Below the pieces are notes generated by a model. That model made no database searches, was not told where the DNA came from, and saw only the letters and a program-made list of their open reading frames with translations. Shown piece by piece: positions 1 to 45,328 of a stretch of DNA of 45,328 nucleotides. The position numbers were made by a program, and so were the translations under genes. The stretch is from positions 1-45,328 of IMG/VR virus record IMGVR_UViG_3300037129_000080, one strand, 5' to 3'. The stretch's first letter is position 1, and each line of letters opens with the position of its first letter. Source of the DNA: a virus.

Positions 1-135
1 CTGGAGAGCAGCCTGGAGAGCAGCCTGGGGAGCCTGAGGAGCAGCCTGTGGAGCAGCCTGGGGAGCAGCCTGTGGAGCAGCCTGTGGAGCAGCCTGTGGA
101 GCAGCCTGGAGAGCAGCCTGAGGAGCAGCCTCTCC
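1..135 (+). repeat. Tandem repeat inside DUF6745 gene
   Basis: Short direct repeats built on GAGCAGCCTG with 12-15 nt periods run from the window edge. In frame they encode a Leu-Ser-rich repeat of the kind SLWSS/SLESS. The repeat is coding, with purine-rich variation at every third-fifth codon. Such arrays expand and contract by slippage; the true left end is outside the window. Confidence 0.85.
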
Positions 136-774
136 GACGCTTGGTGGGGTCAGCACGAATCGTATTGGATCGCCTTCTACCTGTTCTGCCGTGACATCGT
201 CGGCGTGAATTTCGACGAGAAGAGATCGCGCCAGTTGGACATGTGGCGCGACGTCGCACAGTCCTGCTGTTGGTGGTGGTGTTTCGAGAATTACGTCGTC
301 ATCTCCGAGCGCCCGACGGTCTGCTGTATGACCGAGCAAGAGGGTCGCCTGCACTGCGAGACCGGGCCCGCGCTGGCGTTCGCCGATGGGTACTCGCTGT
401 ATCGCTGGCACGGGGTGAACGTGCCGGACGACGTGGTCACCGCCCCGGCCTCAATCACGGTCGCGCGCATTGACGCTGAGAACAACGCCGAGGTCCGGCG
501 GGTGATGCTAGAGCGCTATGGGGAGGCAAAGTACCTACAAGACAGCGGGGCCAAGCAGGTCCACCGCGACAAGTTTGGCGCGCTCTACCGCAAGGAGATT
601 CCCGGCGACGAACCGCTCGTGATGGTGCGGCTGCGCAACTCCACGCCAGAGCCAGATGGGCACACCAAGATCTATTGGCTCCGCGTTCCCCCAACCATTG
701 AAACCGCGAGGGAAGCAGTGGCGTGGACTTTTCAGGTAGAATCCAAGGACTACAAACCGCAGATCGAAAGCTAG
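1..774 (+). CDS. DUF6745-like protein, 5' end outside window
   Basis: The frame is open from base 1, so the gene starts upstream of the window; 257 residues are visible. The first 45 form a Ser-Leu-Trp repeat. The rest has the look of DUF6745 proteins: a Trp/Cys-rich stretch near the SCCWWWCFENYVVISERP segment, then LHCETGPAL, a YRWHGVNVP motif and an EVRRVMLERYG segment. This family is found in bacteria and phages and has no established function. It is followed after 20 bp by a run of small genes, including 989-1309, a protein I have the impression travels with DUF6745. A GTG at 205 could serve as an internal start, but the upstream frame continues the family pattern, so I treat it as one longer gene. 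Confidence 0.75.
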   Translation: MESSLESSLGSLRSSLWSSLGSSLWSSLWSSLWSSLESSLRSSLSDAWWGQHESYWIAFYLFCRDIVGVNFDEKRSRQLDMWRDVAQSCCWWWCFENYVVISERPTVCCMTEQEGRLHCETGPALAFADGYSLYRWHGVNVPDDVVTAPASITVARIDAENNAEVRRVMLERYGEAKYLQDSGAKQVHRDKFGALYRKEIPGDEPLVMVRLRNSTPEPDGHTKIYWLRVPPTIETAREAVAWTFQVESKDYKPQIES

Positions 775-794
775 GAGGACAGAAAGGCAGGAGG

Positions 795-992
795 ATGCGA
801 GCAAAGAAGGCTTGCGTCCGAGGGCACGCGTTCACTCCAGAAAACACAGGGATAGATCATCGTGGGCATCGCGCGTGTCGCGAGTGCGCACGCGGGCATC
901 ATCGGGCGTACTATCACCAAGATATCGCTAAGAGTCGACGACTTGGACGCGACAATATGCGCAACAGAAGAGAAAAGGAGAAGCAGTCATGA
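795..992 (+). CDS. Small zinc-binding protein, CxRGH...CREC type
   Basis: This 65-aa basic protein has Cys-Val-Arg-Gly-His near its start and Cys-Arg-Glu-Cys about 20 residues on, the usual pattern of small phage zinc fingers related to HNH recruitment domains. The HNH catalytic part is absent, so it is probably a nucleic-acid-binding protein and not a nuclease. I chose the ATG at 795 because AGGAGG lies immediately before it and the motif begins six residues later; a longer frame from 723 overlaps the previous gene. Its stop overlaps the next start as ATGA. Confidence 0.6.
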   Translation: MRAKKACVRGHAFTPENTGIDHRGHRACRECARGHHRAYYHQDIAKSRRLGRDNMRNRREKEKQS

Positions 993-1309
993 AGAACCGT
1001 TTTATGGCGAGACAAGGGGATGTTTTGATCGTGGAGTGCGACCGTGTAGACGGTTGCGGCGAGGTCGAGCGCGAAGCCGGAAGAATTGTGCTTGCCCACG
1101 GCGAGGTCACGGGCCACGCCCACGCAATTGCATCCGGAGACGCCATGCTGTTCATGGATGCCAAGACGCTAGACCGCTATCTCGATGTGAAGGCGCCGGT
1201 CACGTTGGATCACGAGGAGCACTCGCGCATTGACCTTCCGAGTGGCTTCTTCAAGGTTGTCATCCAGAGGGAGTACAGGCCAGAGGGCATCCGTAACGTA
1301 GCGGACTAG
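989..1309 (+). CDS. Conserved small protein with GEVTGHAH motif
   Basis: This 106-aa protein has a strongly patterned sequence: RQGDVLI at the N-terminus, LAHGEVTGHAHAI in the first half, then LDHEEHSRIDLP and QREYRP close to the end. Small proteins with these motifs are, as I recall, common in bacteria and phages and often lie near DUF6745 genes, as here. Several conserved His residues suggest metal or ligand binding, but no reaction is known to me. It is translationally coupled to the zinc-finger gene upstream. Confidence 0.7.
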   Translation: MKNRFMARQGDVLIVECDRVDGCGEVEREAGRIVLAHGEVTGHAHAIASGDAMLFMDAKTLDRYLDVKAPVTLDHEEHSRIDLPSGFFKVVIQREYRPEGIRNVAD

Positions 1310-1366
1310 ATTCGTCGTTGCCGCCACAGTCCAGACGCGTATTCAGAGAAGAAGGGAAACGAAAGC

Positions 1367-2098
1367 ATGGAAACCGAACAGTCCCAAGAAGCTCCACTTG
1401 TACCGCCAGACCCGGCCCCGCGCGCCGCCGACCCGATGGTGAAACTCGACCTGGGCCAGGCTCCACTGTCGGAGGTTCTCTCGATGGCCAACCCGCAGTG
1501 CAAGTGGTGCAACGGGAAAGGCTTTCAGGACTACCAGCACGAGGGCAAGACCGAGAGCCGCATCTGTGGCTGCGCTGTGCGGGCCATGAACAAGAAGCTC
1601 CGAGGCGAGGCGCCGGTCGAGCTGATTGGCAGGGTGGTGAAAGACCCCGAGGCCGAGCGCAAGTTGGTGCAGGCGAAGCTGGACCGGCTGCAAAAGGAGT
1701 TGGACGGCGCGGAGGCTGCGCTGGCGGAACGAATCAAGGGGCACGATGCGGGGATTGCGGAGGCGCAAGCAAGGTCCGCTGAGGCATCTACGGCGGTCGG
1801 CTTAGCGATGGCCGCGCTGGACACCGTGCGACTGGACTACAGTGAGTTGCTGGAACAAGTCGACGAGCTTCGGGCCCTGGCCGAGGTGAAGCACGCGGAG
1901 GTGTTGCGGGCAGTGGACGCGCGCGAATCGGCTCTGAAGGCGAGCGCGACCGCGGTCACGGAAGTCGAGCGAACGTCGGCAGACTCGGCCCGCATTCTCG
2001 CCTCTGCCGAGGGAATCCGTCACCGAGTCCAGCGCCTGAAAGACCGGATGGCTCTGCACCGGCAGAAGCACGCGGACGTGTTGGGAGGTGGCCAGTGA
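1367..2098 (+). CDS. Coiled-coil protein with N-terminal CxxC/CxC zinc motif
   Basis: The 243-aa product has a disordered Pro-rich start (1-35), a four-Cys cluster (C45, C48, C67, C69; DnaJ-like spacing CxxCxGxG) and then a long Ala/Glu/Lys/Arg-rich coiled coil (about 85-240). A GGGAAACGAAAGC leader precedes the ATG. The coiled coil suggests an oligomer or a scaffold for other proteins; the Cys cluster probably binds zinc. I do not recognise a specific family. The stop overlaps the GTG of the next gene. Confidence 0.6.
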   Translation: METEQSQEAPLVPPDPAPRAADPMVKLDLGQAPLSEVLSMANPQCKWCNGKGFQDYQHEGKTESRICGCAVRAMNKKLRGEAPVELIGRVVKDPEAERKLVQAKLDRLQKELDGAEAALAERIKGHDAGIAEAQARSAEASTAVGLAMAALDTVRLDYSELLEQVDELRALAEVKHAEVLRAVDARESALKASATAVTEVERTSADSARILASAEGIRHRVQRLKDRMALHRQKHADVLGGGQ

Positions 2099-2367
2099 CC
2101 AAGTCCGCCAAACCCTACAAGTGCTCCCAGTGCAACAAGGGGCGAAGTGTGGGAGAGGCTCCGACCTACACCGAGCGGTGCGCGGGGTGCAGGGCGAAGA
2201 AGCTGGCGGGCCTGCGCACGGGATTGGAGCCAGAGCCGTCGCAGTATCCGAACAGGCGAAGGCTGAACCGGGAGCAATACCGCGCTGCCATGACGAGGGT
2301 GCAGGCGGAGGCGAAGGGGCGCAAGAGGCACATGGGCTCGCTGCCGGATGCGAGGGAAATCAGGTGA
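2095..2367 (+). CDS. Small Cys-rich basic protein
   Basis: A 90-aa basic protein with CSQC near residue 10 and CAGC about 20 residues later forms a probable zinc ribbon, followed by an Arg-rich tail. The GTG start overlaps the preceding TGA. The function is unknown; it is likely nucleic-acid binding. Its stop directly abuts the next ATG. Confidence 0.55.
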   Translation: MTKSAKPYKCSQCNKGRSVGEAPTYTERCAGCRAKKLAGLRTGLEPEPSQYPNRRRLNREQYRAAMTRVQAEAKGRKRHMGSLPDAREIR

Positions 2368-2643
2368 ATGGCCTCGAAGTGGGGCGCGAAGAACGGCCTT
2401 CCCGGATACGACACGTTCCGGAGTGGGATGAGCTGCCAGGATGTCTTCGAGATGCTCAAGGACAACCACGAGGACTCGAAGCGCTGGCGCTACAAGAAAA
2501 GAGGCACCATTTTAGGGGCATGGCACCAGCTCAAATTGGAGCTGTGCCACCGAGCGGTCGAAGCGGGATTACTTGCAACCAAACACAAAGTGGCGGTAGG
2601 TTCACGCCGTGACAAGCGATGCAGACGCCGAACCTCTGGCTGA
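2368..2643 (+). CDS. Hypothetical protein
   Basis: A 91-aa basic protein whose ATG directly follows the stop of the gene before. The middle resembles a short helical domain (MSCQDVFEMLKDNHEDSKRW). No known family was recognised. It overlaps the start of the next gene by 25 nt, so the exact end of one of the two is uncertain. Confidence 0.5.
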   Translation: MASKWGAKNGLPGYDTFRSGMSCQDVFEMLKDNHEDSKRWRYKKRGTILGAWHQLKLELCHRAVEAGLLATKHKVAVGSRRDKRCRRRTSG

Positions 2644-2945
2644 TACAGGTCGGGAGGCTGGCGTGGGCGAGGAGTCGCTACGAAGCTATCGGGGGATGGC
2701 GGAGACTGTGGCTGCGGCTGTGGTGGCGGACGGGAGCGCCCTCTTTGCCGAGTGTGCCGCGCACGCCGTTGCCTTCACTGTTGGCCCGTCCAAGTGGCGT
2801 GATGCACTTCGCAGTGAACGGATACCCTCTGTGCGGAGCGAGCATCCGGGAGAAGTGGACGCAGGAATACGAGTTTGCGACGTGCCCCGAGTGCCGGGAG
2901 TTGGGCGAGCGGGCGCTAACGAGCTACTGGATCAACACCCGCTGA
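2619..2945 (+). CDS. Zinc-binding protein with PLCGA / CPECREL motif
   Basis: The 108-aa frame ends in a recognisable small zinc module: HFAVNGYPLCGA, then an acidic Thr-rich link, then FATCPECREL. This is frequent in phage and actinobacterial small proteins. The first 60 residues are Trp/Arg-rich and less convincing, so the true start could be further in. I preferred this frame to the overlapping one (2609-2959) because only this one has the paired Cys motif. Confidence 0.55.
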   Translation: MQTPNLWLIQVGRLAWARSRYEAIGGWRRLWLRLWWRTGAPSLPSVPRTPLPSLLARPSGVMHFAVNGYPLCGASIREKWTQEYEFATCPECRELGERALTSYWINTR

Positions 2946-2955
2946 AAGGTTCACC

Positions 2956-3255
2956 GTGACCGACAAGACCGCCGAAGAAGTCCTTGCCCAAGAAGCCGCC
3001 GACCACATCCGCGCGACACGGCTCATCCCCGAGCGAGAGATAGCTCCGGTCGTGATCGAGACGCTGACCTTCCTGGGAAAGCTGGTCGAGCTATTCGAGG
3101 CCGAGGCCCCGAGCGTGGCCAAGACCGCGGCGGTCGTGCTGTTCGTCGAGCGCATGAAGCTGTACCAGGCCGGCGACGAAGCCATGGCCAAGGTGGCGGC
3201 GGTCGTGGCGGCCTTCTCGAAGGCGTTCGTCGCGACGGAGAATAGGCCGTCGTGA
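2956..3255 (+). CDS. Hypothetical alpha-helical protein
   Basis: A 99-aa protein with a GTG start, predicted to be almost entirely helical (Ala/Val/Glu/Lys-rich), with no Cys or catalytic motif. It overlaps the next gene by GTGA, which supports co-translation. Function unknown. Confidence 0.55.
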   Translation: MTDKTAEEVLAQEAADHIRATRLIPEREIAPVVIETLTFLGKLVELFEAEAPSVAKTAAVVLFVERMKLYQAGDEAMAKVAAVVAAFSKAFVATENRPS

Positions 3256-3425
3256 CCAGCACCCGCGCATCCCGCCGAGCTCTCCCCTGTCTATGCCCGG
3301 ACTGCTGCGCGCAATTCCCAGAGCGATGGAAGATCAAGAAGGCGGCGCTGCGGATAGTCCAGAAGGACGCGTTTATGCTGAGCAAATCGCCAAAGGAACC
3401 GGAACGAAAGAAGGAGAGGGATTGA
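3252..3425 (+). CDS. Small CLCPDCC protein upstream of ssb
   Basis: A 57-aa protein with a GTG start, coupled at both ends: GTGA with the gene before and TGATG with ssb. It has Cys-Leu-Cys-Pro-Asp-Cys-Cys near residue 13 and a Lys-rich C-terminus, so it may bind zinc and nucleic acid. The overlaps at both ends are the main support. Confidence 0.5.
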   Translation: MTSTRASRRALPCLCPDCCAQFPERWKIKKAALRIVQKDAFMLSKSPKEPERKKERD

Positions 3426-3844
3426 TGTCAGGAAGTGTAAACCGCGTAACCATACTCGGAAACTTGGGGGCCGCGCCCGAGCTGAAACACACCGCAAGCA
3501 ATCAGGCCGTGTGCAACTTGAGCGTCGCCTGCAACGAAGTCTGGAAGGACAAGGCCGGGGTCAAGCAAGAACGCACGGAATGGATTCGTTGCGTGGTATG
3601 GGGCCCGCAGGCAGAGAACTGCGCGAAGTACCTCGCCAAGGGCCAACAGGTCTACGTCGAGGGCCGGTTGCAGACTCGCGAATACGAGAAGGACGGTTCC
3701 AAGCGCTACTCAACGGACGTCGTGTCAGATCGGATCGTCTTTCTCGGGAAAGCCAACGGCAACAGCTCCGGTAGCCAGGTCCCGCGCGGCGAGTGGGGAA
3801 CGGAATCGCAGGCGCGTCCGGCGGAGGAAGATACGCCATTTTGA
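3425..3844 (+). CDS. ssb: Single-stranded DNA-binding protein
   Basis: The 139-aa protein has the full bacterial-type SSB pattern: VNRVTILGNLGAAPEL at the N-terminus, TEWIRCVVWG in the OB-fold core, KGQQVYVEGRLQTR, a short flexible linker and an acidic tip ending in DTPF. The tip is the usual docking site for replication and repair partners. It coats single-stranded DNA during phage replication and recombination; the HNH-like and RusA-like genes nearby fit that role. The ATG at 3425 was chosen because the fold starts two residues later; a longer in-frame start at 3293 would add unrelated residues over the previous gene. Confidence 0.95.
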   Translation: MSGSVNRVTILGNLGAAPELKHTASNQAVCNLSVACNEVWKDKAGVKQERTEWIRCVVWGPQAENCAKYLAKGQQVYVEGRLQTREYEKDGSKRYSTDVVSDRIVFLGKANGNSSGSQVPRGEWGTESQARPAEEDTPF

Positions 3845-3888
3845 GTGACGCCGTCGAGGGCTAGAAGCGCATCTACAGGAGAGGGAAC

Positions 3889-4260
3889 ATGAAGCGAACG
3901 CCACTCAAGCGCAAGACGCCTCTACGGCGGGGCAAGCCCATGCGCCGCGTGCGCAAGGTCAAACTGATCGCGCCGGAAGACGGCGCGCGCCTTGAGTGGC
4001 TTAGAAGGCAGCCGTGCTGCTGTCCCGGCGCAGACTGCGGCCCGAGTGAAGTACATCACAACACGCAGAACCGGGCGCACGGCAAGAAGTCGGAGCACGA
4101 CCAAGGTATGCCAATGGCGCACAAGTGCCACATGGACTTCCACGCCAACGCGGGAGTGTTCAAGGGATGGAAGCGGGAGCAGCTTCGGGAGTGGCAGACC
4201 GGGCAGGTGCAGCGCTGGCAGGCGCTGTGGGAGGCCAACGCCGCCAGGTCCCGTACGTGA
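3889..4260 (+). CDS. HNH-fold nuclease, Ref/NinB-neighbourhood type
   Basis: The 123-aa protein has a very basic N-terminus (Lys/Arg/Pro, residues 1-25) followed by CCCPGADCG, EVHHNT, a KKSEHDQGMPM segment and CHMDFHANAG. This is the Cys/His layout of small phage HNH nucleases linked to recombination (DUF968/Ref-like). It is expected to nick or cut DNA with a metal ion held by the His residues. The gene lies just after ssb with a GGAGAGGGAAC ribosome site, in keeping with a repair or recombination set with the RusA-like gene. Confidence 0.7.
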   Translation: MKRTPLKRKTPLRRGKPMRRVRKVKLIAPEDGARLEWLRRQPCCCPGADCGPSEVHHNTQNRAHGKKSEHDQGMPMAHKCHMDFHANAGVFKGWKREQLREWQTGQVQRWQALWEANAARSRT

Positions 4261-4290
4261 TACCATCGACAGAGAAGGGAACATGAACAC

Positions 4291-4839
4291 ATGAAAGCAT
4301 TGCTAGCATCCGTCATTCCGCAGGCGCTCGACCTACTGACTCCCGTTTTCTTGGCCGTTATCGGGTGGCTGAGTTTCCAGGCGGCCGGTTGGATCCGGGC
4401 CCACACGAAGAACGCCCAGGTGCAGGGAATCCTTTTGCGGCTGGACGACGCCGTGGCTACTGCGGTGGGCTCTCTGGAGCAGACCGTTGTGGTGGCAGCG
4501 AAGTCGGCTGCTGCTGACGGGCAGCTCACGAAGGCCGACGGCGCAGCCGTGAAGGCCGCGGCTCTGGCCGAAATCAAATCGCATCTTGGGCCAAAGGGCA
4601 TCGCTGAACTCCAGGCCATTCTGGGAATCAAGCCAGATGGACTCGACTCTTTCCTTTCGTCGCGCATCGAGGCGTCTGTCCTGCAAATGCCGGTGAAGAT
4701 GCAGTTCGACGCGGAACCTTTGCAGGTTCCCGTGGTGCAGGCTCCGCGCGAAGTAGACCCCGCAAGCGTTGCGACGGCGATTTCGAGCGTTGAGGACAAG
4801 ACGCCCGTGCTCATGACCCGAAAACCACTGACCCCGTAG
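4291..4839 (+). CDS. Phage holin, LLH-family-like
   Basis: The 182-aa protein starts with a single hydrophobic segment (about 12-33) followed by a short basic stretch and a long amphipathic helical region, then a Pro-rich tail. This is the arrangement of LLH-type holins, although the C-terminal extension (about 115-182) is longer than usual. A holin would form the inner-membrane lesion that times lysis. Support comes from the next genes, which encode exported proteins and a protease-like enzyme. The family assignment rests on topology more than on sharp motifs. Confidence 0.6.
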   Translation: MKALLASVIPQALDLLTPVFLAVIGWLSFQAAGWIRAHTKNAQVQGILLRLDDAVATAVGSLEQTVVVAAKSAAADGQLTKADGAAVKAAALAEIKSHLGPKGIAELQAILGIKPDGLDSFLSSRIEASVLQMPVKMQFDAEPLQVPVVQAPREVDPASVATAISSVEDKTPVLMTRKPLTP

Positions 4840-4857
4840 ATCGAAAGGATCCACACT

Positions 4858-5361
4858 ATGAAGCGTTCACTACTTCTCGGAATTCTCCTCGGCTTACTTG
4901 CCAATCTCGGCTATGCGGTAGGGGCGCACGCGGATGCGCTGGTGCTCAACCTGTCCGACACGTGGACGTGCAGCCCCGTCGCGGCCCTCACGGGCGAGCA
5001 GCTCAACCTCAAGACGCAGACTTTTCAGCAAGGGGCTAGCTTGGGAGCTGGCTACGGTTGCCGTTACACCGGTTGGAAGCTGCCACTCTCCATCGAGGCC
5101 GTTGGAGGTTTCGCGGCGAACAGCAACGCGCCCAACGCGATTCAAGGAAACCTAATTTTCGTCGCGGCCGACAATTACGGCATCGGGCCGGGTGTGCAGG
5201 TGTTCAAGGACCCGGTGAGCGGCGACTACGTGGGGCAAGCGCTCGTTAGCTTTTTCCTGACCGCATCGTGGGCCGCGACTACGGAGCAGCTACACCAGGC
5301 GAAGGTGCAGGCAGTGCAGGCCGACCGCGCGGCGCAAGCGGAGAAAGGGGCGGGCAAGTGA
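4858..5361 (+). CDS. Secreted protein with signal peptide
   Basis: The 167-aa product begins with Lys-Arg, a Leu-rich core and an AHA-type cleavage site near residue 25, a clear Sec signal. The mature part is Gly/Ala/Thr-rich with alternating residues that suggest beta strands; the last 30 residues are a charged helix. Two Cys (in WTCSP and YGCRY) could pair in the periplasm. It lies between a holin and a protease, so a role in cell-envelope disruption or surface modification is plausible. No family recognised. Confidence 0.6.
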   Translation: MKRSLLLGILLGLLANLGYAVGAHADALVLNLSDTWTCSPVAALTGEQLNLKTQTFQQGASLGAGYGCRYTGWKLPLSIEAVGGFAANSNAPNAIQGNLIFVAADNYGIGPGVQVFKDPVSGDYVGQALVSFFLTASWAATTEQLHQAKVQAVQADRAAQAEKGAGK

Positions 5362-5600
5362 CACCCGAAGAACAGGCCATCGTCGACGACCTTCGTGCGC
5401 AACTCGCCGAGGGGGCCGAGACCCTTGGCCGCGAGCGTGCGCTTTGGATCGATACGTGTGCGAAGGCGCAGGTCGTGGTCGATGCGGCGTGCGAGTTCGT
5501 TGATGGCGATCCTCTCACTGGAAGCGCGCAAAGTGATGATGCCAGGAAATCGCTTGATGAGGCGGTAGCCGTATATCAAGACTCGAAAGGGCAGGGATGA
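5358..5600 (+). CDS. Hypothetical small helical protein
   Basis: An 80-aa acidic, helix-rich protein. GTG at 5358 overlaps the previous stop (GTGA), and its own stop overlaps the next ATG, which decided the start over a longer frame from 5268. No motif seen. Placement inside the lysis cluster is the only functional hint. Confidence 0.5.
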   Translation: MTPEEQAIVDDLRAQLAEGAETLGRERALWIDTCAKAQVVVDAACEFVDGDPLTGSAQSDDARKSLDEAVAVYQDSKGQG

Positions 5601-6421
5601 CCATGGAACGAAAACATCTAGGATGGCATAAGCCGACACTTGAGCAGCAGGTCCGCGCGCTTCGCGGTTCTCACCCCGAGGCAGGCGACAGCATCCTCGC
5701 CGGCATCACGGCGGCGCCGTCGAGTGACCTGAGCGCGCAGACGTGCGACCTCGACCAGGGGCAACTCGGAAGCTGCACGGCCAACGGTATCGCACAGGGC
5801 GTGTTTGTGGCCGAGATGGTGGCCGGGCTTCCCGCTGCGGTGCTGGCTCGGCTATGGCTCTATTTTTCTGAGAGGGCGCTCGAAGGCACGATCAGCCAGG
5901 ACGCCGGGGCGAACATCGGCGACGGCTACCGAATCCTAGCCGGCAAGGGAATTCCGCCCGAGTCGGCCTACCCCTACGACATCTCGAAGTTCACGCGCGA
6001 CCCAGGGCCGGCCGTTGACCGGCTGGCCTTCGATTCCAAGGGCGCGCTGGGTGTGAACTACCACCCGATCAGCAGCACGGGCGCCACGCTGATCAGCGAC
6101 GTCGAGAAAGCACTTACGGCAAAGATGGCCGTGACTTTTGGTTGCTCTGTTTCGGAGGAGTTCTGCTCGACGATTCCGAGCGGGACGGTGCAGGCCCCGA
6201 AGTCGCAGGCCGACGTAGCTGGCGGGCATTGCATGTGTGTGTGCGGGCACGACCACGCAGGCAAGCGTTTTCTCGTGAAGAATTCTTGGGGCCGCGATTG
6301 GCATGACCCGTCCGCCCCCGCGGGATGCTTCTGGTTCGCCTATTCCTGGTTCACCGATCCAAATTTCGGCGCATCAGATTGCTGGTGCGTGCTCGTGGTG
6401 CCGAAAGGAATCGTACAATGA
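5597..6421 (+). CDS. Papain-fold (C1A) cysteine protease
   Basis: The 274-aa protein carries the full papain layout: oxyanion Gln54 and nucleophile Cys60 in DQGQLGSCTANG, His211 in GGHCMCVCGHD and Asn229 in VKNSWG. No signal peptide is visible, and the first 50 residues look like a short propeptide-like region. C1A peptidases cut proteins. Their presence between a holin and a small lipoprotein suggests either an unusual lysis-associated enzyme that reaches the envelope through the holin lesion, or a factor that digests host or rival proteins. The ATG overlaps the preceding stop. The active-site residues all appear present, so it is probably active. Confidence 0.88.
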   Translation: MTMERKHLGWHKPTLEQQVRALRGSHPEAGDSILAGITAAPSSDLSAQTCDLDQGQLGSCTANGIAQGVFVAEMVAGLPAAVLARLWLYFSERALEGTISQDAGANIGDGYRILAGKGIPPESAYPYDISKFTRDPGPAVDRLAFDSKGALGVNYHPISSTGATLISDVEKALTAKMAVTFGCSVSEEFCSTIPSGTVQAPKSQADVAGGHCMCVCGHDHAGKRFLVKNSWGRDWHDPSAPAGCFWFAYSWFTDPNFGASDCWCVLVVPKGIVQ

Positions 6422-6675
6422 AAACCCTCGCTCTGATTCTCTCCCTCGCGTTCGCCAGTTGCGCAACCACCACGCCCTGCCCGGTCGACGTAACCAAGCC
6501 CTGCCCCACGCCGGCTGCGACGTGCGCAACCGCGTGCGCTCAAGGTGCGAAGCTCAAGTGCCTCTGGGCGACACCTACGCCAATGGGTGCCAGTTGCGAA
6601 ACCGTGTGTACCAACGCGGCGGCCACAGTCCCGTGGAATGTGAAGGCGTTGACCTCGGCGAGTACCTGCCAATGA
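6418..6675 (+). CDS. Small Cys-rich lipoprotein
   Basis: An 85-aa protein with a signal peptide ending in a lipobox (LAFASC, Cys at residue 15), then a Cys/Pro/Thr-rich mature part with about nine Cys. It should be lipid-anchored on the periplasmic side. In size and position after lysis genes it could be an Rz1-like outer-membrane spanin subunit, but its sequence is not typical and no partner i-spanin is evident. The start overlaps the protease stop (ATGA). Confidence 0.65.
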   Translation: MKTLALILSLAFASCATTTPCPVDVTKPCPTPAATCATACAQGAKLKCLWATPTPMGASCETVCTNAAATVPWNVKALTSASTCQ

Positions 6676-6851
6676 GCCAAGAGCCATTCCCGGACGTGCG
6701 TCTCGTGCCGAAGCCGGACTGCACAACTCGCGGACACGTCGAGCGTGAAGACGACGACGGCGTGTTCTGCGAGGCGTGCGGAGAAGACCTACCGCGCGGA
6801 GGCTGGTCGCATGCGTGCGCGAAGGACGGCCGAGTCTTCATGGGTGGCTAG
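6672..6851 (+). CDS. Small Cys/His protein
   Basis: A 59-aa acidic protein with FCEACGEDLPRGGW and HACAKDG segments, a probable zinc site (C-x2-C plus His/Cys). It overlaps the lipoprotein stop by ATGA. Function unknown. Confidence 0.5.
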   Translation: MSQEPFPDVRLVPKPDCTTRGHVEREDDDGVFCEACGEDLPRGGWSHACAKDGRVFMGG

Positions 6852-6961
6852 TGATCTTCCAGGGCATCCGAATCGTGCTCATCACTCGCGAGCAATTCGA
6901 GCTTGCGGCGTGCGGATGGCTGTTCATTGAGGACGTCGAGAAGGTCAAGGCTGGGAGGTGA
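6851..6961 (+). CDS. Tiny hypothetical protein
   Basis: A 36-aa frame starting GTG that overlaps the previous stop by one base and the next GTG by four bases. The coupling at both ends is the only support; no motif. Confidence 0.35.
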   Translation: MIFQGIRIVLITREQFELAACGWLFIEDVEKVKAGR

Positions 6962-7344
6962 TCGTGCGATTCTGGGTGAACGGTCAGATGCCTGGGCTCA
7001 ACGAAGTCATTGAAGCATGTAAGGGGTGCGGCGGGCGCGGGTACGGCTACGCTCGCATGAAGAAGCAGTGGACATCCGACGTTGCATGGATGGCCAAGGC
7101 GGCGCAGATGGGTAAGGTTGGAGCCTACCGGCTAGAACTTCTGTGGGTGGCTCCCATCAACGACAACAAGGCGGAGATGGATCGGGACAACCGCGAGGCG
7201 GGAACGAAGTTCATCAATGACGGGCTCAAGGCGGCCAAGCTCATCCGGGATGACAGCCCGGCGTACTATCAGGGGAGTACGCACACTCACACGAAGGGGA
7301 CCAGGCCGGGCGTGTGGGTCACCGTGGTGCCGGTGGTAGGATAG
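6958..7344 (+). CDS. rusA: RusA-like Holliday-junction resolvase
   Basis: The 128-aa protein fits the RusA family. The acidic cluster MDRDN (Asp75, Asp77) is followed by KFINDGLKAAKLIRDDS (Asp88, Asp98/99), matching the acidic residues that hold Mg2+ in RusA. RusA dimers cut four-way DNA junctions, which in phages clears recombination intermediates before packaging. An added CKGCGGRG segment near residue 21 is unusual and might bind zinc. The GTG start overlaps the preceding stop. Confidence 0.85.
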   Translation: MIVRFWVNGQMPGLNEVIEACKGCGGRGYGYARMKKQWTSDVAWMAKAAQMGKVGAYRLELLWVAPINDNKAEMDRDNREAGTKFINDGLKAAKLIRDDSPAYYQGSTHTHTKGTRPGVWVTVVPVVG

Positions 7345-7348
7345 TTTC
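7334..7348 (+). promoter_or_regulatory. Possible extended -10 / leaderless start
   Basis: TAGGAT at 7337-7342 lies exactly 6 nt before the ATG at 7349, with TG just upstream. The spacing matches other -10 boxes in this window. AGGA within it could instead be a ribosome site, so this copy is ambiguous. Confidence 0.35.
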
Positions 7349-8716
7349 ATGCCCATCATCGCCAGAGATTTCTCGTACCTTCGCGGCCACCTGGTCGGAA
7401 TCAGCGACCGGATGCTCGCCGCGCATCTCGGCCACTACGCCGAGGAGGTGAAGCGATTGAACGCCATCGAGGCGGCCTATCCGCTCACGGACTGGGGCGA
7501 GGCGCCTCCGCCCAAGGTCGCGGCGATACTGACGGCGCCCGTGGCATCTCTGGAACTCAAGATTCAGGGCGCGCTTGCGGCGGCGATTCACCAGGTGAAG
7601 AAGGAGCTTCTGGCGGCCGGCGTGAACGTGTCGCCCAACTTCTACCTTGGCGACGATGATTGGTGGACGACCGACCGCGGGTTGAGCATCAACATCCCCT
7701 GGTACTTGGCCAACCCCACGCTGTGGCGGCTGGCGAACCGGCAGGAGGGCACGGCCTACTCGCAAGACGAGGTGCTCAAGTGTCTCCGCCACGAGATAGG
7801 GCACGCGGTCAATTACGCGCACGAGCTGTGGCGGCGCCCGGACTGGGAAGCGCTCTTCGGCGACTTTCGGATTCCGTACCGCGACGAGTTCCCATCGGAC
7901 GCTCGGAGCGAAGACTTCGTGGAGTACCTGACGGACGTGTCGGACCACTACGGCCAGAAGCACCCTGACGAGGACTGGGCCGAGACGTTCGCCTGCTGGC
8001 TGGACCCGACATCGCAGTGGGAGCAGGAATACGCGGACTGGCCCAAGGCCCTGGACAAGCTCCACTACGTGGCAGGCCTGGCCAAGGCAGGCGTCCTGAA
8101 CGCGGCGCCGACGAATCTCTACCCCGGACGTCCGGAGTCCTACCGCAAGCTCAAGGGCACGGTAGGTGAAGCGCTGGGCACGGGGCAGGGGGCGCGACCG
8201 TTCAAGAGCTTCGAGGGCTGGTCCGAGCATTCGGAGCTGCTGCGCCAAGAGCCGGCTGCCTACAACGCTGTCCGGTTGCATGAGCTGTACTTCGAGGCTC
8301 TCACGCGGAACAAGGACTACATCGGCGAAGTGCCGGACTTCGCGAAGATGCCCACGGGCGTCTTGCTCCGCGAGGTGACGAAGACCTGGGGCTCGATGGC
8401 AAGCTACCTGCTGGACCTGCGGGCAATCCTGGGAAGCGTTGAGCAGGGCTGGGCGCTCACGGTCTGGGATCCGCGCAGGAACGCCGTGCGGAACGCGCTG
8501 GTGGGCGGGGGCTACGAAGGCGTGCCGGCCGGCTGCCCGATTCTGCTGGCCATCGACGCTTCGCCGGATGCGTACATGATGGATTACGGCGCACGCAAAG
8601 ACGTGGGCATGGCCGCGGCGTTCCGCAACCTGGACTGGAACGTGGTGGCCATGAGGTTGGCGCCCTATGCGCAGGCGGACGAGCCGGAGGGCGAAGAAGT
8701 GGAGGCTGCTGGATGA
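7349..8716 (+). CDS. SOD-like protein with inserted zinc-metallopeptidase domain
   Basis: The 455-aa protein looks like a composite. Residues 1-45 resemble the N-terminal hairpin of Fe/Mn superoxide dismutase, with His26 in the place of the first metal ligand. About 60-245 form a zincin-like domain with HEIGH (148-152) and a likely third ligand Glu212. About 290-440 resemble the SOD C-terminal domain: LHELYFE with His311, GWALTVW, ILLAIDASPDAYMMDYG and a final NLDW segment. The usual fourth SOD ligand (His of WEHAY) is Asp407. It may therefore be a structural or altered SOD fold carrying a peptidase. Adjacent genes are nucleases; no signal peptide is seen. Confidence 0.65.
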   Translation: MPIIARDFSYLRGHLVGISDRMLAAHLGHYAEEVKRLNAIEAAYPLTDWGEAPPPKVAAILTAPVASLELKIQGALAAAIHQVKKELLAAGVNVSPNFYLGDDDWWTTDRGLSINIPWYLANPTLWRLANRQEGTAYSQDEVLKCLRHEIGHAVNYAHELWRRPDWEALFGDFRIPYRDEFPSDARSEDFVEYLTDVSDHYGQKHPDEDWAETFACWLDPTSQWEQEYADWPKALDKLHYVAGLAKAGVLNAAPTNLYPGRPESYRKLKGTVGEALGTGQGARPFKSFEGWSEHSELLRQEPAAYNAVRLHELYFEALTRNKDYIGEVPDFAKMPTGVLLREVTKTWGSMASYLLDLRAILGSVEQGWALTVWDPRRNAVRNALVGGGYEGVPAGCPILLAIDASPDAYMMDYGARKDVGMAAAFRNLDWNVVAMRLAPYAQADEPEGEEVEAAG

Positions 8717-9195
8717 GATGGTTCTTCGACTGCGAATTCGACGAGGACGGGCACACCATCGACCTGATCAGCATTGCGCTGGTCAGTGAGTCTGGCGTGG
8801 CCTATACAGCGTGCCTAGCCGACGGGTGGAGCGCGGACCATTGCAACGAATGGGTCAAGGCGAACGTGCTGCCTAAGCTGCCGCCACCGAGCGAGCGCAA
8901 GACGCGCTTGCAGGTGCGGGATGAGATCCGCGACCTGGTTGGCGACGCACCGGAGTTTTGGGCCTACTACGCGGACTATGATTGGGTAGCGCTCTGCCAG
9001 CTCTTCGGGCGCATGGTCGACTTGCCCAAAGGCTGGCCGATGTTTTGCCGCGACCTGATCCAAACCATCAAGGCTGGCATCATCCCGAAGGAGTCATTGC
9101 CGAAGCAGGACGCGCGCAGCGAACACGACGCCTTGGCGGATGCGCAGTGGAATCGAGAGGTGTGGCTGTATCTGGCCGCAGAAGGCGGGCTGTGA
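8713..9195 (+). CDS. 3'-5' exoribonuclease, Rv2179c-like (DEDD)
   Basis: The 160-aa protein carries DEDD exonuclease motifs in order: FDCEFDEDG (Asp6, Glu8), AYYADYDWVAL (Asp88/Asp90) and SEHDALADAQWN (His138, Asp139, Asp143). It matches the compact Rv2179c-type 3'-5' exoribonucleases found in actinobacteria and many phages, which trim RNA 3' ends with two metal ions. The start overlaps the preceding stop as ATGA. It may recycle host RNA or adjust transcripts during infection. Confidence 0.82.
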   Translation: MRWFFDCEFDEDGHTIDLISIALVSESGVAYTACLADGWSADHCNEWVKANVLPKLPPPSERKTRLQVRDEIRDLVGDAPEFWAYYADYDWVALCQLFGRMVDLPKGWPMFCRDLIQTIKAGIIPKESLPKQDARSEHDALADAQWNREVWLYLAAEGGL

Positions 9196-9447
9196 ATGCA
9201 CCCCCTGACCAGAGCGTTCTACCAGGAGTTTGAGAAGCTCCTGCCCGAGGAGCGCAAGGAAGCTATCGCCGACATGCAGGACTTCGTGGAAGGCTACCTC
9301 GATGGCAAGGCCGAGGCCGAGGCGGAGCTGTTCGACGACTCCGATGGCTCCCCGCAAGTCCAGGGCGAGGTGTCCGCCGAGACGCTGGCCGCGACGATGA
9401 CCGAGATGGGAATCATGCACGGGCACGTGAATCGAGGCCGGGCATGA
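9196..9447 (+). CDS. Acidic hypothetical protein
   Basis: An 83-aa, Glu/Asp-rich protein that starts immediately after the previous stop and overlaps the next ATG. N-terminal two-thirds helical (AFYQEFEKLLPEERKEAI). Position just before the terminase nuclease gene would suit a small packaging partner, but no motif supports it. Confidence 0.5.
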   Translation: MHPLTRAFYQEFEKLLPEERKEAIADMQDFVEGYLDGKAEAEAELFDDSDGSPQVQGEVSAETLAATMTEMGIMHGHVNRGRA

Positions 9448-10217
9448 ATAGCGAACGCCGCATCCGCTCCGTTCCCGTCTGGCAGGCCCATTGGAGCACC
9501 GAGCGCCTACGCCAGGAGCAGGCGGACAACCCCCGGGCCTTCTCTCGCGGCTTCCAGATGCGGGCCTTCTCGGATGAGGAGCGGATGTTCCCCAGCTTCA
9601 CCACGTGCTACTCCCACGGCGTTGTGCTGGGCGAGGTCGCGCGCCGGGGCTGGCCCGTGTTCGCCGGAGTCGACCTGGCGGGCAAGGCTCGGCCTGGCAA
9701 CGTCATCTTCGTGGCGGCCATCGACCCGGCCACGCTTCGCCGCTACCCGCTGGAAATTCTGCGCGGCGGGTGGAAGTCGCCCGAGACGGCGGCCCACATC
9801 GCTGGAGTGAATGAGCGCCACCCCACCCTCTCGATCATCATGGTCGAGAACAACGGCTACCAGCAGAGCCTCGTGGATTGGATTCAGAGCGACCCGAGCT
9901 CAAGCTCCATCTGGTACAAAATCGAGAGCTACACCACCGGGTTCGCCTCGAAGGTCGACCCCACCTACGGGCTCCCTTCGCTTGAGGTCGAGTTCAAGAA
10001 TCAGGCGTGGGTCATCCCGCGAGACGAGTACGAGGGCCATCCGCCGCAGTGCCGCTGTTCGTGGTGCGTGTGGGATGAGGAGATGCGGGACTACCCGATG
10101 GGCAAGGGGACCGATACCGTAATGAGTCAATTCTTTTGCCGTGAAGCAATATCCAGGTGGGGAGCGGCGATTCTTGGGCGCGGCGCTGGCACGGCTGGCG
10201 ACGTAACTAGTCGATAA
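9444..10217 (+). CDS. terL: Terminase large subunit, nuclease domain only
   Basis: The 257-aa protein matches the C-terminal half of phage TerL. It has a PRAFSRGFQMRAFSDEERMF lead-in, then RNase-H-fold acidic positions: Asp in FAGVDLAGK, Glu in MVENNGYQQ, and Asp in KGTDTVMSQFF. This domain cuts concatemeric DNA during packaging. Walker A and B motifs of the packaging ATPase are missing, and no P-loop protein is seen elsewhere in the window. The motor half must be encoded outside the window or has been separated. ATG overlaps the upstream stop. Confidence 0.75.
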   Translation: MNSERRIRSVPVWQAHWSTERLRQEQADNPRAFSRGFQMRAFSDEERMFPSFTTCYSHGVVLGEVARRGWPVFAGVDLAGKARPGNVIFVAAIDPATLRRYPLEILRGGWKSPETAAHIAGVNERHPTLSIIMVENNGYQQSLVDWIQSDPSSSSIWYKIESYTTGFASKVDPTYGLPSLEVEFKNQAWVIPRDEYEGHPPQCRCSWCVWDEEMRDYPMGKGTDTVMSQFFCREAISRWGAAILGRGAGTAGDVTSR

Positions 10218-10247
10218 AACAAGGGTTTCCCGCTCGGATTAGCGCAC

Positions 10248-10317
10248 TGCATTTTTATTTACCGGTACTTCATAAATACCGCTTGCGCTCGATTCGGTCC
10301 GGCTGTACCTTAGAGAC
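10248..10317 (+). promoter_or_regulatory. Sigma70-like promoter, apparently leaderless
   Basis: TTGCGC (10283-10288), a 17-bp spacer and TACCTT (10306-10311) lie 6 nt before the ATG at 10318, so transcription should start on or next to the start codon. An AT-rich block TGCATTTTTATTT (10248-10260) sits 22 bp upstream of the -35, and an inverted repeat (CGGTA...TACCG) lies between them. The block recurs before 12349. It may be an UP element or activator site. Confidence 0.65.
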
Positions 10318-10605
10318 ATGTCGATGAAAACACAGACCGAGATGGCCAAGATGGAGCGCGCAATCAACCGCAAGCTGGCCACCGTCGGCAAGCTTCTAGA
10401 AGAAGCGCTCAATCTGACCCACGAGTACGACACCGAGATCGCGACGCAGGAAGAGCGCTATGCGGTCCAGGGCAAGCGGGAAGCCATTGTCTTGGCCATG
10501 ACCAAGGCGCATCGGGTGACCGAGTACGACATTGCAGCGGCGGTGCTCATGCACATGGACACCACCAAGCGCCTCAACACCAACTTCACCACCACCAGCC
10601 TCTAG
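10318..10605 (+). CDS. Hypothetical helical protein
   Basis: A 95-aa protein of charged helices (MERAINRKLATVGKLLEEAL...), likely a small coiled-coil oligomer. It is the first gene behind a well-formed promoter and begins a run of small genes of unknown function. No ribosome-binding site precedes its ATG, which agrees with leaderless initiation. Confidence 0.6.
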   Translation: MSMKTQTEMAKMERAINRKLATVGKLLEEALNLTHEYDTEIATQEERYAVQGKREAIVLAMTKAHRVTEYDIAAAVLMHMDTTKRLNTNFTTTSL

Positions 10606-10632
10606 CAGCCAACCCAAGAACGGAGCAAGACC

Positions 10633-10848
10633 ATGAGCAAGCTCACCCAAACGCAACCCCTGCCAGCCGTCGAGACAATGGCGGACCTGGTAGCTCGCGA
10701 CCCTAGCCACTGCTACCACCACAAGACGCTTGGCCGCGTGGACTCGAAAGCCATCGCCGAGGCCATCGTAGCCAAGGCCGAGAAGCGGGGCGGACTGCGG
10801 GACTTGTGGGAGAACCTCGACCAACTGCTGCGCGAGAGGCCGCTGTAA
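10633..10848 (+). CDS. Hypothetical protein
   Basis: A 71-aa protein with a plausible ribosome site (CGGAGCAAG) upstream. The second half is helical and basic. No family recognised; it lies in the small-gene run starting at 10318. Confidence 0.5.
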   Translation: MSKLTQTQPLPAVETMADLVARDPSHCYHHKTLGRVDSKAIAEAIVAKAEKRGGLRDLWENLDQLLRERPL

Positions 10849-11051
10849 TTCGCGACTTGGCCAGCATCGCCTGGCGATTCGTGGCATTCGTCTGGAATGA
10901 CGTCCGCTGCGACGCTGGCGATTGGTGGCGCCGAAACATTGTCCGCCAAGCCACGCCGGAAGAAGCCATCTGCAACGACTGCCGCGAGCCCCACTGCACC
11001 GAGGAGCGGCGCCTAAACTGCCCGACGCTGAAAGGAACGAAGCCATGCTAG
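10806..11051 (+). CDS. Small Cys-rich protein
   Basis: An 81-aa frame with Trp/Arg-rich middle and a CNDCREPHC...CP segment near the C-terminus, a probable zinc site. It overlaps the end of the previous gene by 43 nt; the true start may be later. Overlap of its stop with the next ATG supports the reading frame. Confidence 0.45.
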   Translation: MGEPRPTAAREAAVIRDLASIAWRFVAFVWNDVRCDAGDWWRRNIVRQATPEEAICNDCREPHCTEERRLNCPTLKGTKPC

Positions 11052-11341
11052 CCATGATACTTGCCGCCGCAATTTCCAGTGCCCCCGCCGCCCACGTCGA
11101 GGATGCGGTGATGGTCGCGATGTACTCTGCCGTCGGAGCGAAGGCCGAACGCGCCTACGTCGCCTCCTGGCTGGACGAGCAAGACAGCGTCCGCCAGCTC
11201 GCGCTCGACCACCGGGCGAATCCGTTTGAGGGCGAGGCCAAGGCTAGCCCATTCGCGGACGACGCCAAGCCGGACCCCTTCGACGGCGAGCCGAAACTGT
11301 TTTGGTGGAGTACCGCAGAGATGAAAGTCGAGAGGTGGTAG
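11045..11341 (+). CDS. Small protein with hydrophobic N-terminus
   Basis: A 98-aa protein preceded by AAAGGAACG. Residues 1-16 are hydrophobic and end in a small-residue stretch (SSAPAAH), so it may be exported or membrane-anchored. The remainder is charged, with repeats of the kind NPFEGEAK / SPFADDAK / DPFDGEPK, a three-copy short motif. Function unknown. Confidence 0.5.
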   Translation: MLAMILAAAISSAPAAHVEDAVMVAMYSAVGAKAERAYVASWLDEQDSVRQLALDHRANPFEGEAKASPFADDAKPDPFDGEPKLFWWSTAEMKVERW

Positions 11342-11343
11342 CC

Positions 11344-11514
11344 ATGGCATACGGAATGGAACGAGACTTCATGAGCTGGAGCGACGGCGGCCGAGCCTTC
11401 GAGAGGATGCCCGACCTGTGGCCCGTGGACCGCCGAGACGAGGCGCCGACCGCGGCCGAAACGGAGCGAGTGAAGAACGGGACAGAGGACCATCCAGCAA
11501 AGAGGGAGCCATGA
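11344..11514 (+). CDS. Small hypothetical protein
   Basis: A 56-aa charged protein starting two bases after the previous stop; its own stop overlaps the next ATG. No motif recognised. Confidence 0.45.
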   Translation: MAYGMERDFMSWSDGGRAFERMPDLWPVDRRDEAPTAAETERVKNGTEDHPAKREP

Positions 11515-11774
11515 CCATTCAAGAAGCACGCGAGGCGCTGACCGACAAGATCAGCGAAATAGAAAGCAGGATCGGAGACTACATTGACCACGGGAAGATT
11601 CCGACCGTGACAGCGGAAATCTTTGCTCTGGAAGCGTCGGTGCGGTCCGAGGAGCGGATGAGTGAACGTCTGCGCATGCACCGGATGATCGATTTCGCGA
11701 TCATCGAGGCCGAGAAGATCAATGCCAATTGCGTGGCCGGGCTGAAGGTCGCCAAGAGTTTGGTGGAGCCATGA
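11511..11774 (+). CDS. Small coiled-coil protein
   Basis: An 87-aa, mostly helical protein with heptad-like charged repeats (EALTDKISEIESRIGDYI). Start chosen for the ATGA overlap with the previous gene and the GGGAGCC lead. Function unknown. Confidence 0.5.
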   Translation: MTIQEAREALTDKISEIESRIGDYIDHGKIPTVTAEIFALEASVRSEERMSERLRMHRMIDFAIIEAEKINANCVAGLKVAKSLVEP

Positions 11775-11971
11775 TTTTGCGCAAGCCTAGAAGCTGCTAC
11801 GACTTTGAGCGGACACTGCTAGTGCTAACCGTTGCGCCCATCAAGGCAAGCCGGGCCGGCCGCCTGAAACGATGGCGGGCGCTGTACTGGATACGGCGTT
11901 GTTTTCAACGTCCGATGGACGCGGCGAACGGGGCGCTTCGAGGCTGCGGACTGGACGAGGTTAGGCTGTGA
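11771..11971 (+). CDS. Small basic protein
   Basis: A 66-aa Arg-rich protein with one hydrophobic stretch (LLVLTVAPI). Starts overlapping the previous stop and ends overlapping the next GTG. No motif recognised. Confidence 0.4.
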   Translation: MILRKPRSCYDFERTLLVLTVAPIKASRAGRLKRWRALYWIRRCFQRPMDAANGALRGCGLDEVRL

Positions 11972-12141
11972 CCACCCGAGGCGAGCGCCGCTCCGAACGC
12001 CGCTTCCTGCGCGAGCTTCGCCAGGACCGCAGGCGAGAGGTTCGCCGCCCTCACGCGCCCGCCTACTCGCGCGAGGAGTTGGTTCGCATCGGGCGTTCCG
12101 ACCTGGACTTCAGGCTCGATGTTATGGGCCTGTTCCTCTAA
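11968..12141 (+). CDS. Small Arg-rich protein
   Basis: A 57-aa highly basic protein (ERRSERRFLRELRQDRRRE) beginning with GTG that overlaps the previous TGA. The stop codon lies at the left edge of a sequence block repeated after the capsid gene. Probably nucleic-acid binding. Confidence 0.4.
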   Translation: MTTRGERRSERRFLRELRQDRRREVRRPHAPAYSREELVRIGRSDLDFRLDVMGLFL

Positions 12142-12244
12142 AATCGAAAGACTCAACTTGCGCCTATCACCACACAGCGTTATTGAATGATTCCAGGCAC
12201 CTAGGCGAGGGCGGCGCATTAAAACGCTCAAAACAGCTTGAGCG
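12139..12244 (+). ncRNA. Repeated 3'-UTR element, copy 1
   Basis: From the TAA at 12139 a block of about 55 nt (ATCGAAAGAC, CAACTTGCGCCTATCACC, TGATTCC) closely matches the sequence that follows the capsid stop at 28313. After it comes a 7-bp hairpin (CGCTCAA/TTGAGCG, 12225-12244). Two conserved copies that both begin at stop codons suggest a terminator, RNA-processing signal or small RNA. Confidence 0.5.
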
Positions 12245-12280
12245 GCGCGGCAAGTCCAGGAATCGCGCCACTTGACCCGT

Positions 12281-12348
12281 TGCATTTTTATTTCACAGTA
12301 TTTCTAAAAGACTATTGACCGGGGAGTGTCCGGCCCTATCCTGTATTC
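12281..12348 (+). promoter_or_regulatory. Sigma70-like promoter, apparently leaderless
   Basis: TTGACC (12315-12320), a 16-bp spacer and TATCCT (12337-12342) end 6 nt before the ATG at 12349. The AT block TGCATTTTTATTT (12281-12293) and a following GTATTTC stretch repeat those before 10318 at nearly the same distance from -35. No ribosome-binding site is present. Confidence 0.7.
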
Positions 12349-12711
12349 ATGCTCAACACACAGCAAATCAAGCGGATCGCCAAGGCAACCTTCGAAACCA
12401 AGTCACGCAAGTTTTCCGTGGTCGCGCGCGCTACCTACACGATGTCCAACTATTGGGATGGCGGATCGCGAGAGTACGCGGTAGCGATGGACTTGGCGAC
12501 GGGTGAGACGCGCCAGCCAGACTTCGCCACGACAAACCCATTCAATGGACAGTCCGGATCTACCTTCGCAATCCCTGCAGGGATCGGCATCCTGACCCAC
12601 GGCATTTTCTGCGGCAAGGACTGCGGACTCACTCTCTACGTGTCGCCTGGCAATGCGCTTGCGTCGCCAGCCAATCGCCCAGAGTGTCTTGACGTCGTGG
12701 AGGCTCGCTAG
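12349..12711 (+). CDS. Hypothetical protein behind strong promoter
   Basis: A 120-aa protein, mixed alpha/beta in pattern, with Cys pair FCGKDCG near residue 90. The leaderless promoter directly in front suggests early or constitutive expression. No family recognised. Confidence 0.6.
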   Translation: MLNTQQIKRIAKATFETKSRKFSVVARATYTMSNYWDGGSREYAVAMDLATGETRQPDFATTNPFNGQSGSTFAIPAGIGILTHGIFCGKDCGLTLYVSPGNALASPANRPECLDVVEAR

Positions 12712-12713
12712 CT

Positions 12714-12953
12714 ATGTCTCTCTCATACCCACTGTCCGCCCCGTCTCGCGATTGCAGCAACGATGCGCCCGCGCGACACAGCTACCAGGTGACTGTCCGC
12801 CTGGGCCAGCACGAGCACACCTATTACAGCACGATGGTGCTTACCGCTGGTGCGGCGATGCGGGAAGCGGAAACCAGCACGGGCGGCAAGGCAACCTACG
12901 CGGAGCGCATGCTTTACGTCTCGGACGCGGCACAAGGCAAGGTGCGGTCATGA
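12714..12953 (+). CDS. Hypothetical protein
   Basis: A 79-aa protein with a likely beta-rich middle (YQVTVRLGQHEHTYYSTM). It starts two bases after the preceding stop and overlaps the next gene by four bases. Function unknown. Confidence 0.5.
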   Translation: MSLSYPLSAPSRDCSNDAPARHSYQVTVRLGQHEHTYYSTMVLTAGAAMREAETSTGGKATYAERMLYVSDAAQGKVRS

Positions 12954-13231
12954 TCGTCACGGTCCGCTCGAAACTAGCAGGTGACTGGGTTTCCTTCGAT
13001 ACCCTGGAAGAGTACGGCCACGCCACTGACAACGTGTGGGTTATAAGCCGACGGGGCGACGACAAGACGCGCGCCGCTGCTATTGCCCAAGCGCGAAGCT
13101 ACGACAAGCAATTCATTGGCCAGCTAGCCGACAACGGCACGACCATCGTCAACGTTGCCTCAGTCCGCGCACCACGCGAAAACACTTCAACCGAGATGCG
13201 CTCGATCATCTTTCAATACCCGGAGGCCTGA
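12950..13231 (+). CDS. Hypothetical protein
   Basis: A 93-aa protein; the ATG at 12950 overlaps the preceding TGA and was preferred to a longer upstream frame. Contains a GDDKTRAAAIAQARSYDKQ helix. No family recognised. Confidence 0.5.
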   Translation: MIVTVRSKLAGDWVSFDTLEEYGHATDNVWVISRRGDDKTRAAAIAQARSYDKQFIGQLADNGTTIVNVASVRAPRENTSTEMRSIIFQYPEA

Positions 13232-13233
13232 CC

Positions 13234-13422
13234 ATGACCACGAAGCCCGGCAAGCACGGCACCCTGAAACTCTACCGCGTGACCTATGACGATGGGCCGG
13301 GCGGAATGCCCGCCACGTCCTACACGACATGGGCCTACGACTACGATCACGCCCTGGACAAGTGGTACGACGGCAACGAAGACGAAGGCTTTCACCTCGT
13401 CTCTATCAAGGTTGCGGCATGA
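13234..13422 (+). CDS. Hypothetical protein
   Basis: A 62-aa protein with a GGAGG ribosome site at 13222-13226. Aromatic-rich (YRVTYDDGPGG, TTWAYDYDHALDKWYD), probably a small beta-alpha domain. Unknown function. Confidence 0.5.
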   Translation: MTTKPGKHGTLKLYRVTYDDGPGGMPATSYTTWAYDYDHALDKWYDGNEDEGFHLVSIKVAA

Positions 13423-13484
13423 CCCGCCTTGACTTCCTAGCCTGCCTATTCGGCCTTGCCTGCCTGCTACTGGCATGGGCGTGA
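13419..13484 (+). CDS. Possible 21-aa membrane peptide
   Basis: ATG overlapping the preceding TGA opens a frame for a short peptide that is almost wholly hydrophobic (CLFGLACLLLAWA). It may be a single-pass membrane peptide. The length makes it uncertain. Confidence 0.3.
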   Translation: MTRLDFLACLFGLACLLLAWA

Positions 13485-13559
13485 GACGATGCGCGCCTAC
13501 GAAAACAACCATGCTTATCCGGTTCACACACTCCACAAAATCAATAGGAGAACAGCATC

Positions 13560-13757
13560 ATGCCCGGTGAAATCTACGAATTGAAATGCGACATGGAAAA
13601 AGGCTGCACTTCGCCCGTAACCATGCTCGACAATAAGGGATATATCTACTGCGCTTCTCACGGTCTGCAACGACGCAGCTACGGTACTCCTTGTCGCAAA
13701 CTCACCTCGTCCGAAATCAAAGGACTAAAACACGGCGAGTCGGTCAAAAGGTACTGA
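13560..13757 (+). CDS. Small Cys-containing protein
   Basis: A 65-aa protein with AATAGGAGAAC before its ATG. Cys in LKCDMEKGC and YCASHG could form a zinc site. Base composition is less GC-rich than its neighbours, hinting at recent acquisition. Function unknown. Confidence 0.5.
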   Translation: MPGEIYELKCDMEKGCTSPVTMLDNKGYIYCASHGLQRRSYGTPCRKLTSSEIKGLKHGESVKRY

Positions 13758-13819
13758 TAGGGGCGTCAACCGGATAAGCATGAAAACAACGCCCGCCTGC
13801 CGGACGGAGGAACTAGACC

Positions 13820-14215
13820 ATGATCGACCGCTGCCTGAGTGTCAGACAACCCTGGGGATGGGCCATCATCCACGCCGGGAAAAATATAGAAAATCGTCAG
13901 TGGAAGACTTCCTTCCGCGGCCGAGTCGCAATCCAGGCCGGCAAGGGCTGCACCGAGGAGGAGTACGAGGACGCGGCTCGCCTCATTCGCAAGCTGACCG
14001 GCAAGAGCCCGCCGCCGCTCGAGGAGCTCGCGCGCGGGGAGATCATCGGGACCGTCGAGATCACAGACTGCACGCCAGCGGACAACGGCATCGGATGGGG
14101 CGGGCGGAACCCGCGCGGCTTCCACTGGCACCTGAAGGACCCGCGGCCCGCGACGAAGCCCGTGAAGGTCCGGGGCTGGCCGGGCTGCTTATTCAAGGTC
14201 GCGTTTGAGGAGTAG
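13820..14215 (+). CDS. ASCH-domain protein
   Basis: The 131-aa protein has the ASCH pattern: LSVRQPWGWAIIHAGKNIEN, RGRVAIQAGK and EIIGTVEITDC in order. ASCH domains have a PUA-related beta-barrel that binds RNA or modified nucleosides; some are amidohydrolases of modified cytidine. Here the whole protein is one ASCH domain. GGAGG precedes the ATG. It converges, 3 bp apart, with the ParB-like gene on the other strand, so it may relate to the nucleic-acid modification suggested by that operon; this is inference. Confidence 0.85.
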   Translation: MIDRCLSVRQPWGWAIIHAGKNIENRQWKTSFRGRVAIQAGKGCTEEEYEDAARLIRKLTGKSPPPLEELARGEIIGTVEITDCTPADNGIGWGGRNPRGFHWHLKDPRPATKPVKVRGWPGCLFKVAFEE

Positions 14216-14218
14216 CCG

Positions 14219-14986
14219 CTAGCCCGCCTTGAGGCTCGGCTCGAGCAGCGCAAACGGCACGTAGCGCGTGGCCTTGTCCACGCCTATGCGCTCGTTGAAC
14301 GCCTCCCGCTCTTTGCGCGTGTTGAAGATGACCACAGCGAACCTTTCGGTGTCTTCATGAACCGTCATGCCCTTGCTGGTCTTTCGCATCTCGGCCACCG
14401 CCTGAGCGGACGCCGTGCGCTTGACCTGCTCCTCGTCCGGCCCTGACGTCGGCCCCTCACCCGGAACATCTTCGGGCTGGTCGCGCATCATGGACATCGC
14501 CGCCAGCTCGCCGAAGGTTTCCTGTGCGGCCGGCGCCTGGGCCTGCTCGCTGAACATCGAGGAGAATTCCGAGTCGGCGAAGATGATGTCGAGCGAGATG
14601 GGCTCGAAGCCGGTGTGCTCAAGGTCGAGTTCGGGAAGGATGGCCGCGAGCATGGGCAAGTCCCACTCGCCGGTGGCATCGAGGTTGTTCAGGAAGATTG
14701 CGGCTTCCTTCGCCTGCTTGTCCGTGAGCTTCACCATGGCCACGTCGAGCTGATAGTCGGGGGAGCCTTCGAGGGCATCGATGCAGGCGAGGCGCTGGTG
14801 CCCGCCTACTAGCTCCATCGTCTTCTCGTTCACCGTGATCGGGGCGAGGAGGCCGATGCGCTTGAGGTTGGCTTGGAGCTTCTTCTTCGCGCCGTCACTG
14901 ATCGTCCGGGGATTCCACTTGCTCCCCGAGATGTCCGAGCGGTTGACCTTCTTCATGTGGAACTTCTGGTGCTTGGTGACTGGCAT
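14219..14986 (-). CDS. ParB/Srx-fold protein, IbrB-like
   Basis: The 255-aa protein has a ParB N-terminal fold: DISGSKWNPRTIS, a KKKLQANLKRIGLLAPITV helix-strand and the signature GGHQR (61-65). ParB-fold domains bind CTP or act as nucleases. The C-terminal half is Glu/Pro-rich and then helical. The ATG at 14986 has GGAGGG eight bases upstream; a longer start at 15022 exists. Its first 92 nt overlap the end of the PAPS-reductase-like gene, so the pair is translationally linked. Similar pairs (IbrA/IbrB and phage relatives) recur, function unresolved. Confidence 0.8.
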   Translation of the reverse strand: MPVTKHQKFHMKKVNRSDISGSKWNPRTISDGAKKKLQANLKRIGLLAPITVNEKTMELVGGHQRLACIDALEGSPDYQLDVAMVKLTDKQAKEAAIFLNNLDATGEWDLPMLAAILPELDLEHTGFEPISLDIIFADSEFSSMFSEQAQAPAAQETFGELAAMSMMRDQPEDVPGEGPTSGPDEEQVKRTASAQAVAEMRKTSKGMTVHEDTERFAVVIFNTRKEREAFNERIGVDKATRYVPFALLEPSLKAG

Positions 14987-15668
14987 CGGATCCCTCCGGG
15001 GCGAAAAGCATTGCGACTGCATACGGAAAAACTTCGAGCACCTTGGCCCAATCCTTGGGGTGCTTCTCGGCGAGCCAGCGGCAGGTGTACGGGGCGAGGC
15101 AGATGCCGCTCGTCTTCCTGCCCTCGACGCCGACCTTGGGCGGGCTGGGAATCTTCTTGGCCTTCATGTAGGCGTAGACATCGGCATCACGCCAGTCCCA
15201 AATCGGGTAGACCTTGCTTCGGTGCTCCCGGATTCGTAGGCCGTCATTCTCGCGCGTGTAGAAGCGGCGAATGAAGGAGTCGGAGGCGCGCTCTCCGGTG
15301 GCGAACAGGTAGATGCCCGTCTTCTTCGTCATGGCTCGGTCGACATCCCTCTGAGCCATGATGCGAATCTTCTCGGCACCGTTGACGGGATTGCGGAGGA
15401 TGCCGTACTTCATGTGCCGGGCGAGGTCCCAGTGCGGAACGTAGTGGACGGGGACGCCGTGGCGCCTTGCTGCCGCATCGACGTGATCTTCGACGCAACG
15501 GAGCCCCCGAACGAAGTACATGTGATAGGCCTCGACCCGCGAGAAGACCTGGCAGCAAAGGTCGAGAGAAACCATGGAGTCCTTGCCGGACAACGATACG
15601 AGAACAGCGTCGCCGCAAATTTCGCGGGCGCGCTTCACTCGGGCCAGTGCCGTGGCAAGGACGGACAT
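14895..15668 (-). CDS. PAPS-reductase family protein, IbrA/DndC-like
   Basis: The 257-aa protein has the ATP-pyrophosphatase P-loop SLSGKDS (25-31) and later GERASDSFIRR and YPIWDWRDADVYAYM, typical of phosphoadenosine phosphosulfate reductase relatives such as IbrA and DndC. These activate a substrate with ATP and may take part in sulfur chemistry or DNA modification. True CysH reductases end in an ECGLH-type Cys motif; none is seen here, which argues against sulfate assimilation. It follows the small basic gene by 2 bp in a minus-strand operon. Confidence 0.82.
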   Translation of the reverse strand: MSVLATALARVKRAREICGDAVLVSLSGKDSMVSLDLCCQVFSRVEAYHMYFVRGLRCVEDHVDAAARRHGVPVHYVPHWDLARHMKYGILRNPVNGAEKIRIMAQRDVDRAMTKKTGIYLFATGERASDSFIRRFYTRENDGLRIREHRSKVYPIWDWRDADVYAYMKAKKIPSPPKVGVEGRKTSGICLAPYTCRWLAEKHPKDWAKVLEVFPYAVAMLFAPEGSDASHQAPEVPHEEGQPLGHLGEQVESPDDQ

Positions 15669-15670
15669 GG

Positions 15671-15898
15671 TTAGCCGCTCTTGCCGGAACTCATCGCGGC
15701 CGAGGAGCGCTCGGCCCCAGTGAGGCCCGCGCCGGTCGCCTTGCGGTAGTCGCGAGCAACACTTCGCTCGGTCTTCCCGCTCTGCTTGACCGCGCCCTTC
15801 GCGCCACCACGAACGCCGACCTTGGTCGCGAGGTTCTTGTCGTAGACCTTGCGCGTTTCAGTCCGCGCCTTGGCCGCTGCCTTACCCATTTTTGCCAT
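15671..15898 (-). CDS. Small Lys/Arg/Ala-rich protein
   Basis: A 75-aa strongly basic protein with little hydrophobic core (KAAAKARTETRK...), resembling small DNA-binding or intrinsically disordered proteins. AGGAG precedes the ATG. It is the first gene of the three-gene minus-strand operon, two bases ahead of the PAPS-reductase-like gene, so it may be a DNA-binding partner for that pair. Confidence 0.55.
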   Translation of the reverse strand: MAKMGKAAAKARTETRKVYDKNLATKVGVRGGAKGAVKQSGKTERSVARDYRKATGAGLTGAERSSAAMSSGKSG

Positions 15899-15916
15899 TT
15901 GAAACTCCTGTGTGAT

Positions 15917-15998
15917 GCCACGAATGACCGTGGCCGTCTTTGCCGTTCAATCCTACACGTGTTGACAGGAGAAAGGGAACATGTCCATTATGGGACAT
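15917..15998. promoter_or_regulatory. Divergent promoter region with operator-like palindrome
   Basis: On the plus strand TTGACA (15962-15967) and CATTAT (15986-15991) are 18 bp apart. The inverted repeat ATGTCC (15981-15986)/GGACAT (15993-15998) covers the -10 and the first codons of the HTH gene, a fitting site for autorepression. On the minus strand TAGGAT is about 55 bp before the operon start, and a 6-bp inverted repeat (GCCACG/CGTGGC, 15917-15934) lies in its leader. Confidence 0.5.
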
Positions 15999-16202
15999 AT
16001 GCGGGCTCTCGGCAGACTTCGGCGTGTACTCGGCATCAAGCCGAGCGAGCTTGCCGATGCCTGCGGCCTTTCCCGGCGAGAGCTGTATCGAATCGAAGAG
16101 GGGAAGGTTCACCCGCACCCGGCGACGGCCGAGGCCCTGGACGATGCGCTCGACGGCATCATTCGCCAGCGCCTGATACAATCACCCAAGGAGAAGCCAT
16201 GA
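15981..16202 (+). CDS. Small helix-turn-helix regulator (XRE-like)
   Basis: The 73-aa protein is a single Cro/C1-type HTH: LRRVLGIKPSELADACGLSR, then RELYRIEEGKVHP. It is divergent from the basic/PAPS/ParB operon and likely controls it and itself through the palindrome at its start. AGGAG at 15967-15971 supports ATG 15981. An ATG at 15999, seven bases after CATTAT, would fit a leaderless start instead and would move the palindrome fully upstream. The HTH is intact with either start. Confidence 0.75.
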   Translation: MSIMGHMRALGRLRRVLGIKPSELADACGLSRRELYRIEEGKVHPHPATAEALDDALDGIIRQRLIQSPKEKP

Positions 16203-16483
16203 GAGACCTGATCACGAACGATAAGCCCCAGACCGAGAACCTCGACGTGGTCTTGCGCAAGAGCGGCAAGACTGACCAGGCATCGGAGCCCGAAGACTAC
16301 CGCCGCGTCTCGGTGGTAGCGACCGGGCCGCTACAGGCCATGATGAGCGACGAGGTGCAGAAGGCGGCGGGCGAAGGCTACGACGTGCTGTTCACCGCGC
16401 AGCCGGGCGTCCTCACGGGCCCGGAGGTGCTGGCTCGGCAGCGGAGCCTCGAAGGCACACCCATCGACCGGAGCAAAATCTGA
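16199..16483 (+). CDS. Hypothetical protein
   Basis: A 94-aa protein whose ATG overlaps the regulator's stop (ATGA). It is predicted to be mixed alpha/beta. No family recognised; it begins the run that leads to the portal gene. Confidence 0.5.
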   Translation: MRDLITNDKPQTENLDVVLRKSGKTDQASEPEDYRRVSVVATGPLQAMMSDEVQKAAGEGYDVLFTAQPGVLTGPEVLARQRSLEGTPIDRSKI

Positions 16484-16620
16484 TGACCAACGAACAGCAG
16501 TGGGAAGACGAAGCCGAGAAGGTCACCCCGCCCAAGCAGGGCAAGGAAGACGAAGGCGACGAGGCGCAGCCGGCCCACGTGGCAATCGAGCGTAAGGAGC
16601 CCATCGGGCCGAAGCCATGA
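16483..16620 (+). CDS. Small acidic protein
   Basis: A 45-aa, Glu/Lys-rich, probably disordered protein, coupled to its neighbours by TGATG and ATGA overlaps. Function unknown. Confidence 0.45.
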   Translation: MTNEQQWEDEAEKVTPPKQGKEDEGDEAQPAHVAIERKEPIGPKP

Positions 16621-17030
16621 CCACCGAGGCCGAAGACAAGGCATTCGACGCCACTCTCCAGCGCATCCACGACGGAGTTCCCGAAGAGAATCCGACCCCG
16701 GCCTTCAACCCACGCTTGCACCTTGAGCACGTGGACGACTGCCGGCACGGGCGGAAAATCGAGGACTTCAAGCAGTGCCTTGAGAAGATTGGCTTCGTGT
16801 TCTTGCCCAAGGAAAGGCTGCCACCCTGGGCGGACGGCCTGCCCAAGTCGCAAGGGGAGTGGCGCTTTCGGCGGGGAGACTTGCGGATCGCGATGACGGA
16901 AGACGATATTTGTTCGTGGTTCTCGGGACCAGAGGAGCTGTGGCGATGGATGCAAAACCAGATCAACGCGGAGAAGATTCAGGCGGAGCGGGCGGCGCGG
17001 ACGAAGGTCGCAGTCCAGGTCCCGCGCTGA
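16617..17030 (+). CDS. Hypothetical protein
   Basis: A 137-aa protein with a His/Asp/Cys segment (LHLEHVDDCRHG), a FKQCLEKIGFVFLPKE helix-strand and a helical C-terminus (LWRWMQNQINAEKIQAERAAR). It might fit a small terminase- or portal-associated factor by position, but no family is recognised. Confidence 0.5.
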   Translation: MTTEAEDKAFDATLQRIHDGVPEENPTPAFNPRLHLEHVDDCRHGRKIEDFKQCLEKIGFVFLPKERLPPWADGLPKSQGEWRFRRGDLRIAMTEDDICSWFSGPEELWRWMQNQINAEKIQAERAARTKVAVQVPR

Positions 17031-17185
17031 GAATCGTCTACCCCACCACGACTCCCAGCGAACCGATCACCACCACGGACGGCGGTGCCTACTCGCCCCC
17101 GGTCGAATCGAAACCCGCTTCATGGTGGGACCGCTTGTGGGCTAGGGCGCTCGGCAAGGCAGTGATAGGATCGCGGGATGGCTGA
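16946..17185 (+). CDS. Possible small protein overlapping portal start
   Basis: A frame of 79 aa that overlaps the previous gene by 85 nt and the portal ATG by 8 nt. The second half (Thr/Pro-rich then SWWDRLWARALGKAVIG) resembles a small amphipathic protein. The long overlap leaves the start uncertain; only the region after 17031 is free of another gene. Confidence 0.35.
   Translation: MDAKPDQRGEDSGGAGGADEGRSPGPALRIVYPTTTPSEPITTTDGGAYSPPVESKPASWWDRLWARALGKAVIGSRDG
17163..17177 (+). promoter_or_regulatory. Extended -10 before portal gene
   Basis: TGATAGGAT: TG at 17163-17164, one base, then TAGGAT at 17166-17171, exactly 6 nt before the portal ATG. This has the same geometry as the other leaderless starts. 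The AGGA could also be read as a ribosome site. Confidence 0.4.
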
Positions 17186-18887
17186 CACCCTCACGGGCGG
17201 ACCCGCTCCGCAGATGCAGATTCCTCGCAGCGAGGAAGTCAAGAAGTGGTTCTACACCAACGCGATCACCGGAGAAACCGAACGATTCCGCCGGCTGGAT
17301 AGGTACGAGGCCGTTTGGCGAACTACCCACTACATGCACCTGAAGCAAGATTGGTGGGGCATGACCGCCGACCAGATGGAGACTATCAGCCCATCGGTCC
17401 AGGTTCCCGCCGGGTTCGAGCAGCCGGCTATCAACATGTCCGTGCGAATGAAGCGGCCGACGGCGCCCTTCAACCTCGGCATGGCCATCAACAAGCGATT
17501 CACGGGACTTCTGTTCTCCCAAGCTCGCCGGCCGGTGGTTGAGGTTGAGGGCGACGATGACACGCAGGACTACTTGCAGGCCTGCATGCAGCAGATGCGC
17601 TTCTTCTCGAAGATGACCGCGGCCCGGAACATGGGCGGAGGGACCGGGACCGTGCTCGTGACGGCGCACCTGCGCGAGGGTAAGTTTTCGCTTGAGGTGC
17701 ACAACGCCAAGCACTGCCAGGTGCTCTGGAAGGACAAACGGACACAGACGCCTCTCGCGGTGCTGAAGCTGTACCGCTACCCCGTGGAAGAGGTGGAGCT
17801 CGACGACAAGGGGAACCAGCGTGGTACGCGCGTGGTCGAGTACCTCTATCGGCGCATCATCACCGAAGACGACGACACCGTGTTCAAGCCGGTGAAAATC
17901 AGCCCCAACGTGGACATGAATTGGGAAGTCGAGTCACAGGCCGTGCACGGGCTCGGGCGCTTTCCGGGCATCTGGTGCCAGAACTCCGAGGTGCTCGAAA
18001 GCGAAGACGGCGACCCCGACTGCCACGGCGTTTGGCAAATCTTCGATACCGTGGACAGGCTGGACTCGCAGGCGAACAAGGGGCTTCTGGCCAACTGCGA
18101 CCCGACGACCGTCATTCGCACCGACCCGAAAGAGGTCGCGCAGATGGGCGGCAGCGTGCGGAAGGGTTCGGACAACGCGCTCTACGTCGGGGCAACGGGC
18201 GACGCGCACTACATGGAAATCAGCGGAGCCGGGATATCGGCGGCGCTGGTGTATTGCGACAGCAAGGTCAGTCAAGCCCTGAAGGTCGCTCGCTGCGTGA
18301 TGCTGGACCCAGAACAGATGTCAGGCGCCGCGCAGTCGGCGAAGGCAATGGAGTTCCTGTACGCTCCCATGCTCGAAGCGGCCGACGACTTGCGGGCGCA
18401 GTACGGGGACATTCTCGTAATCGGGCTTCTGGAGCTGATCGACGCCATGGCCCGCGCCTTCGAGGGCAAGCCCACCAAGGCGCTGAACGAGAAGGGCGAA
18501 GAGGTGGACGCGGTCTTTCGGCTCAACCTCCCGCCCCGTCCCGATGGCACCCCTCGCAAGCTGGGCAAGGGTGGGCACATCAAGATCACGTGGGGGCCGT
18601 ACTTCGCCCCGACCGAGACCGACCGCCAGATTGAAATCGGGAACATCGTTGCCGCGAAGGAAGGCGGCATCATCGACGAGGAGACCGCGGTCAACAAGGG
18701 CGCCCAACTGTTCGGCATCAAGGACACCAAGAAGCTTCTGGAGACGATTCGCGCCCAGAAGAAAGACGAGCTTGACATGATGGGCTATGGTGAGCTGCCG
18801 GGCAAGCCAAAGCTGCCCGGTCAACCCGGCGTGCCAAAACCTAAAGCACCTGCCATGCCGCAAGCTGGCAACGGGGGCAAACCTTGA
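17178..18887 (+). CDS. Portal protein
   Basis: The 569-aa protein has portal features: an N-terminal YEAVWRTTHYMHLKQDWWGM segment, a beta core (HNAKHCQVLWKDKRTQTPLA, YLYRRIIT), a clip-like middle and a long C-terminal helix around VSQALKVARC...QSAKAMEFLYAP, with a Pro/Lys-rich tail. Size and position before the Mu-F-like, scaffold and capsid genes fit. Portals form the 12-mer at one capsid vertex through which DNA is packaged. The putative -10 lies 6 nt upstream. Confidence 0.82.
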   Translation: MADTLTGGPAPQMQIPRSEEVKKWFYTNAITGETERFRRLDRYEAVWRTTHYMHLKQDWWGMTADQMETISPSVQVPAGFEQPAINMSVRMKRPTAPFNLGMAINKRFTGLLFSQARRPVVEVEGDDDTQDYLQACMQQMRFFSKMTAARNMGGGTGTVLVTAHLREGKFSLEVHNAKHCQVLWKDKRTQTPLAVLKLYRYPVEEVELDDKGNQRGTRVVEYLYRRIITEDDDTVFKPVKISPNVDMNWEVESQAVHGLGRFPGIWCQNSEVLESEDGDPDCHGVWQIFDTVDRLDSQANKGLLANCDPTTVIRTDPKEVAQMGGSVRKGSDNALYVGATGDAHYMEISGAGISAALVYCDSKVSQALKVARCVMLDPEQMSGAAQSAKAMEFLYAPMLEAADDLRAQYGDILVIGLLELIDAMARAFEGKPTKALNEKGEEVDAVFRLNLPPRPDGTPRKLGKGGHIKITWGPYFAPTETDRQIEIGNIVAAKEGGIIDEETAVNKGAQLFGIKDTKKLLETIRAQKKDELDMMGYGELPGKPKLPGQPGVPKPKAPAMPQAGNGGKP

Positions 18888-19282
18888 GCCTACGCTTGGC
18901 GTTTGATTTTGATGGGACACTTGCCCAGGGCAAGCCCCTATCGTTGCGCCAAGGCGCTGCTGAGGCCCTTGCGGCGCTCAAAAAGGCAGGACACCACATC
19001 ATCCTGCACTCGTGCCGGTGCAACCCCTTTGACCCGGCGCCCCAACTGGAAGAAGAGGCGGCGCGTTGGTATCAGACCGGCGAGGTGTCCCCGCGAGTCA
19101 CTGACCAGTGGGAGCGCTTCGCCGAGATGCGGGATTTTCTGCGGGCGAACGGGCTGTGGAGCTTATTCGACGAGGTCTGGCAGCATCCGGGAAAGCCCGA
19201 GGCCGACCGTATGTTTGATGATTTGTGTGAGGAGCCAGACTGGCCGAGAGTAGAACTTGAATTCGGAGGGATTCAATCATGA
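18884..19282 (+). CDS. HAD-superfamily phosphatase-like protein
   Basis: The 132-aa protein begins with LAFDFDGTLAQG, the HAD motif I (nucleophile Asp8, Asp10), followed by ALKKAGHHIILHSCRC (motif II, Ser) and a later EADRMFDDL acidic segment. It starts with TTG overlapping the portal stop (TTGA). HAD enzymes transfer phosphate from nucleotides or nucleic-acid ends; the compact size suggests a nucleotide or polynucleotide phosphatase. Confidence 0.75.
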   Translation: MSLRLAFDFDGTLAQGKPLSLRQGAAEALAALKKAGHHIILHSCRCNPFDPAPQLEEEAARWYQTGEVSPRVTDQWERFAEMRDFLRANGLWSLFDEVWQHPGKPEADRMFDDLCEEPDWPRVELEFGGIQS

Positions 19283-19698
19283 GCAAGTGCGAAAAGTGTG
19301 GTGAGACGGGAATGGTCGCCTATGTCCCCGTTGGAACTCCCAATGGGCCACAAACGGAAACATGGCCAATTGTGGTTTGCCCGGAGTGTGGCGGGCACGG
19401 AACCAATCTGACGCTCGATGAGGTGAAAGCGCGGAGAAATGCGCTGGCGGCCATGGGCGAGGAAACCGGATGTCCGGATTGTCTTCGTGCCATGGAGAGG
19501 GAGTGTCTTCTCATTGGTGCCGTGGAAAGCCTAAGCGCCGATCCTGTCATGATCGGAGAGGGCCGCCGAAAGATGGCGTGCGAGACGGCGCAAGGCCTTA
19601 TCGCCAAAATCTACAAGGATCGCCCCATCGAGAGCGCTGAACGATTTCGGAAGATTGCTTCGACTGCGTACTGGCAACAGCGGGGGCCTTCCACGTGA
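19279..19698 (+). CDS. Zinc-ribbon protein
   Basis: A 139-aa protein with KCEKCGETG near the start and VCPECGGHG at about residue 36, a DnaJ-like CxxCxG pair, plus CPDC later. The remainder is helical. It probably binds zinc and acts as an adaptor; no enzyme motif. It overlaps the HAD gene stop by ATGA. Confidence 0.6.
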   Translation: MSKCEKCGETGMVAYVPVGTPNGPQTETWPIVVCPECGGHGTNLTLDEVKARRNALAAMGEETGCPDCLRAMERECLLIGAVESLSADPVMIGEGRRKMACETAQGLIAKIYKDRPIESAERFRKIASTAYWQQRGPST

Positions 19699-20207
19699 AC
19701 CCAAACGACGTTGCAAACTGGGCACGCGGTCGCGCCGGCCACGTGTCTTCAAATCCACCGGCCGCCGCTGCACCGCCGCCCTACGTTCAACCCCAGCTCG
19801 CCCCACCCCCGCCCGGCTTCATGTGGGCGCAGATTCCCGGCGTGGGCCTGGCGTGCATCCCGATTCCCTCGCAGCCTCTGCCGCCCCCGGTGCAGCCGCA
19901 GCCGAGCGTGTCCTTCCTGCCACCGAACTACATGCGCCCGCCGAATCCCAGTCCGGACGTGGAGACGTGCGTGCTCATGAAGCCAGACGGTCGCGACCCC
20001 TACGGTGACCTATTGGCTCAGGTGCAATCGCTGGTGCCGGAGATGGGTTACGACGCCACGAAGGGCCGGCCGAATCCCAACGGGGCAGAGGTGCGCAACC
20101 TTCCCGAGTTCCACGACCGCGGCCCCGTGGTAGATGCGGACGCGGGCAATCCCTATCCAACGAGCGGGCAAGGTGTGCCGCTCAAGACTGCAATCCCCCT
20201 CAAGTAA
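19695..20207 (+). CDS. Proline-rich protein, possibly virion
   Basis: A 170-aa protein whose first 75 residues are very Pro/Ala-rich (AAAAPPPYVQPQLAPPPPGF). The rest is Asp/Pro/Asn-rich with little regular structure. GTG start overlaps the previous stop. Such proteins in head modules are sometimes linkers or decoration; no motif confirms this. Confidence 0.55.
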   Translation: MNPNDVANWARGRAGHVSSNPPAAAAPPPYVQPQLAPPPPGFMWAQIPGVGLACIPIPSQPLPPPVQPQPSVSFLPPNYMRPPNPSPDVETCVLMKPDGRDPYGDLLAQVQSLVPEMGYDATKGRPNPNGAEVRNLPEFHDRGPVVDADAGNPYPTSGQGVPLKTAIPLK

Positions 20208-20215
20208 CCGAACCC

Positions 20216-20794
20216 ATGACCACCAATCTCACGATCCCAGACGTCGCGTGCCCAAAGTGCCATGCGTCACCACTCGCCATGGGAGTAGACAATCGCTCCG
20301 CGTATATCAGCCGCCGCGACAGTGCAGAGGTACAGGAGTACGGCGAAAATGGCACCTGTGAGCAATGCAAGACGAAGGTGGCGCGCCTAAATACGCGAGT
20401 AGTTCAGAAGACAGGAGAGGAGGCCGCAGTGGTAATCATTACCGTGGAGTTGCATCCCAGGGTGTACATCGCGGATCGTTCCACTGCGACTAATCCCGCC
20501 TCAACCAAAGGAGAAACCATGACCATGGACACCATAGGCACCAAGGAATCGCGCCCCCTATTCGCAGAAGGCCAGAATCAGTGCTCGCCTACGCCACAAG
20601 AGCACATCATGCAGTTCTTCGCCTACACTCATCTGCCGGCGAAGCTGCAAACCATCTCGGCGCCGTTCTGCAAGCTGGCGGAGGAGCTTGTAGCGGGATT
20701 GCCCCGCAACCCGGAGCGCACCGTTGCCCTTCGCAAGCTGCTCGAATCCAAGGATGCAGCCGTGCGAGCGGCGTTGGCCAAGGAAGCGCCGTGA
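20216..20794 (+). CDS. Zinc-ribbon protein fused in frame to an Acb2/Tad1-like helical domain
   Basis: The 192-aa frame has a CPKCH...CEQC zinc ribbon (about 12-55) and then a separate region that starts at an internal ATG (20519). That ATG has its own strong ribosome site (AAAGGAG, 5 bp away). The C-terminal 91 residues (FFAYTHLPAKLQTISAPF, then LPRNPERTVALRKLLESKD) look like a helical-hairpin protein found widely in phages and similar in layout to the Acb2/Tad1 hairpin domain. Two products may be made, the long form and a short one from 20519. The absence of a stop between the two could be a lost stop or a true fusion. Confidence 0.65.
   Translation: MTTNLTIPDVACPKCHASPLAMGVDNRSAYISRRDSAEVQEYGENGTCEQCKTKVARLNTRVVQKTGEEAAVVIITVELHPRVYIADRSTATNPASTKGETMTMDTIGTKESRPLFAEGQNQCSPTPQEHIMQFFAYTHLPAKLQTISAPFCKLAEELVAGLPRNPERTVALRKLLESKDAAVRAALAKEAP
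20519..20794 (+). CDS. Short form: Acb2-like helical-hairpin protein
   Basis: The internal ATG with AAAGGAG gives a 91-aa protein that is a complete small domain: an aromatic start (HIMQFFAYTHLP), a central amphipathic helix and the conserved-looking PERTVALRKLLESKDAAVRA end. Acb2 proteins bind cyclic dinucleotides or trinucleotides and blunt CBASS/Thoeris signalling. The likeness here is one of length and residue pattern only, so the function is a suggestion. Confidence 0.5.
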   Translation: MTMDTIGTKESRPLFAEGQNQCSPTPQEHIMQFFAYTHLPAKLQTISAPFCKLAEELVAGLPRNPERTVALRKLLESKDAAVRAALAKEAP

Positions 20795-21048
20795 AGGCGA
20801 AGCGGTTCTTCTACGCGCGCCCGTGCGACGAGCCGGCGCCAGGGTGGTGTGTGGCTGAATTCGAGAATGGACCCAAGGGCATCAAGTGGAGCAGCACGCT
20901 CTATGAACCTGCACTCTCGCGACTGGCGGACGGCGACGAATCCGTGGCCCTCGTGGGTATGACCAAGAAGCAGGCGCTGCGAGAAGCGGCGCTGTGGTGC
21001 AAGCGCGGACAGGAACGTCTCGCCAAGGCGAAGAAACGGAAGAAGTAG
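20791..21048 (+). CDS. Hypothetical protein
   Basis: An 85-aa basic protein ending in a Lys-rich tail (AKKRKK). GTG start overlaps the stop of the previous gene. Aromatic-rich N-terminus (RFFYARPCDEPAPGWCVAEF) suggests a small beta domain. Function unknown. Confidence 0.5.
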   Translation: MKAKRFFYARPCDEPAPGWCVAEFENGPKGIKWSSTLYEPALSRLADGDESVALVGMTKKQALREAALWCKRGQERLAKAKKRKK

Positions 21049-21050
21049 CC

Positions 21051-21491
21051 ATGCCCTGCCAGACAGAACAGTGGGCGAAGAGTCGCCAGAAGTCCGACCT
21101 CAAGAAGCGCGGAGGGGCCGGAGCCAAGGCCGCTGTCATCAGGCAGATCCAGGCCGAGGCCAAGAAGAACGGGGCGACGCTCAAGAGCGACGGAAAGGGA
21201 GGATTGGATCCCCGCCTCGCGCTCGCGGCGTTTCGCAAGTCGGGCTGGAAATGTCGGGTCCCCGGATGCAAGACTCCGAAGAAGGACCTCGATCTCGATC
21301 ACCTCGGAGGCCATGAACAAGAGCTGGAGCAGGATCCGAAGGCTGCGACTCAGCTCAAGAAGTCGGCCGCGAAGGGCAAGCAGAACAACCTGGACGGCGT
21401 CAGCGTTATCTGTGCTGACCACCACGATCTTGTCCATCAGCGAGAGCGGTCAATCGAGGACGGCAAGAAGCCCGCGCCGATGACGAAGTGA
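21051..21491 (+). CDS. HNH-like small nuclease
   Basis: The 146-aa protein has a basic N-terminus and an HNH-type pattern: WKCRVPGCKTPKKDLDLDHL, then a long basic spacer with NNLDGVSVICADHHDLVH. The Cys and His positions could hold zinc with a catalytic His in DHL. Such enzymes assist packaging or DNA cleavage; position just before the Mu-F-like gene fits either. I chose ATG 21051 for the pattern and the two-base gap from the previous stop. Confidence 0.6.
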   Translation: MPCQTEQWAKSRQKSDLKKRGGAGAKAAVIRQIQAEAKKNGATLKSDGKGGLDPRLALAAFRKSGWKCRVPGCKTPKKDLDLDHLGGHEQELEQDPKAATQLKKSAAKGKQNNLDGVSVICADHHDLVHQRERSIEDGKKPAPMTK

Positions 21492-21495
21492 CCCG

Positions 21496-22428
21496 ATGGC
21501 CAGCGCCATCGCCGAAGTAATCCGCCTTCACCGCGCCCAAATCCAGGGAGTGATCGAACTCCGCGGCGTGGTGAAGCTGCGCGGGATTTACGAGAAATCG
21601 CGAGCCGAGCTCGAAGCGAAGCTGGCGAAGCTGCGAAGGCAGGGCAAGGGCGACACCTTCACGGCCCAGCACATGCGCATGGTGCTGGTGCAGGTGAACG
21701 ACGGCATCCACGCGTTCCAAGAGGCGATGGGGGAGCACCTGACGAAAGAGGGGAAGCTCGCGAGCGTGCTGGCCCAGCGGCACCTAATCAAGACGGTCGA
21801 GGTGGCAGAGAGACAGTTCACGGGCCACACGCCGGTTCTCGAAACCGACCGGGCGGCGATCCTGCGGGGAGTGCGGGAAGACATCACGCCTTCGCTGCTA
21901 GACCGCTACGAAGCCAGCAAGGGCTACTACGGCGCGCAGACCATCGAGCAGGTCAAGGGCGCCATGGCCGAATCACTCGTGCAGGGCGAGACGGTGGACG
22001 GCGTGGTGTCTCGAATCGCGGCGAGCGGTGGAGTGTTCGACGGGCAGCGGTGGAGGGCAGACCGGATTGCGCGCACGGAGTTGGCCTACACATACGGGGC
22101 GAGCACGCAGGCGACGATGGAGACGATGCGGGACCGGGATTTGCCGGGACTGATGAAGCGCCTCGTGGCCACGTTCGACTCTCGCACGGGTGAGGATTCC
22201 GAGCAGCTCGATGGGCAGACCGTGCCGGTCGACGAGCCCTTCATCTGGGAGCGCGAGACAAAGCACGGGACCGAGGTGGTGGAGTATTTTTTCCCGCCGA
22301 ACAGACCCCAGGACAGAGAGTGCGTCATACCTTGGAGCGGAGAATGGAACGCTAAATCCATTGGATCCCAAGGGGAGGTCACACCGAAGGGGCCAAGCGT
22401 AGACATAGAAGAATCCTACGAAGAGTAG
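21496..22428 (+). CDS. Mu-F / SPP1 gp7-like minor head protein
   Basis: The 310-aa protein has the phage Mu-F head motifs: a helical N-terminus, RADRIARTELAYTYGAST, LVATFDSRTGEDSEQLDGQTV and a final RECVIPW segment. It binds the portal and helps DNA entry or release. The last 35 codons (22324-22428) are AT-richer than the rest and differ from a second, GC-rich version of the same end at 23274-23369, so the 3' end seems to have been replaced together with the neighbouring homing-endonuclease gene. Confidence 0.85.
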   Translation: MASAIAEVIRLHRAQIQGVIELRGVVKLRGIYEKSRAELEAKLAKLRRQGKGDTFTAQHMRMVLVQVNDGIHAFQEAMGEHLTKEGKLASVLAQRHLIKTVEVAERQFTGHTPVLETDRAAILRGVREDITPSLLDRYEASKGYYGAQTIEQVKGAMAESLVQGETVDGVVSRIAASGGVFDGQRWRADRIARTELAYTYGASTQATMETMRDRDLPGLMKRLVATFDSRTGEDSEQLDGQTVPVDEPFIWERETKHGTEVVEYFFPPNRPQDRECVIPWSGEWNAKSIGSQGEVTPKGPSVDIEESYEE

Positions 22429-22447
22429 CGCCGCACTAATGATCGAG

Positions 22448-22462
22448 TGGTATACTTTCGCC
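22448..22462 (+). promoter_or_regulatory. Extended -10 promoter of homing endonuclease
   Basis: TGGTATACT: TG at 22448-22449 and TATACT at 22451-22456, ending 6 nt before the ATG at 22463. No ribosome site precedes that ATG. This is a clear leaderless arrangement without a good -35 element. Confidence 0.6.
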
Positions 22463-23272
22463 ATGAGGAAGAGCGGCCGGATACCAACCGAAGAATTGCG
22501 AAAACTCTACATCGACGAGAAGCTAAGCACTCGCCAGATCGGGGCTCGCGTGGGCAAGTCTGGACGAACTGTTGTTCAGTGGCTCAAGGAGGCTGGCATT
22601 CAGGCTCGCACCAATTCCGAATCGAGATTTGGCAGAGCGCTCCCGGATAGCGCGATCCTTGCGTCCGTGCGCGCGAGAAGAAAGCACGTTGTCCCCGGAC
22701 GCTCCGACATCGGGTACAAGGTCGACGGGTATGGCTACGTGCAGATATGGGACGAAGAGAGTCAGTGCTACCACAAGGAACACCGCATGGTCATGGAGCG
22801 AAAGCTCGGGCGCCCGTTGCTACCTACCGAGGATGTTCACCACATCAACGAGATCAAGACTGACAATCGCGAAGAGAACCTGGAACTCAAGGCTTCCAGG
22901 TCGGAGCATCTGAAACTGCACGCCGAGGAGCGAGGCCGCACTCCAGAAGGACGGTTCCCATCTGACGGAGCAAAAGGGACGTGGGAGAAGCACGCATGCA
23001 AGATCGCAGAGTGCACGCGGGAGCACAAGGGATACGGGCTGTGCTCGGAGCACCTGCGGTGGGCAAAGAATAGAGATGCTCGTTTGCCCGAGGAAATTCT
23101 CGCTAGCGTTCCGGTAAGCTTCACAAAATGTTCCGTGAATGGATGCGAGCGCGGGAGCGCATCTCGTGGCCTATGCCAACCGCACTACTCATGGTGGAGA
23201 ACCAAGGGCGAAGTCCCGACTCATCTCATCGGAGAGACGGGGCGAGGCCATCCACCCATCAAGACGCAGTAG
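22463..23272 (+). CDS. HNH homing endonuclease with HTH domain
   Basis: The 269-aa protein begins with a HTH (STRQIGARVGKSGRTVVQWL), continues to an HNH core with EHRMVMERKLGRPL, DVHHINEIKTDNREENLEL and SEHLKLHAEERG (HNH_3-like), and ends with two short Cys/His repeats (CKIAECTREHKGYGLC and CSVNGCERGSASRGLC). Freestanding homing enzymes cut a homologous site in genomes lacking them and are copied in by repair. The flanking recoded and native 3' ends of the Mu-F-like gene fit that behaviour. The ATG at 22463 follows the -10 by 6 nt. Confidence 0.87.
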   Translation: MRKSGRIPTEELRKLYIDEKLSTRQIGARVGKSGRTVVQWLKEAGIQARTNSESRFGRALPDSAILASVRARRKHVVPGRSDIGYKVDGYGYVQIWDEESQCYHKEHRMVMERKLGRPLLPTEDVHHINEIKTDNREENLELKASRSEHLKLHAEERGRTPEGRFPSDGAKGTWEKHACKIAECTREHKGYGLCSEHLRWAKNRDARLPEEILASVPVSFTKCSVNGCERGSASRGLCQPHYSWWRTKGEVPTHLIGETGRGHPPIKTQ

Positions 23273-23273
23273 C

Positions 23274-23369
23274 GTCCCCTGGTCAGAGGCTTGGGGCACT
23301 GGCTCCATCGGAGAGCAGGGAGAGGTGGAGCCGGCTAGGGTTCAGGTGGAGGAGACGGAGGAGGACTAG
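23274..23369 (+). pseudogene. Remnant of Mu-F-like gene 3' end
   Basis: In frame this reads VPWSEAWGTGSIGEQGEVEP and then an acidic tail ending in TEED, then TAG. It aligns with the last 35 codons of the intact gene (VIPWSGEWNAKSIGSQGEVT...), but base identity is low. It is GC-rich like the phage core, so it is probably the original end, cut off when the homing endonuclease and its replacement end arrived. Confidence 0.8.
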
Positions 23370-23670
23370 CCGCCTCACGCCTTGCTACCGAAAGCTGCTT
23401 CTTCAGACTTCGCGATTTTGCAGAGCTGACTTTTGGGCAGATCCGGCAGCGGCGGTCTCTACGTAGAGAGAATCCTTCGGCGAATAGCGCCGTTTCAATC
23501 GAGCCAAGCAGCACCCTGCCAAATTTCTTCAAGTTAATTATCTCGCACGGTGACTTGGATGTTAACTCTCCGATGCTATTGATGTTCGCGAAGTGGAGCG
23601 CGTTCAGAATGCGAACCCTCTGCGAATCCTTGAACTTCAGTTTGGACGGATGGTCATTTTTATCAAGCAT
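23335..23670 (-). CDS. RNA-polymerase alpha-CTD-like protein
   Basis: The 111-aa product (from ATG 23670) has a domain that follows RNA-polymerase alpha C-terminal domain closely: VRILNALHFANINSIGEL, a KSPCEIINLKKFG helix, then a helix ending LFAEGFSL. In E. coli alpha-CTD the Arg and Asn of VRSANCLK and the NLGKKS turn contact the UP element; the equivalents here are R-x-L-N and KFGRVL. The C-terminus is basic then Pro-rich and reads antisense through the Mu-F remnant. A small free alpha-CTD could steer host RNA polymerase. It is AT-richer than its surroundings, and a 12-bp palindrome GTGAGGCCTCAC sits at its start. Confidence 0.7.
   Translation of the reverse strand: MLDKNDHPSKLKFKDSQRVRILNALHFANINSIGELTSKSPCEIINLKKFGRVLLGSIETALFAEGFSLRRDRRCRICPKVSSAKSRSLKKQLSVARREAASPPPSPPPEP
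23342..23370. repeat. Direct repeat, left copy
   Basis: A 29-bp sequence beginning TCAGGTGGAGGAGACGGA that encodes the end of the Mu-F remnant. It recurs at 23695-23723 with two mismatches and flanks the alpha-CTD-like gene. Confidence 0.85.
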
Positions 23671-23694
23671 GTGAGGCCTCACGTTGTTTGCCGC

Positions 23695-23723
23695 TCAGGT
23701 GGAGGAGACGGAAGAGGAGTAGC
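23695..23723. repeat. Direct repeat, right copy
   Basis: The second 29-bp copy, 27/29 identical, ending in its own stop (TAG) and TTAC. Together with the left copy it bounds a 353-bp insert. The copies are too long for a usual transposon target duplication and point to recombination or slippage at the gene end. Confidence 0.85.
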
Positions 23724-24032
23724 TTACTCGTACCACTCGCCCATTATGGGCACACCGTTCTTGCCGATTGTCACCATGAACTTCTTCCCGCACAGTTCAA
23801 CGAACCACGTCCGCGTATCCATTTGCTCGACATGAAGCCAAGGCGAAATCACAACCTCGTCGATGATGGTGCGAATGGGGAATCGCGGGCCGGCCAGCTT
23901 GCCGGCCTTCGGATCTGGATAATCCGCGCTGTAGAGGCTGTGCGTGGTGGAACCGAACGACAGCTTGCCTCGACGGGAAGGAGGGGCGTCGTGTTTGATT
24001 CGCCAGGTGGCTCCGGGTGAAATCTTTCTCAT
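23724..24032 (-). CDS. Unknown minus-strand cargo protein
   Basis: A 102-aa basic protein, probably beta-rich, with no recognised family (segments IIDEVVISPWLHVEQMD, WFVELCGKKFMVTIGKNG). Its upstream region is the only other place that matches the region upstream of cas12. ATG lies 6 nt after the -10. It ends within the right direct repeat zone, in a cluster of cargo genes; a defence or counter-defence role is possible but unsupported. Confidence 0.6.
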   Translation of the reverse strand: MRKISPGATWRIKHDAPPSRRGKLSFGSTTHSLYSADYPDPKAGKLAGPRFPIRTIIDEVVISPWLHVEQMDTRTWFVELCGKKFMVTIGKNGVPIMGEWYE

Positions 24033-24075
24033 GCGTATGAGATACGCTCCAGCCTCTCGGCGGCGTCACAAATTA
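24033..24075 (-). promoter_or_regulatory. Minus-strand promoter shared with cas12
   Basis: Read on the minus strand: GTGACGCC, about 18-19 bp, then TATCTC (24039-24044) and 6 nt to the ATG. Bases 24040-24067 match 41692-41719 at 25 of 28 positions. The two cargo genes therefore have a common control element. Confidence 0.65.
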
Positions 24076-24114
24076 CGTTGACGACATCGGGAAACCTTGA
24101 AACGCTTAGGTGGC

Positions 24115-24342
24115 ATGGCGAAACCGCTCTATCCAGGCCCGGAACCGAAGTGGGTGAACCATCCGGCCGTCAACGCTCCGCACCCCAACGTCATCGACGA
24201 TGACCGCGTGGGCTTGGGTGCTGACGACGCGTCGCTCGCTCAGCAGAGAAACGCGTCCGGCGGCCTGTCCGATGACCCGACAGAGAGTGGTGCGCCAGTG
24301 AGAAATCGCAAGTCATTTCGCAACCTCCGAGGTGGAAGGTAG
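24115..24342 (+). CDS. Hypothetical protein
   Basis: A 75-aa Asn/Pro/Asp-rich, probably disordered protein. ATG 24115 is preceded by TTAGGTGGC; an upstream TTG start is less likely. It begins the small-protein run leading to the capsid genes. Confidence 0.5.
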   Translation: MAKPLYPGPEPKWVNHPAVNAPHPNVIDDDRVGLGADDASLAQQRNASGGLSDDPTESGAPVRNRKSFRNLRGGR

Positions 24343-24345
24343 CCC

Positions 24346-24540
24346 ATGCCCGAGACTCATCGCAACAGTCGCATGATCGCCGAGGAGAGGAACCGCAAGG
24401 GCGGCTTTGAAAGCTCCGATGGCTTCGATGCCGTCGCAGGCTGCCCGGCCGGCGTGGCCCCCCAAGGCACCGAGCGCGACTACGCCGCCAACCCGACGAA
24501 CCCGGCCGAGAAGCCGGCGCCGATGAAGGGCGTGAAGTAG
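24346..24540 (+). CDS. Small Lys/Pro-rich protein
   Basis: A 64-aa protein with GGAAGG before its ATG. Contains GGFESSDGFDAVAGCPAG, a Gly-rich segment and a short Pro/Lys end. The stop directly abuts the next ATG. Function unknown. Confidence 0.5.
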   Translation: MPETHRNSRMIAEERNRKGGFESSDGFDAVAGCPAGVAPQGTERDYAANPTNPAEKPAPMKGVK

Positions 24541-24855
24541 ATGGCCGACCAAGCTGGCTTGAAGGATTGGGCCGCACGCCGCACTCACGGCGGAGGGGCC
24601 GAGGTCGTTCCCGAAGCTGAGCAAGAGGGCGATTCGAGCGACGTCCACGTGATTCTGACGGAGCAATCGCACGCCGTCGGCGATGTGGTCGAGGCGCTCG
24701 ACGAGTTGCCGGATCCGGACGAAGCGATCATTGAGATTCGGAACGACTGCCAGTCCATTCGGGACCGTCTCGACGCGAAGGCCAAGGAGCTTGGCGCGCA
24801 GCCCGAGGAAGAGCAGGACGAGGAAGATTCGAGCGAGGAGATCACCAATGAGTGA
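24541..24855 (+). CDS. Acidic helical protein
   Basis: A 104-aa protein whose C-terminal half is a Glu-rich helix (AIIEIRNDCQSIRDRLDAKAKELG then EEEQDEEDSSEE). Begins exactly at the previous stop and overlaps the next start by 8 nt. Likely an assembly factor or virion-associated linker; this is a guess from position. Confidence 0.5.
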   Translation: MADQAGLKDWAARRTHGGGAEVVPEAEQEGDSSDVHVILTEQSHAVGDVVEALDELPDPDEAIIEIRNDCQSIRDRLDAKAKELGAQPEEEQDEEDSSEEITNE

Positions 24856-24997
24856 AGAGCCCAAGGATCCGTCGGAAGAGTACGACGCCAAGCACGGCAA
24901 GCGTTCCGACGCCGAAGAGCAGCGCCCCAGCGGTCTGACCGAGGCAAGTAACAAGGCCGCGGAGTGCTGCAACCCAATGAAGAACCTTTCCAAATAG
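24848..24997 (+). CDS. Small repeated-family protein A
   Basis: A 49-aa acidic protein with EEPKDPSEEYDAKHGK at its N-terminus. The next gene starts with nearly the same motif, so the two are probably tandem paralogues. Function unknown. Confidence 0.5.
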   Translation: MSEEPKDPSEEYDAKHGKRSDAEEQRPSGLTEASNKAAECCNPMKNLSK

Positions 24998-25006
24998 GAG
25001 CCACCC

Positions 25007-25168
25007 ATGGCAACCGAAGAGCCGAAAGACCCGCAAGAGCAGTACGATTCCAAGCACGGCGCGCCCAACGGTGGGACTCCGAGCGTTCCCGTTGAAGAGC
25101 AATGGGGAGGCAATCTCAATCCGGTTAGAGAGACGCCGCAGAGCGGCAAGAATCTCAAGGGCGTCTAA
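25007..25168 (+). CDS. Small repeated-family protein B
   Basis: A 53-aa protein preceded by TAGGAGCC. It begins EEPKDPQEQYDSKHGAPN, paralogous to the gene before it, then diverges to a Gly/Asn-rich end. The stop abuts the next GTG. Confidence 0.5.
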   Translation: MATEEPKDPQEQYDSKHGAPNGGTPSVPVEEQWGGNLNPVRETPQSGKNLKGV

Positions 25169-25561
25169 GTGGCGCAGCCTACCACGATTATCCATCAAGG
25201 AGCCTTGACCGAGCGTCCGTTCTGCGGAAACTCGAATGGCTCTTTGCTGGACGTTGCCGACACGTCTTTCCAAGGCACCTACCAGGCCTCGAAGACGGCG
25301 CGCATCGGCGTGGTGGGTGCGACCGACTTGCTCCCCTTTGTTCTTTCCCTGGACGGCATCGCCAAGGTGCGGGCCATTTCGGTGAAGGCGCAGGCCGGAG
25401 CCACGATCAAGATTGTCCTCACGTCATCGGCCGGCACAGACCAGGCCTTCAGCGCAACAGCATTCCTTCTTCATTCCCCCAACTCAGGCAGCGAGTTTAC
25501 GGCGATCAAGTTTGTCGGCACGGCCGACCTTGAAATCCTGATCGCTGGCGACCTCACCTAG
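25169..25561 (+). CDS. Putative capsid decoration protein 1
   Basis: A 130-aa protein, Ser/Thr/Ala/Gly-rich with alternating hydrophobic residues (VRAISVKAQAGATIKIVLTS), a beta-sandwich pattern. Its position between small assembly genes and the scaffold is typical of head-decoration proteins. GTG start. Confidence 0.55.
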   Translation: MAQPTTIIHQGALTERPFCGNSNGSLLDVADTSFQGTYQASKTARIGVVGATDLLPFVLSLDGIAKVRAISVKAQAGATIKIVLTSSAGTDQAFSATAFLLHSPNSGSEFTAIKFVGTADLEILIAGDLT

Positions 25562-25569
25562 GAGACACC

Positions 25570-25989
25570 ATGGCTACCAGCGTCCGCGATCAATTGAATG
25601 GAACCAACCTCACAAACAACGTGGCCGATCTGGCCCTTTCGATTGGCCTGGGAGAAGTCCTCTCCTATCTCTTGTCGAAGGCGACCTACACCGAGACCGG
25701 CATCGCCGTCACGTCGAACGTGTCGACCCTGGCGAATCAGCCAACCTCACAGGGCCTCTTTCAGTGCGTGGTTGCGTCCGTCTCTGGCGGTTCGGCGACC
25801 GGCGTGAAGAAGCTCCTGAAGGGCCCCATCTCTGGATCGGGCGCGATTGTGCCCGCGGCCGGCGAGTGCGTGTGGGACGGCGCCAAGAGCGTTCTGTTCT
25901 GCGCGACCGACCTGGCCCTCACGGCGTCCTTCACCTACGCCGTGTCGACCGATGAAGCTTCGGTCACGAAGAAGGCGCTCGGACAGTAA
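25570..25989 (+). CDS. Putative capsid decoration protein 2
   Basis: A 139-aa beta-rich protein with AGGAGACACC upstream. Contains Gly/Ser-rich turns (ASVSGGSATGVKKLLKG) and a CVWDGAKSVLFC pair. Probably stabilises or decorates the capsid like the preceding gene. No sharp family motif. Confidence 0.55.
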   Translation: MATSVRDQLNGTNLTNNVADLALSIGLGEVLSYLLSKATYTETGIAVTSNVSTLANQPTSQGLFQCVVASVSGGSATGVKKLLKGPISGSGAIVPAAGECVWDGAKSVLFCATDLALTASFTYAVSTDEASVTKKALGQ

Positions 25990-26009
25990 CACAGCAAAAT
26001 TCAAGCCCG

Positions 26010-26030
26010 GCCCGGAGGCTTAATCCGGGC
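26010..26030 (+). terminator. GC-rich hairpin before scaffold gene
   Basis: GCCCGGA (26010-26016), loop GGCTTAA, then TCCGGGC (26024-26030): a perfect 7-bp stem. No U-run follows, so it may be a pause site, RNA stabiliser or weak terminator between decoration and scaffold genes. Confidence 0.45.
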
Positions 26031-26080
26031 GCCCACACGCTGCCAGCAAGCGGTTAATTGCGAGAGTAGGGAGACAGGAA

Positions 26081-26854
26081 ATGGCCGACGAGAACATTCC
26101 AGTGCAGACACAAGTCACACCCCCAGTAGAAGCGACGCCCCCGGTGGCTGTCCCGCCTGTGCAGGCCCAGCAGCCCGCAAAGGTCAAGGGGGAATTCCGC
26201 GAGCCGCCTCACCAAGCGTTCGTGAACAGGGTGAAGCGGGAAGCCGCGATGGAAGTCAAGCGAAGGCTTGGCGTCACCATCGAAGAGGCCGAGGCCCTCG
26301 TGAAGAAGGGCGGCGTCCAGTCGGCGAGCGGAGACCAGTCGGCGGCGCAGAAGACCACCGACAAGGCACTCTTGGAAGCCAAGAAGGAAGCGGAAGACGC
26401 CCGCAGGGAGAACGCCCAGCTCAAGGGCCAGAACGAGTCTCTGAAGAAGAAGCACGAGAAGGAAGTCAAGCGGCTCAAGAACAAGCAGTTCGAGGCCCAG
26501 CTCTCGGCCGCAGCTTCCAAAGCCGGCATTGTCGACACTGACTACGCCGTGACACTTTTTGCACGCGAAGTCGCCAAGGGTACGGGCGAAGTGGATCCTG
26601 ACAAGTTCTTCGCCGGCCTCAAGGAGACGAAGCCGCACTTGTTCGGCGTTGCGACCACCGTCGCGACTACCACAGTCGTCCCGCCCGTAGTGGTGCCCCC
26701 CACCACGGCACCGAAAGAATCCGCGGCCCCAGGCGAGGAAACCCCGAAGCCAAGTGTTCCGGGAGCTGCCCCGCCTTTGAAGACTGCCGACGACGATACA
26801 CCGGAGGAGTTCAACGCCCGACTCCGCCGCAACGGCTGGCAGCCCGGAAGCTAG
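26081..26854 (+). CDS. Capsid scaffolding protein
   Basis: The 257-aa protein has a Pro/Val-rich start (1-35), a Lys/Arg stretch, then a strong coiled coil (about 105-150: EAKKEAEDARRENAQLKGQN and on). A short helical C-terminal domain (ASKAGIVDTDYAVTLFAREVA) and a Pro/Thr-rich tail follow. This is the classic layout of a phage scaffold, directly upstream of the major capsid gene. It guides shell assembly and is later lost. Confidence 0.85.
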   Translation: MADENIPVQTQVTPPVEATPPVAVPPVQAQQPAKVKGEFREPPHQAFVNRVKREAAMEVKRRLGVTIEEAEALVKKGGVQSASGDQSAAQKTTDKALLEAKKEAEDARRENAQLKGQNESLKKKHEKEVKRLKNKQFEAQLSAAASKAGIVDTDYAVTLFAREVAKGTGEVDPDKFFAGLKETKPHLFGVATTVATTTVVPPVVVPPTTAPKESAAPGEETPKPSVPGAAPPLKTADDDTPEEFNARLRRNGWQPGS

Positions 26855-26900
26855 TAGCACATGACGGGGCGATTCAAAACCAAGCTCACCGACGAGAAAC

Positions 26901-26920
26901 CTTGATAGATTTTACCTATC
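26901..26920 (+). promoter_or_regulatory. Possible capsid-gene promoter / inverted repeat
   Basis: TGATAGATT (extended -10-like) overlaps an inverted repeat GATAG (26904-26908) and CTATC (26916-26920) about 30 bp before the capsid ATG. A ribosome site (TTGGAGAAATG) lies closer to the start. This may raise capsid expression. Confidence 0.3.
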
Positions 26921-26950
26921 GCCCCTCATCCACAATTGGAGAAATGACCC

Positions 26951-28315
26951 ATGGCAAACTTTCCTGATTCTTCCCTGACCGTGACGGGGTTCAACCCCTC
27001 GGTCGTTGCGATTGCGCAAGACCGCACCCTGCAACGCGTGTTCCGTGATGCGGCCTTCCCGCGCCTCCTGTATCGCATGGAAGCGATTGGTGAGTTGTGG
27101 CCGGTCAACCTCGGCGCCAACCAGACGTTCACTCGTGCGGGGCTCATCGAGCCTTCCACGCGTCCTCTGCAACCCGGTGTGGATCCGACTCCCGCCAGCT
27201 ACTCGGTAGAGCAGTGGGAAGCCACGGCCCAACAGTGGGGCAAGGCAATCGACACGCACATGCCCACCAGCTACGTCACGCTGGCGTCGGTCTACCTGCG
27301 GAACATGCACCAGCTCGGCCTGCATGCTGGTCAGTCGCTCAATCGCGTTGTCCGCGACAAGCTATTCAACGCCTACGTGGCCGGCAACACGGTTGCCACT
27401 GTGTACGGCGGCGGCTCGGCTCTCCCGGTCGTGAACCTTTGCGGCTTCACCAAGCAAATCTTCAACGGTCGGCCCAACCCCGTGAGCGCAGCCAACCCGC
27501 TGGCCGTCACCATCGGCGGCGTGGCCAACACTGTCGTCGGGTTCACCTCGACGTACCCTGGTGACGAAATCCACGGCGGAACCTTGACCCTTGGAACTGC
27601 GGTCGGTGCCATTGCGGCCCGCACGGCAGTCCTCGCGAACAATCGCTCGCGCATCGTTTGGTCGGGCGGCGGCTCGCGCGTCGATGACGTCACCTCGACC
27701 ACCTTCCAGACCCTGGCCGACATCCGCACTGCGGTTGCCCAGATGCGCTTCGACAACATCCCCCCGCACGAGGATGGGTCCTACCACTGGCACGGCGACC
27801 CCATCAGCGAGTCGCAGATGTTCTCGGACACCGAGTTCCAGAATCTCAATCGGTCCATGCCGGACTACATCCACTATCGCCGGTTCGCGATGGCGTACCT
27901 CTTGGGCGTCACCTTCTACCGCAACACCGAGGCTCCCAACACGTCGACCGTGTCGCAGAACCCGGCCAACGGATTCACCTCGGGCTGGGAAGACACGAAC
28001 CCCCTGAGCGTGACCCTTCACCGCTCGATCATCACTGGCCAAGGCGCCATCGAAGAGAAGTACCTCGACGAGTCCCGGTACATCTCGGAAGCCGGCATCC
28101 AAGGCAAGATCGGCGAGTTCGCAGTCGTCAACGGCGGCGTGCAGGTCATGACCGAGCGGATCCGCTTGGTGCTTCGTGCGCCTCTGGACCGCCTCCAGCA
28201 GACCACGGGCGCGGCCTGGTCGTTCTCCGGTGACTGGCCGATCCCGACCGACTCCGTGACAACGTCGAGCGCCGCGGCCTTCAAGCGCGCGGTGGTTATC
28301 GTCCACGGCTCGTAA
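26951..28315 (+). CDS. Major capsid protein
   Basis: The 454-aa protein has capsid traits: an N-terminal arm (PDSSLTVTGFNPSVVAIAQD), a helix near SYVTLASVYLRNMHQLGLHA, a Gly/Ala/Val-rich core and a final DSVTTSSAAAFKRAVVIVHG strand. It follows the scaffold gene and has the size of an HK97-fold shell protein. TTGGAG supports the start. The stop codon begins a conserved non-coding element. Confidence 0.88.
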   Translation: MANFPDSSLTVTGFNPSVVAIAQDRTLQRVFRDAAFPRLLYRMEAIGELWPVNLGANQTFTRAGLIEPSTRPLQPGVDPTPASYSVEQWEATAQQWGKAIDTHMPTSYVTLASVYLRNMHQLGLHAGQSLNRVVRDKLFNAYVAGNTVATVYGGGSALPVVNLCGFTKQIFNGRPNPVSAANPLAVTIGGVANTVVGFTSTYPGDEIHGGTLTLGTAVGAIAARTAVLANNRSRIVWSGGGSRVDDVTSTTFQTLADIRTAVAQMRFDNIPPHEDGSYHWHGDPISESQMFSDTEFQNLNRSMPDYIHYRRFAMAYLLGVTFYRNTEAPNTSTVSQNPANGFTSGWEDTNPLSVTLHRSIITGQGAIEEKYLDESRYISEAGIQGKIGEFAVVNGGVQVMTERIRLVLRAPLDRLQQTTGAAWSFSGDWPIPTDSVTTSSAAAFKRAVVIVHGS

Positions 28316-28620
28316 ATCGAAAGACGCAACTTGCGCCTATCACCACAACGCGTAACTGAACGATTCCCAGGGCTTAGGTGCCCTGGGAGCGTTGTGGTGC
28401 AAAGATTCCATCGGGATTCGTCCCGTTTGGTTCACACCCATTCGTGGCGTGTGAAAGCCGGTCGACCTTGTGTTGACCGTTTACCCGCAAACTGTACCGG
28501 GGGACTTCGGACCTTTCCGGTCGTGTTCGTGGGGCTGAAAACTGGGGTCCAGATACTCGCTCCGGCGTGCGATAATCGCCTGGTCCGACTATCAGCTTCG
28601 GCTGCCTAGTCAATTTCTGG
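28316..28620 (+). ncRNA. Structured non-coding RNA region after capsid gene
   Basis: There is no supported gene in 28316-28658. An 11-bp stem (CACCACAACGC 28341-28351 / GCGTTGTGGTG 28389-28399) encloses a 9-bp stem (TCCCAGGGC 28365-28373 / GCCCTGGGA 28380-28388). Three perfect UUCG-loop hairpins follow: CGGGA-TTCG-TCCCG (28412-28425), CCA-TTCG-TGG extended by TTCACAC/GTGTGAA (28431-28455) and CAGC-TTCG-GCTG inside GACTA/TAGTC (28587-28611). A T-run follows at about 28636. The first 60 nt match the element at 12139. Confidence 0.6.
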
Positions 28621-28658
28621 ACCTCAGCCTTTCAGTTTTTTTTCGGAGGGAAACGCAG

Positions 28659-28955
28659 ATGGCAAAATTCAGGCTCACAGACGAACCAATCGAAGTCGGA
28701 AAGTCGGCACCCGCTCCGGTGACCGCGAAGGTAGAGGAGCAGGTTTCTGCTCCCGAGGTAGAGGCTGCTCCCGATGCGCCGCTGCCGCCCCCCATGCCGG
28801 CCGAGAGGAAGTTCCGAGTGGTGGCTGATGCCAAGGTGTGCAGCGGGGCTGCTCATTACCTGCTCAAGAAGGGGCACGTCGTGTCCTCGTTTGGATACAA
28901 CATCGAGGCCCTGAAGAAGTCGAACGTTCAACTTGAGGAGATCGTCCAGGCCTAA
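28659..28955 (+). CDS. Small virion/neck-associated protein
   Basis: A 98-aa protein with TCGGAGGG upstream. Ala/Pro/Glu-rich first half, then a small folded part (RKFRVVADAKVCSGAAHYLLKKGHVVSS). Position directly after the capsid gene suggests a head or neck factor. No family recognised. Confidence 0.55.
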   Translation: MAKFRLTDEPIEVGKSAPAPVTAKVEEQVSAPEVEAAPDAPLPPPMPAERKFRVVADAKVCSGAAHYLLKKGHVVSSFGYNIEALKKSNVQLEEIVQA

Positions 28956-28970
28956 GCTGGACGTGATGCC

Positions 28971-29387
28971 GTGACTGTGAACGCAATACTCTCCGACGAG
29001 GAGAAGTCACGGATTCGGTACTACCTCGGCTATCCGGTCGCGGTCGACGTGACCACCTTCACGCTGGGCATCCCAGCCGTAGCTCAGACGCTCTTCATTC
29101 TCGAAGGGCAGATGAACAAGATTCCCGAGGGCGCTGTTGGGTTGGTCCGCAATTGCGTGGCGGTGCTGGATGGCATAGAGGCTCAGCTCGTGGAAGCTCA
29201 GGCGTACTTTGCGGCCACGCGGGTATCGGACATAAACGTGAACGACCGGCATACCGAGAAGCTGGACGCTGAAGCTCGCAAGTGGATCCTCAAATTGGCT
29301 GAACTTTTGGGCGCCCCGGTAAACGTCTACAGTACCAGGATGAACTCAGGAGTACCTGCGATGAACATTCCCGTGCAATCCGTGTAG
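28971..29387 (+). CDS. Head-tail adaptor-like protein
   Basis: A 138-aa, mainly helical protein (SDEEKSRIRYYLGYP, QTLFILEGQMNKIPEGAVGL, DAEARKWILKLAELLG), matching the pattern of small connector proteins that sit below the portal. GTG start after GATGCC. The last 25 codons use more A/T than the rest, which suggests the end was replaced with the adjoining HNH gene. Confidence 0.6.
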   Translation: MTVNAILSDEEKSRIRYYLGYPVAVDVTTFTLGIPAVAQTLFILEGQMNKIPEGAVGLVRNCVAVLDGIEAQLVEAQAYFAATRVSDINVNDRHTEKLDAEARKWILKLAELLGAPVNVYSTRMNSGVPAMNIPVQSV

Positions 29388-29390
29388 ATC

Positions 29391-30032
29391 ATGAAGACCT
29401 GCACCAAATGCAAGACAGTCAAGTCCGAGAGCGAGTTCTTCAAGGGCCGCATGGGCAAACCGCGATCTTGGTGTAAGGCGTGCGATCAGGCTGCCAATCT
29501 GGAGTATTGCAGGGCGAACAAGAATAGGGCGAAGGTGTGGCGCACAAACCGCAGGTTGAAGAACAAGGGGAAGGCGCACGGCGTGCCCCGGAGCGACGTG
29601 CTGAAAACCTGCCCGACGTGCAAGACCGCCAAGCCGGAAATCAATTTCGGCCGCGACCGAGGCAGAGGGGACGGATTGGCTACGGAATGCAAGGCGTGCC
29701 GGCTGGCCTACAGGCTGGCAAACAAGGGCAGACTGAAGACATGGAACAGGGAACTGCGTCTCGCCAACCAGCAGAGGTACGCGCTGTATCGCACTCAACG
29801 CCGAGCCAAGCTGGCGGGCGCGCTGTCGACGCTTACCCCGGTGCAATGGGAAGCGATCCTTGAGCTTTATGGAAATTCCTGCGCCTACTGCGGGAAACCG
29901 GGCAAGATGACTGTAGATCACGTGGTGCCAGTATCTCGCGGTGGAGGGACAACTCCCGACAACGTGGTGCCGGCTTGCAAGTCGTGCAACTCATCCAAGG
30001 GCGCACGCACACCTCAAGAATGGAGAAATTGA
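29391..30032 (+). CDS. HNH endonuclease with duplicated zinc ribbons
   Basis: The 213-aa protein has two CxKCK...CKAC ribbons (about 4-31 and 69-98), a basic linker and a canonical HNH: YGNSCAYCGKPGKMTVDHVV, PDNVVPACKSCNSSKG. It sits in a 7-bp-spaced gap between head and neck genes, a usual location of homing endonucleases. There is no good ribosome site, so it may be translated by coupling to the preceding stop (3 bp away). Confidence 0.9.
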   Translation: MKTCTKCKTVKSESEFFKGRMGKPRSWCKACDQAANLEYCRANKNRAKVWRTNRRLKNKGKAHGVPRSDVLKTCPTCKTAKPEINFGRDRGRGDGLATECKACRLAYRLANKGRLKTWNRELRLANQQRYALYRTQRRAKLAGALSTLTPVQWEAILELYGNSCAYCGKPGKMTVDHVVPVSRGGGTTPDNVVPACKSCNSSKGARTPQEWRN

Positions 30033-30035
30033 CAC

Positions 30036-30881
30036 ATGGCGTTACTTGTATGGAATATGACTACCAGCCCCGTCAACGTGATCGGACAGCGCACGATTAC
30101 CCTTCCTGCCAGCGCAAGCGGAGGCACACGAGGCCCGGCCGTGAACGCCACCAGTGAGTTCAAGGGGCTCACCCTGGCTCAGTACCAGGCCATCGAAGTC
30201 CTGCGCGTGGCGACTACGATCCAACTCGCGTGGACGGGCGATCCTGAATACGCGTGCGTGGGTATGACCGTGGCCGCGCCCGGCGTGACTCTGACCGTTC
30301 AGCCGACGGCGGCCACTGTGACGGGTATCGTTGAGGGTGGCTCGGCCAGCTTCACCGGCCCGGCCGCTGCTGACCTCGTGTCGGTCGTCAACGCAGTCCT
30401 CCCCTCAAACGTCGCGCTGACGCTCATCGCGAACAGCATCGACTACGCGCGCAAGCTCCAGGTCCGCATCGTTACCGGCTCCACGGCTGGCACGCTGACT
30501 CTCGTGGGCGTTGGCGTGAACGGCGAGGCCGTGACCCAGGCCATCGACATTTCTACGGCGGGCGGCACTCGCACCGTCGTGACCACGAAGGCCTACCGGA
30601 CGCTTACGAGCGCCACCGTCTCGGGCGGCAGCGGCTTCGCGGGAACGGTCGGCATCGGGCTCGGGCTCGGCCTCGCCCTTCCCACTTGCCAGGCAAGTGT
30701 CACGGCCTTCTCGGTGTTCGGGGAGAACTGCGACAAGCTCAACACCGCAGTCGGGACCGTGGACGCCACGGCCTACACGGTCGAGCCCACGACGCCGGCC
30801 AACGGCACGCACAGCTACGCGTGGAACTACAAGTACACGCTCACCCCCGTGTCCCCCACCCACATCCACGCTCTCGCCTAA
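30036..30881 (+). CDS. Beta-rich virion structural protein
   Basis: A 281-aa protein, Thr/Val/Ala/Gly-rich, with repeated beta patterns (VTLTVQPTAATVTGIVEGG, GTLTLVGVGVNGEAVTQAI, GSGFAGTVGIGLGLGLAL). It resembles virion surface or neck-fibre proteins. The C-terminal HSYAWNYKYTLTPVSPTH could be an attachment domain. TGGAGAAATT precedes the start. Confidence 0.6.
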   Translation: MALLVWNMTTSPVNVIGQRTITLPASASGGTRGPAVNATSEFKGLTLAQYQAIEVLRVATTIQLAWTGDPEYACVGMTVAAPGVTLTVQPTAATVTGIVEGGSASFTGPAAADLVSVVNAVLPSNVALTLIANSIDYARKLQVRIVTGSTAGTLTLVGVGVNGEAVTQAIDISTAGGTRTVVTTKAYRTLTSATVSGGSGFAGTVGIGLGLGLALPTCQASVTAFSVFGENCDKLNTAVGTVDATAYTVEPTTPANGTHSYAWNYKYTLTPVSPTHIHALA

Positions 30882-30893
30882 CGGAGACTCACC

Positions 30894-31133
30894 ATGGCCA
30901 TCAAGACAACGACCTTCATCATCGAGAACCTCGGCCAGGGTGCCTTCCGCACCCGCGAGCGCAACGAAATGGTGGTGTGGCAGCGGTACGTCTTCACGGA
31001 CGCCACGCGACCAACACCGACAGAAGCCACGTTCCCGGCCGGGTTCGGTATTTGGAACTCGTCAGACAACGCCATGAACTGGAGTGGCGGGGATGACGGC
31101 AATTGGTACGATGCGCTAGGCGTAATCACCTAA
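30894..31133 (+). CDS. Small virion-associated protein
   Basis: A 79-aa protein rich in Thr/Asn/Trp (FGIWNSSDNAMNWSGGDDGNW), probably a small beta domain. CGGAGACTCACC is the ribosome site. Located with neck genes; function unknown. Confidence 0.5.
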   Translation: MAIKTTTFIIENLGQGAFRTRERNEMVVWQRYVFTDATRPTPTEATFPAGFGIWNSSDNAMNWSGGDDGNWYDALGVIT

Positions 31134-31144
31134 CCCGGTGAGGG

Positions 31145-31750
31145 ATGCCCAACGACCGGACGCGCTCGGGCTCGCCTGCGGCCGATAGGCCGGTGCAGAC
31201 GAACCAGGTGCGTCCGCTCCGCGCGAATGAGGTAGGCAACACTCTGGCGGATCGGCTGTCTCCCATGGCAGACCGAGTCCGCCAGCTCAACACCAAGCTG
31301 GGAGTGCGTCGGTATCGAGTGTTCTTGGTGCACGCGGTTTGGTCCGGGCCCGTGGTCGGCTCGGGCGTGCCACAGGAAGTGAGCCGGCGGGAAATTCTGC
31401 CTACCCCAAAGATTCGAGACATGTCGAGCACACTCGGCGTGCTCCGCTCGTTCGGACTCACCGAGGAGGGCGGGATCACCATCGACGAGATTTCGGCCAG
31501 CTTCACCGAGGACGATTTGACGGGGAAGACGCCCGACCTTGTGGATTCGACCCTGCCCCGCACGGGGATTGCGAACGGACAGTTCTTCTGGGAAGTGGTC
31601 GAGGTGCGAAACAGCTACCCTCGGCCAGTCCCGCGCCGGTACACCGTCGAGGGCGTGCCCATGCGCAAGACCGTGCATTGGACGGTCAACCTCACCAAGC
31701 AGTCCGGGGACAGGGCCAGGGGACAGACGTTCAACCGGACGGTGTCCTGA
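31145..31750 (+). CDS. Putative neck / head-closure protein
   Basis: A 201-aa protein with a disordered basic N-terminus (about 1-45) and a compact second part (YRVFLVHAVWSGPVVGSG, GGITIDEISASFTEDDLTG). It overlaps the next gene by one base. Position between adaptor and tail-completion genes suggests a head-closure role. Confidence 0.5.
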   Translation: MPNDRTRSGSPAADRPVQTNQVRPLRANEVGNTLADRLSPMADRVRQLNTKLGVRRYRVFLVHAVWSGPVVGSGVPQEVSRREILPTPKIRDMSSTLGVLRSFGLTEEGGITIDEISASFTEDDLTGKTPDLVDSTLPRTGIANGQFFWEVVEVRNSYPRPVPRRYTVEGVPMRKTVHWTVNLTKQSGDRARGQTFNRTVS

Positions 31751-32226
31751 TGGGCACCTACAAGGTCAACATCGCCAGCCTCACCGAATGGGCCGGGAAG
31801 CTCGTGGGCGGGCGCAAGGCCGCTGTTATCTCGGCCATTCGTCGAACGGTCTATGTGGCCGGGCAGCAGATTGTTCAAGAAGAGATCGACAACACCAAGC
31901 CCTACAAGCCCGTCGACCGCGGTGACTACCGAAGGGGTTGGAAGTACGCAGAGCTTCCGGATGGGGCTCGCCTCTACAACGCCACTGCCCAAGCTTCTGT
32001 CATCGAGCGCGGACGCAGGCCCGGCACCATGCCGCCTATCACGGCCCTTGCGAGGTGGGCAGGTCGGAAGTTCGGAGCCGACGAACATTCGGCCATGGGT
32101 ATCGCCTGGGCCATCGCCTTGAAGCAACTCTTCCAGGGGACGCCGGGGATGTTTGTGCTCAAGCGGACGAAGGACAGGCTCGTTCCCCTCGTGTTCAAGA
32201 ACGTCAACCGAGCGATGGGCGGATGA
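31750..32226 (+). CDS. HK97 gp10-like tail-completion protein
   Basis: The 158-aa protein has the gp10-type arrangement: an N-terminal helix that includes LTEWAGKLVGGRKAAVIS, KPYKPVDRGDYRRGW, a YNATAQASVIERGRRPG strand-turn and a final FVLKRTKDRLVP segment. These proteins seal the neck or tail end. TGATG couples it to the preceding gene. Confidence 0.7.
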   Translation: MGTYKVNIASLTEWAGKLVGGRKAAVISAIRRTVYVAGQQIVQEEIDNTKPYKPVDRGDYRRGWKYAELPDGARLYNATAQASVIERGRRPGTMPPITALARWAGRKFGADEHSAMGIAWAIALKQLFQGTPGMFVLKRTKDRLVPLVFKNVNRAMGG

Positions 32227-32864
32227 TGCTGGACAAGGGAAGCTTCTCGCGCAAGGCCACCCAGAGCGTCCGCAACGCCATGGCGTCGGCCCTGGCTGGA
32301 TACGTGGCGGGGCTGTCTTGGGATCTGGACGACGGCACCACGGTGAAGTTTGCCCAGGTGTTCGACCGCTGGCCGCACTACCTGCAACGGACGGTCGACC
32401 CCTCGGCCTGCGTCCTGCCGGGCTCGTGGAAGTACGGCGACGCCTTGCTGACCCCAACCCTACTCGAAGACACCTGGGAGCCCAAGGGCGGCGATGGGTG
32501 GGGGCTCTACAAGACCGCAGAGGCCGAGATGGAGCTTGAGCTGTCGTTCAGGGCTACCACCGCAGAGGAGCGCGACCAACTCATCCTCGGATTGGAAGAA
32601 GCATTTCAAGACCCGAACGTGCTCATGAGCCAGCAAGGCGCGGCCAATCGGATCGTTCTGCCACTGCCGACCTACTACGGGCTCTCGGCTCGCTATTCCC
32701 TATTGAGCGGACGCCTGATAGATTCGGAAGAGCAGGCGATGCGCGAACAGCGAGACGCGATACTCACGATTTCGGCCCAGGCCTCCAAGGTGAAGCTTGC
32801 GCCGGTCCACCCCATGTGCCTCACCATTCGCAAGCTTTCCATCGACGAGACGCCAATCACATAG
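32223..32864 (+). CDS. Putative tail-terminator protein
   Basis: A 213-aa protein, coupled by ATGA overlap. Helix-strand pattern (VKFAQVFDRWPHYLQRTV, MELELSFRATTAEERDQL) fits tail-terminator proteins that cap the tube. It precedes the sheath gene by 9 bp. Assignment rests mainly on order. Confidence 0.5.
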   Translation: MMLDKGSFSRKATQSVRNAMASALAGYVAGLSWDLDDGTTVKFAQVFDRWPHYLQRTVDPSACVLPGSWKYGDALLTPTLLEDTWEPKGGDGWGLYKTAEAEMELELSFRATTAEERDQLILGLEEAFQDPNVLMSQQGAANRIVLPLPTYYGLSARYSLLSGRLIDSEEQAMREQRDAILTISAQASKVKLAPVHPMCLTIRKLSIDETPIT

Positions 32865-32873
32865 GAGCCATCC

Positions 32874-34709
32874 ATGTTTCAGCTACGCGTAACCGACATG
32901 CCAAGCGTTCAGAAGCTCCTGGAGCTTGAGCGTACCGTCACGGTGGACAGCGCCGGCAATGCCGTTCCCGCTCAAGCCAAGGCGGGCAAGGCGGGCCTGG
33001 TGGCCGAATTCGTCCAAGGCCCCTTCCTGCCGACCGTCGTGGAGACTCCGGGGGACATCTCGACCCTCTACATGAACGACCCGACGAAGTTCACCCTCAT
33101 CAGCCAGGGCAGCTTCGACCCCGCCGCCGACGACCAGAACGGCTCGGGCGTGGCCTTCGACGGCAACGGCTGGGCGGAGTTGAAGGGCAAGACCTTCTCG
33201 GGCCTTTGCATTCGCCGAGTGGACACCGACATGGTGGTTGCCGATTCGAGCATCGTCAAGGCGTTCGTATCCTTCACGATCACGGTCAACGCGGCCGACA
33301 TCACCGCGGGCGTGACCAACAAGGACATCATCATTCCGGCCGGCACGCGATTCGCCGATCAGGCCATCGCGACCGCTACCACAATCATCGCGACTTCGCA
33401 GGCCGTTCGCATTCCGGCTGGGACGACGTGCGCTGGCACACTCACCCTCGCGATCAACTTCACGCAGGACCCTGCCACGGGCATCCTGACCTACGTCACG
33501 ACCGGCGCCACCATGGGCGTGACGGCGTTTTTCGTGAAGGCTCGCAAGGCCACTACGGCGGGTGCGAACCTCATCGACACCTTGGTTGATGGCATCGTCG
33601 GAAGCAACCCGCTCCCAGGTGTGAACGCCGGCACTGTCATCTCTGGCACCCCATCGACGATCAGCGTTTCGGCCGCTGCCACGGACACTTACTGCCCGGC
33701 CGGCGGAGGCGCCCAACCCACGACCCTCGCTGACTGCCTTGCGGCCAACTACGACGCGGCCATTCTGTCCATGCAGCCTGGGATCGACTCGACGAACGAC
33801 ATCCTCGCGATTTGGTCGGGCCGCAACTACAAGATGTCCAGCATCACCCCCACGCACATGCGCGCGAGCCTCTGGACGAACGCCAAGGACTCCAGCGCCA
33901 TCGGCCGCGGGCGAGTTGCTTGCGTGACCGGACTTCCGGCCAAGACGACTTCGGCAACGGATAGACTCGCGGCCATGACCGCCTACAAGGCGCAGGTTCG
34001 CACCACTGACACCGTCACTGGCGCAGACGCTGACCGCTACTGGGCTTCCGGCCCCTACGTCCAGGTGTTCTCCTCGGAACTCAACCGGGACATCACCATC
34101 AGCAATTGCGGCTCGCGCGCGGCCATGAAGGTCAACCTCTTCAACGATGGCCGCTCGGAATTCCTGACCTCGGTCGGCAATCCCTACAACGCCACCATTC
34201 AGAACGTGGACGCACAAGAGCCCGCCTTCGCGCAGACCCCGGCCGTCGAGGCGGAGTACATCGCGCTCAAGGCCGACAGCATCTCGTGGTTCACGAAAGA
34301 CCGAGCCGCGGGCTGGTGGTACTACTCGGGCCTCACTGGCGCCGACCCCACGAGCATCTACGCCAACCGCATCGACGACAACCGTCGTTCGTTCGCGGAT
34401 GAAGTCCAGGACGTGATCGCAGGGCTGGCTGCCGCCTACTCGAAGCTCCCCGGCACGACAGAGCGCCAGGACGCTTTCACGGGCGACATGAAGGCCTACT
34501 GCGACCAACTCGTGAACCCAGCCCCTGGCATCGCGGCCCGTGCGGCTGCATACCAGGTGCTCGACGGCGCGGCAGCTGGCAACACGCAGACGCTCAACGC
34601 TCAAGGCATCTTCTTCTTCCAGGTTTCGATCCAGATGTTCGGATCGATGAAGACCATCGTCATCAGGTCGGCCATCGGGCCAAACGTCGTCATCACCCAG
34701 GTGGCGTAA
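32874..34709 (+). CDS. Contractile tail sheath protein
   Basis: The 611-aa protein has a sheath layout: an N-terminal arm (LRVTDMPSVQKLLELERTV), an inserted beta-rich domain (about 95-270, VSFTITVNAADITAGVTN, GVTAFFVKARKATTAGANL), a catalytic-looking but structural core and a C-terminal part with AIGPNVVITQV. It is followed by a tube gene of usual size, so the tail is contractile. TAGGAGCC precedes ATG. Confidence 0.82.
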   Translation: MFQLRVTDMPSVQKLLELERTVTVDSAGNAVPAQAKAGKAGLVAEFVQGPFLPTVVETPGDISTLYMNDPTKFTLISQGSFDPAADDQNGSGVAFDGNGWAELKGKTFSGLCIRRVDTDMVVADSSIVKAFVSFTITVNAADITAGVTNKDIIIPAGTRFADQAIATATTIIATSQAVRIPAGTTCAGTLTLAINFTQDPATGILTYVTTGATMGVTAFFVKARKATTAGANLIDTLVDGIVGSNPLPGVNAGTVISGTPSTISVSAAATDTYCPAGGGAQPTTLADCLAANYDAAILSMQPGIDSTNDILAIWSGRNYKMSSITPTHMRASLWTNAKDSSAIGRGRVACVTGLPAKTTSATDRLAAMTAYKAQVRTTDTVTGADADRYWASGPYVQVFSSELNRDITISNCGSRAAMKVNLFNDGRSEFLTSVGNPYNATIQNVDAQEPAFAQTPAVEAEYIALKADSISWFTKDRAAGWWYYSGLTGADPTSIYANRIDDNRRSFADEVQDVIAGLAAAYSKLPGTTERQDAFTGDMKAYCDQLVNPAPGIAARAAAYQVLDGAAAGNTQTLNAQGIFFFQVSIQMFGSMKTIVIRSAIGPNVVITQVA

Positions 34710-34721
34710 GGAGACTCTCCC

Positions 34722-35162
34722 ATGGCCGACTTCCGAATTTTAGGCAACGAAATCACCCTCCGCGTGACGAGCGGAGGCGTTCTCCTTTCCGAGATCACCA
34801 CGATCAAGGACTTGACCTGGAAGCTGGGCGTGAAGCTCATTTCCGAAGGGTACTTGGGCGAGGTCGCCAACCGGCAGCGGGAAATCTTCGAGGAGTGCTC
34901 GGGCTCGTTCAACATCGTCCCCGAGAACGTCGGTCCATTCCAGCTGCAAAACAGCATCTACACCCGCGCCCTCCAGGCCGGCCCCAACGATGTCCAGATC
35001 AACCTGGGCGTGAGGCTGGCCTTCCCGTCGGGGAACATCTTCCGCATCACGTTCCCGGACACCCACTACGAAACGCTCGGGGACTTCAATGCCTCCGGTC
35101 GTGACAGCTTTGCCACCATGGCGTTTGCCTGGAAGGCCACCAAGTACATTCCCAGCTTCTAA
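34722..35162 (+). CDS. Tail tube protein
   Basis: The 146-aa beta-rich protein directly follows the sheath gene, as tube proteins do. Segments DLTWKLGVKLISEGYLGEVA, EECSGSFNIVP and TFPDTHYETLGDFNASGRDS fit the tube barrel. AAGGAGACTC precedes the ATG. Confidence 0.8.
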   Translation: MADFRILGNEITLRVTSGGVLLSEITTIKDLTWKLGVKLISEGYLGEVANRQREIFEECSGSFNIVPENVGPFQLQNSIYTRALQAGPNDVQINLGVRLAFPSGNIFRITFPDTHYETLGDFNASGRDSFATMAFAWKATKYIPSF

Positions 35163-35186
35163 GCCGGGACCACGGAGGGACTGAGA

Positions 35187-35582
35187 ATGGCCGACATGAA
35201 CCTTGCGAATCCAGGCAGCATCGAGCAAACGCTGCTGTCAACAATCCCGACTCATACCTACACGATCCCGGAATCGCTTCGTCGCTTTCCTGGCGATCCG
35301 GCTGTGGTGGTTCTGCGGGAGCTGACCTTTGCCGAGGATTTGCAGGCTCAAGACGCCGCGGCCACGCGCAAGCGCCCCTATCCCTATGAAGCCCTCATGC
35401 GCTCCATCGTCCAGGCCGACGGCAGCGCTATCGACTGGAAAGACGACGGCAAGGAGCGATTCTTCTCCGGACTCTCGACGGGCGTGCGCAACAGCCTTCT
35501 CGTGGCGTTCAACAAGTTCGCCAACCCCTCGGACAAGGAGCTTGAGGATTTTTTAGCCAGCGAGAAGACCACCGTCGGCTAA
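35187..35582 (+). CDS. Tail assembly chaperone, short form (G-like)
   Basis: A 131-aa protein with a ribosome site (GGAGGGACTG). The core TYTIPESLRRFPGDPAVVVLRELTF and a helical C-terminus match tail-assembly chaperones that bind the tape measure. Its 3' end carries a T TTT TTA slippery heptamer, so part of translation should continue as the longer product. Confidence 0.8.
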   Translation: MADMNLANPGSIEQTLLSTIPTHTYTIPESLRRFPGDPAVVVLRELTFAEDLQAQDAAATRKRPYPYEALMRSIVQADGSAIDWKDDGKERFFSGLSTGVRNSLLVAFNKFANPSDKELEDFLASEKTTVG

Positions 35583-35746
35583 GGCAGCGCAAGCAGAACA
35601 CCTGGGACAACATCGCGTTCATCGCGAGATACGGACACCAGCAACTCTCGGAGATCGGAAAGCTAACAGCGACACAGGCGGAGGAATTCGCGGCGGCACT
35701 CGGCCGATGGATTGAAAGAGAAGACAAGGCAGGCAAGATCGGATGA
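35187..35746 (+). CDS. Tail assembly chaperone, -1 frameshift form (GT-like)
   Basis: After T TTT TTA at 35549-35555, a shift of one base back gives an open frame from 35555 through to TGA at 35744-35746, overlapping the tape-measure ATG. The added 63 residues include WDNIAFIARYGHQQLSEIG and a helical end of the kind found in T-domains. Total about 186 aa. This is the usual G/GT mechanism. Confidence 0.82.
35549..35555 (+). promoter_or_regulatory. Slippery heptamer for -1 frameshift
   Basis: The frame reads GAT TTT TTA; the heptamer T TTT TTA lets both tRNAs re-pair one base back. The downstream -1 frame has no stop until the tape-measure start, which supports real use. Confidence 0.82.
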
Positions 35747-37581
35747 GCGAGAATTCTACACACGTCGAGGGTCTAGAGTTCCACGCCACCGACGTCAACG
35801 CCTCCGCCGTTGCTGACAAGATTGGCGCCGCCTTCCATCGCCTGCACCACACCGCAGAGCTTGCGAAGGAGAAGGTCGGCGAGTTCGCCCACCACGCGGC
35901 CATGGGCGCGCTCGCGTCCGTGGGGCTTGGGCTGGGACTCCATTCCATTTTCGAGAAGGCCACCGAGGCCAACATGGAAATGGCCCGGATCACCCGAAAC
36001 GTGGCCGGTGCTCAGTTTGCGTTCCAAGGTTGGAAGCCGGGAATCTCGGCCGTCGACCGGATGACCTACTCCATGAGGCAGGGGGCCGAGGTTGCTCACG
36101 AGCTTCACGAACAGGGCCTCAAGCTTCGCCAGCCTATCGAGGCCATGAGCGCCATCTACAGCGGCACGGCGGCTCTCGGCTTTTCCAAGCTCGGGATGAA
36201 CCAGAAGGAAGTTCTCGACCTCACCGAGAAGATGGCAGCGGCGGCCAAGGTCTACGGCATTTCTGGCGAAGAAGCGGTTTCCAAGGTCACCCGCGCACTC
36301 ATTCGCGGCAAGGTGTCAGAACGCGACGTTAGCGGCTTTGCAATCCAGATGCGCGAGTGGCTCGGGCAGGGAGACGGCCCGGTCAAGAAGGGGCAGAAGC
36401 TCAAGCCCGAAGAGATCATGAAGCGGATCGAGAACGGCATGAAGGGCATGGTCCCGGCCGCTCAAGCGCTCGGCCAAGGCATGGCCGGATCTATGTTTGA
36501 AGCCAAGATGATGGTCGACGAAATGCTCCGCGACCTTTCCGGCCCGCTGTTCAAAGAGCAGTCCGCCTCTCTTGCCGAGTGGGTCCAGAAACTCCGCGCG
36601 GTCAAGGAAGACGGAAAGAGCATCCTCGAAACCTACGGGGAGAAAATCGCGAGCGCATTCCGCACAATCAAAGACACCACCGTCTACATCGTGAGCCACT
36701 GGAAGATCCTTCTTGGGATGTTCGCCGCGTCCAAGCTCGCCAACACCTTCGCTGGCATGGCGGCCAAGGGTGGGGCTGTCGCTGGGCACGGGGTCGCTGG
36801 CGCGCTCGGCGCCGTCGGGGCGATGAACGTCACGGCCTCGGTGGTAAACGTCAACGGCGCAGCGGTTGGGGCGGCAGTGGGTGCAGCCATGCAACCCGCA
36901 ACTGCTTCGCTCGGTGGAAAGCTCGCAGGACTCGCCAGCAAGACGTTCATGGCAGCGGAGGCGCTCGGCGGGCTCTACGTCGCGGCCGAGGGCCTGGCCA
37001 CATGGATCGACGCCAAGCAGACGGAGAGTCTTTCCAAGGGGCGAAACGCGGCGGCGCTTCTCACCGCGACCCACAGCTTCGAGCGTTCGATCAAGTCTTT
37101 GCAGAGCGGACACGGGACGGAGGGCAGGGCGACAGCTACGGCCAGCATGCGGAACGCTTTCTCAGCCATGGGCATGAAGCAGGGCCAGCGATTCACCGCC
37201 GAGGGCGTGGGTGGCATGCTCGCCGCCCTGCCCAAAGAGACAGCCTTGGCTCTGGTGAACCAGATGAGTTACCTCATGCCTCAGATGGTCCACAAGACCA
37301 CCGAGGGCGGACTGGCCACCGCGCCCACCGAGATCGGAAGAGAGATCGCCGCAGCCATGAACGAGTATTCCCAAGCCCTCTTTGCCGGCGAAAAGGAATT
37401 CGATCCCAACAAGCGCAAGGTGCCCAAGGGCGCCGGGGACATTCACATCGGGAGCCTCACCATCACCCAGGACTTCAAAGAGGCCGACCCTGATCGCGTC
37501 TTCCACAAGGTCACGAATGAGATCGCCGGCCTGGCCAGCTCCCCTGGAACGAGCAGGTTGCACGTGAGGGGGGGCATCTGA
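35743..37581 (+). CDS. Tape measure protein
   Basis: A 612-aa protein with a helical N-terminal half (HHTAELAKEKVGEFAHHAAM...), a hydrophobic Gly/Ala-rich middle (about 320-425) and a charged C-terminus. It follows the frameshift chaperones, which is diagnostic. At about 0.15 nm per residue it predicts a short tail of around 90 nm. It sets tail length and may enter the host membrane. ATG overlaps the chaperone stop. Confidence 0.85.
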   Translation: MSENSTHVEGLEFHATDVNASAVADKIGAAFHRLHHTAELAKEKVGEFAHHAAMGALASVGLGLGLHSIFEKATEANMEMARITRNVAGAQFAFQGWKPGISAVDRMTYSMRQGAEVAHELHEQGLKLRQPIEAMSAIYSGTAALGFSKLGMNQKEVLDLTEKMAAAAKVYGISGEEAVSKVTRALIRGKVSERDVSGFAIQMREWLGQGDGPVKKGQKLKPEEIMKRIENGMKGMVPAAQALGQGMAGSMFEAKMMVDEMLRDLSGPLFKEQSASLAEWVQKLRAVKEDGKSILETYGEKIASAFRTIKDTTVYIVSHWKILLGMFAASKLANTFAGMAAKGGAVAGHGVAGALGAVGAMNVTASVVNVNGAAVGAAVGAAMQPATASLGGKLAGLASKTFMAAEALGGLYVAAEGLATWIDAKQTESLSKGRNAAALLTATHSFERSIKSLQSGHGTEGRATATASMRNAFSAMGMKQGQRFTAEGVGGMLAALPKETALALVNQMSYLMPQMVHKTTEGGLATAPTEIGREIAAAMNEYSQALFAGEKEFDPNKRKVPKGAGDIHIGSLTITQDFKEADPDRVFHKVTNEIAGLASSPGTSRLHVRGGI

Positions 37582-38831
37582 TGGCGGACTCACAGGCCAC
37601 GAGCTTTGACATTGCCATCCTCGACGGTTCGCTCAAGGGCACGACCATCTCGCTCGTCGGGACCATGCTGCCGTTCCGCGGTGTCTCGTTCCCCACGAAG
37701 CAGCGGAGCAAGACGACCTACTACCCCGGCAACCCCGTGGGCTCGCAGCAGGTTTTCGGAGCCACGAAGGACGACACCACGATCACGGGCGTCTGGTACG
37801 ACATGGCGCTCGGGCCGGGGAACGCCCGCGCTCTCGTTCGCCAGATTGAATTCGTGGTCGAGCACGGCCTGCCCGTCGAGGTCACGTGGGGAGGCGGCGC
37901 GGTCGGGAATTTTGACGACGTTGGGATCACCCGCCGGGGAATCATCAAGAGCATCGACCCGAAGTTCGAGACGACTCAGATCGTTGAGTGGACCATCGTC
38001 TTCGAGTGGAAGGGCGAAGCGCTCCAAACCACGGCCCCCACCTTCGCGGCCGGCCCATCCGCAGTCGCTGGCAAGGCGGACGAGTTCAACTTCCTGTCGG
38101 ACAGCCTCCAGGAAACCGGGGACGGGATCACGAGCTGGCGCGAGGACGCATCTCGCTACGTATCCGCCGGAGTCGGTGCCATCGCTTTCGTGAACAGCGC
38201 CCTCGACGATGCCCAGAATTCCTTCGCCAACGCAATGACCGAGCTGGACTACGCCACGGCCCTTGTCCAGGAAGGCGCCGATTTGCCGGCTAGCATCATG
38301 GAGCGCGTGCGCGGGGCATGCGCTCGCGTGGTCGGCTCTTGCCAGAATGTACGGGCGGCCTACGATGCGGTCGCAGGCCTTCGGCCGCTTGTCGAGGGGC
38401 TCGCGGGCAAGGACTGGACTGACGCGGCGCTGTTCGGCGCACAGCAAGCCAAGGAAGCCAAGCTGGCACTGTTCCCTACAGATGACCCGCTTTCCCAGAT
38501 GGACGGCATGGGCCAGCAATTCGCGATCATGCAGTCGACCGACGCACAGGCGGAGGCGTGCGCCCAGCAAGCGGCAAGCCTGGCTGCGCAGATTCACCCC
38601 ATCGTCATTGCGGAAGAACGCCCGCCGGCCGGGTCGGACCTTCGGGACTTGGCGGTCAAATACTACGGAGATGCGAATTTGTGGTATTGTATAGCAGACT
38701 TCAACGACATGGATAGCTCATTGGTGCGAGACACGCCGACTGGCCCCAGCGACGACAATGTACCTCCGATCTTGATCCCTGACGCGACCGCGTATGCAGC
38801 GATGATGTCAACCTTATGGGGCGGCACATAA
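37581..38831 (+). CDS. LysM-like baseplate protein
   Basis: The 416-aa protein starts with a region typical of baseplate proteins (PFRGVSFPTKQRSKTTYYPG, then GATKDDTTITGVWYDM). A helical middle follows, and it ends with a LysM-like motif (LRDLAVKYYGDANLWYCIAD). It should link tape measure and hub and perhaps touch peptidoglycan. The last 60 codons are clearly AT-richer, suggesting that this end came with the homing endonuclease that follows 6 bp later. Confidence 0.75.
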   Translation: MADSQATSFDIAILDGSLKGTTISLVGTMLPFRGVSFPTKQRSKTTYYPGNPVGSQQVFGATKDDTTITGVWYDMALGPGNARALVRQIEFVVEHGLPVEVTWGGGAVGNFDDVGITRRGIIKSIDPKFETTQIVEWTIVFEWKGEALQTTAPTFAAGPSAVAGKADEFNFLSDSLQETGDGITSWREDASRYVSAGVGAIAFVNSALDDAQNSFANAMTELDYATALVQEGADLPASIMERVRGACARVVGSCQNVRAAYDAVAGLRPLVEGLAGKDWTDAALFGAQQAKEAKLALFPTDDPLSQMDGMGQQFAIMQSTDAQAEACAQQAASLAAQIHPIVIAEERPPAGSDLRDLAVKYYGDANLWYCIADFNDMDSSLVRDTPTGPSDDNVPPILIPDATAYAAMMSTLWGGT

Positions 38832-38837
38832 AGGCAC

Positions 38838-39503
38838 GTGAATCTGATGATCGGAGTGAAATTTGGCAGATTGCTTGTTCTAAGTGAACACGACATCCAG
38901 AATCGCAAGCGGCGATATGTCTGCCAATGCGACTGCGGAGAGCAAAGAGTTGTACTGGGAAGATCGTTGCGCCAGGGGCATACGAGATCATGCGGTTGCG
39001 TCCAGAGAGAGAGAGCCTCCGCTGCTAACATGACACACGCGAACACGGCAGGCGGGCGCTGGTCCCCGGAATATACGTGTTGGCACAGCATAATTCAGCG
39101 TTGCACCAATCCCAATGTGCACAACTTCGAAAAGTACGGAGGTCGTGGGATCTCAGTGTGCGAGCGTTGGCTAAAGTTTGAGAACTTCCTGTCCGACATG
39201 GGGCCGCGCCCCCCAAAGCGCAGCGTAGACCGCATCAACAACGACGGAAATTACGAGCCTGGGAACTGTCGATGGGCAACGCGAGTTGTCCAAATGCACA
39301 ACCAGGGGATGAGAAAGAACAATACGAGCGGATATAAGGGCGTGCGATGGCACGAGCGACTCCGCAAATGGGTGGCGCAAATCACTATCAACGGGGAGCG
39401 CCGGCACCTCGGATGCTTCTGCGAAAAGGAAGAGGCCATTGCGGCATACGCCGCTGCATGCACAACTTCACAGGAGGCAGGGGGCGCGAGCGGCCATGCC
39501 TGA
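38838..39503 (+). CDS. HNH-AP2 homing endonuclease
   Basis: The 221-aa protein has three parts: a FGRLLVL...CQCDCGEQRVVLGRSL...SCGC N-terminal module, an HNH-like YGGRGISVCERWLKFENFLS...DRINNDGNYEPGNCRWAT core, and a C-terminal AP2 DNA-binding domain (GYKGVRWHERLRKWVAQI, ending EEAIAAYAAAC). Freestanding HNH-AP2 enzymes are mobile in phages. Its stop overlaps the remnant hub start by 8 bp, so before the CRISPR insertion it was probably coupled to the hub gene. Confidence 0.88.
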   Translation: MNLMIGVKFGRLLVLSEHDIQNRKRRYVCQCDCGEQRVVLGRSLRQGHTRSCGCVQRERASAANMTHANTAGGRWSPEYTCWHSIIQRCTNPNVHNFEKYGGRGISVCERWLKFENFLSDMGPRPPKRSVDRINNDGNYEPGNCRWATRVVQMHNQGMRKNNTSGYKGVRWHERLRKWVAQITINGERRHLGCFCEKEEAIAAYAAACTTSQEAGGASGHA

Positions 39504-39615
39504 GCCCCGACACTATCGCCCCGCTTGGTTCTTGGAGCTGTTCGTCCGCCTTGAAGACTTTGGCGCCTCCGCCAGCGCCCGTACCACCATCCTGTCTCAA
39601 GATCCAAGCTCCTGA
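39496..39615 (+). pseudogene. Cut-off copy of baseplate hub gene start
   Basis: ATG at 39496 begins a 39-codon frame. Its first 24 residues are identical to the first 24 of the hub protein (starting MPEPRHYRPAW), but 13 of 72 bases differ, all silent apart from ATG versus GTG as start. The two then diverge, and this frame runs into the first CRISPR repeat and ends. It uses GC-rich codons like the phage core, so it is likely the original start, separated from its gene when the CRISPR-cas12 cassette inserted with its own version. Confidence 0.9.
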
Positions 39616-39843
39616 GCAGCTTTTGAAATGTGACCCGCACGGCTCCGAGCAGGCCGTACCGCTCTAGTCTCAAGATCCAAGCTCCTGAGCAGCTTTTGAA
39701 ATGACACCGACGAGCCAGTGTTTCGGCAAATCGTAGTGTCTCAAGATCCAAGCTCCTGAGCAGCTTTTGAAATTGCGCGGCGCTGTCCGCGTGTCAGGCC
39801 TGCCCCGGTCTCAAGATCCAAGCTCCTGAGCAGCTTTTGAAAT
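39594..39843. CRISPR. CRISPR array, 4 repeats and 3 spacers
   Basis: Four identical 36-nt repeats start at 39594, 39667, 39738 and 39808. Each begins GTCTCAAGATCC and ends AGCAGCTTTTGAAAT, with an inner stem AAGCT-AGCTT. Spacers are 37 nt (39630-39666), 35 nt (39703-39737) and 34 nt (39774-39807), all unlike each other. The array ends 20 bp from the cas12 stop. On the minus strand it would be co-transcribed with cas12; there the repeat ends TTGAGAC next to the spacer, as in several type V families. Orientation is not proven. No cas1, cas2 or tracrRNA is seen. Confidence 0.95.
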
Positions 39844-39863
39844 GGGCCCATTGAAAACAACAA

Positions 39864-41672
39864 TCATTTCGCCATTCTGGCAAGCGATTCGCGAGTAGCT
39901 CGAAAAGAGCGCGGATCCGTGTTAGCTTGGCCTAGTGATTCTGCGCCTTTAGGAGCTGACACAATCGGCGTCACCTCGCCGCTCGCGCTGGCGGATAGTA
40001 GATTGCGGGTGTTGTTCACGTCCCGGTCCCAGGTAAGCCCACACGACACGCAGCGATGGACGACGTCCTGCACCTCTTGTTTGGCACCGCAGTGATTGCA
40101 TCGCTTCGTACCGTCCACCGACGTGGCGGCTACGACCTCGCAGCCGTACTTGGCGCACGCCTTGATGATCTTCGAGCGCAGGTCTGCTGGCGATGCGAGC
40201 ACGCGATTGTGCCTAGCCGACTGACCTCCGGTCTCTTCCTTCTCGACGGCAGCCCGCTTGGCCACATCGGCGATCTTGAAGGTGTCGATGGTGACGCGAG
40301 CGTTCTCGGTGGCCAGACGCTTCGCCTCCACCTGATAGAAATTGTCTCGGAAGCGCTGGCAGTAGGCTTGCTCGTCTTGCGCCCACTTCATCAAGTGTCG
40401 GTACCGTTCGCGCCACTCGTCCATGGTGGCAAAGATTCCGGTGTCGCCGTCAAAGCGGTGCTCCCGCCAGTACCAGACCAGATCCATCATGCGGTGCGGA
40501 GATCGCCACTTGTCGACGTTCTCGAATTCGGCGCGGAACCCATCGGGACACTCGCCGACCTTCAACCATGCCGCGAGCGCGGCCTTCGCGGTGTTGAATT
40601 TGTCGTCACAGAGCCCGCGCAGCTCCTCTGCCTTGGCGAAGCGCCCAAGGATGTCGGCCGGTAGCCTGATCTCGCGGATGCCATCATCCCCGTTGACGGT
40701 AGCCACGCGCAGTCCGCCGTCGATGGCGAGCCAGCCGAAATTGATCGCAGCGGATGCACTTCGAGTTTCCTTGGTAGGAGTTGGGAAGAAAGACGCGGAC
40801 TCAAGCACTACGCACAACTCGTATGACCACGGCATCGTCACGTTGTGGGGCCGGCGGGTGATGTACGCATCCTTCACGCGCCCATCGGCAGGAAGCGGCC
40901 GATGCATGAGTAGTGGAAATAGCGCCCACACGGGCTTACGCTCTTCCGTCCCGATGCGGAACCGCAGAAGCTTTTCCTGCTCACGTCGCTTCTCTCCTAT
41001 CGGATGGCCGGGCTTTGATGGGCGCGCCAACGGCTCGATCTGCATGAGCGTGCTCGACGCCAAACCGGCAACGTCGATACCGCCGCAGAAATGCACGCCG
41101 ATGCGGGACTTGCACAAATGCACCGGTGCCTCGTTGTACGCTGGCTCTCCGCGCGCATCGGACTTCGCGCGCTGGGCATTGCCCTCGACCAGGAGATATG
41201 TCCCCCAGTAGGTGCCCGGCCGCAGCGCCTTGACGGCATCTTTGGCCTCGGTGTCGATGGCAGCGGCGGCGGCCTTGAGTTCTGCGCTCTCGTCGGCGAC
41301 ATCGCGGACCGCGCGCAACCTGGTTAGCACCTCCTTGCGCTTGGCGCGCGCCTCAAGCAGTCCAGCTTTGAGACCAGCATCCACAGCCCGCGTTTTCGTT
41401 CGCGCCTTCTGCGCCGACATGTCAGCAGCGATGGCGTCGCACGTGGCAACCGCCTGCGCGTATTCGGCTTCGAGCGTGGCCAACTCCGGAAACATGGCCG
41501 AGCGGGCGCGCCGGTACCTGTCGCGGCGGACGCGCTCGATTGTGATCAGACGATTGTAATGAATGCGTGCGTCTGGGAAGGCTTCATGTACCAACGGAGT
41601 AGTGTCGCCCATCGGCTGGCCAAGGTGGTACTTGTAGACTCGCGTCGGGAGCGTGCTTGTCTTTCGTTTCAT
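39864..41672 (-). CDS. cas12m: Miniature type V effector, Cas12m-like
   Basis: The 602-aa protein has a helical, basic N-terminal half, a middle recognition part and a C-terminal RuvC/zinc region. RuvC-I is AAINFGWLAIDGGLRVATV, with Asn311 where Asp is expected. RuvC-II is RVTIDTFKI with Asp463 in place of Glu (Glu456 is an alternative). The zinc ribbon is CNHCG (525, 528) with CVSCG (541, 544), and RuvC-III is WDRDVNNTRN (Asp551). Length and motif style fit Cas12m/V-U1, whose studied members bind DNA guided by crRNA and silence without cutting. It sits on the opposite strand to the tail genes, beside a CRISPR array. Start ATG has GAGG 8-11 bp upstream. Confidence 0.82.
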   Translation of the reverse strand: MKRKTSTLPTRVYKYHLGQPMGDTTPLVHEAFPDARIHYNRLITIERVRRDRYRRARSAMFPELATLEAEYAQAVATCDAIAADMSAQKARTKTRAVDAGLKAGLLEARAKRKEVLTRLRAVRDVADESAELKAAAAAIDTEAKDAVKALRPGTYWGTYLLVEGNAQRAKSDARGEPAYNEAPVHLCKSRIGVHFCGGIDVAGLASSTLMQIEPLARPSKPGHPIGEKRREQEKLLRFRIGTEERKPVWALFPLLMHRPLPADGRVKDAYITRRPHNVTMPWSYELCVVLESASFFPTPTKETRSASAAINFGWLAIDGGLRVATVNGDDGIREIRLPADILGRFAKAEELRGLCDDKFNTAKAALAAWLKVGECPDGFRAEFENVDKWRSPHRMMDLVWYWREHRFDGDTGIFATMDEWRERYRHLMKWAQDEQAYCQRFRDNFYQVEAKRLATENARVTIDTFKIADVAKRAAVEKEETGGQSARHNRVLASPADLRSKIIKACAKYGCEVVAATSVDGTKRCNHCGAKQEVQDVVHRCVSCGLTWDRDVNNTRNLLSASASGEVTPIVSAPKGAESLGQANTDPRSFRATRESLARMAK

Positions 41673-41690
41673 TCTTTGTCCCTCATCCTA

Positions 41691-41721
41691 TAGATACGCT
41701 CCGGCCCATCGGCGGCGTCAA
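41691..41721 (-). promoter_or_regulatory. Promoter of cas12 (and probably the array)
   Basis: Minus strand: TTGACG (41716-41721), 18-19 bp, then GTATCT/TATCTA (41691-41697), about 20 bp before ATG with a GAGGG ribosome site between. The 28-bp match to 24040-24067 (25 identical) indicates a shared control element. Confidence 0.7.
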
Positions 41722-41735
41722 AAAAACGCGTTACC

Positions 41736-41751
41736 TGATATGATGTAGGGA
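41736..41751 (+). promoter_or_regulatory. Extended -10 before hub gene
   Basis: TGATATGAT: TG at 41736-41737, TATGAT at 41739-41744, ending 7 nt before the GTG at 41752. The insertion thus seems to supply a new promoter to the hub gene it displaced from the late operon. GGGA next to GTG is too close for a ribosome site. Confidence 0.5.
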
Positions 41752-43983
41752 GTGCCTGAGCCGAGACATTACCGCCCCGCGTGGTTTCTGGAGTTGTTCG
41801 TTCGCCTCGAAGATTTTGGCGCGGCAGATAACTCCACGGACCAGTCGAGTGACGTGCCCTACGACACGAAGGTCAAGGCCATCGACGCGCAGATAGCCAC
41901 GAACGAACAGGCGATAGCTACCGAGAGCGCGGGGGCGCTGGCCTTCCTGACGAAGACAGACATCACCTCGGCCAGCCTACGTTCGCAAAACAAGACCCTC
42001 GTTGCCCAGAAGGCCCGGCTACCCAGGGGAGCATCGACGGACGCCGTGAAGGGCGACGAATTCTCGATCCAATTCGTGACCGTGCCGAGCGAGCTTGAGA
42101 TCGAAGACCGGGGCTTTCGTGAGGCCGCCGTCCTCACCGCGACGTTTCCATTCATCGACATGCCCTTGGACCCGCGAATCATCCGCGAGTGCCGGGTTGA
42201 GGGCTACATGGGCACCGTCAACGCCACGGACTTCGGCGAGCCGGACACCTGGCACCTGAAGCCCATCCCGTCGAAGACCTGCATTCGTCGGTTCGTGGGC
42301 TACGTGGACATGCCCGAGATGAGCCACTCGGACGCCGACGCTTCGATCCACATCAAGGCCCGGAGCTACGAATCGACGCTCATCGACGGGAAGATCAACG
42401 CCCACGCGCCTGCCTACAAGATCGAGGGGGACGAAGAATACCTCACGACCTACGTCAACCGGATCCTTTCGCAGTACCCGCCGACCTCGGGAGACACGGG
42501 CGGGGATGCGTTCCAAGCTGTGTGGTTTGCGGGCGACCCGGCGAAAGAGCCCAAGCTCGGGCGGAAAGATTTGCTTCGCTCCCTCCAGAGCGCGAAGAGT
42601 CGCAACCAATCGAACGGGGCCCAGCCCGGCCAGCCTCCGCCTGTGCAGGAAGAGTCGCCCGCGGCAGAAGTAGATCCAGACGGGACAGGGGACAGCGCCC
42701 AGAACGGCCAAGCCTCAATGCCTCCGAAGTCCGTCACCCCGGACGGCATGAGCATTTGGGATCTCATCACGCAGGCGTGCGAGCTTTGCGGGTGCATGCC
42801 CATCTACCAGCCGGCCCTATCGGCGGTGACGACCGACAAAGATCCGCCTCTCACAGGATCGAAGAATGGCGGGAAGAACCCCGCCGACGTTGTGACGTTC
42901 GGGCCGAAGAACGACATCAGCAACTACTTGCTCCTGACCACGCCCCAAGGGTTTCTCGATGACATTACCGACGACCACATTCGGGTGAAGGGCGGCTCTC
43001 GCGACCGCTTCCACCGCGACTTCAAAGACGGCGACAAGCCGGCCTGGACTTCCGATGTTCGGTTCATGGTGTGGGGGCACAACATCAAGTCGATGAAGCT
43101 GTCCCGCAAGATGGGGCGGACGCGGCCGACGGCGGTCGAGGTGCGCGCCTACAACCCGGACGCATCCGCGGCCCTGCGGGTTATGAAGGCGCGGTTCCCA
43201 TCGACGAAGGCTGACATCCACGCCGCAGGGCAGGGAGTCGGCAAGGCCAAGGGCAAGACGCGGAAGCAAACCGGGAAGGGCAAGGGGAAGGTGGACATCG
43301 TCCGTACCTTCGTGCTCCAAGGCGTCCGAAACGTGCAGCAGCTCGAAGACGCGGCGGTGTCCATCTACCACCAGCTCACGCGGGCAGAACTCTCCATCGA
43401 GCTTGAGACAGACGACTTATCGAGCTACATGGATCCGACGGCCAGCCTTGAGCAGCAGAGCCTCGTGGTGGATGAGAACAGCGACCCGGACATCATGCGC
43501 CTGTGCGCGGGCACTCCGGTGCGGGTAACGGTGGCCAGCCAGAAGGACGACAACCTCATCATCTCGACCCTCTCGGACTTCTACGGCTCCGGGGTGAACA
43601 ACGTCGAGAAGCTCATCCGGCAGCAGCAAGCCAAGTGGGGCACATGGCTCGGACCAGAGGCAACCTCGGCCCAGGTCACCACCATGATTCAGAAGGTCCA
43701 GCGCGCCTACAACGCGGCCAAGATTCCGGACATCTTCTACGTTCGGAGCATCAAGACGAAGTGCTCGGGCGAGGAGGGGCAGGGATTCTCGGCTACGATG
43801 GAACTCGTGAACTACATGCCCGACAACGACCCGGCTGGTATGTCCATCGAAGATCGGGACATGAACGACAGGCGCAAGATCAAGAAGAGAGGGAAGAAGG
43901 CGGTCAAGGCTGACACCACGGCCAAGCGCTCGGAAGCCCTCAGAGAGAATGCGCCCGCAGTCGCGGCAAAGGACCGCCAGTAA
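41752..43983 (+). CDS. Baseplate hub protein (gpD/late-control-D-like)
   Basis: The 743-aa protein matches hub proteins in outline: an early beta domain (DEFSIQFVTVPSELEIEDRG...), SYESTLIDGKINAHAPAYKI, a central GMSIWDLITQACELCGCMPI typical of D-protein hubs, a Lys/Gly-rich linker (VGKAKGKTRKQTGKGKGK), and a C-terminal beta part. GTG start. The first 24 codons are recoded compared with the copy at 39496. An alternative name is tail protein D. Hubs carry the spike and link it to the tube. Confidence 0.8.
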   Translation: MPEPRHYRPAWFLELFVRLEDFGAADNSTDQSSDVPYDTKVKAIDAQIATNEQAIATESAGALAFLTKTDITSASLRSQNKTLVAQKARLPRGASTDAVKGDEFSIQFVTVPSELEIEDRGFREAAVLTATFPFIDMPLDPRIIRECRVEGYMGTVNATDFGEPDTWHLKPIPSKTCIRRFVGYVDMPEMSHSDADASIHIKARSYESTLIDGKINAHAPAYKIEGDEEYLTTYVNRILSQYPPTSGDTGGDAFQAVWFAGDPAKEPKLGRKDLLRSLQSAKSRNQSNGAQPGQPPPVQEESPAAEVDPDGTGDSAQNGQASMPPKSVTPDGMSIWDLITQACELCGCMPIYQPALSAVTTDKDPPLTGSKNGGKNPADVVTFGPKNDISNYLLLTTPQGFLDDITDDHIRVKGGSRDRFHRDFKDGDKPAWTSDVRFMVWGHNIKSMKLSRKMGRTRPTAVEVRAYNPDASAALRVMKARFPSTKADIHAAGQGVGKAKGKTRKQTGKGKGKVDIVRTFVLQGVRNVQQLEDAAVSIYHQLTRAELSIELETDDLSSYMDPTASLEQQSLVVDENSDPDIMRLCAGTPVRVTVASQKDDNLIISTLSDFYGSGVNNVEKLIRQQQAKWGTWLGPEATSAQVTTMIQKVQRAYNAAKIPDIFYVRSIKTKCSGEEGQGFSATMELVNYMPDNDPAGMSIEDRDMNDRRKIKKRGKKAVKADTTAKRSEALRENAPAVAAKDRQ

Positions 43984-43995
43984 ATGAACTGCCAG

Positions 43996-45126
43996 CTAAA
44001 GCAGGCAGCTTTGCCCCTGAGCGGAGACAAGCGAACACGAATGTTCCCCATCACGATAGCCCGAGACGATAGGCTGATTTACGGCAGCCCTGCGTGCGAT
44101 GTTGGTAGCCCCAACCAAGTCCGCGTTTGCCGCGAACCCGCACGACTTGCAAACAAACTCGGACTGGCTCTTGCGGTTGGCCTTGTCGATATAGCCGCAC
44201 GCTGGGCATGTCCGAGAGGTGTTGCGCGGATCCACAGCCACGAGCTTGACGCCAGCGATGGCGGCCTTGTAGCTGAGGAACGCACGCAACTGAAAGAACG
44301 CCCATCCCGAGTGCATCGCACGCTGGCTTCTCCTGACCGTTGCCCGTTCGCGGATGCCCGTCAAGTCTTCGACGGCGATACCACGCCCGGTGCCCTTGGC
44401 CTTGGCGACGATGTGTTTCGAGATCACGTGGTTAGTGTGGGAGCGAAAGCGGGCCTCCTTGCCCGCGAGCTTCTTGAGATGGCGCTTCGCCGACTTGGTG
44501 CCGACGGGTTGGAGCATGTTGCGCAGACGTTGATGGCGCTGGCGCGTGGCCTCGACGGCCGCGCCGCTGTGGACCTCGCCATCGGAGTCGACCGCGAGGT
44601 TGCGGATACCGAGATCTACGCCGAGCCAGCCTTCGGGATCTATGGGCGAGCCATCGGGGACATCGACGGTCACGTAGAGAAACCACTTGCCCTTGCGGAG
44701 AACAAGGTCGGACTGCCCTCGCGCGCCTTCGAGCCGAGCGCGGTGATACCCTCCGGCCACGTAGGGAACGAGAATGCGGCCCGAGATGGTCAGCAGCGAC
44801 ACGCGGTCCATCGCCTTAAAGCTCAAGATGCGCTGGTCGTAGGCGATGGCACCGTGAGGTCTGAAGGCGGGCTGGCGGGTACGGTCCCGCTTGTACGCCT
44901 CGACCACCTTGGAGATCGCCCGCACCGCCATCTGCGAGGACAGCCCGAACTTCTCGCGCAGGTCTCGGTAGTACAGCCCTTGCAGCTTGAGCTTGTCGGC
45001 GCTCTTCAGCTCGAAAGCCTGTTCGGCAAGCCAGCCGCACGCCTCGTTCACGCGCTCAAGCGTCTCCAGCAAAGCAGCGGACTGCTCGGGAGTCGGAAGC
45101 AATTTGGCAACGGCAACCAGTTTCAC
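43996..45126 (-). CDS. tnpB: TnpB RNA-guided nuclease
   Basis: The 376-aa protein has an intact TnpB core: RuvC-I GVDLGIRNLAV (Asp171), RuvC-II GIAVEDLTGI (Glu253), zinc ribbon CPACG/CKSCG (307, 310, 326, 329) and RuvC-III ANADLVGATNI (Asp336), with the usual C-terminal QSCLL. TnpB uses an RNA from its own 3' end to cut the target and keeps the element in place. The guide would begin at about 43985 leftwards, in the hub gene end. GTG is 7 nt from the -10. Confidence 0.93.
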   Translation of the reverse strand: MKLVAVAKLLPTPEQSAALLETLERVNEACGWLAEQAFELKSADKLKLQGLYYRDLREKFGLSSQMAVRAISKVVEAYKRDRTRQPAFRPHGAIAYDQRILSFKAMDRVSLLTISGRILVPYVAGGYHRARLEGARGQSDLVLRKGKWFLYVTVDVPDGSPIDPEGWLGVDLGIRNLAVDSDGEVHSGAAVEATRQRHQRLRNMLQPVGTKSAKRHLKKLAGKEARFRSHTNHVISKHIVAKAKGTGRGIAVEDLTGIRERATVRRSQRAMHSGWAFFQLRAFLSYKAAIAGVKLVAVDPRNTSRTCPACGYIDKANRKSQSEFVCKSCGFAANADLVGATNIARRAAVNQPIVSGYRDGEHSCSLVSAQGQSCLL

Positions 45127-45133
45127 GCCTTAG

Positions 45134-45162
45134 ATACTACTACTCTAAGGTCAGGAATGCAA
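45134..45162 (-). promoter_or_regulatory. tnpB promoter
   Basis: Minus strand: TTGCAT (45157-45162), 17 bp, TAGTAT (45134-45139), then 7 nt to the GTG. A near-leaderless geometry. The -10 overlaps a 7-bp hairpin (45128-45150), which may couple transposition and expression. Confidence 0.6.
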
Positions 45163-45175
45163 CCAAGAACCGGAC

Positions 45176-45232
45176 GGCGTTTCCTCCGCCTCCTAAAGAG
45201 GGCGGCTTCCACGCCGAGGATAATGTGAAGCA
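45176..45232 (+). repeat. IS605-type end hairpin
   Basis: GGCGT (45176-45180) pairs with ACGCC (45211-45215) around CCGCCTC (45186-45192), loop CTAAA and GAGGGCGG (45198-45205), then GAGGATAATGTGAAG. This looks like a right end of an IS605-type element on the plus strand, opposite to the tnpB gene. The remaining 96 bp to the window edge hold no gene that can be judged. Confidence 0.55.
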
Positions 45233-45328
45233 CTCGTCGCACAGGTTCGGCACGCGGACCACCGGAGGCCTCGACCCGGCCTCCCTGCGGGAAGGCCTCG
45301 CCTCGCCTGGCCTCGACACCAGATTCTG

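Follow-up and report, generated by a model that had tools for sequence, protein, structure and literature searches.

Intrinsic terminators and attenuator leaders present a helix and then a U-run just before the next gene, and the pRNA of phage phi29 is a phage structural RNA that is linked to capsid function. The put RNA of phage HK022 is a cis-acting antitermination RNA of about 70 nt, which forms two stem-loops near the early promoters (PMC9378689). It binds the zinc-binding domain of the RNA polymerase beta' subunit and suppresses termination. GOLLD and ROOL are phage-encoded RNAs of unknown function that are often found near tRNA islands, and, together with OLE, they are large ornate RNAs known via covariation (PMC12286853). 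The cabRNA of staphylococcal phages is transcribed within the coding region of terS-terL, and phages remain viable after it has been heavily recoded (PMC10686824).

Here, we describe a structured RNA of about 330 nt that lies directly 3′ of a phage gene for the major capsid protein (MCP). The nearest known systems (put, GOLLD/ROOL/OLE, and cabRNA) differ from it in size, architecture or position. Like put, it would be a structured phage RNA on the nascent transcript, close to where a transcribed block begins, and action in cis is plausible for both. In contrast to put, it comprises a 3′ domain with a predicted pseudoknot and a U-run and is located at a late-gene junction, so that neither its size nor its architecture is that of put. 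With GOLLD, ROOL, and OLE it shares the properties of a large, ornate structured RNA that is known through covariation, but, unlike GOLLD and ROOL, it is tied to the junction of the MCP gene and a small gene, and it has no match in Rfam. The cabRNA, at about 400 nt, is likewise a structured RNA of phages and comes from the head and packaging gene region, whereas the RNA described here is intergenic and shows strong covariation. As in intrinsic terminators and attenuators, a helix and then a U-run precede the next gene, but here a conserved folded domain of about 90 nt, with the predicted pseudoknot, takes the place of the “loop”. The differences from the phi29 pRNA are the missing Rfam match and the apparent repeated loss of the RNA family while the MCP was kept; an RNA of the phi29 type is a required component of the packaging motor, and repeated loss argues against such a role.

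The locus and the fold of the RNA

The whole stretch of DNA that was analyzed (“the window”) is an IMG/VR virus record of 45,328 bases, and all RNA-bearing relatives are metagenomic virus records. The features of the locus, all on the plus strand, are as follows (L003, L004 and similar labels denote relatives, and R1 is the covariance model introduced below):

26951–28315, plus strand: MCP gene, 454 amino acids, 5′ neighbor of the RNA (phrog_1357 major head protein, E 9e-10)
28316–28643, plus strand: structured RNA element as a whole (z −5.5, lowest tile of the window; R1 match at 28484–28636)
28325–28335, plus strand: P0, small 5′ hairpin (CGC/GCG in the window versus CAC/GTG in L003, a compensatory change)
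28341–28399, plus strand: P1, 11-bp stem 28341–28351/28389–28399 with nested 9-bp stem 28365–28373/28380–28388 (from the fold)
28408–28430, plus strand: H1, UUCG hairpin with a 1×2 internal loop (L009 and L010 have the same geometry)
28431–28455, plus strand: H2, UUCG hairpin
28459–28479, plus strand: H3, hairpin with a CUUGU pentaloop
28484–28533, plus strand: H4, two-part stem 28484–28488/28529–28533 and 28496–28500/28517–28521 with a UUCG cap (R1 model)
28534–28636, plus strand: P5, closing helix of the 3′ domain, 28534–28540/28630–28636 and 28542–28552/28617–28627 (covariation, L003/L004 and A3)
28557–28580, plus strand: predicted H-type pseudoknot, S1 28557–28560/28569–28572 and S2 28564–28567/28577–28580 (by eye and automatic search)
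28587–28611, plus strand: P7, UUCG hairpin
28636–28643, plus strand: U8 run directly 3′ of P5, terminator-like; its first U also closes P5
28644–28649, plus strand: ribosome-binding site of the next gene, CGGAGG shortly 5′ of the ATG at 28659
28659–28955, plus strand: small downstream gene, 98 amino acids, found with or without the RNA

An earlier note, made from the sequence of the window, had placed a folded RNA at 28316–28640 between capsid and neck genes. The location is right, but the U-run extends 3 nt further, and the best bounds are 28316–28643. The upstream gene indeed encodes the MCP, whereas the assignment of a neck gene downstream found no support: the 98-aa protein is small and conserved, its N-terminus is disordered and its C-terminal domain rich in beta structure, and it gave no family match and no confident fold match. 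Elsewhere in the late region of the window, at least three genes are HNH or endonuclease VII-like (22439–23272, 29391–30032, and 38838–39503). Positions 18884–19282 of the window, adjoining the portal gene, match phosphoheptose isomerase (phrog_1238, E 3e-9).

Homologous RNAs are present at the junction of the MCP gene and the small gene in dozens of uncultivated phages. The MCP relatives in isolated phages are distant throughout (27–35% identity), including those of Streptomyces phage Kromp (35%) and of two Komagataeibacter phages (29%). The RNA is absent from Kromp, and in phiKX1 the coat gene abuts the next gene and leaves no space for it. The host genomes searched yielded a single distant MCP match, without the RNA, and the RNA region has no DNA similarity to sequenced phages.

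The minimum free energy of the fold is −162.4 kcal/mol, compared with −130.5 ± 5.8 kcal/mol for shuffled versions (z −5.5; none of 100 shuffles was as low). A 325-nt tile at the RNA is the best-folding tile of the window (z −4.95; mean of the 139 tiles 0.0, standard deviation 1.2), and the next lowest tile (z −3.1) overlaps the RNA. A second copy (89%) of the first 54 nt of the RNA (28314–28367) lies at 12141–12194, likewise directly 3′ of the stop codon of a gene; the remainder of the RNA is absent there, and the copy has no stable fold by itself.

The 11-bp stem and the nested 9-bp stem of P1, which had been described as perfect, are both present and exact. The claim of three perfect UUCG hairpins was correct in outline and imprecise in detail. 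There are four UUCG loops, in H1 (28417–28420), H2 (28441–28444), H4 (28506–28509), and P7 (28597–28600). The classical C-G closing pair is found in P7 and in H4, where an A·A mismatch is adjacent, while H1 and H2 are closed by A-U, and thus P7 alone combines it with a perfect stem. UUCG is the commonest tetraloop, with 29 instances versus 6 for the runner-up, and CUYGN loops occur in 20 of the 55 long gaps.

The nested stem of 20 bp right after the MCP stop codon in the window and the prevalence of UUCG would be compatible with an element for mRNA segmentation or stability, which might be cut, e.g. by RNase III, at P1, its hairpins shielding the 3′ end of the MCP mRNA and the 5′ end of the downstream mRNA. 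Such an element would not require the conserved pseudoknot and internal loops, and in several phages the RNA is not adjacent to the MCP gene; we regard this explanation as improbable. We tentatively prefer, at somewhat less than an even chance, that the RNA is a cis-acting, terminator-coupled leader at the boundary of the head genes and the next late-gene block.

Covariation in relatives

Searches with the MCP gave 14, 22, and 80 loci in overlapping sets, and the regions 3′ of the MCP gene were compared. At the same place, the relatives have RNAs that are strongly diverged in sequence and similarly built. Four of them (L007, L008, L011, and L012) can be aligned without gaps over 268 nt, and 98.2% of the cells are paired. 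Two-sided changes were found in 22 of the 84 pairs, compared with 0–2 in slid controls, and none of 500 shuffles reached this value. RNAalifold, run without a supplied structure, likewise returned 22 two-sided pairs. The window and its two nearest relatives contribute 17 further compensatory pairs, P1 among them, which has changed from AACG/CGTT to GGCG/CGCC in L003. Within H4, which has a counterpart in subtype B (see below), a compensatory change of P4b is present in L004. The covariation proves the fold, and the element is a conserved structured RNA.

The covariance model R1 was built for H4 and the 3′ domain from the same four relatives, leaving out the window. R1 recovers the window RNA at 28484–28636 with 60.7 bits and an E-value of 7e-9, E-values being rough by construction. 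With the same roughness, it also finds L004, L009, L003, L010, and L034, while L006 is marginal and L005 is not significant. Whole records with a match contain one copy each in the records searched, and a capsid-blind scan for subtype A gave 22 hits, of which R1 scores well only those already known beside the MCP. The view of the earlier note that this is a working RNA is thus borne out by covariation, by recovery with a model built without the window, and by exclusive synteny.

The fold, its covariation, and the recovery by R1 are in line with a leader. A conserved fold with a fast-changing sequence is also the architecture of a free-standing non-coding RNA, which would be transcribed late or from its own promoter and would act in trans by binding host or phage proteins, as a decoy, or in anti-defence. 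P5 together with the U-run would form its 3′ end, and processing at the long P1 stem would generate its 5′ end. This explanation is doubtful in absolute terms and nearly as likely as the leader. Against it, no copy was found elsewhere in the records searched, and an RNA acting in trans need not hold its position.

The pseudoknot and a second subtype

Inside the 3′ domain of both subtypes, an H-type pseudoknot was listed by eye in 41 sequences; the L005 row of this list has no verbatim match in the L005 DNA. Stem S1 is CCC/GGG in most sequences, CGC/GCG in the clade of the window, and CCG/CGG, CUG/CAG or CGG/CCG elsewhere. All S1 cells pair, a value that is inflated by the choice by eye, and there are 16 two-sided changes versus 2.5 in shuffled data. 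The closely related L129 and L192 differ here by an exact swap from CGG/CCG to CCG/CGG. In an automatic pseudoknot search, the best scores of 47 regions averaged 23.6, compared with 19.0 ± 0.74 for shuffled sets. For many regions, the search chose the same pseudoknot, typically 50–95 nt 5′ of the next start codon. Judged from these sequences, the RNA family contains an H-type pseudoknot. It could form the core of a new late phage RNA class that acts in trans and has a function unlike those of described phage RNAs (e.g. as an assembly factor, a binder of host machinery, or in anti-defence), which we consider unlikely.

More distant MCP relatives have a variant of H4 with the internal loop GCAAACCC/UGGAACCGC. 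When 2.9 million viral contigs were scanned for this loop without regard to the capsid gene, 87 stretches were obtained. Of the examined hits, 47 form the middle hairpin; nearly all of them are on the same strand as, and 170–850 nt 3′ of, an MCP gene of the family. One hit is located 2.5 kb 3′ of the MCP gene, and the others are on stretches that contain no MCP gene upstream. None of the loop hits without the hairpin has an MCP of the family upstream. Subtype B is therefore essentially exclusive to the neighborhood of this MCP family.

For 33 distinct copies of subtype B, the covariation of the flanking and inner helices is 0.83 versus 0.18 in shuffled data, with 94 two-sided changes versus 28.5; the inner helix had entered the selection of hits (via the hairpin energy), and the outer helix had played no part in it. 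R1 gives subtype B no score, and what links the two subtypes is their position, their gross architecture, and the pseudoknot that they share. On these grounds we treat them as subtypes of one element, and they may be strictly homologous.

Coding potential and known RNA families

The long open frame of the window and those of its more distant homologues are in different phases, and the encoded peptides are unrelated. Therefore, the open frame was rejected as a gene, and the region is non-coding, in agreement with the earlier claim that it holds no gene. The region also contains no tRNA or tmRNA. That note had named absent covariation and a conserved coding frame as results that would speak against a working RNA; covariation is extensive, and no reading frame is conserved.

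The proposed search of known RNA covariance models was carried out with all 4227 Rfam families. At the gathering score, neither the window nor any of 23 related loci matched a family, and up to E=10 there was no match in the window region or in L007. No description of this RNA was found in open-access papers. The RNA class appears to be new, as it is absent from Rfam and the open literature, and covariation and exclusive synteny further agree with the suggestion of an uncharacterized phage RNA class. The functional kind, a leader or a non-coding RNA, is already known.

The 3′ end, promoters, and inserted genes

At least four consecutive U residues are present within 70 nt of the start of the next gene in 29 of the 42 elements, and some of the 13 misses are due to wrongly chosen start codons. 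For 26 of these 29 elements, a helix spanning at least 55 nt ends 0–6 nt 5′ of the U-run; for the window, P5 spans 100 nt with 0 nt to the run of eight. This arrangement argues for a leader. A helix that is directly followed by a U-run is clear in the window, L003, L009, L010, and L034, and weak or absent in others. Many family members have U4 only, several nt away from the helix, and some have no U-run, which would make them poor intrinsic terminators. Also at odds with a leader, no alternative antiterminator fold or ligand was identified, and a length of about 300–500 nt with this many hairpins is more than expected of a simple attenuator.

Promoter-like sites (TTGACA-17/18-TAG..T) are located just 5′ of the RNA in L005 and L011 only. 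They fit a leader and, together with the terminator-like 3′ end, also a free-standing RNA. In the window region, the search for a sigma-70-like promoter was negative, which counts against the leader.

In several phages, foreign genes lie between the MCP gene and the RNA, i.e. an HNH gene in L011 and L133/L138, an HNH gene plus others in L169, and another gene in L034. The L169 segment (6200–8693 in reverse-strand coordinates) comprises the HNH gene and two further genes, one of which is dCTP deaminase-like by eye. No gene insertion between the RNA and the small gene was seen in the cases inspected, and in these the RNA is directly 5′ of the small gene. Thus, the RNA travels with the downstream gene and is tied more tightly to it than to the MCP gene, though it is limited to this phage family. 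The insertions are in accord with a leader of the downstream gene. In L011, L034, and L169 they make the RNA independent of the MCP mRNA, as expected for a free-standing RNA, but its constant place directly 5′ of the ribosome-binding site of the small gene in the cases inspected is not.

If the RNA is a leader, it would be transcribed following the MCP gene, or in some phages from a promoter of its own, and the transcript would fold into a series of hairpins plus a compact 3′ domain. The long-range helix P5 would close this domain and run into the U-run immediately before the next ribosome-binding site. P5 and the U-run might form a gate similar to an intrinsic terminator, with the folded pseudoknot domain as its “loop”. 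The stability of the 3′ domain, or a binding partner, could set how much transcription passes on, and the level of read-through would determine the ratio of capsid to downstream structural proteins. To the observed fold, covariation, pseudoknot, synteny, U-run position, and repeated loss, this reading would add transcription, termination or attenuation, and a ligand or partner. Control of late transcript levels, which had been proposed before, is plausible and the best guess, and the anatomy of the element is its support.

Distribution and apparent loss of the RNA

Among 78 distinct MCP loci, the gap between the MCP gene and the small gene has a bimodal length distribution, with 58–166 nt versus mostly 290–590 nt. 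About 10 changes are required to account for the RNA-less state on the MCP tree, and well-supported branches force at least six of them; the labels RNA-less and RNA-bearing are provisional and partly derived from the gap length. From this distribution, the RNA looks dispensable and repeatedly lost among relatives that keep the same MCP; repeated gain may have occurred in place of loss.

The essentially exclusive linkage to one MCP family would be expected of a virion or packaging RNA that, like the phi29 pRNA, helps to build or fill the capsid. The repeated loss while the MCP was kept disfavors such a role, as does the missing match to any Rfam family. A virion RNA, one of the roles considered in the earlier note, found no support and is highly improbable.

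The RNA-less gaps carry a single long hairpin, which has at least 9 bp in 15 of 16 cases, as seen by folding, and several are without a clear U-run. RNA-less and RNA-bearing gaps could not be told apart by counting simple terminators with perfect stems. The one long hairpin suggests that what these phages have in common is a structured junction, of which the RNA is an elaborated form. The bimodal gap and the retained hairpin are compatible with a leader, and hairpins without a clear U-run also fit mRNA segmentation or stability.

A CRISPR-like segment in the window

A separate observation concerns a gene for a 602-aa Cas12u1/Cas12f-like effector at 39864–41672 on the minus strand (PADLOC E 6e-83 over residues 10–562; Pfam Cas12f1-like_TNB). 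It adjoins a CRISPR-like array at 39591–39849 with four 36-nt repeats and three spacers of 34–37 nt. Together, the gene and the array look like a miniature, phage-borne CRISPR system of type V. No exact match to the cores of two spacers was found in IMG/VR. The segment is flanked by the copies of a 70-nt direct repeat (84% identical), at 39497–39566 and 41753–41822, and the right copy is at the start of a 743-aa gene, as would be expected after insertion of the segment or duplication of part of the 743-aa gene.

Implications

The results reveal a large RNA family, proven by covariation, at the place where capsid expression separates from the remaining structural genes, and the alignments and the covariance model are direct handles for mutagenesis. 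If the RNA is free-standing, it would represent a new class with a partner that could be found by pull-down. If the RNA is a regulator, phages would set the ratio of capsid to connector proteins with RNA alone.
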